Assembly (NCBI GenBank): GCA_024275575.1
Contig: JAJRYV010000007.1
Coordinates: forward strand, 1-40,961
DNA length: 40,961 bases
Direction of reading: 5' to 3'
DNA from: a bacterium
GTDB lineage: Bacteria > Zhuqueibacterota > Zhuqueibacteria > Zhuqueibacterales > Geothermadaptataceae
Position numbers and translations under genes: made by a program. Positions 1 through 40,961 of the stretch are shown here, piece after piece. Position 1 is the stretch's first letter, and every line of letters starts with the position of its first letter. The notes under the pieces were generated by a model. It was not told where the DNA came from and ran no database searches. It saw only the letters and a program-made list of their open reading frames with translations.

Positions 1-108
1 AGCTTTAGCTATGTCTGCAGCATTACTGCGTATTTCGTTGCGAAGAGGCTCGGCAAACTTTGCATAATCAAAAATACGAATATTATGTTGATATAAATAA
101 CTTGTCAT
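1..108 (-). CDS. Partial unknown protein, translationally coupled to the Cas10-like gene
   Basis: An open frame starts at ATG 108-106 and runs off the left edge without a stop (36 codons visible, beginning MTSYLYQHNIRIFDYAKF). Its ATG overlaps the TGA of the Cas10-like gene in an ATGA arrangement, which indicates translational coupling and one operon. I do not recognise the family from this N-terminus. It is rich in charged and alanine residues and shows no signal peptide, so a cytoplasmic partner of the Cas10-like protein is likely. Function is unknown, and whether this gene is also damaged cannot be seen. Confidence 0.5.
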   Translation of the reverse strand, partial: MTSYLYQHNIRIFDYAKFAEPLRNEIRSNAADIAKA

Positions 109-1430
109 GCAATAAAGGCTTGCTCTCCGCGCTGTGTCGCTTCCTGCAGGTGGGCGATATGCGATTTGGGTAATGCTTTACCATTGCTTTGCTTTTTTTC
201 GAATGCGTGAAGATAATTTTTAACGTTTGAGAAATTGTGCATCTCGTCAGGAATTTCTGAAATTGCATAAGGACGATTGATGATAGACTTGCCACCAATT
301 ATAAACTGTAGGCGCAGAACCTCGAGTTCGCCGGTCATGCCGCTTTTGGCGATGTGAAAATCGATCCACGATGTTTCCTTCTGCGCTTTCTTTTTTGCGT
401 TTGCACATAACGCTTCGGATAGTTGATACGCGCGATAAAACGGATATTTTGTTTTGACAATAGCAATGCCGGCTCAACAGCCCATTGTGCCGTATGCGTC
501 GTGTTCTGAATTTTCAAATGCTTTAACGTATTCTTCCGCCAGGAAAAAACTCAACCGGGCATCGCAGACGAAGGTGCAGTTATCGCCGCTTAGAACGATG
601 GGGCGAATCGGAATAAAACTCTTTCCAGATTTTGCATCCCGATTAAGTTTTATTGCTTTATTTTGTAACAAAACATCCATTTGTCCCCTTATTTTTTTAA
701 ACATAATCTGCATCGCATTTTCAGCGCGATTTGAAACAGCCATTGACAATTATCGCCAGTTTTCCAGGTTCTCTTGTTCAAGAAATCGATCTCCCATACC
801 GTTGCCATCGATATGCACAACGGCGATATGATTGTCTTCGCCTTTGTGCTGGCCTAATTGGTCGAGTTCCGATGTAAAAATATAGTCCTTTAGGTCAGGG
901 ATTTTGGAGATGTCGATTTTTTTAAAGCTTGTTTTCTTGCTGATACCTTTTCCCATTTTAGCCAGGACATTTGCAGAAACAAAATGAACACGATCTTCAG
1001 ACTCATCTTTCCATTCCACATCGCTGGAAAAATCGGTAAAATCACATTTTCGCGTGATGCCGTGGCGGGCTATCGTCGTGTTGGGCATAAAGCTGTTTTT
1101 CATTTGATCCAATTTTGCAAATATTTAATCGAAATCTTCTTTTCTAAATACTAAAAGGGCATTGCCCCCACCGATATAGGCAATCTCCACTTTCTGGTCT
1201 TTATTTTCATCCTTTTGAAGAGCCATTTGGCCGATTGTTGCTGGGGCTTTCCAGGCTTCCAGTATTGCTTTATCAACGCCAAACTGTTCTTTCAAGACGT
1301 TGAAAAGAAAATCATCATACATTTTCTCAACAAGCTCAGACGCGCCAATATTTGTGCGTAATTTATTACTGCTAAAAATGTAAGGTTGGATGGACATGCA
1401 GTCAAGCAAACAGAAATAATATTCACTCAT
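105..1430 (-). pseudogene. Stand-alone Cas10/Cmr2-like palm-domain protein, interrupted by three in-frame stops
   Basis: One continuous reading frame of 442 codons runs from ATG 1430 (ribosome site CAGGAGCACAAT) to TGA 105-107, with no frameshift. It is interrupted by TAA at 1125-1127, TAA at 750-752 and TGA at 474-476. The pieces join into a Cas10-like protein. The first part has the signature IQPYIFSSNKLRTNIGASEL, then YIGGGNALLVF, a first-palm-like strand. Next comes VVHIDGNGMGDRF, the metal-binding palm strand. Then IRPIVLSGDNCTFVC stands where active relatives have GGDD. Last is AGIAIVKTKYPFYRAYQL, the typical strand-helix after the palm. There is no HD domain and no cas gene or array nearby, so it belongs to the stand-alone Cas10-like group rather than a complete type III locus. 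The GGDD-to-SGDN change agrees with loss of nucleotide cyclase activity. Selenocysteine at the TGA is possible but does not explain the two TAA codons. Confidence 0.75.
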
Positions 1431-1703
1431 ATTGTGCTCCTGAAATATGCGTTGATTTAGCTGTAGATATATTTGGTTGAAAACGTTGATTAACTACTGT
1501 TGAAAATATTTGAGAGAAAAAAGAGGTTGATTCTGTATAAATAAAATATGCAATCTCTTTCTATTTTGCACAACGGGTCAAATTAAGTATCTCATTTAGC
1601 CTCACTGGCGATCAATAGCAGTGGAAGCGTCTCGCTGAACGGTAATGCTTCCTGAGTGTTCCGTGGTGCCGCTCCCGCGCTTCGGCAAGCTCAGCGGCTG
1701 CTT
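1431..1703. other. Intergenic region between the Cas10-like gene and the methyltransferase
   Basis: No gene is visible. The half next to the Cas10-like gene is AT-rich and should hold its promoter on the minus strand. The half next to the methyltransferase stop is more GC-rich (1621-1703). I saw no clear terminator or tRNA. Confidence 0.4.
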
Positions 1704-2600
1704 CTACCAAGCTTGCTTCAGCGAGGCATTTTTAATGGCGCGGATATGCTCCGGTGTGGTGCCGCAGCAGCCGCCGATGATATTGGCACCGGCCTGCAAC
1801 AGTTCGCCCACCTGATCGGCCATATCCTCCGCTGTTTCCGGAAAAACTTCCACGCCATCCCGCAAGTGCGGCAGACCGGCGTTGGCGTGCACCAATAGTG
1901 GAACGGCGGCATCGATTTGCCGGATTTCACGCGTTATTTTGATGAGCTGAGCCATGCCATAACCGCAGTTTGTGCCGATGATATCGGCGCCGGCGTCGAG
2001 AGCGGCAGCGGTTGTTTTTGCAGTGGAGTGCCCCATCATCGTACGGAAGGTGCCGTGCGCTGCCTGTTGATAAGTAAAGGTGCAAATAACTTCGCAGCCG
2101 GTGTTTTCTTTCGCCGCCTGAATCGCCAGCACGGCTTCGTCGATGGCGCTCATCGTTTCGATGCAAATGGCGTCGGCACCACCGCGGGCCAGTGCCTGCG
2201 CCTGAATTTTAAATCCCTCAGCCATCTCCTTCGATGAAACATCACCGAGCAGCAGCATTTTCCCGCTTGGTCCGATGGAACCGAGAACCCATTTTTTATC
2301 GCCGGCGGCCCGGCGGGAAATCTTCGCTGCCGCTTCGTTTATTTGCGTGCATTTTTCAGCCAGATTAAAATGACGGAGTTTCAGCGGGCTGGCACCGAAA
2401 CTGTTGGTCTCGATCATGTCTGAACCGGCGGTTATGTAATCCTCGGCAATGGCGAAAACATCGTCAGGCCGGGTGAGCGACCAGTAGTCCGGACATTCTC
2501 CGGGCGCCCAGCCTTTTTTTTGCAGAAAAGTTCCCCAGGCGCCATCGGAAATCAAAACCCGACCTGAGTTGACTTCGGCGGCAATTGAAGTTCGCGGCAT
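1704..2600 (-). CDS. Homocysteine S-methyltransferase family protein (MetH N-terminal-like)
   Basis: A 298-residue protein matching the zinc-dependent homocysteine S-methyltransferase fold (Pfam S-methyl_trans). It has the N-terminal ISDGAWGTFLQ strand, ETNSFGAS near residue 90, a first zinc cysteine in IIGTNCGYG near 210 and the paired cysteines in IIGGCCGTTP near 280. Enzymes of this family move a methyl group to homocysteine to make methionine. The length fits a single-domain enzyme like BHMT or the detached Hcy domain of MetH. No cobalamin or pterin domain is attached, so the methyl donor is open: methylcobalamin on a separate protein, betaine, or S-methylmethionine. The ribosome site AAAGGAGAAGAA directly precedes ATG 2600. 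It is transcribed divergently from the PhnD-like operon. No riboswitch was recognised upstream. Confidence 0.88.
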   Translation of the reverse strand: MPRTSIAAEVNSGRVLISDGAWGTFLQKKGWAPGECPDYWSLTRPDDVFAIAEDYITAGSDMIETNSFGASPLKLRHFNLAEKCTQINEAAAKISRRAAGDKKWVLGSIGPSGKMLLLGDVSSKEMAEGFKIQAQALARGGADAICIETMSAIDEAVLAIQAAKENTGCEVICTFTYQQAAHGTFRTMMGHSTAKTTAAALDAGADIIGTNCGYGMAQLIKITREIRQIDAAVPLLVHANAGLPHLRDGVEVFPETAEDMADQVGELLQAGANIIGGCCGTTPEHIRAIKNASLKQAW

Positions 2601-2622
2601 TTCTTCTCCTTTCTTGAGAAAA

Positions 2623-2637
2623 AAGTGCGTCGCACTT
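2623..2637. repeat. Perfect palindrome AAGTGCG-T-CGCACTT with a nearby half copy
   Basis: A 7-bp inverted repeat around one central base lies between the divergent methyltransferase and PhnD-like genes. The right half, GCGTCGCACTT, occurs again at 2693-2703. This could be an operator for either gene or the remnant of a small genomic repeat. Nothing in the sequence decides which. Confidence 0.4.
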
Positions 2638-2914
2638 GTCGGTACAGCGAGTGTTGTATTTTAGAAAAAACTACACATAGAACACGTAAAGCGCGTCGCA
2701 CTTCCTATCTTTCATTTTTTCATGCAAATTTTTACACTACCTGAGATGTAAAATGGATTCGTTCGGGCTTTTGTATATTAAACTTGCTTCTCATTGCATG
2801 AAGCATTTTCTTTAGTTTCACTATCCGGTTGTCGCTAAAATAAAAGCTGCGCAATGCATAAAACAAGAAGAAAATGAGCTATGCCATCAAAAAATGGAAC
2901 TGTGGACGGAATTA

Positions 2915-3862
2915 ATGAAACCTCGGGTGATAAGTGTGCACAAAATCGCGGCTGTCTTTTTCGCGTTGCTGTTTCTGGCCAATTGTGAAGAGCATTCGCA
3001 AAAAATCGAACCGGTTGTTGTCGATTTTTCCAAGACCACTCCAATTTCAGCCTTCCGTGATTCCGCCAAAACCGGAGGGCATTTGCGTTTGGCCATTGCA
3101 GCGATGACCTCGCCCAACGAAACATTGGTGCATTATGATAAACTGGTCAAGTACATTTCCCAAAAAACCAACCATCCCATAAAGTTTGAGCAGTACAAGA
3201 CTTATGAAGAAGTGAACAGCCTGATCGAACTTATGCAGATCGATGTGGCATTCATCTGTTCCGGCGCTTATGTTGAAGCGAAAAAAAAGTTTCCTGTCGA
3301 GATTTTGGCGGTGCCGGTGGTGCGGGGAAAGTTGACTTATAACGCCTATATTATCGTTCATAAAGATTCACCGGTACAAAAATTTGAAGATTTGCGGGGC
3401 AGGTCCTTTGCCTTTACCGATCCCTTGTCGAACACCGGCCGCTCTTATGCTTTAAAAAGGGTGTCACAAATGGGGCAAACGCCGGATGAATTTTTTTCAC
3501 GCCTGATTTATACCCATGCACACGATTATTCTATCCAAGCGGTAGCGCAAGGTATTGTCGAGGGCGCAACCGTGCACAGCCTGATTTTTGACTACATGAA
3601 AAAGCAAAATCCGGAAAAAGTGAAAGAGTTGCGTATTATCGAGGTCTCTGAGGATTTCGGTATGCCGCCGGTTGTCGTACATTCGCGGCTCGATGCTAAA
3701 GTCAAGCATAATTTACGCACTATTTTTTTGAATTTGCACAAGCACCCGAAAGGGAAAAAGATTCTCGACCAGTTGTTGATCGATAAGTTCGTCTCCGGAG
3801 AAAATGTCGATTATGCTTCAATTCAAAAAAACTTGGAAATGTATGCCAATGACACATATTAA
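2915..3862 (+). CDS. PhnD-like periplasmic binding lipoprotein, likely ligand sensor for the next kinase
   Basis: A 315-residue solute-binding protein of the phosphate/phosphite/phosphonate (PhnD) type. ATG 2915 is preferred over 2894 because it gives a compact lipoprotein signal (VFFALLFLANC, Cys at 24) and a GGACGGAAT site in front. Family features include LRLAIAAMTSPNETLVHY, the segment DVAFICSGAYVEAKKKF, and FAFTDPLSNTGRSYALKR, which forms the ligand pocket. No ABC permease or ATPase is adjacent. Instead the stop codon lies inside the start of a histidine kinase gene, so the protein probably presents a ligand to the kinase, as the arsenite-binding PhnD-like AioX does for AioS. A cysteine (about Cys115) sits in the segment DVAFICSGAYV. 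A role in sensing thiophilic oxyanions is inference. Phosphonate uptake is less likely without a transporter. Confidence 0.82.
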   Translation: MKPRVISVHKIAAVFFALLFLANCEEHSQKIEPVVVDFSKTTPISAFRDSAKTGGHLRLAIAAMTSPNETLVHYDKLVKYISQKTNHPIKFEQYKTYEEVNSLIELMQIDVAFICSGAYVEAKKKFPVEILAVPVVRGKLTYNAYIIVHKDSPVQKFEDLRGRSFAFTDPLSNTGRSYALKRVSQMGQTPDEFFSRLIYTHAHDYSIQAVAQGIVEGATVHSLIFDYMKKQNPEKVKELRIIEVSEDFGMPPVVVHSRLDAKVKHNLRTIFLNLHKHPKGKKILDQLLIDKFVSGENVDYASIQKNLEMYANDTY

Positions 3863-5366
3863 ATTTCCCCTGTTCTGGAAATTTTCCATCGCAATTATTA
3901 TGATCGTTGCGCTGTTTGGCACAATCAATACCTTGCTGATCACCCGTAGTGTTTCGGCCTCCCTTGAAAAAGAATTGGCAAAACGGGGTGAGTTTATCGG
4001 CAACAGCCTGGCAAAATATGCGGTGCGCCTGCTTTTATACGAAGATTATGTCACGCTGCAAGATGCATTAGTTGAAGCGCGCGCAATCGACGAGACGATC
4101 GCTTATATTTTTATCGTCGACCAAAATAGCGAGCTCATCGTGCATACTTTTGGACAGAACTTCCCCCGGGAATTGCTTGCTGCCAATAAGTTGCAGCCCG
4201 GCGGCAGTAAAAATATTAGCCTGATCGCCCCGAAAAGTTCAGAACATGATGTGCTCTGTGATATCGCCATTCCGCTCCTGCAAGGCAAGTTGGGCACGAT
4301 TCGCATCGGTGTGCACGAGAACGAGATTCGTTATTATGTCGACAAAACGACACATACGTTTTTTATCATGATCGCACTCTTTCTCGGCGCTGGAATTATC
4401 GGGGCGTTTGCTTTCTCTTTCGTGATTACGCAGCCCATTAAAGATATCAGCGAGGCGGCTTCGAAGCTGGATTTTATGGCGTTAAAAAAACGCTCATATT
4501 CGCAGATCAAGGAGCGCATCAAGTTACCTGCACACTGGAAACTGCCGTGGCGTTCAAATGATGAGCTGGACCTGCTCATCGATACTTTCCAGGAGATGAT
4601 TACGCGGTTGGAAAACACTTACGCCGAGCTGGAAGCGGTGCAGTCAGTGATGATTCAAACGGAAAAAATGGCCTCATTGGGTACGCTTGCCGCGGGCATC
4701 GCCCATGAAATCAACAACCCTATCGCCGGTTTAAAAAACTGTATTCGCCGGATGCAAAAAAATCCGGAAAACAGAAAACAGAATGAAAAATACCTGCAAA
4801 TGATGGCCGAGGCCGTCGATAAAATCACCAGAGTTGAACGTGGCATGCTCGCCTATGCGCGCAAAGAGGACATCGTCTTTACTGAAATCGATTGCCGCGA
4901 AGTTATCGAAAAGGCCTTGTTATTGCTCGAGTTCAAACTGGAAAAATATGAAATCGCGATAGATAAAGATATCGATGGAAAAATGCCGTTGATCAGCGGC
5001 AGTTTTAATCAGCTTGAGCAGGTCATCGTCAACTTGCTGATGAATAGCCTCGATGCGCTAAACGAGAATGGCGCTGCCGGTTACGAGCATGAAAGAAAAA
5101 TTGCAATTGCATTAAAAGAAGAAAAACGTTTCCTTATTTTATCGATTGCCGATACTGGCGCCGGTATTCCTGAAAAACATAGAGAAAAAATATTCGACCC
5201 GTTTTTCACCACCAAAGCAGCCGATAAGGGTACCGGACTGGGCCTCGCTGTTTGTTATAAAATCATCCAGGCACACCGTGGGCGGATCGAAGTGGCCTGC
5301 GGCAACGGTGCCGGTGCGGAATTTTCCATTTACCTGCCGCTGGCACAGGAAAAAGATTTTGCTTAG
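3843..5366 (+). CDS. Membrane sensor histidine kinase with HAMP domain
   Basis: A 507-residue kinase from ATG 3843. Earlier in-frame starts lie deeper inside the binding-protein gene, and GGAAATGT sits at the right distance. Transmembrane helix 1 is at about 12-34, an extracytoplasmic sensor at 35-170, helix 2 at about 171-195, and HAMP follows ([16 protein letters not shown]). The dimerisation helix carries the phospho-acceptor in [14 protein letters not shown] (His288). The ATPase domain shows the N box ([13 protein letters not shown]), G1 ([12 protein letters not shown]), F box (IFDPFFTTK) and G2 ([12 protein letters not shown]). It has no receiver domain, so the partner should be the NtrC-type regulator 111 bp downstream. 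It overlaps the binding-protein gene by 20 bp, which ties ligand capture to signalling. Confidence 0.93.
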
Positions 5367-5477
5367 AGTTCATCCGGGAAAAGGGGGCATTCCAAATATA
5401 GCTGTTTATTATGGGAAACCTTATTTCAAATCCCCGGCAAAGATAAAAAGTCTTCGATTTGCAAGCAAAGGAAGTCT

Positions 5478-6845
5478 ATGATTCCCCTTCGGATCATCGT
5501 TGTTGATGATGAACAGATTGTTCGCGTTTCCCTTGTTGATGATTTGCAGGAACACGGCTACACGGTGGAACAGTTCGAAACGCCTGGCGCCGCCCTGAAA
5601 TATATAAAAAATTCACCTGTCGATGTCGTGCTGTCAGATATTCGCATGCCGCAAATGGATGGCCTGGAGTTGTTGAAAAAAGTCAGATCAATCAATCCTG
5701 ATCTTTTTGTCGTCATGCTGACGGCGCATGGGTCCGTTGATTCAGCGGTCACCGCGATGAAAGAGGGCGCCTACGATTACCTGACCAAACCGTTTGATAT
5801 CGAGGAAATTCTGCTGGTGCTCGATCGAATAAGCGAAATTCGGCGCATGCGTAACGAGAATAAACGGTTGCACTCACAGATTTCTTCGCGTTTTCCATTG
5901 CAGGCATTTGTGGGTGAGAGTCCGGCGGTCAAAAAGATTTTCGAGCTCGTGGAGATGGTCAGCAATACGGCGACAACCGTCCTGGTTACCGGCGAGACCG
6001 GCACCGGCAAAGAATTGCTCACCAATATCATCCATTATAACAGCAATCGCAAAGACAAGCCATTTATCAAAGTCAGTTGCGCCATCCTTTCACGGGAAAT
6101 TTTTGAAAGTGAATTGTTTGGCCATGAAAAGGGCGCTTTTACCGGCGCCGGCAAAGAACGCATCGGTCGCTTTGAAGCCGCTGATGGCGGCACTCTCTAT
6201 CTCGATGACGTCGATGATATCCCGCTCGATTTGCAGATCAAACTGCTGCGCGTTCTGCAGGAGCATGAATTTGAGCGGGTCGGGGGGAATAACACCATCA
6301 AAGTGGATGTACGCGTTATCGCTTCCACCAAAGCGGATTTGTTGCAACTGGTGCGGGAAGGAAAATTTCGCGAAGATTTGTATTACCGCCTCAATGTTTT
6401 TCCGTTGCACATTGTGCCCTTGCGTCAGCGCAAGGAAGATATCCCGTTGTTAGTGCAGACTTGTATTGAACAGTTCGCACCGCGAAAAAAACCGGAAATT
6501 CAGTCTGAAGCACTCGAACGCATGAAAAACTATAACTGGCCCGGCAATGTGCGCGAGCTCAGGAATATCGTCGAGCGTTTGCTCCTGCTCTCCCACGGCA
6601 AACCGGTCGATGTGAGCAAACTGCCGGTGGAAATGCTGGGAATCGGGCATGAAGATAGTGAGCGTACTAACGGTAATGCTTCGCTGGACCAGGTGCTGGC
6701 GGAAATGGAGGCCAATCTCATCCTGCAGGCATTGGAAAAATGCAGCGGGAAACAGGTAAAAGCCGCTGAAATGTTGCGCATTCCAGTCTCGACGCTGCGT
6801 TCGAAAATGGGTAAACACGGTCTCTCTCTGAAAAAGGATGAATAG
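5478..6845 (+). CDS. NtrC-family sigma-54-dependent response regulator
   Basis: A 455-residue activator with three domains in the usual order. The receiver domain (1-120) has Asp54 in VVLSDIRMPQMDG and the switch lysine in YLTKPFD. The AAA+ domain (about 143-375) has Walker A GETGTGKE at 172-179 and the sigma-54 contact loop GAFTGA at 219-224. The C-terminal Fis-type helix-turn-helix ends in AEMLRIPVSTLRSKMGKHGL. It should bind enhancer sites and open sigma-54 promoters when phosphorylated by the preceding kinase. The ribosome site AAAGGAAGTCT precedes the ATG. A terminator follows at 6893-6933, then the octahaem cytochrome, an obvious candidate target. I found no convincing TGGC-N8-GC sigma-54 promoter in front of that gene, so the target remains unproven. 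Confidence 0.94.
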   Translation: MIPLRIIVVDDEQIVRVSLVDDLQEHGYTVEQFETPGAALKYIKNSPVDVVLSDIRMPQMDGLELLKKVRSINPDLFVVMLTAHGSVDSAVTAMKEGAYDYLTKPFDIEEILLVLDRISEIRRMRNENKRLHSQISSRFPLQAFVGESPAVKKIFELVEMVSNTATTVLVTGETGTGKELLTNIIHYNSNRKDKPFIKVSCAILSREIFESELFGHEKGAFTGAGKERIGRFEAADGGTLYLDDVDDIPLDLQIKLLRVLQEHEFERVGGNNTIKVDVRVIASTKADLLQLVREGKFREDLYYRLNVFPLHIVPLRQRKEDIPLLVQTCIEQFAPRKKPEIQSEALERMKNYNWPGNVRELRNIVERLLLLSHGKPVDVSKLPVEMLGIGHEDSERTNGNASLDQVLAEMEANLILQALEKCSGKQVKAAEMLRIPVSTLRSKMGKHGLSLKKDE

Positions 6846-6892
6846 GCTTTCACATTAATTAACCTAATTCTTACACTCTCTTCAAATAAAAA

Positions 6893-6933
6893 AACGAGGC
6901 TTCACAAGGTTTAGTGAAACGTCGTTTTTTTTT
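6893..6933 (+). terminator. Imperfect hairpin plus T-run after the NtrC-type regulator
   Basis: Arms AACGAGGCTTCAC and GTGAAACGTCGTT pair with a short internal mismatch and an 8-base loop, followed by nine Ts. The form fits an intrinsic terminator. A near copy occurs at 40314-40354 in front of the second cytochrome gene, so this hairpin is also the first part of a duplicated upstream module. Confidence 0.65.
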
Positions 6934-7214
6934 GCCGGATTCAATCCGTATATTCTCTTTTGCCGGCAATATTCTCATCTTATCAGATTTCTGTTTTTAA
7001 ACAGGTTGTCGTAACCTTTTCAGGGGATTTACCACTATGCAAACGTTGTGAAATTTCTGACGTTTTCCATGGTGTATCACGTTATTTGACGATTAATTAT
7101 ACTTATGGCCTTAATGATGGACAAAAGGAGGTGTGTGGAAAAGAAAAAATCCGTGCCTGTGTTGAACTATTCCCATTAATCCATAATTTTAAAATAATTA
7201 AGGTGGATATTAAA
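6934..7214 (+). promoter_or_regulatory. Long leader of the octahaem cytochrome gene, copy A of a duplicated module
   Basis: This stretch is collinear with 40355-40637. The distance from GCCG after the hairpin to the GGAGG box is 193 bases here and 192 there, and from GGAGG to the cytochrome ATG it is 88 and 91. Shared blocks are the one after the T-run (GATTCAATCCGTATATT here), ACGATTAATTATACTTATGG (one T shorter in copy B), AAAGGAGGTGTGTGGAA, AAAATCCGTGC and AAGGTGGA just before the start. The AT-rich block is promoter-like, but no standard -35 box sits at the right distance. The GGAGG box is far too distant (88 bases) to serve the cytochrome ATG, so it serves a micro-ORF or forms part of an RNA structure. 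Confidence 0.6.
7135..7179 (+). CDS. Possible 14-codon leader peptide (micro-ORF), copy A
   Basis: GTG 7135 follows AAAGGAGGTGT and reads VEKKKSVPVLNYSH before TAA 7177-7179. Copy B at 40555 has the same length, the same stop position and the peptide VEEQKSVLVLNSSN. Against a coding role, the gap from GGAGG to GTG is only 3 bases, and the differences between copies do not favour third codon positions. The same bases can form a 7-pair stem (GTGTGGA with TCCGTGC) in which a U-G pair here becomes C-G in copy B. Either a leader peptide or a structured RNA is possible. Confidence 0.3.
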   Translation: MEKKKSVPVLNYSH

Positions 7215-9173
7215 ATGGAAAAAAAAGGTTACTACGTTTTATTAGTCCTCGCTATTTGTATCCTCGTTGCCGTTCCAGGCAATCTGTTTGGGCAAACCTA
7301 TGTTGGCCCGGAAAAATGTTTGCAGTGCCACAATAATGCCGGCCTTGGCGATATGACTGGCTGGCGCACGTCTTTGCATGCGAATGGTTATTCTTCCCAG
7401 TTAGATGACTCCCATACGATGCAAAACCTCACGGGTGTTATCAATGATTATGATCAAAACGGTATCGATGATTTTCATGACGGGCTCGATTTTAACACCA
7501 TCGACAGTGCTTTCGACCCCTTCAAACCCAATGCGCCAATTTTAGCTTATTCTGACTCTACCGGTTATACGATCACCATTGGTAATGCCACACACCGTGT
7601 ATATTTGACCTACGGCGGCAGTGGTTTGTACAAGCAACGTTACATTGTAAAAATCAAAACATCCGAAGGAGAATCCAAAGATCATTATATTGCCCCGGTG
7701 CAATATAATGAGAAGACTCGTGAGTATGTGCTTTATCATACCAATGCCTGGTACGATGCCAATAACGATCCTATCGACTACAGCACTCTGGCAGAGGCCG
7801 CGACTAACAATCGCAGTATGGCAAAAGGCTGTTCCGGCTGTCACGTAACCGGGCTGACGGTAGAGCAAGATGCAAACGGCGAATGGATTCAGCACGGCGA
7901 AAGCCCGGTAGACGAAGCGCTTTATGCCAGCTATAACAATGTTTACGATCTCGATGGCGATGGAGATCTGGACCTGATGAACACAACCTGTGAAACCTGC
8001 CACGGCCCTGGCAGTGATCACGCATCGACCGGCGACAAAACAAAAATCATTAACCCTGAAGATTTAACCGCAGAGCAGGCAAACAACCTTTGCGGTATGT
8101 GCCATTCACGCGGGAAAAGTTTGCCGAATGGTACGCTCTCTTATCCCTATGATGATGCCAATATGACCGGTTGGTCCATCGGTGATCTGGTCGCAGATTA
8201 CTATAGCGACGGCGGCGGCAACTGGCCTGATGGAAAATCTTCAGTCAAACACCATCAGCAGTTTTTTGATCTGTATGAAAGCAGCAAACCAACTTTCCAA
8301 TTTCATAATGTGACCTGTTTCGAATGCCATAACGTGCATAATACGGAAAAGCACCATATCCGCCGTCAGGTTATGGAAGAAGATTCGACCGGTGCGCCAA
8401 TCGCCATCGCGACTGATAACGACGATAACACCCTCTGCCTCTCCTGCCATGCCACCCATGGTGATTTTGCAGATATCCCGGTTGAATGGGTTGCTGATTA
8501 TGCCAATCATGTTGCTGATATTGCCCCGATCGTTTCGGCACACACGAACCACTCCTATGACCCAACCGGAACCGGTGCAAGTCGTTGTTCAAAATGCCAC
8601 ATGCCTAAAATCGCCAAATCCGCAGTGCCGTACGATATCCATGCCCACACATTTATGGTTCTTTCTCCGGAGTTGACGACGTTTTATCAGCCTGAAGGCG
8701 GCATGCCGAATTCATGTGCCGCAAGCTGCCATATTAAAGCCGGTTATCCCAACCTGGGGGTTGATGTCGGCAGTGATGTCCTGAGTTCATGGGATGAACC
8801 ATCCGATATTGCCCTGGCCGATACTTTAATGCATTATTATGGTCCGGGTGGAATCTGGTGGGATACCGGTGCGCCGTTGGCCGTTGTCTCCCGCGATGCC
8901 GGGCTGCCGGCAACCTATGCGCTGGAGCAAAACTATCCCAATCCGTTTAATCCATCCACAACCATTGCATTCAACCTGGCTGATGCCGGTTTTGTCAAAC
9001 TGAATGTCTATAATATTTTAGGGCAGAAAGTTGAAACCTTGGTTGACAAAATGGTGATGGCCGGTTCATACAAAGTCCAATTTGAAGGAACCGGGCTGGC
9101 CTCAGGCGTTTATGTCTATCGTTTGCAAGTCAATGGTATCGTTCAGGTAAAGAAAATGTTGCTCACCAAATAA
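7215..9173 (+). CDS. Secreted octahaem c-type cytochrome with type IX sorting domain
   Basis: A 652-residue protein starting at ATG 7215, with AAGGTGG eight bases upstream and a signal peptide ending near FGQ-TYVG. It has seven CxxCH haem sites (35-39, 206-210, 259-263, 293-297, 368-372, 408-412, 458-462) and an eighth site of CxxxCH form (CAASCH, 501-506). About 165 residues without haem motifs separate haems 1 and 2. The C-terminal 85 residues form a Por/type IX sorting domain (ALEQNYPNPFNPSTTI to the terminal KKMLLTK). That domain predicts passage through the outer membrane by T9SS and release or attachment outside. A role in extracellular or periplasmic electron transfer is likely. A catalytic role such as nitrite or hydroxylamine chemistry cannot be excluded. 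It follows the NtrC-type regulator and shares its upstream module with the cytochrome at 40638. Confidence 0.92.
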   Translation: MEKKGYYVLLVLAICILVAVPGNLFGQTYVGPEKCLQCHNNAGLGDMTGWRTSLHANGYSSQLDDSHTMQNLTGVINDYDQNGIDDFHDGLDFNTIDSAFDPFKPNAPILAYSDSTGYTITIGNATHRVYLTYGGSGLYKQRYIVKIKTSEGESKDHYIAPVQYNEKTREYVLYHTNAWYDANNDPIDYSTLAEAATNNRSMAKGCSGCHVTGLTVEQDANGEWIQHGESPVDEALYASYNNVYDLDGDGDLDLMNTTCETCHGPGSDHASTGDKTKIINPEDLTAEQANNLCGMCHSRGKSLPNGTLSYPYDDANMTGWSIGDLVADYYSDGGGNWPDGKSSVKHHQQFFDLYESSKPTFQFHNVTCFECHNVHNTEKHHIRRQVMEEDSTGAPIAIATDNDDNTLCLSCHATHGDFADIPVEWVADYANHVADIAPIVSAHTNHSYDPTGTGASRCSKCHMPKIAKSAVPYDIHAHTFMVLSPELTTFYQPEGGMPNSCAASCHIKAGYPNLGVDVGSDVLSSWDEPSDIALADTLMHYYGPGGIWWDTGAPLAVVSRDAGLPATYALEQNYPNPFNPSTTIAFNLADAGFVKLNVYNILGQKVETLVDKMVMAGSYKVQFEGTGLASGVYVYRLQVNGIVQVKKMLLTK

Positions 9174-9216
9174 TGAGTCGTTTTTTGCCGAAGACAGGGT
9201 AAATGAGTTGTAATTA

Positions 9217-9252
9217 AAAAAAAGGGATGGTTTAATAAACCATCCCTTTTTT
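9217..9252. terminator. Strong bidirectional terminator after the octahaem cytochrome
   Basis: A near-perfect 16-bp stem, AAAAAAGGGATGGTTT with AAACCATCCCTTTTTT, encloses a 3-base loop. T-runs follow it on both strands, so it should stop the cytochrome transcript and also minus-strand reading from the peptidase genes. Confidence 0.9.
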
Positions 9253-9269
9253 ATTGCCATATTCCAGTT

Positions 9270-9293
9270 CACTTCGCCAAACCTGGCGAAGTG
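9270..9293. repeat. Perfect 10-bp inverted repeat, CACTTCGCCA-AACC-TGGCGAAGTG
   Basis: A GC-rich hairpin 18 bp from the terminator, in the convergent gap between the cytochrome and peptidase genes. On the plus strand it is followed by As, and on the minus strand by no T-run, so it is not a standard terminator. It may stabilise 3' ends or be a small repeat unit. Confidence 0.55.
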
Positions 9294-9418
9294 CCAAAAA
9301 AAAAATGAAACCACTGATGGCTTCAATTTCACAAATTTGTCATAATAATTCGGGCAAGCTGTGAAATTTATGCTTGGCGTTTCCTGCCCCCCAAGGGCAG
9401 AAAAAGACTTGTTAGATT

Positions 9419-10885
9419 CTACTTCAAATCACTCAAATCCGGAATTTTACCGAGCACGTCTTCGATGCTGTAATTCCTGATTTCACCAAAATTGAGCGCT
9501 TTCAAACCGGGTTCGATTTTTTCGCGATCACCAACGATGACGATGGCCATTTTTTCCGGTACGATGTATTTTTTCGCAACATGATTAACCTCCTCTGCGG
9601 TGATTTTTAGCACATTCCCAATGTAGGCGTTGAAATAATCGGCCGGTAAATCGAACGTGATCATTTCATGCATAGCCCCGGCAATATTAGCGGCAGTTTC
9701 GAAATCTCCGGGATAACCGAGGGCGTCGTAATTCTTGCCGCGCTGCAGTTCCATCGCCGGAACCGGTTCACGGATGGCGGTGAACTCCTTCATGAATTCT
9801 ACCAGCGCCTTGTCGGTAACATCGGTTTGTACATTTGAATAGGCGAGAAATCGGCCTTCGGTGGGACGGAAATCCCAATAAGTACCGGCGCCGTAGGTAT
9901 AGCCGTGTTCTTCACGCAGGTTGGTGTTCAGCCGTGAGGCAAAGGAACCCCCGAGAATCGTATTCATCACTTTGATGGCGAAATAATCGGCAGTGCTGCG
10001 TTTCACACCCACCCGGCCGATGCGTAAAACTGATTGTGCCGAACCGGGCTTATCGACGAGGTGGATAACCCGGTTCTCGATTTGTGCGGCAGCGGCAACC
10101 ACAGTCTTTTTCACGCTGCCTTTTTTCCAGTCACCGAAATATTTCTCCAGCAAAGGCAGCAGTTGCGATCTGGTGATATCACCGACGACAACCAGCACGG
10201 CGTTGTTGGCTACAGCATGGTTTTTATAGAATTTTAGGAGATTTTTTACCTGCATGGCACGCAGACTTTTCTCGTCTCCGGCGGTGCTGCGGCCGTAGGG
10301 ATGCGATGCGCCAAAAATGGTTTTGTTGAACATCACGCTTGCAATTGTACCCGGCTGATCATGGTTCTGTACCAGCGTGTTAAGCCGTTGTTTGATGATT
10401 CTTTTCAACTCATCCGGCGGAAAATCGGGGTGTAGAACGACATCGGCCATCAGCGAAAAAGCTTTGCCGAGCTGTGCCGTCGGAGCGTTGAGATTGATAT
10501 CGCTGTGGTGCATACCGGCGTTTGTACTCAGATTGGCGCCGAGAAAATCGATGGCGTCCGCCAGTTCGAGCGCCCTTTTTCCTGCAGCGCCCTCGTTGAG
10601 CATGTCCATCGTCATCGAAGCGAGTCCGGGCCGGTCGGCGGGATCGTCAACCGAACCGAACCCGAGGCGTAAATTAGCCTGCACCAGCGGCACGTTGTGC
10701 TTCTCCATCAGATAAACCCGCAGGCCGTTTTTCAAAGAAAACTGCTGCAGTGACGGTAACTTCAGAGAAGATGCAGGCCCCGGTTTTGGTGGTGTGGAAC
10801 GATCGGGTTTTTGTGCAAAACAAAAAGTGGTGGAGGTGAAGATTATCGAAGAAATGAACAGAAACAAGCGCCTTTTTTTCATCAT
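9419..10885 (-). CDS. M16 family peptidase-like protein, non-catalytic subunit
   Basis: A 488-residue exported protein with a signal peptide (residues 5-24) and both M16 halves (about 40-250 and 260-480). Where active members carry HxxEH it reads GLASMTMDMLNEG, so the zinc site is missing. The C-terminal half keeps the GGSFASRLNTNLREEHGYTYG substrate-loop motif typical of M16 partner subunits. Its ATG overlaps the stop of the upstream active M16 gene by 4 bp. Such active/inactive pairs are known in M16B peptidases, where the second chain completes the degradation chamber. It should therefore work with the neighbouring protein on peptides in the periplasm. It may end at the bidirectional terminator near 9217. 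Confidence 0.92.
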   Translation of the reverse strand: MMKKRRLFLFISSIIFTSTTFCFAQKPDRSTPPKPGPASSLKLPSLQQFSLKNGLRVYLMEKHNVPLVQANLRLGFGSVDDPADRPGLASMTMDMLNEGAAGKRALELADAIDFLGANLSTNAGMHHSDINLNAPTAQLGKAFSLMADVVLHPDFPPDELKRIIKQRLNTLVQNHDQPGTIASVMFNKTIFGASHPYGRSTAGDEKSLRAMQVKNLLKFYKNHAVANNAVLVVVGDITRSQLLPLLEKYFGDWKKGSVKKTVVAAAAQIENRVIHLVDKPGSAQSVLRIGRVGVKRSTADYFAIKVMNTILGGSFASRLNTNLREEHGYTYGAGTYWDFRPTEGRFLAYSNVQTDVTDKALVEFMKEFTAIREPVPAMELQRGKNYDALGYPGDFETAANIAGAMHEMITFDLPADYFNAYIGNVLKITAEEVNHVAKKYIVPEKMAIVIVGDREKIEPGLKALNFGEIRNYSIEDVLGKIPDLSDLK

Positions 10886-12255
10886 TTTGTCCCTCCTTTG
10901 CCGGCGGCCAGTTCGGTTTTGCCGTGTGGCACAATGCTGAGAATCACCCGCGCGTCATCGCGAAAATAAGTATTGGCCATGGCGCTCAAATCTTTGGGAG
11001 AAACCGCTTTATATCGCGCCAGGTCTTCGTTGAAATAGTCGGGATTGCCGGTATAATAAAAATAGCTGTTGAGCAGGTTTGCCTTGCCGCTGAAACCACC
11101 GGCACGTTCGAGACGGCGGTAAAAATCAGCTTCGTACTGGTTCAGCGCCCGTTGCAATTCACGTTTGGCCGGCGCTTCGTTTTTCAGTTTATCCAGCTCT
11201 TCCTGAATCACTTTTTCCAACTCAGCCAGATTATGCCCGGCACGCGCTGTTGCGATGATATAAAACTCGCCGGAAAGTTTTTTCGCGTCGTTGTAGGCGA
11301 TGACGGACTGGGCAATCTGCAGATCGTAGACCAGCCGTTTGTACAAGCGGGAATTTTTGCCCTCGGTGAGTATGGAAGTAAGCAGATCGAGCTCGGCATC
11401 ACCCGGCTGGAAGCGGGCGGGGGAGAGCCAGGCCATGTAAAGGCGGGGGAGTTGAACTTTGTCTTTGAGTACGAGGCGTTTTTCTTTTTCGAGCACTGCC
11501 GGTACGGGGTCGATCGGCGGTGCAGGAGACCGAAAGGGTACATCACTAAACCATTTTTCCGTGAGTTTCCGAGCCTCTGCCGTTTTAACATCGCCGGAAA
11601 TGACCAGCGTGGCATTGGCCGGGCAATAGTATTTATTGAAAAAATCGACTACATCTTCGTAGCTGGCGGCGGAAAGATCATTCATCGAGCCGATCACCGA
11701 CCAGCTATAGGGGTGTTCCGGCGGGTAGAGGTTTTTCGACAAAGTCTCCCAGGCATGGCCATAGGGCTGGTTATCGACGCGTTGACGTTTTTCGTTTTTC
11801 ACCACATCGCGCTGACCGTCGACTTTTTCCGCTGACATGGCGTCGAGCAGATAACCCATGCGGTCGGATTCGAGGAAGAGCGCCAGCTCCAACGCGTTGG
11901 CGGGCAAATCTTCGTAGTAATTTGTGCGGTCGTTATTCGTCGAACCATTGTTGTTGGCACCGGCGGCTTCCAGCCACTGGTCGAATTTGCCTTCGGGCAC
12001 ATGGCCAGAACCTTCGAATAAAATATGCTCAAAAAGATGGGCAAAACCGGTGCGCCCGGCTTTTTCACTGCCCGAACCGACGTGATACCAGATATTGACC
12101 GAGACACGGGGCACGGTGTGATCTTCGTGCACAATCACGGTGAGACCGTTGGACAGGCTAAATCGGGTGTAGGGCACGGATAGTTTCTCGCCGCCCGGCA
12201 AATCGCTGTAGACGGCGAGAGAAAGCAAAAGCGCCATGAACAATACTTTTCGCAT
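10882..12255 (-). CDS. M16 family zinc metallopeptidase, catalytic subunit
   Basis: A 457-residue exported peptidase. ATG 12255 is chosen because AGAGGAGAAT stands directly in front and a signal peptide (MRKVLFMALLLSLAVYS) follows. The inverted zinc motif is HLFEH at about residues 73-77, with the third ligand in the following helix (YYEDLPANALELALFLESDRM region). The second half holds ILTEGKNSRLYKRLVYD, the R/Y motif of M16. Insulinase-type peptidases cut peptides inside a closed chamber. The overlapping non-catalytic paralogue downstream is the expected partner. Transcription is divergent from minC. The substrate is unknown. Confidence 0.94.
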   Translation of the reverse strand: MRKVLFMALLLSLAVYSDLPGGEKLSVPYTRFSLSNGLTVIVHEDHTVPRVSVNIWYHVGSGSEKAGRTGFAHLFEHILFEGSGHVPEGKFDQWLEAAGANNNGSTNNDRTNYYEDLPANALELALFLESDRMGYLLDAMSAEKVDGQRDVVKNEKRQRVDNQPYGHAWETLSKNLYPPEHPYSWSVIGSMNDLSAASYEDVVDFFNKYYCPANATLVISGDVKTAEARKLTEKWFSDVPFRSPAPPIDPVPAVLEKEKRLVLKDKVQLPRLYMAWLSPARFQPGDAELDLLTSILTEGKNSRLYKRLVYDLQIAQSVIAYNDAKKLSGEFYIIATARAGHNLAELEKVIQEELDKLKNEAPAKRELQRALNQYEADFYRRLERAGGFSGKANLLNSYFYYTGNPDYFNEDLARYKAVSPKDLSAMANTYFRDDARVILSIVPHGKTELAAGKGGTK

Positions 12256-12559
12256 ATTCTCCTCTGTTTTTATTTGTGGAAAATAGTTCAATACACAATT
12301 CTGTTATAGACGGTGAAACAAGGAAAATGTTCAGGGCGAAAGAGCATGATTACCAGCCGATGAAGATGGAAATCCGTCAGGGTTCGGAGCCCTTGTCAGA
12401 CATCATGCGCTTAACACGCTGAACAGATACTTTTAGACCTTACAAAATCCTTAATTTTTATAGCACTTAGCTTTATTTTTCTTGCTTTTTTCGGGAAATT
12501 GCATTAAACTATGCAGCACATCGTTTCATTAAATCCATTCAGAATTTGCAGGCCGCTAA
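12256..12559. promoter_or_regulatory. Divergent intergenic region between the M16 operon and minC
   Basis: About 300 bp without a gene. It should hold promoters for both directions. A small hairpin (CAGGG-TTCGGAG-CCCTTG, near 12379-12396) and an AT-rich stretch at 12440-12530 are visible. I could not place a -10/-35 pair with confidence. Confidence 0.4.
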
Positions 12560-13285
12560 ATGATTGATAAGATGGGGGTTATATTCCAGGGAACAAAATC
12601 AGGACTGATTATCGCGCTGGATGAGCTGCAACCTTTTCCAGAACTGCTTTGCCAGTTAAAAGATAAATTGGATGAATCCGGCTACTTTTTCGCCAAAGCA
12701 CATGTTACGCTCAGTCTCGGCAAACGCGATATAACTGAAAATGAGCTCAAAACGCTCGCTGAAGTTACAGCGCAGGCGCATGGATTGCGTGTCGAAGGCA
12801 TTAAAACGAGTTCAGCGAAATCTGCCAAAAATGCCCAAAAGCTGGGATTGCAGACCAGCCTGAGTAAAATACTGAAACAGAAAAAAGAAAAAATCGCAGC
12901 AAAGAAAAGCCGTGCAGGCCGCGATTTCCCTGCACAACTCGTGCGTTCGACGATTCGTTCGGGGCAGATTTTTGAATCATCCGGTCATCTGATTATTCTC
13001 GGCGATGTCAACCATGGCGCCGAGATCGCCGCAGCGGGCGATATCATCGTCTTTGGTGCGTTGCGCGGCAACGCTTTTGCCGGGGCGACCGGCGATAAAA
13101 GAGCGATTGTTGCGGCACTCTACCTGGCGCCGCCGTTACTGCGCATCGACAACGCGGTCGCCCGCTGTCAGGAAAAAAAAACACCCACGCAGCAGGCTGA
13201 ATTTGCATTTATTGAAAATGGGCAAATTGTTATCGATAGCTGGAGCAATAAAAATCGGTTGTCCGTTAATAATGGCAAATTATAA
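12560..13285 (+). CDS. minC: Septum site-determining protein MinC
   Basis: A 241-residue protein with the two MinC domains. The N-terminal part (1-105) has the pattern FQGTKSGLIIALDE and a lysine-rich linker. The C-terminal beta-helix (about 125-225) carries VRSTIRSGQIFESSGHLII, then LGDVNHGAEIAAAGDIIVFG, ALRGNAFAGATGD and IVAALYLAPPLLRIDN, which are the signature repeats. MinC blocks FtsZ assembly away from midcell and is placed by MinD. The start at ATG 12560 has only a weak site (GCAGGCCGC), and ATG 12572 is an alternative. minD follows after 88 bp and minE directly after that, the usual gene order. Confidence 0.93.
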   Translation: MIDKMGVIFQGTKSGLIIALDELQPFPELLCQLKDKLDESGYFFAKAHVTLSLGKRDITENELKTLAEVTAQAHGLRVEGIKTSSAKSAKNAQKLGLQTSLSKILKQKKEKIAAKKSRAGRDFPAQLVRSTIRSGQIFESSGHLIILGDVNHGAEIAAAGDIIVFGALRGNAFAGATGDKRAIVAALYLAPPLLRIDNAVARCQEKKTPTQQAEFAFIENGQIVIDSWSNKNRLSVNNGKL

Positions 13286-13373
13286 TGATAAAAGCGCTAA
13301 ATCCTGTGCAGGAATACATATTGAAATCAGCACAGAACAATTTGAATGATAAATTTTGATCAGAGGATAAAAA

Positions 13374-14177
13374 ATGTCTGAAGCCATCGTTATAACATCA
13401 GGAAAAGGCGGGGTCGGCAAAACTACCGTGGTAGCGCACGTGGGTACGGCTCTGGCAAAACGCGGGAAAAAAGTCGCGGTGATCGATGCAGATATCGGCC
13501 TGCGCAATCTCGATATCATTCTGGGGTTGGAAAACCGCATCGTTTACGATCTCGTGCATGTCATCGAAGGCGCCTGCAAATTGAAACAGGCGCTGATTCG
13601 CGATAAACGCGTGCCGGGTTTATTTCTGCTGCCGGCTTCACAATCGCGTACCAAAGAAGCGGTCACTCCGGATCAAATGCAAATGCTCTGCAATGAATTA
13701 CGGCAGGATTTTGATTATATTCTCATCGATTCCCCAGCTGGAATCGAAGGCGGTTTTCGCAATGCGCTCGCCGGGGCCGACCGGGCTATCGTGGTGACGA
13801 CACCGCATGTTTCGGCGGTGCGTGATGCCGATCGTATTATCGGGCTCATCGAAGCGGCAGAAAAAGGCGTGCCGCAGCTCATCATCAATCGTCTGGATGT
13901 GGATATCGTCAAACGGGGTGAAATGCTCGACCAGGATGATGTCATCGAAATTCTGGCCGTTCGTCTGCTCGGTATAGTGCCTGAGGATGAGGGCATTTTG
14001 ACCGCCTCAAACCGGGGTGAAAGTGTCGTGATGAACGGTAAATATAAATCCGGGGAAGCATTTAATCGCATCGCCGGACGCCTCGAAGGTGAAGAATTGC
14101 CGTTTTTGGACCTGGATTTTAACGACGGTTTTATTCAAAAGATCAAAAAATTTGTCACCAGCAGATCGGCTACATAG
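13374..14177 (+). CDS. minD: Septum site-determining ATPase MinD
   Basis: A 267-residue ParA/MinD-type ATPase with the deviant Walker A GKGGVGKT (10-17), the IDADIGLRNLDIILGLENR segment typical of MinD, DYILIDSPAGIEGGF as Walker B, and INRLD for adenine contact. The C-terminus FIQKIKKFVTSRS is an amphipathic helix suited to membrane binding. MinD recruits MinC to the membrane and is released by MinE-stimulated ATP hydrolysis. It sits between minC and minE with only 9 bp to minE, so all three are probably co-transcribed. A GAGGATAAAAA ribosome site precedes the ATG. Confidence 0.97.
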   Translation: MSEAIVITSGKGGVGKTTVVAHVGTALAKRGKKVAVIDADIGLRNLDIILGLENRIVYDLVHVIEGACKLKQALIRDKRVPGLFLLPASQSRTKEAVTPDQMQMLCNELRQDFDYILIDSPAGIEGGFRNALAGADRAIVVTTPHVSAVRDADRIIGLIEAAEKGVPQLIINRLDVDIVKRGEMLDQDDVIEILAVRLLGIVPEDEGILTASNRGESVVMNGKYKSGEAFNRIAGRLEGEELPFLDLDFNDGFIQKIKKFVTSRSAT

Positions 14178-14186
14178 GAGAAAATC

Positions 14187-14450
14187 ATGGCCTGGGTTGC
14201 CAATTTAATGAAAAAAGAATCATCCAAAGAATGCGCCAAAAGCCGCTTAAAACTGGTGTTGTCGCACGACCGGACCAGCATTTCCCCCGGTGTGCTGCAA
14301 TTGCTTAAAAAAGATATTTTAAGCGTGATTAAAAAATATGTCGAAGTCGATGGGCGGCGCATGCAGGTCAGCATTACCGAAGATGCGGAAAGAGTCGAAT
14401 TAACCGCGAACATCCCCATTAAAAATAGCCGGCGGCGAAAATCTGTTTGA
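14187..14450 (+). CDS. minE: Cell division topological specificity factor MinE
   Basis: An 87-residue protein of normal MinE size. The N-terminal segment (SSKECAKSRLKLVLSHDRTS) is the MinD-binding region with the conserved A-x-x-RL-x-x-x-L-x-HDR pattern. The C-terminal half (LLKKDILSVIKKYVEVD and VSITEDAERVELTANIPI) is the dimerisation domain. TAGGAGAAAATC separates it from minD and supplies its ribosome site. Presence of MinE means an oscillating Min system is possible. Confidence 0.95.
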   Translation: MAWVANLMKKESSKECAKSRLKLVLSHDRTSISPGVLQLLKKDILSVIKKYVEVDGRRMQVSITEDAERVELTANIPIKNSRRRKSV

Positions 14451-14516
14451 ACTGTTCATTCCCTTGCAGTGTACGGATTCCGATGGGAAAAACTTTTTTG
14501 AATGACAGATAACCGG

Positions 14517-15677
14517 TCACTGCATTGTTTGAATTTCGATAATTTTCAAACCTGCCTTCGCTGCCGCCACGAACAGCTTGTTATCGTGCGAGATGACGTA
14601 GTTGACCGGTGCATCAAAGCGCAAAAAACCCAGCTCTGCCAATCCATCCTCTTCAATCTGTAAAACCGCCAGCCCGGAAGTGTCATTGGCGAGAAAAACG
14701 AGGTCATCGTTAACCGATACGCCATTGCAATGCCCGCCGTTGGGGATTTTATACGCGTATTTCATTTCACGGGTCAAAAGATCGATTGCACGCATGCCGC
14801 AGGAGCCCGATGAAAAAAACAGTACATTATCCTGCACCTCGGTCTCTGCTTTCGATTGATACATGTTGGCGCAGCCCAACGGGATCGTTTCGATAAACGA
14901 GGTGTCGACCGGGCTGTACACATGCAAATTGACGCCAGTGCCCTCCATGATATAGATGCCGTCGGTCGTCACCTCCAGTGCTTTTGCGCCGCTGATGGGC
15001 GTGAAAGCATGCTGCCGTGTATTCAAATCAAAAATCGTCAAACCACCGCCGGTCGTTCCGCTGGTAACCAGCGCAGTTTGTTCGACGATGACGATGTCAT
15101 TGGCATTGAAGCTGGGCAAATCAAATATTTTATAATCACCGCTCAACAATCCGGCATGCAATTCGATGATACCAAACACCGCCGGACTGCTGATATTGTC
15201 GATTTTATCGCTATCGGCAGCCCCACCGATGAAAATTCTGTTCCCTGCCCGCAAAACGATGGTGATATCCGCTTCGGTGAAGATCATTTGTGAGAGAATT
15301 TTAGGCCGGCTCACATCCTTGATGTTGATGATCTCGATGCCGCCAAAGTATTCGTTCTCCGGTGTGGCATAAGCAACATAGGCGAAGTCACCGTTGAGCG
15401 TCACGTGCACGGCGTGCAATATCTTATCGCCATATTGCAGCGGCGCCACGGTTGCATGCAGCAGGAAATCGAAATCAGCGGCATTTTCCCCGGCCTGGCT
15501 CAGGGGCAGGGATTTCGCAGCACCGGCTTGCAGATGTGAATTGAGCAATGTTACGTCATTATTGACAAGAACTTTTTCATCGGGTGGGTCGGGCGAGATC
15601 AACTTGCCGCAGGCGATTAACAGGGTAATAGCGCTCACAAGAAGAACAGGTGCAGAATTATTATTGAAGAATTTCAT
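14517..15677 (-). CDS. LVIVD-type beta-propeller lipoprotein
   Basis: A 386-residue lipoprotein (signal ending in LLIACG, Cys about 23). The rest consists of repeated beta-strand units resembling LVIVD repeats. Examples are FAYVAYATPENEYFGGIEII, NDIVIVEQTALVTSGTTGG, DDLVFLANDTSGLAVLQIEE and KLFVAAAKAGLKIIEIQ. They should form a seven-bladed propeller facing the periplasm or the outside. Such proteins serve as binding scaffolds, and no catalytic motif is seen. The gene faces minE across a 66-bp convergent gap. Function is unknown. Confidence 0.8.
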   Translation of the reverse strand: MKFFNNNSAPVLLVSAITLLIACGKLISPDPPDEKVLVNNDVTLLNSHLQAGAAKSLPLSQAGENAADFDFLLHATVAPLQYGDKILHAVHVTLNGDFAYVAYATPENEYFGGIEIINIKDVSRPKILSQMIFTEADITIVLRAGNRIFIGGAADSDKIDNISSPAVFGIIELHAGLLSGDYKIFDLPSFNANDIVIVEQTALVTSGTTGGGLTIFDLNTRQHAFTPISGAKALEVTTDGIYIMEGTGVNLHVYSPVDTSFIETIPLGCANMYQSKAETEVQDNVLFFSSGSCGMRAIDLLTREMKYAYKIPNGGHCNGVSVNDDLVFLANDTSGLAVLQIEEDGLAELGFLRFDAPVNYVISHDNKLFVAAAKAGLKIIEIQTMQ

Positions 15678-15783
15678 GGCTTGCCTTTGCGAATATCACG
15701 AAAAACCGATTAAATATATTCATAGTCATCGGAAAGCCGGTGCAAGAAATCAAGCCGGAGATTAGTTTTTGGATAATCGCAGA

Positions 15784-16977
15784 TTATTGCGTGATTTCCA
15801 TGTCCGTACTGTCCGACAAAACACCGTTTTCTTTTTTTTCGTTATGCAGACGCAGGCCGTTGGTGGGGGATATTTCACCGTTATGCGTCGTCTCATGATG
15901 CGTTTCAACAGCGCCGTTAAAACTAGTGCGGCAATGCAGGAGCTTGAGCTCCTGACAGGCCATTGAGATTTCCGTCCCGGCAGGGAAACGCAGGTACAAA
16001 GTTTTCAAAACCGGCATTTCGACACCGAGAATCAATTGCCCCTTGTAATTGCGGATGTCGAGACTTCGGCCGTCGAGTTTTAACGCCCGTACTAGCAGGT
16101 GAAAGAATTTACGCAAACCGGCAAATGACTCATCGGCAGATTTAACGATGATTTTTTGCCACATGACATGTGAAAAAGGCAGTACGAGAACCGGCTTATC
16201 CTGCAGCCTGGTGAAATATAAACAGGATTCGAACACGAGTTTATCAGCCGGTTTTTTCCAGCTCAAAATTCCGGGGTAACGGAATTCGAATTCCTGTTCG
16301 ATAGCACGGATTTCATTTTGAATTTGTTCGTTTATATCTGCCGCGCCGATCTGTGCAGCAGCTTTGATCCATTCTTTGCGCTTGTTCCACAAAAATGCGA
16401 TCTCCGAGTTTTGCGTGCAATCGATGCGAAACCGTGCCAGCAACTGAAGAAATTCCTGCCGTTGCTGGTCAATTGTGTTGGCCTCTTCGATCTCACGAGC
16501 AAAGCGCTCGTTATATTGTTGCCACATTTTCTGTTGCGATTGATCGAATTCCTCGACTAGCTTTTCGCGGCAGGTGAGCAGAGTCTCAACGAGTGGACGC
16601 GTCATTTCAATATTCTGCTCTTCCGCTTTGATGACTTGAATCTCCGTCTGCCGCTGATTTTCAATTGCACTGAGGGCCTTTCGCGCCTCCGCAATCTCAT
16701 GACTATAAGCCGCGATCAGGGAGACGATTTCTACGCGTGCCGCCTCCAATTCGCGTAATTCCCGCTGCTTGTCGCGGGCCAGTTGCGTACGCTCGGTAAG
16801 AATATTTAGTAAACTCGACTTATTTTCTTTTTGCCGGGAAAGCGTCTCCCGCACCTGGGCAATCCTGCGCTCGGCATTAGAACGCACTTTCAATAACCGT
16901 TTCAATTGATGCTCCAACACATTCATGGAGGTGTTGTACTCCGAACACATTTCATCAATTCTTTTTCTAATCATCAT
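15784..16977 (-). CDS. Unknown cytoplasmic coiled-coil protein
   Basis: About 397 residues if started at ATG 16977, which has AAAAGAGAGC in front. An upstream ATG (16998) and an unsupported TTG (17052) would lengthen it. Residues 1-210 are almost continuous coiled coil (heptads such as KRLLKVRSNAERRIAQV, QTEIQVIKAEEQNIEM). Residues 225-345 look like a compact domain (FRYPGILSWKKPADKLVFE, VLVLPFSHVMWQKIIVKSA, LYLRFPAGTEISMACQEL). The tail is polar. There is no signal peptide or transmembrane helix. I do not recognise the family. It lies divergent to the porin operon. Confidence 0.65.
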   Translation of the reverse strand: MMIRKRIDEMCSEYNTSMNVLEHQLKRLLKVRSNAERRIAQVRETLSRQKENKSSLLNILTERTQLARDKQRELRELEAARVEIVSLIAAYSHEIAEARKALSAIENQRQTEIQVIKAEEQNIEMTRPLVETLLTCREKLVEEFDQSQQKMWQQYNERFAREIEEANTIDQQRQEFLQLLARFRIDCTQNSEIAFLWNKRKEWIKAAAQIGAADINEQIQNEIRAIEQEFEFRYPGILSWKKPADKLVFESCLYFTRLQDKPVLVLPFSHVMWQKIIVKSADESFAGLRKFFHLLVRALKLDGRSLDIRNYKGQLILGVEMPVLKTLYLRFPAGTEISMACQELKLLHCRTSFNGAVETHHETTHNGEISPTNGLRLHNEKKENGVLSDSTDMEITQ

Positions 16978-17144
16978 GCTCTCTTTTAATTTTAACATCG
17001 GCCGTGCACCGCGCAATAACTTCCTGTTTGTGCTAACTGAAATACCGGCCAAGCAGGGATGCTGCAGATGGTTTTCAATTTAATCACAAAAATCGATAAA
17101 TCTGCTTGCGATCAAATTTTAAAAGAGATATATTAGCCGCCATT

Positions 17145-17204
17145 AATCATATATGAATAACGTATGATTCTTCTATAGATGATATGTTTTATTACTAAAT
17201 CATA
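17145..17204. promoter_or_regulatory. AATCATA half-sites before the porin gene, possible operator
   Basis: AATCATA at 17145-17151 and its exact complement TATGATT at 17163-17169 form an inverted repeat with an 11-bp spacer. A third AATCATA lies at 17198-17204, immediately before the ribosome site GGAG. The region is AT-rich and lies between divergent genes, where an operator would be expected. No regulator can be named. Confidence 0.4.
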
Positions 17205-17214
17205 TGGAGCCAGA

Positions 17215-18303
17215 ATGAAACACGAATTATGCCGACGGCTATCAAACCTTTTCCCGGTGCTCGTTTTCCTGTTCTGTTGTGCAGCCCCGACCAGTGCACA
17301 GGATGAATTTTTCGAGCCGTCTACGACCCTTGGGGGATATGGCGAACTGCATTATAATCTGGAAGACACAGACCAGAGTCCTGCTGAAAAAAAACTGGAT
17401 TTTCACCGCTTTGTTCTTTTTTATTCCCATAGCTGGACTGAAAAATGGTCTTTCAAAGCTGAAGTTGAGCTTGAGCATAATTTTGTCACCACAGGTAAAG
17501 GTGAGTTGGGGTTGGAACAGGCAGCCATCAATTACCGCCATTCTGAGGCATTCGGGTTTCAGGCTGGCGTCGTCCTGCCGTCTATTGGTTTATTGAACGA
17601 ATTGCACGAACCACCGGTATTTCTCAGTGTCGAGAGGCCGGATTATAGTAAATATATTATTCCCACAACCTGGGCGGGCAATGGTGTTTCACTGTTCGGC
17701 AAAAAGAACGGTTTTGATTACAAACTGACGGTCATGGAAGGATTGAACGCGGATGCGATCAGCAACGAGAGTGGCATCCGCGGTGCTCGGCTCAAAGGCT
17801 ATCAAGCTGATGCGCGTGAGCTGCTCTATACCGGTCGCCTGAATTACATTGCAATTCCCGGCTTTCTCACCGGATTGTCATTCACCAAAACAAAAGCGAT
17901 GGGAACAGTGCAAGATATCCCTCTCACGCTGATGGAATTCCACGGGCAGGTGCGTAAAAAAGGAATACACGCCAATTTTGAATGGGGCGGCATCGATTAT
18001 GACAAAGGCAGTTTGCAAAAATCGCGTGGTTTTTATTTCGATTTGGGCTACGATATGGCTGCAAAAACCGGATTTTCCGGCGCACTCATTCCCTGGTTTC
18101 GCTTCGCTGATTACAACACTGCGGCGAGTACCAGCGCCGGCGGCGATAGTGAAGAAGCGCAGCGCTACTCGAAATGGCTGATGGGTTTGACGCTAAAACC
18201 CATCGATGAAGTCGTTTTCAAAATTGAATACGGCTACCAAAAAAACGGCCTGACAGACAGAGAACAGAGATTATTTAATCTTGGCGCCGGTTATATGTTT
18301 TGA
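17215..18303 (+). CDS. Outer-membrane porin-like beta-barrel protein
   Basis: A 362-residue protein from ATG 17215 (GGAGCCAGA in front). It has a signal peptide (cleavage near TSAQ-DEFF) and alternating polar/aromatic strands throughout, ending in LFNLGAGYMF with a terminal Phe as outer-membrane barrels do. Strand pairs such as LGGYGELHYNLE and WSFKAEVELEHNFV resemble phosphate-selective or Opr-type porins. The start of the next gene lies 75 bp downstream, and a FMN-binding protein and a small membrane protein follow in order. The barrel may pass a substrate, or house an electron carrier, for those two redox-type partners. That link rests only on gene order. Confidence 0.8.
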   Translation: MKHELCRRLSNLFPVLVFLFCCAAPTSAQDEFFEPSTTLGGYGELHYNLEDTDQSPAEKKLDFHRFVLFYSHSWTEKWSFKAEVELEHNFVTTGKGELGLEQAAINYRHSEAFGFQAGVVLPSIGLLNELHEPPVFLSVERPDYSKYIIPTTWAGNGVSLFGKKNGFDYKLTVMEGLNADAISNESGIRGARLKGYQADARELLYTGRLNYIAIPGFLTGLSFTKTKAMGTVQDIPLTLMEFHGQVRKKGIHANFEWGGIDYDKGSLQKSRGFYFDLGYDMAAKTGFSGALIPWFRFADYNTAASTSAGGDSEEAQRYSKWLMGLTLKPIDEVVFKIEYGYQKNGLTDREQRLFNLGAGYMF

Positions 18304-18377
18304 TTTTCGCCGTTGAGCGGGTTTTCCCGCTCCCGGCAATTCAGCAAATTTTCAGCTTAAAACCGAAAAAACAGCTT

Positions 18378-18941
18378 ATGAAAATTTTACAGATAATCCT
18401 GCTCTTCCTTGCAAGCATCGCCTACGCAGGAGGTATTAAATCCAGTGCTGAGGTGAAAATTCGATCGCAATTCGATGTTAAAGCCAAACTGATTTTTAAG
18501 AAATACACGATTCCTGCAGATAAAAAATCTGCAATCGAAAAACGATGCCGGCAAAGATTTTACCGCGGCAAGGTTTACGTGTGGGAAATTCGTTTTGAAA
18601 ATGCCCCTCCATCGATTGCCGTGCTCGATAATGTGCCGGGAAAAGCAATGCCCATCACTTTTATGGTCATTTTTGATTGGGACGGCGCTGTCCGCTTTGT
18701 GGACATCATCAAATATCGCGAATCTATCGGGGGGGCTGTTGCCAACCGCAGGTGGTTGCGGCAATTTGAGGGCTGGAGAGCAGCATCGCAGGAATTGCTG
18801 AAAAACAAAATCGATGGTCTGAGCGGGGCGACTATTTCCGCCAATTCGATTATTGCCGGGGTGCAAAAACTGGCGCTGCTTTTTCCGGAAATTAAAAAAG
18901 AAATCGATAACGCCAACTTCAGCACACAGGTCACAGAGTGA
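18378..18941 (+). CDS. Exported FMN-binding domain protein
   Basis: A 187-residue protein starting at ATG 18378, where a signal peptide begins (MKILQIILLFLASIAYAGG). An upstream TTG would place 26 extra residues before it. The C-terminal domain (about 95-180) matches FMN_bind, as in NqrC/RnfG. IDGLSGATISANSI contains the S-G-A-T motif whose threonine takes FMN covalently through a phosphoester when an ApbE-type flavin transferase is present. It probably carries electrons in the periplasm. The downstream membrane protein begins at GTG inside its stop (GTGA overlap), which suggests the two act together. Confidence 0.87.
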   Translation: MKILQIILLFLASIAYAGGIKSSAEVKIRSQFDVKAKLIFKKYTIPADKKSAIEKRCRQRFYRGKVYVWEIRFENAPPSIAVLDNVPGKAMPITFMVIFDWDGAVRFVDIIKYRESIGGAVANRRWLRQFEGWRAASQELLKNKIDGLSGATISANSIIAGVQKLALLFPEIKKEIDNANFSTQVTE

Positions 18942-19435
18942 GATTATATCAATTGCCCGCAACGGCAAAAAAAACTATTCTGGCATTTTTACTCTTGCTA
19001 ACAAGCGGGGTTCTCTTTGGCTTTGGATTTTTTATGACCTCCATCGGCACCAGCAGCGCGGCGACGGTGATCCATTACGCCGGTGATGCGGTCAATCCCG
19101 ATGAGTTCGATTTTGCAGAGAACCTGCCCAAGCCGTTGCCGGAAATGTTTATCACCACGCACAATCATTTGCTCGGATTCGCTTTTATTTTTGCACCGCT
19201 GTGTTTGTTGTTTTATTTCAATTCCATCATTACGGGTCTGTTGAAAACGCTTTTGCTGGTGGAGCCGTTCATCTCGGTGCTCATCACTTTTCTTTCCATC
19301 TGGGGCATTCGTTTCCTCAGCCCTGCTTTTGTGATCGTCACGATAATAGCGGGAGCACTGACTTACATCGCTTATTTCCTGCTCACCGGAACGATTGCAT
19401 TTGAATTACTATTCAAAAAAGAACGAAGTCGCTAA
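18938..19435 (+). CDS. Small four-helix membrane protein, possible haem-b or quinone partner
   Basis: A 165-residue protein translated from GTG 18938, overlapping the FMN-binding gene by 4 bp. It has four hydrophobic segments at about 12-32, 70-90, 93-117 and 120-145. Two histidines in ITTHNHLLGFAFIF at the start of helix 2 could bind haem, as in small cytochrome-b-like anchors, but no second clear ligand pair is visible. I do not recognise a named family. The tight coupling points to a membrane anchor or electron donor for the exported flavoprotein. Its stop overlaps the convergent SpoIID-like gene by 3-4 bp. Confidence 0.75.
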   Translation: MRLYQLPATAKKTILAFLLLLTSGVLFGFGFFMTSIGTSSAATVIHYAGDAVNPDEFDFAENLPKPLPEMFITTHNHLLGFAFIFAPLCLLFYFNSIITGLLKTLLLVEPFISVLITFLSIWGIRFLSPAFVIVTIIAGALTYIAYFLLTGTIAFELLFKKERSR

Positions 19436-20775
19436 TACAATTTAACAAGTTGTGAGCCGGGGTAATAATGGGCGATAATCTGTTCACATGAATATTTTTT
19501 GAGCGCCATGCCCAGCGCCCCGATCTGGCAAAGGCCGACGCCGTGCCCCCAGCCGGCGCCGCGAATGATAAATTTCTCCGGCACAGGCGCTTCTGTCGGC
19601 AGATGATCGATAACAAACGCTGCGCTGTAGAGAAATTTTTTATGCAGCACAGCACGAATAGCGACATCACCGGAAACGATGCGTTCCATTTCATGCCCGC
19701 ACTCATCAACGTAATGAATACCGATTGCCTGCACTCGCCCGGAGCCGCCGCGTTTGCGCGGTAAAATCCTGTGGATTTGTACGGCGCCGAGGGAAAGCGT
19801 TTCGTTTAAAGTTTCGCAGAGCTCATTTTGGCTGAACTCAAATTGCCAGCGATAGTACCTGCCTTTCTCATCGACGCTGCCGAGATACTGCACCAGCTCG
19901 TCTTCTGCAATGGTTTTCGGACTGCAAAAACTTTCAGGCTGAGCATGCAGCCATTTTCGCATAGCCTGTTCCTCCGTCAAATCACCGGCCGGCTCAGATA
20001 TTTCCCCTTGCCAGTCGCGTTTAATCTGCAGATAGCTGCGCTTTTCGTCTCCCCAGATAGTTTCAAACGATTCCATCATGCCACCGCAACTTTTTGAATA
20101 GCGCGCATCACAAATCTCTTGCTGAGCCATTGCGACATTGCCCCAGGTATTTTGTGCTCCGGCGATGCTCTGCTGCGTCAGGAAATTGGTGCCCTGATAG
20201 CGCTGGCAACAATCATCATTGCAGACGTCCATGCCGAGATGGCGATGTTTTTTTTCGATATTGGCGAGCATCCATGAGCGGGCGGCAATGGTCTGCGCTT
20301 CGATCAGAGCGGGCGGGCAGGCAGCGCCCATCTCCGAGGTGGCGACACACATTAAATAGATTTCGAATGGCAGATGATTGATGAGAACGAGAACGCCGCC
20401 AACGGCTTTAACCTCGATTTTTCCCAGCAGATAAACCGGAATTTTTTTACGCCAGTGGAAATCGCGCCCGGCGATGACGTCGTGCACACAGATGCCGGAT
20501 TTTGCTGCAATATGGTCTACCGGCGTGTGCTCGATGCGAAAGGATTGTGCTTTTATAAATGCAGCAGAGGGCAGATCGAGGCGAACATCTTCACCGTCGA
20601 CTTTAAATCTGAAATGGCTCAGATCTGCCGCTATTTCGATTTCCTCATCACCGGCAAAGAAACGACAATCATCTGGTGAAATATCAACAGTCAAGTTAGA
20701 GTAGCCATCCTGCGGCAGCACGATGCCGACACTCAGTTCGGGTTCAGATTGAGGGATTTGATCAATTTCCAGCAT
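19432..20775 (-). CDS. SpoIID/LytB-domain protein (peptidoglycan lytic transglycosylase type)
   Basis: About 447 residues. ATG 20775 is preferred over ATG 20781, because AAAGGA abuts 20781 directly but sits six bases before 20775. The SpoIID domain shows the pattern INHLPFEIYLMCVATSEMG with the catalytic-type Glu, then EAQTIAARSWMLANI, CCQRYQG, ARYSKSCGG, and the end motif GWGHGVGLCQIGALGMA with IIAHYYPG. SpoIID enzymes cut glycan strands lacking stem peptides. No signal peptide is obvious at the N-terminus, which is unusual for a wall enzyme. Extra cysteines (VCNDDCCQRY) may bind metal. Its stop overlaps the convergent membrane-protein gene. Confidence 0.9.
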   Translation of the reverse strand: MLEIDQIPQSEPELSVGIVLPQDGYSNLTVDISPDDCRFFAGDEEIEIAADLSHFRFKVDGEDVRLDLPSAAFIKAQSFRIEHTPVDHIAAKSGICVHDVIAGRDFHWRKKIPVYLLGKIEVKAVGGVLVLINHLPFEIYLMCVATSEMGAACPPALIEAQTIAARSWMLANIEKKHRHLGMDVCNDDCCQRYQGTNFLTQQSIAGAQNTWGNVAMAQQEICDARYSKSCGGMMESFETIWGDEKRSYLQIKRDWQGEISEPAGDLTEEQAMRKWLHAQPESFCSPKTIAEDELVQYLGSVDEKGRYYRWQFEFSQNELCETLNETLSLGAVQIHRILPRKRGGSGRVQAIGIHYVDECGHEMERIVSGDVAIRAVLHKKFLYSAAFVIDHLPTEAPVPEKFIIRGAGWGHGVGLCQIGALGMALKKYSCEQIIAHYYPGSQLVKLY

Positions 20776-20816
20776 AAACATTCCTTTATGAATTGAAACC
20801 TGTTTTTCCCTGGTGG

Positions 20817-20849
20817 CCGGGAGGCTCAGGCAAGCGCCCCCGGAAGCCT
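20817..20849. ncRNA. Possible H-type pseudoknot in the gap between SpoIID-like and small-protein genes
   Basis: A GC-rich island in an AT-rich gap holds two interleaved perfect 5-bp helices: CCGGG 20817-20821 with CCCGG 20839-20843, and AGGCT 20822-20826 with AGCCT 20845-20849. The geometry works on either strand. On minus it lies in the 5' untranslated region of the SpoIID-like gene, about 40 bases before its start. On plus it is 83 bases before the small ORF. It matches no riboswitch class I know. Chance pairing in a GC-rich patch is a real alternative. Confidence 0.3.
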
Positions 20850-20931
20850 TTAAAATAATTCCGCTTCGTCACTTTACTTATTAATTCTTGCGGGCAGCCG
20901 ATCAATAAAGCTAATTAAAAAAGGAGGACCG

Positions 20932-21108
20932 ATGAATGCCGTTTCCGCAGTACAGCAAAGCTTCCAGCAAATGGCGAATTTGCTACAGGTTATTGCAACC
21001 GAACCCTTCAACGTAGCAGAAAAAATCGCCAAAACCAATATCGAAATGCAGATCGATGGCCCGGTGAAAGAGCCTTTTAAGGGCGAACAAATCGATATTA
21101 CAGCGTGA
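20932..21108 (+). CDS. Small unknown protein of 58 residues
   Basis: ATG 20932 has a strong ribosome site (AAAAAGGAGGACCG). The frame reads MNAVSAVQQSFQQMANLLQV, continues with NVAEKIAKTNIEMQID, and ends in DITA before TGA 21106-21108. It is polar and helical, with no signal peptide. Size and pattern faintly recall small YjfB-like motility proteins, but I would not assign that. It is followed by another small gene at 21165, possibly in the same transcript. Confidence 0.6.
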   Translation: MNAVSAVQQSFQQMANLLQVIATEPFNVAEKIAKTNIEMQIDGPVKEPFKGEQIDITA

Positions 21109-21164
21109 CCTGAAGTTTGCATTGCAGATCAGATACTTTTAACCAATTCACTCAGGATAAGATC

Positions 21165-21401
21165 ATGTGGATCAAAGCACGCGATAGTAAACTCATCAAT
21201 TTAAAGCAGATCGAATCGATTGAACTTGTGCAGAATAGCGGTGTTGATGCCGGAATGGCGATCGTCGCTGTGGCGCCGGGGCAACAACTCAAAACAGGGG
21301 AGAATTACGTCATTTTCACAGGTTCTCCGAGTGATTGCGAAATCACACTTGCAGAAATTGAAGCAGGCATCGTTGGTAAAATCGACTTTCTCGAGCTTTA
21401 A
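21165..21401 (+). CDS. Small unknown protein of 78 residues
   Basis: ATG 21165 is preceded by AGGATAAGATC. The product begins MWIKARDSKLINLKQIESIE and ends GKIDFLEL. The pattern of short strands (WIKARDSKLIN, GMAIVAVAPG, NYVIFTGSP) suggests a small beta-rich cytoplasmic domain. The family is not recognised. It lies 56 bp after the 58-residue gene and convergent to the DUF3820 gene. Confidence 0.6.
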   Translation: MWIKARDSKLINLKQIESIELVQNSGVDAGMAIVAVAPGQQLKTGENYVIFTGSPSDCEITLAEIEAGIVGKIDFLEL

Positions 21402-21423
21402 TCAGCGGCAGAGGAAACAAAAA

Positions 21424-21663
21424 CTACCTCGATTGATCATGCCGGTGCGGCCGTAGCGGCTCCAGAAGTTCATGCAGCCCATTTTGCCTGATCTCATGCA
21501 TCGTGCTCAACAGCATACCCAACTCTCCCGCAGGAAATCCCACACGACAAAACCATTCCAGATAGGATGTCGGTAGTTGGCAAATAAGGCGTCCCTGATA
21601 CTTGCCAAACGGCATTGGCACCCGCACAAGTTTTTCGAGAATTTGGGGATCCATTTCATCCAT
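21424..21663 (-). CDS. DUF3820 family small protein
   Basis: A 79-residue protein with the characteristic core VPMPFGKYQGRLICQLP, then YLEWFCRVGFPAGELG and MLLSTMHEIRQNGLHELLEP. These match the DUF3820 family (sometimes annotated as a putative quorum-sensing-regulated virulence factor). Its biochemical role is unknown. The ribosome site before ATG 21663 is weak. It is divergent from the methyltransferase gene. Confidence 0.85.
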   Translation of the reverse strand: MDEMDPQILEKLVRVPMPFGKYQGRLICQLPTSYLEWFCRVGFPAGELGMLLSTMHEIRQNGLHELLEPLRPHRHDQSR

Positions 21664-21810
21664 ATTTTACCGTCTGGCGCAACCCGCTCCGTACGCTTGC
21701 CTCAGTCGATGATTTTTATTTTTTTATTTGTTGGGAAGCATAGATTTAGTATTTTTTCAAATTCAGCCAACCACAGGCTTGCATATTTTTATAGAATCAG
21801 AAAGGACTCA

Positions 21811-22533
21811 ATGCGAAGAAAAATTGCGCGCGCCCGGATAATGGTAAAACGTTCCATCAGCCGAGTCCATGTCAATCAGGCTATTCTCGACCTTGGCCGC
21901 CTGCCGCAGCATCGTACAACAAAAGCACGTGTCAAACGGATCAAAAGTTCACAAGCAAAAAAGTATGCGATTTTCTTGCGTGAGCTGGTTTCGAATCCAC
22001 GCGGAGTTGGAGCCGCCTGTCCGAGTTCCAAAGGGCTGGCGAAAACCATGGCTTCCTACATTCCCTTAAATGACGATGGGTATATCATCGAACTGGGTGC
22101 CGGAACCGGTGTTGTCACCTCGGCCATTCTCGAGCGTGGTATCGATCCCTCGCGGCTCGTTGTCGTAGAAATCTCTGAAAAGCTGGTCAACTATCTTCGC
22201 AAGCAGTTCCCGCAAATTCAGGTTGTGCACGGCAGTGCTGCTGTTTTAAAAGAACATTTGAAATTTACCCTCGGGGAGGAAAGCCACCATATTTCAACCG
22301 TCATTTCCAGCCTGCCGATGCGTTCCCTGCCCGGTGATCTGGTGGAGAGCATCAATCAACAGCTCAATGAAATCATACCACAAAATGGACGACTCATCCA
22401 TTTTACTTATGCGCTGAAACCGACGTCCCAGAGTTATTCATCCTGTTTTCAAAAAGTCAATTCCAAGATTCGCTGGGCGAATTTGCCGCCTGCCCGGGTT
22501 GAAGTCTACCATCGCTCGGCGGCACACTGTTGA
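21811..22533 (+). CDS. SAM-dependent methyltransferase, phospholipid N-methyltransferase-like
   Basis: A 240-residue protein from ATG 21811 (AAAGGACTCA in front). The open frame reaches further upstream but without a start signal. After a basic N-terminus, FLRELVSNPRGVGAACPSS is the family signature of PmtA/COG3963-type enzymes. Then IIELGAGTGVVTSAIL is SAM-binding motif I, LVVVEISEKL motif II and VISSLPMRSLP motif IV. It may methylate phosphatidylethanolamine or another amine-bearing substrate at the inner membrane. Its neighbours do not narrow the substrate. Confidence 0.85.
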   Translation: MRRKIARARIMVKRSISRVHVNQAILDLGRLPQHRTTKARVKRIKSSQAKKYAIFLRELVSNPRGVGAACPSSKGLAKTMASYIPLNDDGYIIELGAGTGVVTSAILERGIDPSRLVVVEISEKLVNYLRKQFPQIQVVHGSAAVLKEHLKFTLGEESHHISTVISSLPMRSLPGDLVESINQQLNEIIPQNGRLIHFTYALKPTSQSYSSCFQKVNSKIRWANLPPARVEVYHRSAAHC

Positions 22534-22537
22534 TTTA

Positions 22538-23734
22538 TTAATTATCGGATTCATCCAGCACCCGGCGGAAGAGCTCCCACGCTTCGATCGTTAGCTTTTC
22601 CAACGCTCTGCACTGGCTTTTAATCACCGCATCGTTTTCCATGAGAACTTGCATCTGCTGTTTGCGCAACTGCAGGTCAAACGGTGCGGCAATATGTTTG
22701 ACATGCCCCTTTCCCAGCTGCACGCCCACATCGTAGACGATTTCACGCAGCACTTCCACATTTTCAAAAGATTTGTCGATATCGACTTCCTTATAATTAT
22801 CAACCCAGGAATGCACCCAGAAATTTTTATCGTGGTAGAAAAAATATCCAAGATGATTGAACGGGGTATAAGCGATTCGTGCCTGACCCAGCAGGACACG
22901 AAAAGGGTCGACTTTGTTGCCCGCGTTGATGCAGGGAATGCCGCTGATATCCCGCACTTCTTTGAGTTCGAGAACAACATCATCGATGGCTGCATCGGTT
23001 TTGCCGCGAACGCGCATGACGAATTTCATGTCCAGCGCACTGCCGATTCCCATGCGTAAATAACCCAGATCGATGACGCGAAAGTATTCTTCTGTCTTTT
23101 GCGGGTCTTCCGCCAGCATCATCCGGATATAAGGTTTAATTGCATTGATCAAAGCGGACTTTTCGTTTTCCGGCATGGGTTCGATAATTGAAGCCACCCA
23201 TTTAAAATAACGGTCACGATCGATCGTAAATTTCGCCCGTTTCTGCGCTGCCCAGGCCGGTTCTCTCACCTCCAGTGCAGGGTTATCACAAGCCATACGA
23301 TAGCCTTTGAGAAATACGTTTAGCAGGTTATCGCTTTCATTTTCCCAACCGAGCTGGCGGCAGGCGAGACGCAACGAAACACCAAACCGCGTGATGTCGA
23401 TCAGCCCGGGGCCGGTGCTGGAATCGTCAAAATCAGTCAACCCGCGACCGAGATCAGTAACAGCATACTGTTCGATATGGGCGTCGCCATGCAAATTTAA
23501 CGACGGGCTGGAGATGAGAATCGGCGCAAAACGCTTGCACACCTCGGTGCTAAAGGCAATATTGATGAAGCGGAAATAACCATGTGCACTGTTTTTTACC
23601 CGTTGCAGTAATTGTGGATTACTGGAAAAATCATGCGTTTTTTTTGCGACCAGCAAAGGATTATCCGCAGCGACAAGATATGACTGTGACAAAATCAGGG
23701 CGAAAACGACAATCGGTTTTATACAGCTTTTCAT
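22538..23734 (-). CDS. Exported DUF2252 family protein
   Basis: A 398-residue protein started at ATG 23734, where GGAGGAAGA precedes a signal peptide (MKSCIKPIVVFALILSQSYL). The core NLHGDAHIEQYA and LTDFDDSSTGPGLIDITRF is typical of DUF2252. These resemble the catalytic loop and DFG-like metal site of kinase-fold phosphotransferases (HGD...DFDD). Most DUF2252 proteins are cytoplasmic, so export is notable. It lies 70 bp after the REC gene on the same strand and may belong to that operon. Substrate unknown. Confidence 0.85.
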   Translation of the reverse strand: MKSCIKPIVVFALILSQSYLVAADNPLLVAKKTHDFSSNPQLLQRVKNSAHGYFRFINIAFSTEVCKRFAPILISSPSLNLHGDAHIEQYAVTDLGRGLTDFDDSSTGPGLIDITRFGVSLRLACRQLGWENESDNLLNVFLKGYRMACDNPALEVREPAWAAQKRAKFTIDRDRYFKWVASIIEPMPENEKSALINAIKPYIRMMLAEDPQKTEEYFRVIDLGYLRMGIGSALDMKFVMRVRGKTDAAIDDVVLELKEVRDISGIPCINAGNKVDPFRVLLGQARIAYTPFNHLGYFFYHDKNFWVHSWVDNYKEVDIDKSFENVEVLREIVYDVGVQLGKGHVKHIAAPFDLQLRKQQMQVLMENDAVIKSQCRALEKLTIEAWELFRRVLDESDN

Positions 23735-23803
23735 TCTTCCTCCATTGACATCATATAAATATCGAGACCGGGCCAGGCCTGAGCGCTCCATCACTTTCAA
23801 ATG

Positions 23804-24286
23804 TCAAACAAATGTTTTTAAAATATCAATTTGCAGGCCTTGCAGCTCATCGTAGGCTTTGTTGATCTCGCTGATTTTTTCCTGCAGGCGCTGCATTAAT
23901 TTTTTCTTTTCCAGGCCGTTGCGCACGATGAGGCGAATGTCCTCATTATCCCAGGGTTTTTCGATATACTGGAATAAGCCCACCTCATTAATGGCTTTGA
24001 TAGCATTTTCTTTATCCGCATATCCGGTGAGAATGATACGCGGAACTTCCGGTTTGAGCTCGCGCACCTTTGTCAGAAAAGTAATGCCGTCCATTTCCGG
24101 CATCAAATAATCAGAGATGACCAGGTCGACATCATTTTTTTCAATGAATTTGAGCGCTTCGGCCGCCCGCGTAAAAACTTCGATGCGATAATCGGTTTCC
24201 AGCATAAAAAATGAGCTCAGGCTGGTCAGTACCATTTCTTCATCGTCGACCAATACGATGGTCTCATGTTGTGTATCATTTTGCAT
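23804..24286 (-). CDS. Response regulator receiver protein with C-terminal coiled coil
   Basis: A 160-residue protein from ATG 24286 (CAGGAGATACGG in front). The receiver domain has VLVDDEEMV (acidic pair), the phospho-acceptor in LVISDYLMPEMDG, RIILTGYADKENA and the lysine in QYIEKPWDN. A short coiled coil (KKKLMQRLQEKISEINKAYDE) follows and there is no output domain. It overlaps the upstream REC-PP2C gene by 11 bp. Its receiver is very close to that protein's receiver, for example GLFQYIEKPWDN in both, which suggests a local duplication. Confidence 0.9.
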   Translation of the reverse strand: MQNDTQHETIVLVDDEEMVLTSLSSFFMLETDYRIEVFTRAAEALKFIEKNDVDLVISDYLMPEMDGITFLTKVRELKPEVPRIILTGYADKENAIKAINEVGLFQYIEKPWDNEDIRLIVRNGLEKKKLMQRLQEKISEINKAYDELQGLQIDILKTFV

Positions 24287-25517
24287 CCGTATCTCCTGAA
24301 TTCGATTTTCGCCCAATGCCCAAAAGAGTGATATCGTCTCTGCTTGTATTTAGACTTTTATGGGTCGTTAATATATTCGTTATTTTTTTAAAAATCACAC
24401 CGGTTGGCAAATGCAGATTTTCCTGCATGATTTCATACATCGCTTCATCGCCGAACTGTATGCCTTTTTCAAGGGCATATTCAACGATGCCGTCGGTGTA
24501 GGTGATCAGGCAATCGCCGGGCTGCAGGTTTAATTGCATCTCGTCACCGGGAAAATATTCATTTTCTTCCATCAATCCGAGCAGCAGTCCATCAGCGGGC
24601 AGCAACTCGATCGATTGCCGCGTGCGTGAAATCACTACCGGATGCGGGATGCCGGCATTCAGCAGACGGCAATCTCCCTTGCGCAGATCAAGCCCGACGA
24701 GCAACGCAGAAACGAAAACACCGTCGGGCAGGCTTTTGGCTAAAAACGCATTCATGCCGTAGAGTATTTCAGAAAAAGGCGTCGCCGTGCCGATAAAAGT
24801 GTCCACTGATAACTTCAGCAAGATGGTGATCAGCGCGGCCTGAATACCGTGGCCGGTAATGTCGGCCAGCAGGATGGCATATTTTTCATCCTTCAGCGGA
24901 ATGACCGTATAGAAATCACCACCGATTTCCATCGCCGGCAGATATTCGAGAGTGAATTCGAAAATGTCATTTTCGGGAAAAGTCTGCGGCAGCATACGCG
25001 ATTGCAGATCACGCGCGAGCTGCAACTCTGCTTTGAAGCGGTTCTGCGCCCGTGCCAGGGCGTCGACACGCTGTTTTGCCAGGTTGAGATCACGTATTTT
25101 TTTGCGCAGCGTCCGGTTGAGCGCACTGTTGGCGATGCCGTTGCGCAAGACCATGATCAACTGGTCGTTATCCCAGGGTTTCTCGATATATTGAAAAAGG
25201 CCGACTTTGTTAATGCCCTTGATGGCATTCTCTTTGTCAGCGTAGCCGGTGAGCAAAATGCGCGGTACTTCCGGAGCCAGCGCTTTAACGCTCTGCAGAA
25301 ATTGCAGCCCGTCCATTTCCGGCATATAAAAATCAGAAACGATAACATCGAAGTTTTTTTGTTTCACCGCGGCGAGTGCTTCATGTGGCTTTTGAAAGGT
25401 TTCAACCTGGTAACCGGTCTCCAGTTCCACGACCATGCGCAAGCTGTCCGTCACCATTTTCTCATCATCAAGAATGAGGATTGCAGGACGGTTTTTGTTC
25501 TTATCGTCGCCGCTCAT
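24276..25517 (-). CDS. Response regulator with PP2C-type (SpoIIE/RsbU-like) phosphatase output
   Basis: A 413-residue protein. The N-terminal receiver (1-125) has phospho-acceptor Asp in VIVSDFYMPEMDG. A coiled-coil linker follows (125-175, ending ELQLARDLQSRMLP, the usual lead into RsbU-type domains). The PP2C domain (185-400) has metal motifs MEIGGDFYTV, LLADITGHGIQAAL and ITYTDGIVE with SRDDITLLGIG. Such proteins dephosphorylate anti-anti-sigma factors when their receiver is phosphorylated. No STAS or RsbW partner lies in the window. Its start overlaps the upstream kinase by 4 bp, so the kinase probably phosphorylates it. Confidence 0.93.
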   Translation of the reverse strand: MSGDDKNKNRPAILILDDEKMVTDSLRMVVELETGYQVETFQKPHEALAAVKQKNFDVIVSDFYMPEMDGLQFLQSVKALAPEVPRILLTGYADKENAIKGINKVGLFQYIEKPWDNDQLIMVLRNGIANSALNRTLRKKIRDLNLAKQRVDALARAQNRFKAELQLARDLQSRMLPQTFPENDIFEFTLEYLPAMEIGGDFYTVIPLKDEKYAILLADITGHGIQAALITILLKLSVDTFIGTATPFSEILYGMNAFLAKSLPDGVFVSALLVGLDLRKGDCRLLNAGIPHPVVISRTRQSIELLPADGLLLGLMEENEYFPGDEMQLNLQPGDCLITYTDGIVEYALEKGIQFGDEAMYEIMQENLHLPTGVIFKKITNILTTHKSLNTSRDDITLLGIGRKSNSGDTDAK

Positions 25518-27109
25518 GCGCGATCCTTGCCGTTGCGCAGCGGCAGAATAAAACGGAAGGTCGTACCCTTGCCGGGCGTGCTTTCCACCTCGATTTTGCC
25601 TTTGTGATCTTCGATGATATTATAGACGATGGACAGCCCGAGCCCGGTGCCCACACCGACACCTTTGGTGGTGAAGCCGGGATCAAAAATATGTTTTAAA
25701 TGTTCTTTTTCGATACCCTTGCCATTATCCTCAAAGGAGATAATTACATTATTTTCTTGCCGTTCAGTGGTGATAATGATCTTGCCCCACCCCTCGATCG
25801 CCTGAATACCGTTGACGAGAATATTCATAAAAACCTGATTCATCTGGTTGGGATGGCAGCGCAGCATCGGCAAATCGCCATAATGTTTTTCGATTTCGAT
25901 GCGGTCTTTTGTGTAATGATAAACCAGCATAAAGGTATTCTCGATGCCTTCATGCACGTCGAACTCGTCGAGTTCAGCCTCGTCGAGACGGGCAAATTTG
26001 CGCAAGCTGTTGACGATGGCGATGATGCGTCTGGCCGCGGTTTTATTGACGGAATTGAGTTTTTCAGCCTGATCGAAAAGCGAACACAGTTTGTTATGCT
26101 CCTGCCCATCTCCCAGGGCGCCGGTTTCATGGAACAATGCATGCATTTTATCGACGATACGGGTGATTAAATCATTGTTTGCCGCCAGCACCCCGAGAGG
26201 GGTGTTCATCTCATGCGCCACACCGGCGACGAGATTGCCCAGCGAAGCCATTTTCTCTGCCTGAATAAGCTGGGTCTGTTTTTGTTTTAACTCCTGTGTG
26301 CGTTGTTCCACTCGTTGCTCCAGCGTATTTTTCGCTTCGATGAGTTTATTTTCCAATTGCCGTCGCTTGGTGATATCCTGCACGATGCGTATTTCATACC
26401 AGGAATTATCAGTGTCGAGAATATAGGATGAGCTGAAAAGATAGGTCTTGCCATCGCTCGAGGTGCGTTCTTCAAAATAAGTGCCGTGTTGCGAAATATA
26501 ACACTGGTGTTTCTCCTTCGATTCGAACGGGCAGGATAACCAGTCGGGTATTTTGCGGATATCGGAATCTGTCGGGAACATCTTTTTCAGCATGGTATTT
26601 TCAAAGGTGATTTCATGTTTTCCCCCGGTAACGCGGATAACCGCCAGCCCCAGCGGCATCATATTGAAAATCGCCTCGAAATTTTTTCGATGTGCCGCCG
26701 CCTGCCGTTCCAGTCGCCGGCGTTGTGTGATATCACGGCAAGTGCGCTGAACGATGGTCTTTTTCCCAAAACGAATCAGGCAGGCGCTGATATCGATATC
26801 GATGAGCTCGCCTTTTTTGCTGAGAAAATGCAACTGCCGGTTATACCCCATGCCCTGCGACCGCACCTGCTCGAACAATTGTTTTGCTTCATCCCATTCC
26901 TCTGGCGGGTGCAACTGCCAGACTTTCTTCTGCAATAATTCATTCCTGGAAAACCCCGTCACCTGCGATACTTGCGCATTGACTGAAACGATGGCGCCAT
27001 TCTGCGGATCGATATCGAGAATGGCGTCACGCGCCTGTTCGAATTTTTTGCGATATTTCTCTTCCGATTCGCGCAGTTTTTTCAGTTCATCTGCATCAAT
27101 ATTGGCCAT
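25514..27109 (-). CDS. Soluble PAS-domain sensor histidine kinase
   Basis: A 531-residue kinase without transmembrane helices. The first PAS domain is at about 15-130 and a second PAS-like domain at about 138-250. A coiled coil spans 250-285. The HisKA helix has AGVAHEMNTPLG (His299), and the ATPase domain (about 410-525) carries FMNILVNGIQAIE, FEDNGKGIEKEH, IFDPGFTTK and GTGLGLSIVYNI. The gene heads an operon with the REC-PP2C and REC genes, joined by overlaps, so it is the likely phosphate source for both receivers. The cytoplasmic signal sensed by the PAS domains is unknown. Confidence 0.93.
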   Translation of the reverse strand: MANIDADELKKLRESEEKYRKKFEQARDAILDIDPQNGAIVSVNAQVSQVTGFSRNELLQKKVWQLHPPEEWDEAKQLFEQVRSQGMGYNRQLHFLSKKGELIDIDISACLIRFGKKTIVQRTCRDITQRRRLERQAAAHRKNFEAIFNMMPLGLAVIRVTGGKHEITFENTMLKKMFPTDSDIRKIPDWLSCPFESKEKHQCYISQHGTYFEERTSSDGKTYLFSSSYILDTDNSWYEIRIVQDITKRRQLENKLIEAKNTLEQRVEQRTQELKQKQTQLIQAEKMASLGNLVAGVAHEMNTPLGVLAANNDLITRIVDKMHALFHETGALGDGQEHNKLCSLFDQAEKLNSVNKTAARRIIAIVNSLRKFARLDEAELDEFDVHEGIENTFMLVYHYTKDRIEIEKHYGDLPMLRCHPNQMNQVFMNILVNGIQAIEGWGKIIITTERQENNVIISFEDNGKGIEKEHLKHIFDPGFTTKGVGVGTGLGLSIVYNIIEDHKGKIEVESTPGKGTTFRFILPLRNGKDRA

Positions 27110-27123
27110 AGAAATGCCTGTTT

Positions 27124-28038
27124 TTATGGTTTTGCGAAGATAAAAAGAAGCGGCCGCCTGTCGTTGTTGTCGTCTTGCCGCGCATCGCCGTTGTTATCGA
27201 TGATAATGTAAACGAAATCTTTATTGACAAACAAACCCTCAGCATGGCCGTATTCCATATTCTCATAGCGCCAGGCCGCGTCATTTTCAACATGCGCAAA
27301 TGTCCACAAACTTTTTTCACTGATTTTCCCGTCGCTAATGCTGAGTTCCGTCACAGCATGAATACCACGTTCAAGGCAGAAAATCGATCCGTTAAAAAAT
27401 GCGAGACCGGCATAATCCGCCGTGCGCCTGCCGGGAGAGGGCAATACCGCATGATCCTGTTTTATGGCTGTGATGCTTTGCGGCAGGTCTGCGAGATTCA
27501 ATTGCATGATGCCGCGCGGTTCCCGTTCAGCACAAAGAGTGAAGTTTTTGTCGTCAGTTATACTCAATCCTTCGAAATTCGCATTGTTTTTTTTGAACAG
27601 CCCGACCTGTGCGCCGAATGGCTGCAGGTCGGGCGTCACCCATTCGGCAGATTGCCCCCCTGCACTCACTTTCAGAATGCGGAAAGCTTCCTCGCTGACG
27701 AGATAAAAATTGCCTGCCGGATCGACTGTTATCCCTTCAAAATCCAGATGATTCACAGCGGGCAGCACCGGCGCCGTAAATTCGAGAAATGGTTTCAAAA
27801 CAGCGCTTTTTTGAGTCGTATCGAAAGCGACATAAAAAATCGTGTGATCGTGATCATCGGAAATGGTGAAAAGGCTGTCGTTGCGCATCGTCAACCCCGA
27901 GGGTTCCACCTGCTCCGGCACATCAATCGCCATGGCTGCATGCAGTTTGAGAACCCGGCCGACAATTCCTGTGATGTTTTCGCTCTTGCCCGTACACCCG
28001 GTAAAAAGCAAACACAGCAAAAAAACAGGTCGTCTCAT
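27124..28038 (-). CDS. Phytase-like/esterase-like beta-propeller lipoprotein
   Basis: A 304-residue lipoprotein (signal MRRPVFLLCLLFTGC, Cys15) with AAGGGAAGGCG before ATG 28038. The segments VEPSGLTMRNDSLFTISDD, DFEGITVDPAGNFYLVSEE, ADYAGLAFFNGSIFCLERG and MEYGHAEGLFVNKDFVYII follow the esterase-like phytase family (propeller) pattern. A conserved YIIIDNNGDAR stretch near the end is typical too. Activity may be on phosphate esters, but members are poorly characterised. The nearby Na/Pi cotransporter and metallophosphoesterase would fit a phosphate theme. Confidence 0.75.
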   Translation of the reverse strand: MRRPVFLLCLLFTGCTGKSENITGIVGRVLKLHAAMAIDVPEQVEPSGLTMRNDSLFTISDDHDHTIFYVAFDTTQKSAVLKPFLEFTAPVLPAVNHLDFEGITVDPAGNFYLVSEEAFRILKVSAGGQSAEWVTPDLQPFGAQVGLFKKNNANFEGLSITDDKNFTLCAEREPRGIMQLNLADLPQSITAIKQDHAVLPSPGRRTADYAGLAFFNGSIFCLERGIHAVTELSISDGKISEKSLWTFAHVENDAAWRYENMEYGHAEGLFVNKDFVYIIIDNNGDARQDDNNDRRPLLFIFAKP

Positions 28039-28054
28039 CGCCTTCCCTTTTCGA

Positions 28055-28480
28055 TTAATTCGTCGTGCGCGTCAGCAATGCCCGCAGTCGTTTTGCCATC
28101 GATTTTAAAATGCCTTCGGTGATGCGGCTGTGATCGGCCAGCAGATTAAAAAAATCCTCCCGTTCCAGGCGCAATAATTGACAATCCTGCATGCAAGTCG
28201 CTGTAACGACCCGCGGTTCATCATCAAAAAGCGCCCATGTCCCGAAGACATCCTTGCGTTGGGCGATCATCACCTCTTCGCCGTTGCGGTGTAGCCGCAC
28301 TTTTCCACTGATGATCAGATACATGGTGTCGGAGGCATCGCCGAGGCTGTAAATCTTTTCATTCTCCGGCAGGTGAATCTCCTCGGTAATCATCGCGATG
28401 TAGGAGAGGTCTTCGCTTGAGGCAAATTCAAAAATATCGACATCCTGCAAAAATATGACTTTTTCCACAACTGTGAGCAT
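28055..28480 (-). CDS. Cyclic-nucleotide-binding-fold protein without DNA-binding domain
   Basis: A 141-residue protein consisting of a single cNMP-binding fold (YLIISGKVRLHRNGEEVMI, then DVFGTWALFDDEPRVVTATC). The glutamate that holds the ribose in FGE-type sites is replaced (FGTWALF), while the Arg of the PR motif is kept, so classical cAMP binding is doubtful. No helix-turn-helix follows. The ATG lies 2 bp after the stop of the large transporter gene, with AGGAAATCTGAAG in between, so the two are co-translated. In other bacteria similar domains are part of the transporter polypeptide, which suggests a regulatory subunit. Confidence 0.85.
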   Translation of the reverse strand: MLTVVEKVIFLQDVDIFEFASSEDLSYIAMITEEIHLPENEKIYSLGDASDTMYLIISGKVRLHRNGEEVMIAQRKDVFGTWALFDDEPRVVTATCMQDCQLLRLEREDFFNLLADHSRITEGILKSMAKRLRALLTRTTN

Positions 28481-28482
28481 CT

Positions 28483-31308
28483 TCAGATTTCCTGTGAATG
28501 GTTTTGCAGCGCCAGGCGGGCGGACTGGGCGATTTTTAAATCTTTGTGACCGGTAAAATTTTGTACCAAAACTGTATCAAAATTGATTCCGCTGCAAGCC
28601 AGCCAGTGCAGTGTGCAGCTTTTCAGCCAGTTATCATTACCGGTTAATATTTTATGATAACAATTTTGTTTGCTAATTCCGGTATTTTTTATCGTCAACC
28701 GCAGTTTTTCGATTGCCGGCGCTTCGAGAACCTGGATGATGAAACTTTTTAAATCAGGCTCGAGAACGTTTTCGAGATATTCGATCGCGTTGGCCCGTAC
28801 GTCAGTCTGACCGCCGTAGATGGCTTTATAGGCATTGCGCAAGTCGGTGCCGGCCAATTTTGACAGCCCGAGAAAGCGGAAAATCCGTTTCATCGATTCT
28901 TCCATGCGCTCTTTCAGGGTTTTTTCCAATAAAGAAGCTGCCAGCACCGCGGCGGTCGAAAGGGGTGGTTTTCGTTTACCGGAGATAAATTCTTTGATGA
29001 CTTTTTTATGCATCCTGAAAAACAGAAAATTATTGAGATACGCCTGTTTTTCTTGTAAAATGTTTTGCTGCACTTGCCGCGGGTTAAATTTGAGCAACGG
29101 GAAACTCTCGTGCAACAGGCTCAGGGCTTTGACGATCTGCCGGCGCACCGGCTGATCGACTGCAGCAAGTGCCGCGAAAAGCACTTCGACGACATCCTGC
29201 GTTCCGATGAGCGCGAGAACCCGGGGAACGGCAATTTTGATCGCCGGGGAGACTGCGGGATTTTGCAGCGCTTCGGCGAGCAAGACAACACTGCTTTCGC
29301 CGCATTCAGCAAGCGCCTCTCGGGCATGTTTTCGCAGGCTTGGAATGTCGAGAAATTCGATCAATCTTTTGCTGAACGAGACTTCGCAGGCGCGGCCTGC
29401 AGCAGTAATCGCAGCAAGGCGCACATTGATTTCAGCATCGTCAAAAAAATGGTGCAGGATGGGGAAAAACAGCTGCAAGCGGGCCCGGCCGATGGCTTGC
29501 GCCAAATTGGCCTTGATATAAATTTCATCCGCCGGCGGATATGTTTTGGCTTGTAAGTTTTGCTGAATCTGCTTTATAATCGGTGAAATATCGAGTTTTT
29601 CCCGCAGCGAAGGATTTTGTGCCATTTGCATGGCAGCGCAAATGAGCGCCGAATTCCGGATTTTAAAATCATCCTGATACAGGGCTTTCTCCAGTGTTTC
29701 CACCGGGTTTAGAGAATGGGCGCACAAATGCTGCAGCGCCGCCGCCCGCACTTTATGCGATTCCGATTCCAGTAATGCCGTCGTCTCATACACCAGCTCA
29801 TTGTCATAATTTGAGATTACTGACAGCACCTTCACTTTAACTTCGTCGGAAGGGTGCAGAATCAGTTTGCGGAAATAGGGCAGAAAGCGAGCATTCTTAA
29901 CATTTTCCAGCAGGTCGAGGGCGTAAAGAATGCGCCGCTCGTTCCGACCGTCGAGCACTTTAATCATCGAGTCGATAACTGCGGCGTCATCGAGATTGAC
30001 CGTTTGCGTATCGAGATCGATGGAGCGTTTTTCGATGGCCGTGCGAAATGATTCGATGTATTCGGCTTTGAGCCGGCCGTTCAAATAGAGCCAGACCAGG
30101 ATTAGCAGGAGACTTAAAAGGCTGATGAATTCGATGTTTATTTTGAAAACAAGCGTAAGGACGAGCAGCAATAGGCCGCTGATCCCGGTTGACAGGTTGT
30201 CGATAAAGACATCGATAAAGGTTTTGACTTTATTTTTAACCGCCGCTGCGATTGGCAGGCTCACCAGCTCTAACCCGGCCTTGTTCACCGATTGTTTGAA
30301 CGCCCCCTCACTGACTTTCAAAAAGATACCCGCCCATAGCGCCGGGTAAAAAAGGATGAGCAACGAGCCCAGCAGAACACTTACGGGTAAAATAAACAGC
30401 GAAGCGCCAACACCGAAATATTTTAAAATACGGCCGGTAAATAATATCTGAATGAGCAATGAGATGATGCTTAAAGTTGAAAGCCAGAAACCGAAAAACG
30501 CTGTTAATTCATCTTTATTGTTCATCGTTTTTGCTGCGATGGCGTTGAATTGGTAATCGACGATGTTGGCGACGATGACGCTGATGCCGACGATTGCCGC
30601 AAAATAGCGCAGGTGTTTCGAGTTCAAAATAAGACTGAGTGCACTTTTCTCTGAGGTTTTCTGTTGCAATCGTTTCTGCTGCTGCATACGTTCGCGGTAA
30701 TTTTTTCGCGCACTTTTTTTCCAGACTATCTGGATAATCAGCATGCAGATGGCGATAAAAAATACGCAGACGAGGACCAGGTTGGCGGTACCGATGAGGG
30801 CGGCGAGATAATTCGTCAGGTAACCGCCGAGAATCCCTCCGGTAATCGCACCGGCACCGATGAAGCCGAAAAGCCGGCGCGCCTCACGGGCATCGAAAAC
30901 ATAATTGGCAAACAGCCAGAATTGCGAAGTGATGATCACCGCAAAAATTGCCACCCAGACATAAAAAAAATAGATAAACCAGGCAGCTTTGTAGGCAGTG
31001 GCAAGCAGAAACCAGAAACCGAGAAGCTGCAAAATTATCAGGCCAGTCGTGCTCAGGATCAACACATTCAGGCGGATTTTGTTGGCAAAACGGGAATAGA
31101 TGATAGTCACCAGCACGGCTGCAATCGCCACCAGTAGAAACGCGAACGGTAGTTGTTCGGCGCTAAAGCGGGTGAGAAAAAGCGAATTGCGCACCGGTTT
31201 GACGATGAGCAGCGAGGCGATCAGTAAGAAAATATAGAAAAACATGAGCAAGGCTCGCAGGCCCTCGCCTTCGCGAATATCGAAAAATCGACGTATTAAT
31301 CTGCGCAT
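28483..31308 (-). CDS. ATP/ADP translocase-like (NTT/Tlc) transporter fused to HEAT-like domain
   Basis: About 941 residues from ATG 31308, which begins MRRLIRRFFDIREGEGLRAL. GTG 31356 would add 16 residues, and neither has a clear ribosome site. Residues 1-430 contain about 12 transmembrane helices of the NTP/NDP-exchange (Tlc) family, for example IVKPVRNSLFLTRF and LFANYVFDAREARRLFGFIG. Residues 460-940 are cytoplasmic helical repeats resembling HEAT (KVKVLSVISNYDNELVYETT, VRAAALQHLCAHSL, VRLAAITAAGRACEV). The single-domain relatives move nucleotides in intracellular bacteria and plastids. Fused forms in free-living bacteria have unknown cargo. A cyclic-nucleotide-fold gene follows 2 bp later and a shorter paralogue lies upstream. 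Confidence 0.85.
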   Translation of the reverse strand: MRRLIRRFFDIREGEGLRALLMFFYIFLLIASLLIVKPVRNSLFLTRFSAEQLPFAFLLVAIAAVLVTIIYSRFANKIRLNVLILSTTGLIILQLLGFWFLLATAYKAAWFIYFFYVWVAIFAVIITSQFWLFANYVFDAREARRLFGFIGAGAITGGILGGYLTNYLAALIGTANLVLVCVFFIAICMLIIQIVWKKSARKNYRERMQQQKRLQQKTSEKSALSLILNSKHLRYFAAIVGISVIVANIVDYQFNAIAAKTMNNKDELTAFFGFWLSTLSIISLLIQILFTGRILKYFGVGASLFILPVSVLLGSLLILFYPALWAGIFLKVSEGAFKQSVNKAGLELVSLPIAAAVKNKVKTFIDVFIDNLSTGISGLLLLVLTLVFKINIEFISLLSLLLILVWLYLNGRLKAEYIESFRTAIEKRSIDLDTQTVNLDDAAVIDSMIKVLDGRNERRILYALDLLENVKNARFLPYFRKLILHPSDEVKVKVLSVISNYDNELVYETTALLESESHKVRAAALQHLCAHSLNPVETLEKALYQDDFKIRNSALICAAMQMAQNPSLREKLDISPIIKQIQQNLQAKTYPPADEIYIKANLAQAIGRARLQLFFPILHHFFDDAEINVRLAAITAAGRACEVSFSKRLIEFLDIPSLRKHAREALAECGESSVVLLAEALQNPAVSPAIKIAVPRVLALIGTQDVVEVLFAALAAVDQPVRRQIVKALSLLHESFPLLKFNPRQVQQNILQEKQAYLNNFLFFRMHKKVIKEFISGKRKPPLSTAAVLAASLLEKTLKERMEESMKRIFRFLGLSKLAGTDLRNAYKAIYGGQTDVRANAIEYLENVLEPDLKSFIIQVLEAPAIEKLRLTIKNTGISKQNCYHKILTGNDNWLKSCTLHWLACSGINFDTVLVQNFTGHKDLKIAQSARLALQNHSQEI

Positions 31309-31590
31309 AAATTGATAAAAAAAATGGTTGATTAACAGTGTCTGTTCAACGTACACAATTTTTACACATAGAGCGAAGCGATATCCTGTGCTTGCCGAAG
31401 GGGCGTCCTCGCCGAATGGCAGGAGCTCTACGCTCAGCGAGCATGCTTTCGTTGCTATTTATCGCGAGTGAAGTTGAACGAGATACGATTAGCAGGATTT
31501 AACTCGCTGCAAATTTAGTATTTAATTGGCAAAAATACAAGTGGTGCATGCAACGCACCATCTCGGGGAAATCGAAAGGAAAATTTGCGG

Positions 31591-32925
31591 TTATTTTGTG
31601 CGGCTATTATCTTTTTCAGCGACCAGCAGCTTATTTAACATGCCGATGCGGAATGCGACAAATATCCAAATGCAGACCAGTGCGAGATTAAAAATTGCAA
31701 AGTGCCGGGTTTCCAGCGCCAGCCAGTTGATGCCGGCATAGACAAGCACAGCCGAGAGAACGTCGCCGGCACGCTGAAAAAAAGTATCGATCGCCTGTTT
31801 CGCTTTGTATTTCTGCTCCCGCGTCGTGGGCAGAAAGAGTACGTGGCGCACGGTATTCTGTAATGAATAATCGGTGGCATTTTCCGCGGTTTTTGCCCAG
31901 CGTACGATACCGAGAACCGGAAAAAAGGCGAGAAAGAAATAACCGCCGAGAGCGATGAAAGGCAGGATCAAAATAGCGATACGAATGCCGAAATATTTCA
32001 GAATCCTCGAGACCAGGAAAAGCTGCACCAGCACGCCGACGATGTTGACCACCGTAAAAAAATCCGCATAGAATTGACCGATGTATTCTTTAACACTCAG
32101 GCCGAGTTCGGCGCCGCTTTGCGCCGCGTCGGCGGAGACGATTTTGCCGAGAAGATATTCACCGGTGCTGTTCACCCAGTTCAGGAGCAAGATCAAAATG
32201 CCGATGAGCAGCAGATAGCGGTTTTTTAAAATCAGACTGAAGGCCCCTTCGCCACTCAGGGCTTGTTCAGATTGCATAGACGCCTGAGACAGTTTCTCCT
32301 GGTTGTTTTTTTCGCGGCTTTCGACATAATTTGTGATCACTAAGGAGAGCAGCAGCAAAGCGGCCGCGACCAGCAAAAGTTGATAGATTCCCAGGGGTTT
32401 GATGAGCAACCCGGCAAAGTAACTGCCGAATACTGCGCCGGCCGAGGCGCCAAATGCGAAGATAGCAAACAGTCGTTTTCCGGCTGCGGGGGCATATAAA
32501 TCATTGGCAAACGCCCAGAATCGCGAAACGACCATCAAACTGAAAATGCCCACCCAGAGATAAAAAACAATACCGATGGGGACCTGTGCAAGTGCGAGCC
32601 CATAAAATAACAACAGACAAGTGGTGAAAAACAGCACGACGATGTTGATCAGTTTTTTGCGTGGGAATGTGTTCGCCAGCCAGTCATAAAGCCGTACGGC
32701 GCCGATGAGCAAAATCGCCTGGCCTGCCGCCGAATAACTTTTTATCTCTGCGCCACCGCCGGCGAGAATCAGGGGTTCGCGCACGACTTTGGCGATATAA
32801 TAGGATGTTAAGATGAGAAATATATTAAACGTCAGTAGTACGACCGTGGCGCCCTCACCGGCGCGTGTTTCCGCAAATAAGTTGAGAAAGCGGTCAAGGA
32901 GATTCGGAGACTGGGTTTTGCTCAT
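31591..32925 (-). CDS. ATP/ADP translocase-like (NTT/Tlc) membrane transporter, short paralogue
   Basis: A 444-residue protein with about 12 transmembrane helices and no soluble extension. It shares motifs with the larger neighbour: AETRAGEGATVVLLTFNIF against the REGEGLRALLMFF start, RFWAFANDLYAPAAGKRLFA against FWLFANYVFDAREARRLFG, and RILKYFGIRIAILILPFIAL against RILKYFGVGASLFILPVSVL. The two are paralogues. Conserved LPTTREQKYKAKQAIDTF and REPLILAGGG are family features. Nucleotide exchange is possible, but a different metabolite is equally likely in a free-living cell. A terminator lies just before its start. Confidence 0.87.
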   Translation of the reverse strand: MSKTQSPNLLDRFLNLFAETRAGEGATVVLLTFNIFLILTSYYIAKVVREPLILAGGGAEIKSYSAAGQAILLIGAVRLYDWLANTFPRKKLINIVVLFFTTCLLLFYGLALAQVPIGIVFYLWVGIFSLMVVSRFWAFANDLYAPAAGKRLFAIFAFGASAGAVFGSYFAGLLIKPLGIYQLLLVAAALLLLSLVITNYVESREKNNQEKLSQASMQSEQALSGEGAFSLILKNRYLLLIGILILLLNWVNSTGEYLLGKIVSADAAQSGAELGLSVKEYIGQFYADFFTVVNIVGVLVQLFLVSRILKYFGIRIAILILPFIALGGYFFLAFFPVLGIVRWAKTAENATDYSLQNTVRHVLFLPTTREQKYKAKQAIDTFFQRAGDVLSAVLVYAGINWLALETRHFAIFNLALVCIWIFVAFRIGMLNKLLVAEKDNSRTK

Positions 32926-32946
32926 TCAAATTCCATACAAATATTG

Positions 32947-32977
32947 AATAAAGAGGGCGTCATCGGCCCTCTTTATT
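32947..32977. terminator. Terminator after phoU (12-bp perfect stem)
   Basis: AATAAAGAGGGC and GCCCTCTTTATT enclose a 7-base loop. It lies between the end of the PhoU-like gene and the start of the next minus-strand gene, so it should end the phosphate-transport transcript and give the downstream transporter its own promoter. Confidence 0.85.
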
Positions 32978-32986
32978 ACAAATAAA

Positions 32987-33670
32987 TCAGGGGTTTTCTT
33001 CCATTCGAAAACCGATTTTATCAAACGGATTAACGATGCTGGTGGCGACATTGATCAGGTGTGCGGCAATGCGTTTCAGATAGCGAACATAAAGCGCCGT
33101 TGCGGTCGCATCTCCGGCCTTTAGTAAGGCATCTTTTTCCAGTACACAACTGTCAACGATTTCATCGCTGGCTTTCAGTACCCAGAAATTATCTTCAACA
33201 CAGGCGCGAGCACGCTCTTTCTCTGAAGAAGCCAGAATGGGTAACAAGTTTTTAAACATGTTGGAGACCGAGGCTTCAATTCGTTTCAATTCGGGTTCAT
33301 GGCTTCCGGCGTTCAGCTTTTGCGCTCGTACTTTTGCCAGGTCGGCGATATTTTTTGTATAATCGCCGATGCGTTCCAGATCGATGACGATGCTGGTTAA
33401 AATCAAACCGGGGATGATATTTGCGCCACCGGTAATCGCGAGATATTTCAGCACTTTGCGCCGAACTTCCCGTTCGTATTTGTTGAGCATTATATCTTTC
33501 TCACGAATTTCTTTTCGTGTATCGCCCTTGTATCCGGTTTTCCGGAGTATTTTGACCGATTCCACAAACATCTCGTAAGCATTTTCGAGCATGATTTCAG
33601 AATCATTATAGGCCAATGTCAGGGAATTATCTTTACGCCAGAGCTCCAGCAATTCTTTAAATTTAATCAT
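32987..33670 (-). CDS. PhoU-domain protein
   Basis: A 227-residue, mostly helical protein with two PhoU-type bundles. The first contains DIMLNKYEREVRRKVLKYLA and IVIDLERIGDYTKNIADLA, matching the metal-binding E/D-x-x-x-D motif. The second contains VRYLKRIAAHLINVATSIV. PhoU proteins restrain phosphate uptake and signalling. Here it follows the Na/Pi cotransporter gene by 4 bp, so it is likely its regulator, as in fused NptA-PhoU proteins. A 12-bp terminator follows. Confidence 0.9.
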   Translation of the reverse strand: MIKFKELLELWRKDNSLTLAYNDSEIMLENAYEMFVESVKILRKTGYKGDTRKEIREKDIMLNKYEREVRRKVLKYLAITGGANIIPGLILTSIVIDLERIGDYTKNIADLAKVRAQKLNAGSHEPELKRIEASVSNMFKNLLPILASSEKERARACVEDNFWVLKASDEIVDSCVLEKDALLKAGDATATALYVRYLKRIAAHLINVATSIVNPFDKIGFRMEENP

Positions 33671-33674
33671 AAAA

Positions 33675-34778
33675 TTATCCTGCCACGTAGATTAAAATAA
33701 TTGGAATAATAAAAAACAAAATTAAGATATAAAACAGAGGGACCAGCTTTGATTTCACGGAGAACTCGGCCAATTTTTCAGCGAGGGCCAGGGGAATAAA
33801 CCTGATCGGCCAGATGACAATGATTCCGGTGATGTTAAACAGCAGGTGTGCAAAAGCCACTGTAACCGCCGCCAAATTGCCTGTAACCAGCGAGGCCATC
33901 ATCGCTGTAACCGTAGTGCCGATATTTGCCCCCAGGGTAAAGGGAAAAATTTGCCGCAAGGTCAATATCCCGGCGCCGGCGAGCGGCACAACCAGTGAAG
34001 TGGTAATCGAACTGGATTGCACCATTACCGTGAGAATTAAACCGAGCACCAGGGCGCGGCCCGCATTTTTAAACAAGGTTTTATCAAAAAACGCCTCAAC
34101 ACGGCCGATGATCAGCGCTTTCAGATTCACGACGAGATAACGCAAAGCGACGAAGAGCAGAATGACCGAGATGATGAGCATAATGGTTCCCGAAGGCTCT
34201 GTTCCCGAAAGTGCCGTCGATTCCTGAATGAAATCCACTGTCGGTTTGACGATCATTTTAATGGGGTTGATTAACTTCAAACCGCCGGCGTCTTTTAATG
34301 CATTGGCCATAATTTCAGAACCATGACCGAGAAAATCCGTTGTCAACTGCAGCGGAAACAAAACGATAACTGCGATAACATTGAAAAAATCATGCACGAT
34401 CGACGCTGAAAATGCGCGTTTGAATTCATCGGCACGATTGATATGACCAACAGAAACCAGCGTGTTTGTGACACTTGTGCCAATATTGGCGCCCATAATA
34501 ATGGGAATAGCCCGAGCAACATCGAGGGCACCACCGGCCACCATACCCACAGCCATTGAGGTCACCGTTGATGAACTCTGCACGAGCGCTGTCGAGAGCA
34601 CGCCGATAAAAAGCCCGACAAATGGATTTTTCGTCGTCGCCATCAGTTGCTCGGCGAAACCTTTCCCGAAAAACTTGAAAGATGCCCCCATTAGCGAAAT
34701 GCTGACGAAAAAAATATAGATCAAAGCAATGAGAATAAACAGGCGAATTAACGGATGCAGCTTTTTCTCCGTAGTAAT
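33675..34778 (-). CDS. Na/Pi cotransporter family protein, probable ATT start
   Basis: A membrane protein with two inverted repeats typical of the NptA/SLC34 family: TALVQSSSTVTSMAVGMVAG with GANIGTSVTNTLVS, and LTVMVQSSSITTSLVVPLAG with GANIGTTVTAMMASL. QSSS motifs bind sodium and phosphate. Between the upstream in-frame TAA and TTG 34724 there is no ATG, GTG or TTG. ATT at 34778-34776 has a strong GGAGGAAGTC site directly before it. That start adds 18 residues (TTEKKLHPLIRLFILIA), completing the first transmembrane helix that TTG 34724 would cut. The phoU gene follows by 4 bp. Expected role: sodium-driven phosphate uptake or export. Confidence 0.88.
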   Translation of the reverse strand: MTTEKKLHPLIRLFILIALIYIFFVSISLMGASFKFFGKGFAEQLMATTKNPFVGLFIGVLSTALVQSSSTVTSMAVGMVAGGALDVARAIPIIMGANIGTSVTNTLVSVGHINRADEFKRAFSASIVHDFFNVIAVIVLFPLQLTTDFLGHGSEIMANALKDAGGLKLINPIKMIVKPTVDFIQESTALSGTEPSGTIMLIISVILLFVALRYLVVNLKALIIGRVEAFFDKTLFKNAGRALVLGLILTVMVQSSSITTSLVVPLAGAGILTLRQIFPFTLGANIGTTVTAMMASLVTGNLAAVTVAFAHLLFNITGIIVIWPIRFIPLALAEKLAEFSVKSKLVPLFYILILFFIIPIILIYVAG

Positions 34779-34883
34779 GACTTCCTCCGTATTTGAATAT
34801 AATTATTTTCCGCCGGCCGTCCTCTAATTCGTCATTTCCTTCATACTTCAGCCGGACACGATGCTTGTTAAAATTGGATTAAC

Positions 34884-35063
34884 TTAGAAAAAAGAGAACG
34901 TATCAATCTTGCGTTCATCGGTACCACTTTCGCCGACCTCCCACACTTCAATCCTGAGATGATCTTGCGCTATTTCCACGAGACCGTAATGATAGGCCTT
35001 TGCCAGATGCCGCGGAATGACCTGAATATCGAGTTCGGCATATTTTTTACGGCACTGATTTAC
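34884..35063 (-). pseudogene. Out-of-frame C-terminal tail of the metallophosphoesterase
   Basis: Just past the stop at 35060-35062 the shifted frame is open for 59 codons, beginning VNQCRKKYAELDIQVIPRHL and continuing with AYHYGLVEIAQDHLRIEVWE to TAA 34884-34886. This looks like the closing strands of a calcineurin-like phosphoesterase. A single extra A in the A4 run at 35064-35067 would join it to the main frame. A sequencing or assembly error, a real recent frameshift, or -1 slippage are all possible. Confidence 0.6.
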
Positions 35064-36115
35064 TTTTCGTTATCCGGCAGGGAGCGAAGCGGCACGCCGC
35101 CTCCACCACCGATCAGCAGTTCAATTTCTGAAATTCCTTTTTTCAGCGTTGAATGCTCATAATAATGCTCATGGCTGGCGAGGATAAGACGCACGCCATA
35201 GCGGTGAAAAAGATCGAGTAATTGATGTAATTTATCGATCAAACCGGGGCCGTTATTACTGTCAAACCAGTCTGCGTGATGCACGCCAAATGAAACCGGC
35301 GGGTGATGCATGGCCACTATTTTAAACTTTTTCGAACAATTTGCCAACTTTTTTTCCAGCCAGGCCTTTTCTTTTGCTCCTTTGGGGCTGACAAACCACT
35401 TTTCAAACAAGACATTCTGACTATCGTCCTGGATATCCTGATACTGATCAAGGATGAAATCCGTATCGATGATAAAAATTTCAGCAGCAGGAAATTCAAG
35501 GGTATAAAACTGCGGCGCTGCAAAAACGGCCTGATAATTGGGTTTACCGTAGCGGCTATCATTGACGTGTTCGTGATTGCCGACAACCGGCACAAACGGG
35601 ATATCGTTCAAAAGCCGCGACTGGTGGCGGTTTTCGATGAGAAACTGCTGCCAGTCATACGCCTGTCTGCCATCGGTGATAAAATCGCCCATGCTGAGGA
35701 TAAAATCAAAATCCTGCTTTTCCTGCTGTTGTAAAATTGCCCGGCGAACCTGCATTCTTTCATTTTTTCCATAGTCGGATTTTCCCCGCAACGCATGCAC
35801 AGTAGCTACAACACCTTGTGTAATCCACCAGGGCGCTGCCAGAATTCGCCAGCCTTGCCAATTCTCCTTGTTGAAAAGTGTTTCCAATATCAGCCAGCCC
35901 GGACGACTGTCGCCATAGATAACGAATCTCGGGTTGTGGTTAAATTTAAAACTGCTCAAACGTGTGACCGGGTACAAATCAGGATTGACTTTTTCCGTGA
36001 CAAGCCCTGAGTTTGTGCAGTTTTGCAGCACGAGAGCGAGCAAGCAGAAAGTAATGATCGAAAAAAGTAATGCCGAAGTGACAATGTCGTGGTGCGGCAG
36101 GCCGGATTGTTTCAT
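35060..36115 (-). CDS. Exported calcineurin-like metallophosphoesterase
   Basis: The intact part is 351 residues. An N-terminal hydrophobic segment (LLFSIITFCLLALVLQNC) may be a lipoprotein signal, although Asn before Cys is unusual. All metal motifs are present: VIYGDSRPG, SMGDFITDG, VVGNHEHVN, AMHHPPVS and ASHEHYYEH. The enzyme should cleave a phosphate ester in the periplasm or at the surface. Its true end is probably 34884, after a one-base frameshift. It is the last gene of a three-gene operon (barrel, kinase-like lipoprotein, phosphoesterase), with a 1-bp gap to the kinase-like gene and GAGGAGGG upstream. The pairing suggests that it reverses or processes a phosphorylation by its neighbour, which is inference. 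Confidence 0.88.
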   Translation of the reverse strand: MKQSGLPHHDIVTSALLFSIITFCLLALVLQNCTNSGLVTEKVNPDLYPVTRLSSFKFNHNPRFVIYGDSRPGWLILETLFNKENWQGWRILAAPWWITQGVVATVHALRGKSDYGKNERMQVRRAILQQQEKQDFDFILSMGDFITDGRQAYDWQQFLIENRHQSRLLNDIPFVPVVGNHEHVNDSRYGKPNYQAVFAAPQFYTLEFPAAEIFIIDTDFILDQYQDIQDDSQNVLFEKWFVSPKGAKEKAWLEKKLANCSKKFKIVAMHHPPVSFGVHHADWFDSNNGPGLIDKLHQLLDLFHRYGVRLILASHEHYYEHSTLKKGISEIELLIGGGGGVPLRSLPDNEK

Positions 36116-36116
36116 G

Positions 36117-37811
36117 CTAATAAACCCTCCTCAGTCCTAAAATCCGCACAGATTTTTGTGCCTCCGGTTTTTCTAAATATAATATCGTGGGCTGACTCCA
36201 TTTTTTTGCTGCATGGCGTTTGCTGAAAATTTTAACCTGCAAATAATCACCAGCCGGCATTTCAGCAAAATATTTTGCGGCAATCTGTAAGTGATTTGCC
36301 CGCCCCAGGAGTTGCGAATCCAGCGTTTTGCCGTTTTTTTTCGCTAAAATGTAGCGGTAGCCGCTCGCTGTTGCTTGTTCCAAACCACAAACAACAGCAA
36401 GGTCGACAAATCGCAGTTCGATGCGACCATCAGGTTGATGAAGCAGTTTAAATCCATCGAGGGGATTGATACGTGAAAAAACATAACGCCCGACGATATC
36501 GCGCCGTTCGATGAGGCGTTTGAGCAGGTAATCGGCAGCGCCGGGTTCTGTATACTGCCCGGTTTCTACGGCAGCTCGCAGCAATTCATCGGAAAAAGAC
36601 ACGATAATTCGTGCGGCCCAGAAGGCATCGCGCAGGGTGGCGTTTTCAAATGCCGGATTGGGAATGATGGGATCATAGCTTTGCGGATCGAAATCATCCG
36701 ATTCAAAATGCCCGATCGATTGATAAGGCACATGCCATTTCTTTTCCCAGGGTTTGACCCACAGCCCCAGGGTTGCCAGACGGGCAAAAATGGCCAGGGG
36801 GTCGATGGTGTTTTCGTGGCCGACATAGGCCGGCATGGGTTCATCGCCCTGGCTGCCCAGGGTGCTGCCGAAATCGATAAGCCAGTGGCGCAAATAACCC
36901 TTATCAAGATAACTGGTGTAGGTATTATTGGCTTTGGTATCGTAATGATTGAGCCACGCAGCGATGTACTTCAGTCCCCGCAATTCCCGCCTGTGCTGAT
37001 GCGGTACGATGTCGTTTAAATCATCCTTGCGTGTGCTCTGGTAGCGAAATGGCCCTTTGGGTTTGCCGGGAATATATTTGCTGGCGACAGCGCGGATGGT
37101 GCCGTCGGGCTGCCGTGCAATCCGGGCGAGTTGAGCTTGTAAATCAGCCTGTGTCATCGGTCGTTTGCGGCTTTTTTCGTCGGTGATTTTGACGTTGTCG
37201 CCGAGCCTTAAATGCGCTGGAGTAAAACAAACGATATAATTTTCCGGGACGTGAAAACCGGCGGCGTAGAAGAGTTTGGTGCTCACAACTTCGGCCCCGG
37301 TCGAAAGCCCGGAAAAACCCAGCGGGTCGAACTTGATCACATAGCGCTGGCCTTGCTCATCGATGATGCTGAACCCCGGTGTGACACCCTCGGCTTTGGC
37401 GCGGAAAATCGTCCACACCTCACTCGTATCCGGTTGTGTTCCCTTGTCCGGCCCACGCCTGATTTTCTCCGGGGTCCATCCCCCGAGGTGGATACGGTTT
37501 TCAAACCAGCTCGAATTGGCGACATTATCGAAAGCATCGACGTTCATCGCTTCTTTTCGTTTGTTGCGGAGAGAGCGATAGGAACGGGATAAATCCAGCG
37601 CCTGCTCGAGCTGCTCGGTGAATTGTTTATCAAAGCCATCACCGATGATATTAATATCGCGCCGCGCCATTTCAGGTACCGCTACGCGGTCGTCCGGCAG
37701 CGGATCGGTCACGACGAAACAGGCCGGTCCACCGCAGCCTGGGAAAATTATCCCGAGTAAAACGGTGAAAAACAACAGCGTCGAGTTCATGATTTTTTCA
37801 GCAGCCGTCAT
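36117..37811 (-). CDS. Kinase-fold lipoprotein of unknown substrate
   Basis: A 564-residue lipoprotein (signal ending IIFPGC, Cys26). A kinase-like core is visible. RYVIKFDPLGFSG contains a candidate ATP-binding Lys160. TGAEVVSTKLFYAAGF supplies the paired Glu174. AAWLNHYDTKANN holds a catalytic-type Asp291 and Asn295/296. HWLIDFGSTLGS is a DFG-like metal site (Asp313). The spacing resembles HipA- or FAM20-like atypical kinases rather than classical ones. It would act outside the cytoplasm, where ATP is scarce, so nucleotide source and activity are open. AAAGGATTGTAAA precedes ATG 37811, 1 bp after the barrel gene. I know no named family for it. Confidence 0.75.
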   Translation of the reverse strand: MTAAEKIMNSTLLFFTVLLGIIFPGCGGPACFVVTDPLPDDRVAVPEMARRDINIIGDGFDKQFTEQLEQALDLSRSYRSLRNKRKEAMNVDAFDNVANSSWFENRIHLGGWTPEKIRRGPDKGTQPDTSEVWTIFRAKAEGVTPGFSIIDEQGQRYVIKFDPLGFSGLSTGAEVVSTKLFYAAGFHVPENYIVCFTPAHLRLGDNVKITDEKSRKRPMTQADLQAQLARIARQPDGTIRAVASKYIPGKPKGPFRYQSTRKDDLNDIVPHQHRRELRGLKYIAAWLNHYDTKANNTYTSYLDKGYLRHWLIDFGSTLGSQGDEPMPAYVGHENTIDPLAIFARLATLGLWVKPWEKKWHVPYQSIGHFESDDFDPQSYDPIIPNPAFENATLRDAFWAARIIVSFSDELLRAAVETGQYTEPGAADYLLKRLIERRDIVGRYVFSRINPLDGFKLLHQPDGRIELRFVDLAVVCGLEQATASGYRYILAKKNGKTLDSQLLGRANHLQIAAKYFAEMPAGDYLQVKIFSKRHAAKKWSQPTILYLEKPEAQKSVRILGLRRVY

Positions 37812-37812
37812 T

Positions 37813-39087
37813 TTACAATCCTTTGTTCAAAGTTAAATAATAGCGCGCCCCATCTTCCGAAAAACCCAGCTCGGTTTTTAAAACCAGCCCGCCGGAATTG
37901 TAAACCCTGATACCGGCACCGTAGCCGGCGATCAAATTATCACCGGGCGGCGGTGTTGCCAGATTGTATGCCACTTTTCCGGCATCGGCAAAAAGATAGG
38001 CGTCGCACATATTCCAGATGGGGTAGCGATATTCGATGGAGGCGAGCAGCCGGTCGCGGTCGTGAAAGCGCCCGCGTTTAAATCCGCGTATCGTTTCATA
38101 ACGGCCGATTTCGCTCAAATAGTAAAATGGAATGGTTTTGCCGGTAAACGGCCGGGTAAACTCCGCTGCAATTCGCAGGGCAAGCGTACGGTTATAAAAG
38201 AGATGAAAGACTTTATTGAAATCAAATCCACTACGCCAAAAATCAAAGCGGTCGGCGCCGACGTCGTTGAAGATGCCGCCGTAAATGAGTAAATCGGTAG
38301 ATCGCGTGGGATTGCCGGCGCGGTCGTCACGAATGAAGTGCAGCTCCGTTTGCCAGATCAGCAAATCGGCGACTTCAGCGATGCCGGGAAGGCTGCTTTC
38401 GTCATAAACTTCAAAAATTGAGGGATACTCATCGTCGTGAGTCGGGCGGATTTTCGTTTTCTCATAACTGCCGGTCAGGTTCAAAGAAAGTCCAGCGTCG
38501 GGCGTCACGTCGAATTCAAATGTAAGCAGTTTCTGCCGGATGCCGTAGCTGGCGCGGTCACCCCTGGTGGACGTCGGTCCTGATCCGTAATATGATTCTT
38601 CATCGAGCTTGGTGTAACGATAGAAGAAACCGGCGGCACACAAACCCTTTGCAAGAGAAAATTTATGCTGTTTAAATTCAAAACTCTGGTTTTCTGCATC
38701 AAAGCTGCTGGTCGCTGTGAGGTTCAGGCGGGTTCCCTCTTGCAACAGATTTCTATGAAAATAATAAGCGCCGGCGCCGGTGCGGCTGTTGTAGGTTGGT
38801 CGCACACCACGCACACCATCATCGGAGGTGATGAGGTCGATCGTTTCTGGGATTATTTTAGAATTGTCGATAAATTCCAGCGTTTCACGTGAGATTTCCA
38901 GCAAGAGTTTCACGGGCAGGAACACCAGGTCTCCTGGCAAATCGATGGCTTTTTCCCAGGTCGCCTTTGGCTGCAGAACTGTTTTTTTTGCCGGTTTCTC
39001 CGGGTCATTTTCCTGCGCTGTGAGAAGATCGACCCAGATGATGGCGAAGATCAGAGCAAGAATCCGCACGAATAGTGGTCTGTGCAT
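37813..39087 (-). CDS. BamA/TamA (Omp85)-type outer-membrane barrel protein
   Basis: A 424-residue protein with a signal peptide (cleavage near LTAQ) and AAGGATTTTGAACG before ATG 39087. After about 100 residues the chain is beta-barrel (FSLAKGLCAAGFFYRYTKL, SLNLTGSYEKTKIRP). It contains the surface-antigen signature YETIRGFKRGRFHDRDRLLA, the RGF-type loop of Omp85 proteins, then SIEYRYPIWNMCDAYLFADA. No POTRA domains precede the barrel, so it is a short Omp85-like member. It heads the operon with the kinase-like lipoprotein and phosphoesterase. In some Bacteroidota, phosphoesterase and D15 barrel domains are fused, which supports a functional link. Confidence 0.88.
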   Translation of the reverse strand: MHRPLFVRILALIFAIIWVDLLTAQENDPEKPAKKTVLQPKATWEKAIDLPGDLVFLPVKLLLEISRETLEFIDNSKIIPETIDLITSDDGVRGVRPTYNSRTGAGAYYFHRNLLQEGTRLNLTATSSFDAENQSFEFKQHKFSLAKGLCAAGFFYRYTKLDEESYYGSGPTSTRGDRASYGIRQKLLTFEFDVTPDAGLSLNLTGSYEKTKIRPTHDDEYPSIFEVYDESSLPGIAEVADLLIWQTELHFIRDDRAGNPTRSTDLLIYGGIFNDVGADRFDFWRSGFDFNKVFHLFYNRTLALRIAAEFTRPFTGKTIPFYYLSEIGRYETIRGFKRGRFHDRDRLLASIEYRYPIWNMCDAYLFADAGKVAYNLATPPPGDNLIAGYGAGIRVYNSGGLVLKTELGFSEDGARYYLTLNKGL

Positions 39088-39433
39088 CGTTCAAAATCCT
39101 TAGTCGGCGCTTGAATCGTATTACAGTTTTGTGTAATTGAGTTGCTGTATTCACAGCGAAAAAACATGCTGAGATCACAAAAAATTCCTGTGATATCATA
39201 TGGAATTTTGTAAAAAAATGCAGCATGCTTCGAAGATGGCTCAATGTATAAAAAACGGAGATAAAATAAAGCACAATTTGTCCAATTATTCCATGCTGGT
39301 ACAAGAGCTTCACTCGCAAATTGCGTTCAACGATCAAATATGTTGTTTTTATATAAAAAAATTCATTTTTTTTAAAAAAGCGAAAACCCCATTAGCGGGG
39401 TACGGTCTATTTATAACGGGAGTTATCTTTGAA
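39088..39433. other. Divergent intergenic region with small hairpin
   Basis: No gene is seen. It should hold promoters for the barrel operon (minus) and the haem-binding gene (plus). ACCCC-ATTAGC-GGGGT at 39386-39401 forms a small hairpin 33 bases before ATG 39434. It has no T-run, so attenuation is only a guess. Confidence 0.35.
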
Positions 39434-39883
39434 ATGAGAGCATTCACTGTCAAACGTATTATAATCGCGATCATCATCTTGTTCGCTGCTATTCAATTTA
39501 TTCCGGTCGAACGCACTAATCCGCCGGAATCAGCGCCGCTGCAGGCACAATCTGATATAATGCAAATTCTAAAATCATCCTGCTTTGACTGCCATTCCAA
39601 CCAAACCGTGTGGCCATTATACAGCAAAATCGCCCCCCTTTCCTGGGTTATTGCTGATCATGTGAATGATGGCCGACGGCATCTTAATTTTTCCAAATGG
39701 AACGAATACAGCCCCAAAAAACAATTGAGAAAATTGGATGAGCTGGCTGAAGAGGTTGAAGAAGGCAAAATGCCGCTGGATCAATATCTCTATCTGCACA
39801 GCGAAGCGAAATTGAGCCCGGCAGAAAAAGAGAAACTGCTCAACTGGGCACATACCGCAATGGATTCGGTGCAGCTCGATTAA
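39434..39883 (+). CDS. Exported single-haem-binding domain protein
   Basis: A 149-residue protein from ATG 39434, where the hydrophobic anchor begins (MRAFTVKRIIIAIIILFAAI). The body matches the Haem_bd family: CFDCHSNQTVWPLYSKIAPL with one CxxCH, WVIADHVNDGRRHLNFSKW, and EVEEGKMPLDQYLYLHSEAK. It probably binds one c-type haem in the periplasm, held by the N-terminal helix. The open frame reaches back to 39200, but that part is AT-rich and has no signal. It precedes the second multihaem cytochrome but is separated from it by 750 bp and a terminator-like hairpin. Confidence 0.88.
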   Translation: MRAFTVKRIIIAIIILFAAIQFIPVERTNPPESAPLQAQSDIMQILKSSCFDCHSNQTVWPLYSKIAPLSWVIADHVNDGRRHLNFSKWNEYSPKKQLRKLDELAEEVEEGKMPLDQYLYLHSEAKLSPAEKEKLLNWAHTAMDSVQLD

Positions 39884-40313
39884 AACCGCACTCGGGTTTT
39901 CTCCCCGGGTGCAATGCTGACAGCAACCGGCATATGCCGCAAGCAATTCAAGAATGAATTTGCCGCGACTTCAGAAATGATTCCCGGCATCTCATTTTAT
40001 AAACCCGTCTTAAAAAGACACCGGTACAGCTTCCCATATTTCTCGCCTTGCCCGGCCGCATTGCCGGTTTTCAGCTCAATTTTTTAATTGCAGCGATGGC
40101 CGCTCTGTCGCAGGCTTTTCCGCTGATTTCAGAGTTTCCGTCTACAAAATACATTGCTGTCAGGTCTTCGATCAATTGCCTTGAGTCGTATGGGCTCAAT
40201 CGCCGCCCCGGCAAAGACTTACCGGGTTTCAAAAACCATATCGCCCCGGACGCCCTCGCATGTTACCTTTTCTCTATTAAAATGTTTAATTTTTACACGC
40301 GCTTTATTAAAAA
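39884..40313. other. Intergenic region without a recognisable gene
   Basis: About 430 bp after the haem-binding gene. AAAACC-GCACTCG-GGTTTT at 39884-39900 may be a weak terminator. An open frame at 40048-40335 has no ribosome site, an odd composition and runs into the conserved hairpin, so I do not call it a gene. Confidence 0.4.
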
Positions 40314-40354
40314 AACGAGATTTCACGAATTTTAGCGAAACGTCGTTTTTTTTT
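40314..40354 (+). terminator. Imperfect hairpin plus T-run, second copy
   Basis: Arms AACGAGATTTCAC and GCGAAACGTCGTT with an 8-base loop are followed by nine Ts, matching 6893-6933 in form and sequence. No gene ends just upstream, so its role here may be part of the conserved upstream module rather than termination of a neighbour. Confidence 0.55.
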
Positions 40355-40637
40355 GCCGAATTCAATCTGTATATTTCCTCTCATTTTCAAATTCATCATC
40401 TTACTATCGCTATATTTTTTAATAATTTAGAAGATAGGTTGCAGCAGTTTTTTTATTGTGTAAAAGCGGTGAATTTTCTGGCATTTTTTTTGAGACATCC
40501 CATAGCTTAACGATTAATATACTTATGGTTTTGAAAAGTGATGAAAGGAGGTGCGTGGAAGAACAAAAATCCGTGCTTGTGCTGAACAGTTCAAATTAAC
40601 AGTTGTTATTCATGATCCTTTTAAGGTGGAAATTGAA
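40355..40637 (+). promoter_or_regulatory. Long leader of the second multihaem cytochrome, copy B of the duplicated module
   Basis: Collinear with 6934-7214, sharing the block after the T-run, ACGATTAATATACTTATGG, AAAGGAGGTGCGTGGAA, AAAATCCGTGC and AAGGTGGA before the ATG. The middle 90 bases are less alike and more AT-rich here. A stretch TGGCATTTTTTTTGAG at about 40480 resembles a sigma-54 promoter but is not conserved in copy A, so I give it little weight. Confidence 0.6.
40555..40599 (+). CDS. Possible 14-codon leader peptide (micro-ORF), copy B
   Basis: GTG 40555 after AAAGGAGGTGC reads VEEQKSVLVLNSSN before TAA 40597-40599. Length and stop position equal those of copy A at 7135. The same bases can pair as GCGTGGA with TCCGTGC, so an RNA hairpin is the competing explanation. 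Confidence 0.3.
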   Translation: MEEQKSVLVLNSSN

Positions 40638-40961
40638 ATGAAGAAAAAATGGTACACAATTATTTTGGTAACTGCAGCCTGTCTTTGGGTTGCCATGCCG
40701 GTCAGTGTGTCCGCACAAACTTATGTAGGCTCCGGCGCCTGTCAGACCTGCCACCCGGCTCAGGCGGCAGACTGGGCTGACTCCGGCCACCCGTATAAAT
40801 TCTCGGTGATCGAGAATGATCAGGCTCCCACTTATCCCGACATGGTTGTCAATTTTCAGGATAGCTGGCTGGCCGGTCTCGGCGATGGTTCCCATACGTG
40901 GAGTGATATCGCCGGCGTCATCGGCGGTTTCGGCTGGAAAGCCCGTTTCGTCGGCACCGAT
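40638..40961 (+). CDS. Secreted multihaem c-type cytochrome, N-terminal part
   Basis: The 108 visible codons start at ATG 40638, eight bases after AAGGTGG, and run off the right edge. A signal peptide (KKKWYTIILVTAACLWVAM) ends near VSAQ-TYVG. The first haem site is ACQTCHP (about residues 34-40), followed by DWADSGHPYKF, whose His could be a distal ligand. The stretch IGGFGWKARFVGTD is typical of FCB-group multihaem cytochromes. The TYVG start and the upstream module match the octahaem cytochrome at 7215, so the two probably share regulation. The number of haems and the C-terminal sorting signal lie outside the window. Confidence 0.85.
   Translation, partial: MKKKWYTIILVTAACLWVAMPVSVSAQTYVGSGACQTCHPAQAADWADSGHPYKFSVIENDQAPTYPDMVVNFQDSWLAGLGDGSHTWSDIAGVIGGFGWKARFVGTD

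What the first reader, a model, noticed from the sequence alone, without database searches (positions are those of the whole stretch)
6893..7214. Duplicated upstream module of about 320 bp before two multihaem cytochrome genes
Both copies are collinear within one to three bases (193 vs 192, then 88 vs 91). They share a hairpin with T-run, an AT-rich block, the AAAGGAGGTG box and AAGGTGG before the start. The genes upstream are unrelated, so selection or module transfer rather than plain tandem duplication is suggested. I know no RNA family with this layout.
Basis: seen in the sequence. Interest (0 to 1): 0.7.

Follow-up and report, generated by a model that had tools for sequence, protein, structure and literature searches.

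The report
Ribosome-binding box before exported-protein genes
A block of about 460 bases, copied in front of two different secreted cytochrome genes in a KSB1 bacterium, carries a near-perfect docking site for the small ribosomal subunit about 90 bases before the real start codon, and similar sites sit mostly in front of exported-protein genes in related bacteria, which hints at an unstudied way of protecting or loading these messages.

Summary
Window 6850-7310 and about 40270-40733 share terminator hairpin, leader, ribosome-binding site and signal-peptide start (68% over 348 nt, E 8e-29). These are the only two copies in the genome. Gene 2 is a cytochrome of a different family whose leader and signal-peptide region resemble gene 1's, so the 5' module was probably captured. 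The genus-mate ortholog of gene 1 keeps mainly hairpin, AAAGGAGGT box and ribosome-binding site.

No structured RNA or leader peptide is supported. The AAAGGAGGTG box complements the 16S rRNA tail and lies 91-94 nt before the ATG. Such distal boxes recur across the class, the phylum and beyond. Of 96 collected leaders, 84 precede signal-peptide genes, against 41 of 114 background genes with a strong proximal Shine-Dalgarno (p 6e-15). Boxes match the 16S tail by a median of 12 nt, proximal sites by 6-8. Start codons or open frames after the box are not above chance.

Best reading: a non-initiating, distal 30S-binding element that stabilises or pre-loads mRNAs of exported proteins. It works like the Bacillus STAB-SD. 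RNase J, which that mechanism needs, was not found; RNase E/G is present. The mechanism is inferred. The link is to export, not to cytochromes.

The parts
6888..6934 (+). Copy 1: terminator-like hairpin with A-run and T-run, after the response-regulator gene (ends 6845)
   Evidence: Folds at -16.2 kcal/mol, z -4.1; stem conserved in copy 2 and in the G001 ortholog
6935..7123 (+). Copy 1: weakly conserved AT-rich stretch with a shared ATTAATTATACTTATGG block (7092-7108; possible -10 TATACT at 7098-7103)
   Evidence: Alignment; the promoter scan reports no sigma-70 match at that hexamer on the + strand, so the promoter is a guess
7124..7133 (+). Copy 1: distal box AAAGGAGGTG, complement of the 16S 3' tail, 91 nt before the ATG
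   Evidence: Identical in copy 2; AAAGGAGGT in the G001 ortholog; class-wide element
7133..7156 (+). Copy 1: possible small hairpin just after the box (GTGTGGA ... TCCGTGC)
   Evidence: 7 pairs incl. G-U in both copies, 4 of 5 central pairs in G001; weak, three sequences only
7200..7206 (+). Copy 1: proximal Shine-Dalgarno AAGGTGG of gene 1
   Evidence: 8 nt before ATG 7215; conserved in copy 2 and G001
7215..9173 (+). Gene 1: secreted multihaem cytochrome c, 652 aa, 7 CXXCH, type IX sorting tail
   Evidence: Por_Secre_tail and cytochrome c families; ortholog 77% in G001
40306..40354 (+). Copy 2: terminator-like hairpin, about 425 nt after the nearest upstream gene end (39883)
   Evidence: Folds at -13.0 kcal/mol, z -2.8
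40544..40553 (+). Copy 2: distal box AAAGGAGGTG, 94 nt before the ATG
40623..40629 (+). Copy 2: proximal Shine-Dalgarno AAGGTGG of gene 2
40638..40961 (+). Gene 2: secreted multihaem cytochrome of another family, cut by the contig end (517 aa, 8 CXXCH when joined to contig C111)

Best explanation
The region is a portable 5' gene module: terminator, promoter and long leader, ribosome-binding site and signal-peptide codons. It was copied from the conserved gene 1 locus to the front of a cytochrome gene of another family. Its key conserved part is a distal box that can pair with about 10-13 nt of the 16S rRNA 3' tail but is not used to start translation. Most likely a 30S subunit docks at this box near the 5' end of the mRNA. 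There it blocks 5'-end-dependent decay (RNase E/G in these bacteria) and/or serves as a loading site for the proximal Shine-Dalgarno about 70 nt downstream. This would give long-lived, strongly translated mRNAs for abundant exported proteins. Shown by sequence: the duplication and its limits, conservation of the box at the orthologous position, complementarity to the 16S tail, no excess of start codons or open frames after it, and the link to exported-protein genes. Inferred: that the box is transcribed near the 5' end, that 30S binds it, and that it stabilises or loads the mRNA.
For: Duplication. Gene 2's mature part is another family, DNA similarity ends in the signal-peptide region. Box, hairpin and RBS kept in the G001 ortholog; box before the homologous gene in G007. 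Distal box 45-75 nt before a proximal SD: 54 listed places in 194 genomes, reversed pattern 0; at 150-180 nt only 12 in 189 genomes. 84 of 96 leaders precede signal-peptide genes against 41 of 114, p 6e-15; 31 of 41 protein families, p 2e-5. Bases outside the search pattern extend the 16S match; median match 12 nt distal, 6-8 proximal. Start codon 4-12 nt after the box in 19 of 96, about 40 of 96 in control intervals; open frames as in shuffles. 16S tail GGATCACCTCCTTTC in same-family genomes. RNase E/G present.
Against: No transcript data: neither the 5' end nor 30S binding is shown, and no -10 signal lies at a fixed distance from the box. RNase J, the nuclease blocked by the known STAB-SD, was not found over the cut-off in 81 phylum genomes. 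The 62% ortholog in G004 has no box. Start-codon depletion is not significant when counted per protein family. The box is predicted partly paired in leader folds (mean unpaired probability 0.36). In the own genome the box is rare: 7 AAAGGAGGTG in all, below the reversed control of 15.
Confidence: 0.5

Rival explanations
1. The distal box is the ribosome-binding site of a short upstream frame (leader peptide or reinitiation), which controls the cytochrome gene.
For: A perfect SD normally serves a start codon; 17 of 96 leaders have ATG directly at +10; leader peptides with reinitiation are widespread in bacteria (PMC4833913). In copies 1 and 2 the frame KGGxWKxKNPCLC-stop is shared, read from the sequence.
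Against: 19 of 96 boxes have any start codon at 4-12 nt, fewer than in control intervals; open frames are no longer than in shuffled spacers, 0.667 against 0.637. Copy 1 has no ATG in the shared frame and the G001 ortholog does not keep it.
Confidence: 0.12
2. Standby loading only: 30S binds the distal box and moves to the proximal site, with no effect on mRNA decay.
For: Narrow distance range of 67-105 nt (partly set by the search), AT-rich spacer with 37% GC, a proximal SD in every collected leader (required by the search).
Against: Cannot be told apart from stabilisation by sequence. Leaders are not more structured around the RBS than shuffles (z -0.11), so the need for a standby site is not evident.
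Confidence: 0.2
3. Structured regulatory RNA (riboswitch-like leader) in front of cytochromes.
For: Hairpin conserved; a small hairpin after the box keeps 4 of 5 central pairs in three sequences; box-to-+50 folds are slightly better than shuffles across 96 leaders (mean z -0.42).
Against: No Rfam match. Copy 1 and copy 2 leaders fold no better than shuffles (z 0.4 and 2.2). The stable hairpin is a plain terminator. Most of the leader is not conserved in the ortholog.
Confidence: 0.06
4. Ordinary ancient gene duplication: the shared DNA only reflects descent, the box is a chance purine run, and exported genes simply have longer leaders.
For: Both genes are multihaem cytochromes with sorting tails; secreted genes with strong SDs are common (41 of 114).
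Against: The mature proteins are of different families while the leaders align at 68%. The box is retained in the ortholog where the flanks are not. Against genes with equally strong proximal SDs the association stays at p 6e-15, and 2e-5 per family.
Confidence: 0.12
5. The box is a DNA-level control site (promoter or activator site), for example for the adjacent NtrC-type regulator.
For: A PhnD-like protein, a histidine kinase and an NtrC-type regulator lie next to gene 1; the kinase and regulator genes are syntenic in the genus-mate.
Against: No sigma-54 -24/-12 motif in the three modules. The box consensus is the 16S complement, including positions outside the search pattern, which a DNA-binding site would not need.
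Confidence: 0.05

Closest known systems
STAB-SD of Bacillus (cry3A leader; Agaisse and Lereclus 1996, described in PMC4113751)
   Same: Non-initiating, strong SD-like sequence in a long leader, about 100 nt or more before the start, with a separate proximal ribosome-binding site; extensive complementarity to the 16S tail
   Different: Known from Gram-positive bacteria, where 30S blocks RNase J1; here RNase J was not found and RNase E/G is present. Here it is linked to exported proteins across FCB-type bacteria. Stabilisation is not shown.
Ribosome standby sites (de Smit and van Duin 2003)
   Same: 30S binding site upstream of the actual ribosome-binding site
   Different: Standby sites are usually unstructured stretches beside a structured RBS (own knowledge); here a full SD-type sequence and an RBS that is not unusually structured
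Leader-peptide reinitiation elements (PMC4833913)
   Same: SD-bearing leader upstream of a gene
   Different: No conserved or over-long frame after the box
Intrinsic terminator
   Same: The upstream hairpin with T-run in both copies
   Different: In copy 2 it lies about 425 nt after the nearest gene end, which fits a part carried along with the copied block

Membership tests
STAB-SD mRNA stabiliser | SD-like sequence complementary to the 16S 3' end, in the leader, apart from the gene's own RBS | tested here: met
   10-nt box in copies 1 and 2, median 12 nt in 96 leaders; 16S tail in same-family genomes (no match in the own assembly); own RBS AAGGTGG present
STAB-SD mRNA stabiliser | Does not direct translation initiation | tested here: met
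   By sequence only: start codons not enriched after the box, frames as in shuffles
STAB-SD mRNA stabiliser | Lies close to the 5' end of the (processed) mRNA | not testable with these tools
   No transcript data; no fixed-distance -10 signal
STAB-SD mRNA stabiliser | Protects against the 5'-3' exonuclease RNase J1 | tested here: not met
   TIGR00649 over the cut-off in 0 of 81 phylum genomes; RNase E/G present in 15 of 16
STAB-SD mRNA stabiliser | Increases mRNA half-life | not testable with these tools
   Needs a half-life measurement
Leader peptide / uORF | Start codon at proper spacing and conserved short frame | tested here: not met
Structured regulatory RNA (riboswitch and the like) | Conserved fold or match to a known family | tested here: not met
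Ribosome standby site | 30S loads upstream and moves to the RBS | not testable with these tools
   Needs toeprinting and reporters

The most novel reading that the evidence does not exclude
KSB1 and related bacteria that lack RNase J use a distal, non-initiating, full-length anti-Shine-Dalgarno complement as a dedicated leader element for exported-protein mRNAs, and this element travels with signal-peptide codons as a portable expression cassette.
Probability: 0.35. Interest if true: 0.75.

Novelty: new variant of a known kind. Interest (0 to 1): 0.58.

Why it matters
SD-like sequences far from start codons are usually ignored. If these boxes hold 30S subunits without starting translation, they show a stabilising or loading device outside the Gram-positive RNase J context and linked to protein export. 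That can be tested with simple reporters, gives an annotation cue for surface proteins, and shows that a leader plus signal peptide can be captured as one unit by a cytochrome gene of another family.

Tried and rejected
Long exact pattern in 99 relatives: only the two window copies. Rfam: nothing. RNA fold of the leaders: no stability, so a covariance model was not built. N-terminal extension of gene 1 through the open frame from 6960: rejected, because copy 2 has in-frame TGA TGA just before the box and the ortholog has an in-frame stop after it (sequence). Sigma-54 promoter: none. Fixed-distance -10 signal: none. A first matched background set was too small (9 genes, 5 with signal peptide) and was replaced by 114 genes. 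The earlier background of 17/102 is not used for the main claim, since 41/114 is stricter. A scan of about 400 kb of G021 showed that boxes are rare. Literature searches for KSB1 plus Shine-Dalgarno and for tandem Shine-Dalgarno found nothing; most subscription papers are not in that library.

Full report
WHAT IS THERE. The window is a whole contig (C28) of a 4.96-Mb genome assembly. A genome of the same family, G004, carries the gene 1 ortholog on a 5,476-base contig that appears in the named collection as a candidate division KSB1 bacterium (L134). Window 6850-7310 and about 40270-40733 are two diverged copies of one module. BLAST within the genome gives 68% over 348 nt, E 8e-29, and no third copy. 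The alignment score is 166 against at most 31 in 500 shuffles. Order of parts: terminator-like hairpin, about 190 nt of weakly conserved AT-rich DNA, AAAGGAGGTG box, about 65 nt, AAGGTGG ribosome-binding site, ATG, signal peptide. Identity in 40-column windows peaks at the hairpin (0.85-0.9), at the box (0.85) and at the ribosome-binding site (0.73). It drops to background about 95 nt into the coding sequence.

THE GENES. Gene 1 (7215-9173) is a 652-aa multihaem cytochrome with a type IX sorting tail. Gene 2 is cut by the contig end. Joined through a 120-bp overlap with contig C111 it has 517 aa, 8 CXXCH and a C-terminal YPNPFN-type sorting region. Gene 2 is 36.6% identical over 528 aa to a protein of a class-level relative. 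It matches gene 1 only at 28% over the rest, but at 49% over the first 39 residues. So the 5' module and the mature protein of gene 2 appear to have different histories. The genus-mate G001 has the same order of kinase gene, response-regulator gene, hairpin, leader and gene 1. It has no close gene 2. Copy 2 also carries the terminator about 425 nt away from the nearest gene end. The copy therefore most likely went from the gene 1 locus to gene 2, after the split from G001 (inference).

WHAT IS CONSERVED. In the G001 ortholog most of the leader is barely alignable, but the hairpin, AAAGGAGGT and the ribosome-binding site remain in place. In G007, another family of the order, the homologous gene has AAAGGAGGTGACG 103 nt before its ATG. 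The 62% ortholog in G004 has no box.

THE BOX IS GENERAL. A search of 62 genomes for AAAGGAGG, 55-85 nt, AGGNGG, ATG found just the two window copies in the own genome and just the ortholog in G001. It also found many hits elsewhere in the class that precede signal-peptide genes. With the pattern AAAGGAGGTG, 45-75 nt, AAGGAGG, ATG, 194 genomes gave 54 listed places by my count, 17 of them outside the phylum; the reversed pattern gave none. The same pattern with a 150-180 nt gap gave 12 in 189 genomes. I collected 96 such leaders from the fetched loci; 84 precede a protein with an N-terminal signal by a crude rule. Most of the other 12 are also exported or membrane proteins, among them a Tat-type protein, flagellin, FlgD, a pilin-like protein and a permease. 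Three are ribosome hibernation factors and one is an acetyl-CoA synthase subunit. Background in about 1.2 Mb of sampled contigs: 106 of 412 genes with at least 110 nt of free upstream DNA have such a signal, and 41 of 114 with a strong proximal SD and no distal box. The difference has p 6e-15. After collapsing to 41 protein families it is 31 of 41, p 2e-5. Families include TonB-type outer-membrane proteins, type IX-secreted proteins, FadL-type porins, solute-binding proteins and cytochromes. Only a few are multihaem cytochromes, so the element is not cytochrome-specific.

THE BOX IS AN ANTI-SD COMPLEMENT AND NOT A START SITE. Bases not fixed by the search extend the match to the 16S tail: G at -1 (56%), A at +10 (79%), T at +11 (47%). 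The distal match has a median of 12 nt, against 6-8 for the proximal site of the same genes. TGA follows the core in 74 of 96 distal and 1 of 96 proximal sites; the T and G of the distal sites were largely fixed by the search, the A was not. The tail GGATCACCTCCTTTC is present in 22 of 81 genomes, including same-family ones; the own assembly has no match, perhaps because the rRNA gene is missing from it. Only 19 of 96 boxes have any start codon 4-12 nt downstream, fewer than in control intervals. That depletion is not significant per family, but an enrichment, as expected for start sites, is absent. Frames after the box are no longer than in shuffled spacers.

MECHANISM. Established knowledge: in Bacillus, a non-initiating SD near the mRNA 5' end (STAB-SD) binds 30S and blocks RNase J1 (PMC4113751). 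Strong SDs without start codons are a common feature of stabilising leaders (PMC3997798). Here RNase J was not found over the curated cut-off in 81 phylum genomes, while RNase E/G is present. I therefore do not file this as a STAB-SD. I propose that it works like one, shielding the 5' end from RNase E/G, or that it loads 30S for the proximal site. Which of the two applies, and whether either does, is not shown.

LIMITS. Signal peptides were called by hydropathy and charge. The 96 leaders come from pattern hits and include related genomes. Several sampled background contigs were chosen because they hold a known box. There are no expression data.

Noticed in passing
G000:C112:17797 (L288, position 1501): Another intergenic AAAGGAGGTGA in the own genome, 242 nt before a signal-peptide gene, with a GC-rich hairpin in between.
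   Followed up: partly
L239:938-1261, L240:1176-1499, L107:6507-6851: Three ribosome hibernation factor genes (Ribosomal_S30AE) in different genomes also carry the distal box; a link between the box and slow-growth expression is possible.
   Followed up: no
G135 (five loci, e.g. L116, L283, L284): One genome outside the phylum has five paralogous leaders of the form AAAGGAGGTGATAGTT...TTAATTGTTTTTT; the three fetched ones precede outer-membrane-type genes.
   Followed up: no
L058, L084, L068: Some leaders hold two distal boxes about 45-100 nt apart before the same gene.
   Followed up: no
window 28483-32925: Two adjacent TLC-type ATP/ADP transporter-like proteins, one fused to HEAT repeats, a family best known from intracellular bacteria.
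   Followed up: no
window 474-1430 (- strand): Three short neighbouring frames that look like one broken gene; one holds an HIDGNGMG motif reminiscent of Cas10-type proteins; no Pfam match for the two pieces tested.
   Followed up: no
window 9211-9253: A strong hairpin with A-run and T-run just after gene 1, probably its terminator.
   Followed up: no
window 40842-40961 and G000:C111:9450-9569: The contig ends overlap by 120 bp, so C28 and C111 are neighbours in the genome.
   Followed up: yes
window 23915-25363: Two paralogous response-regulator genes in a row, receiver domains about 75% alike in DNA.
   Followed up: no
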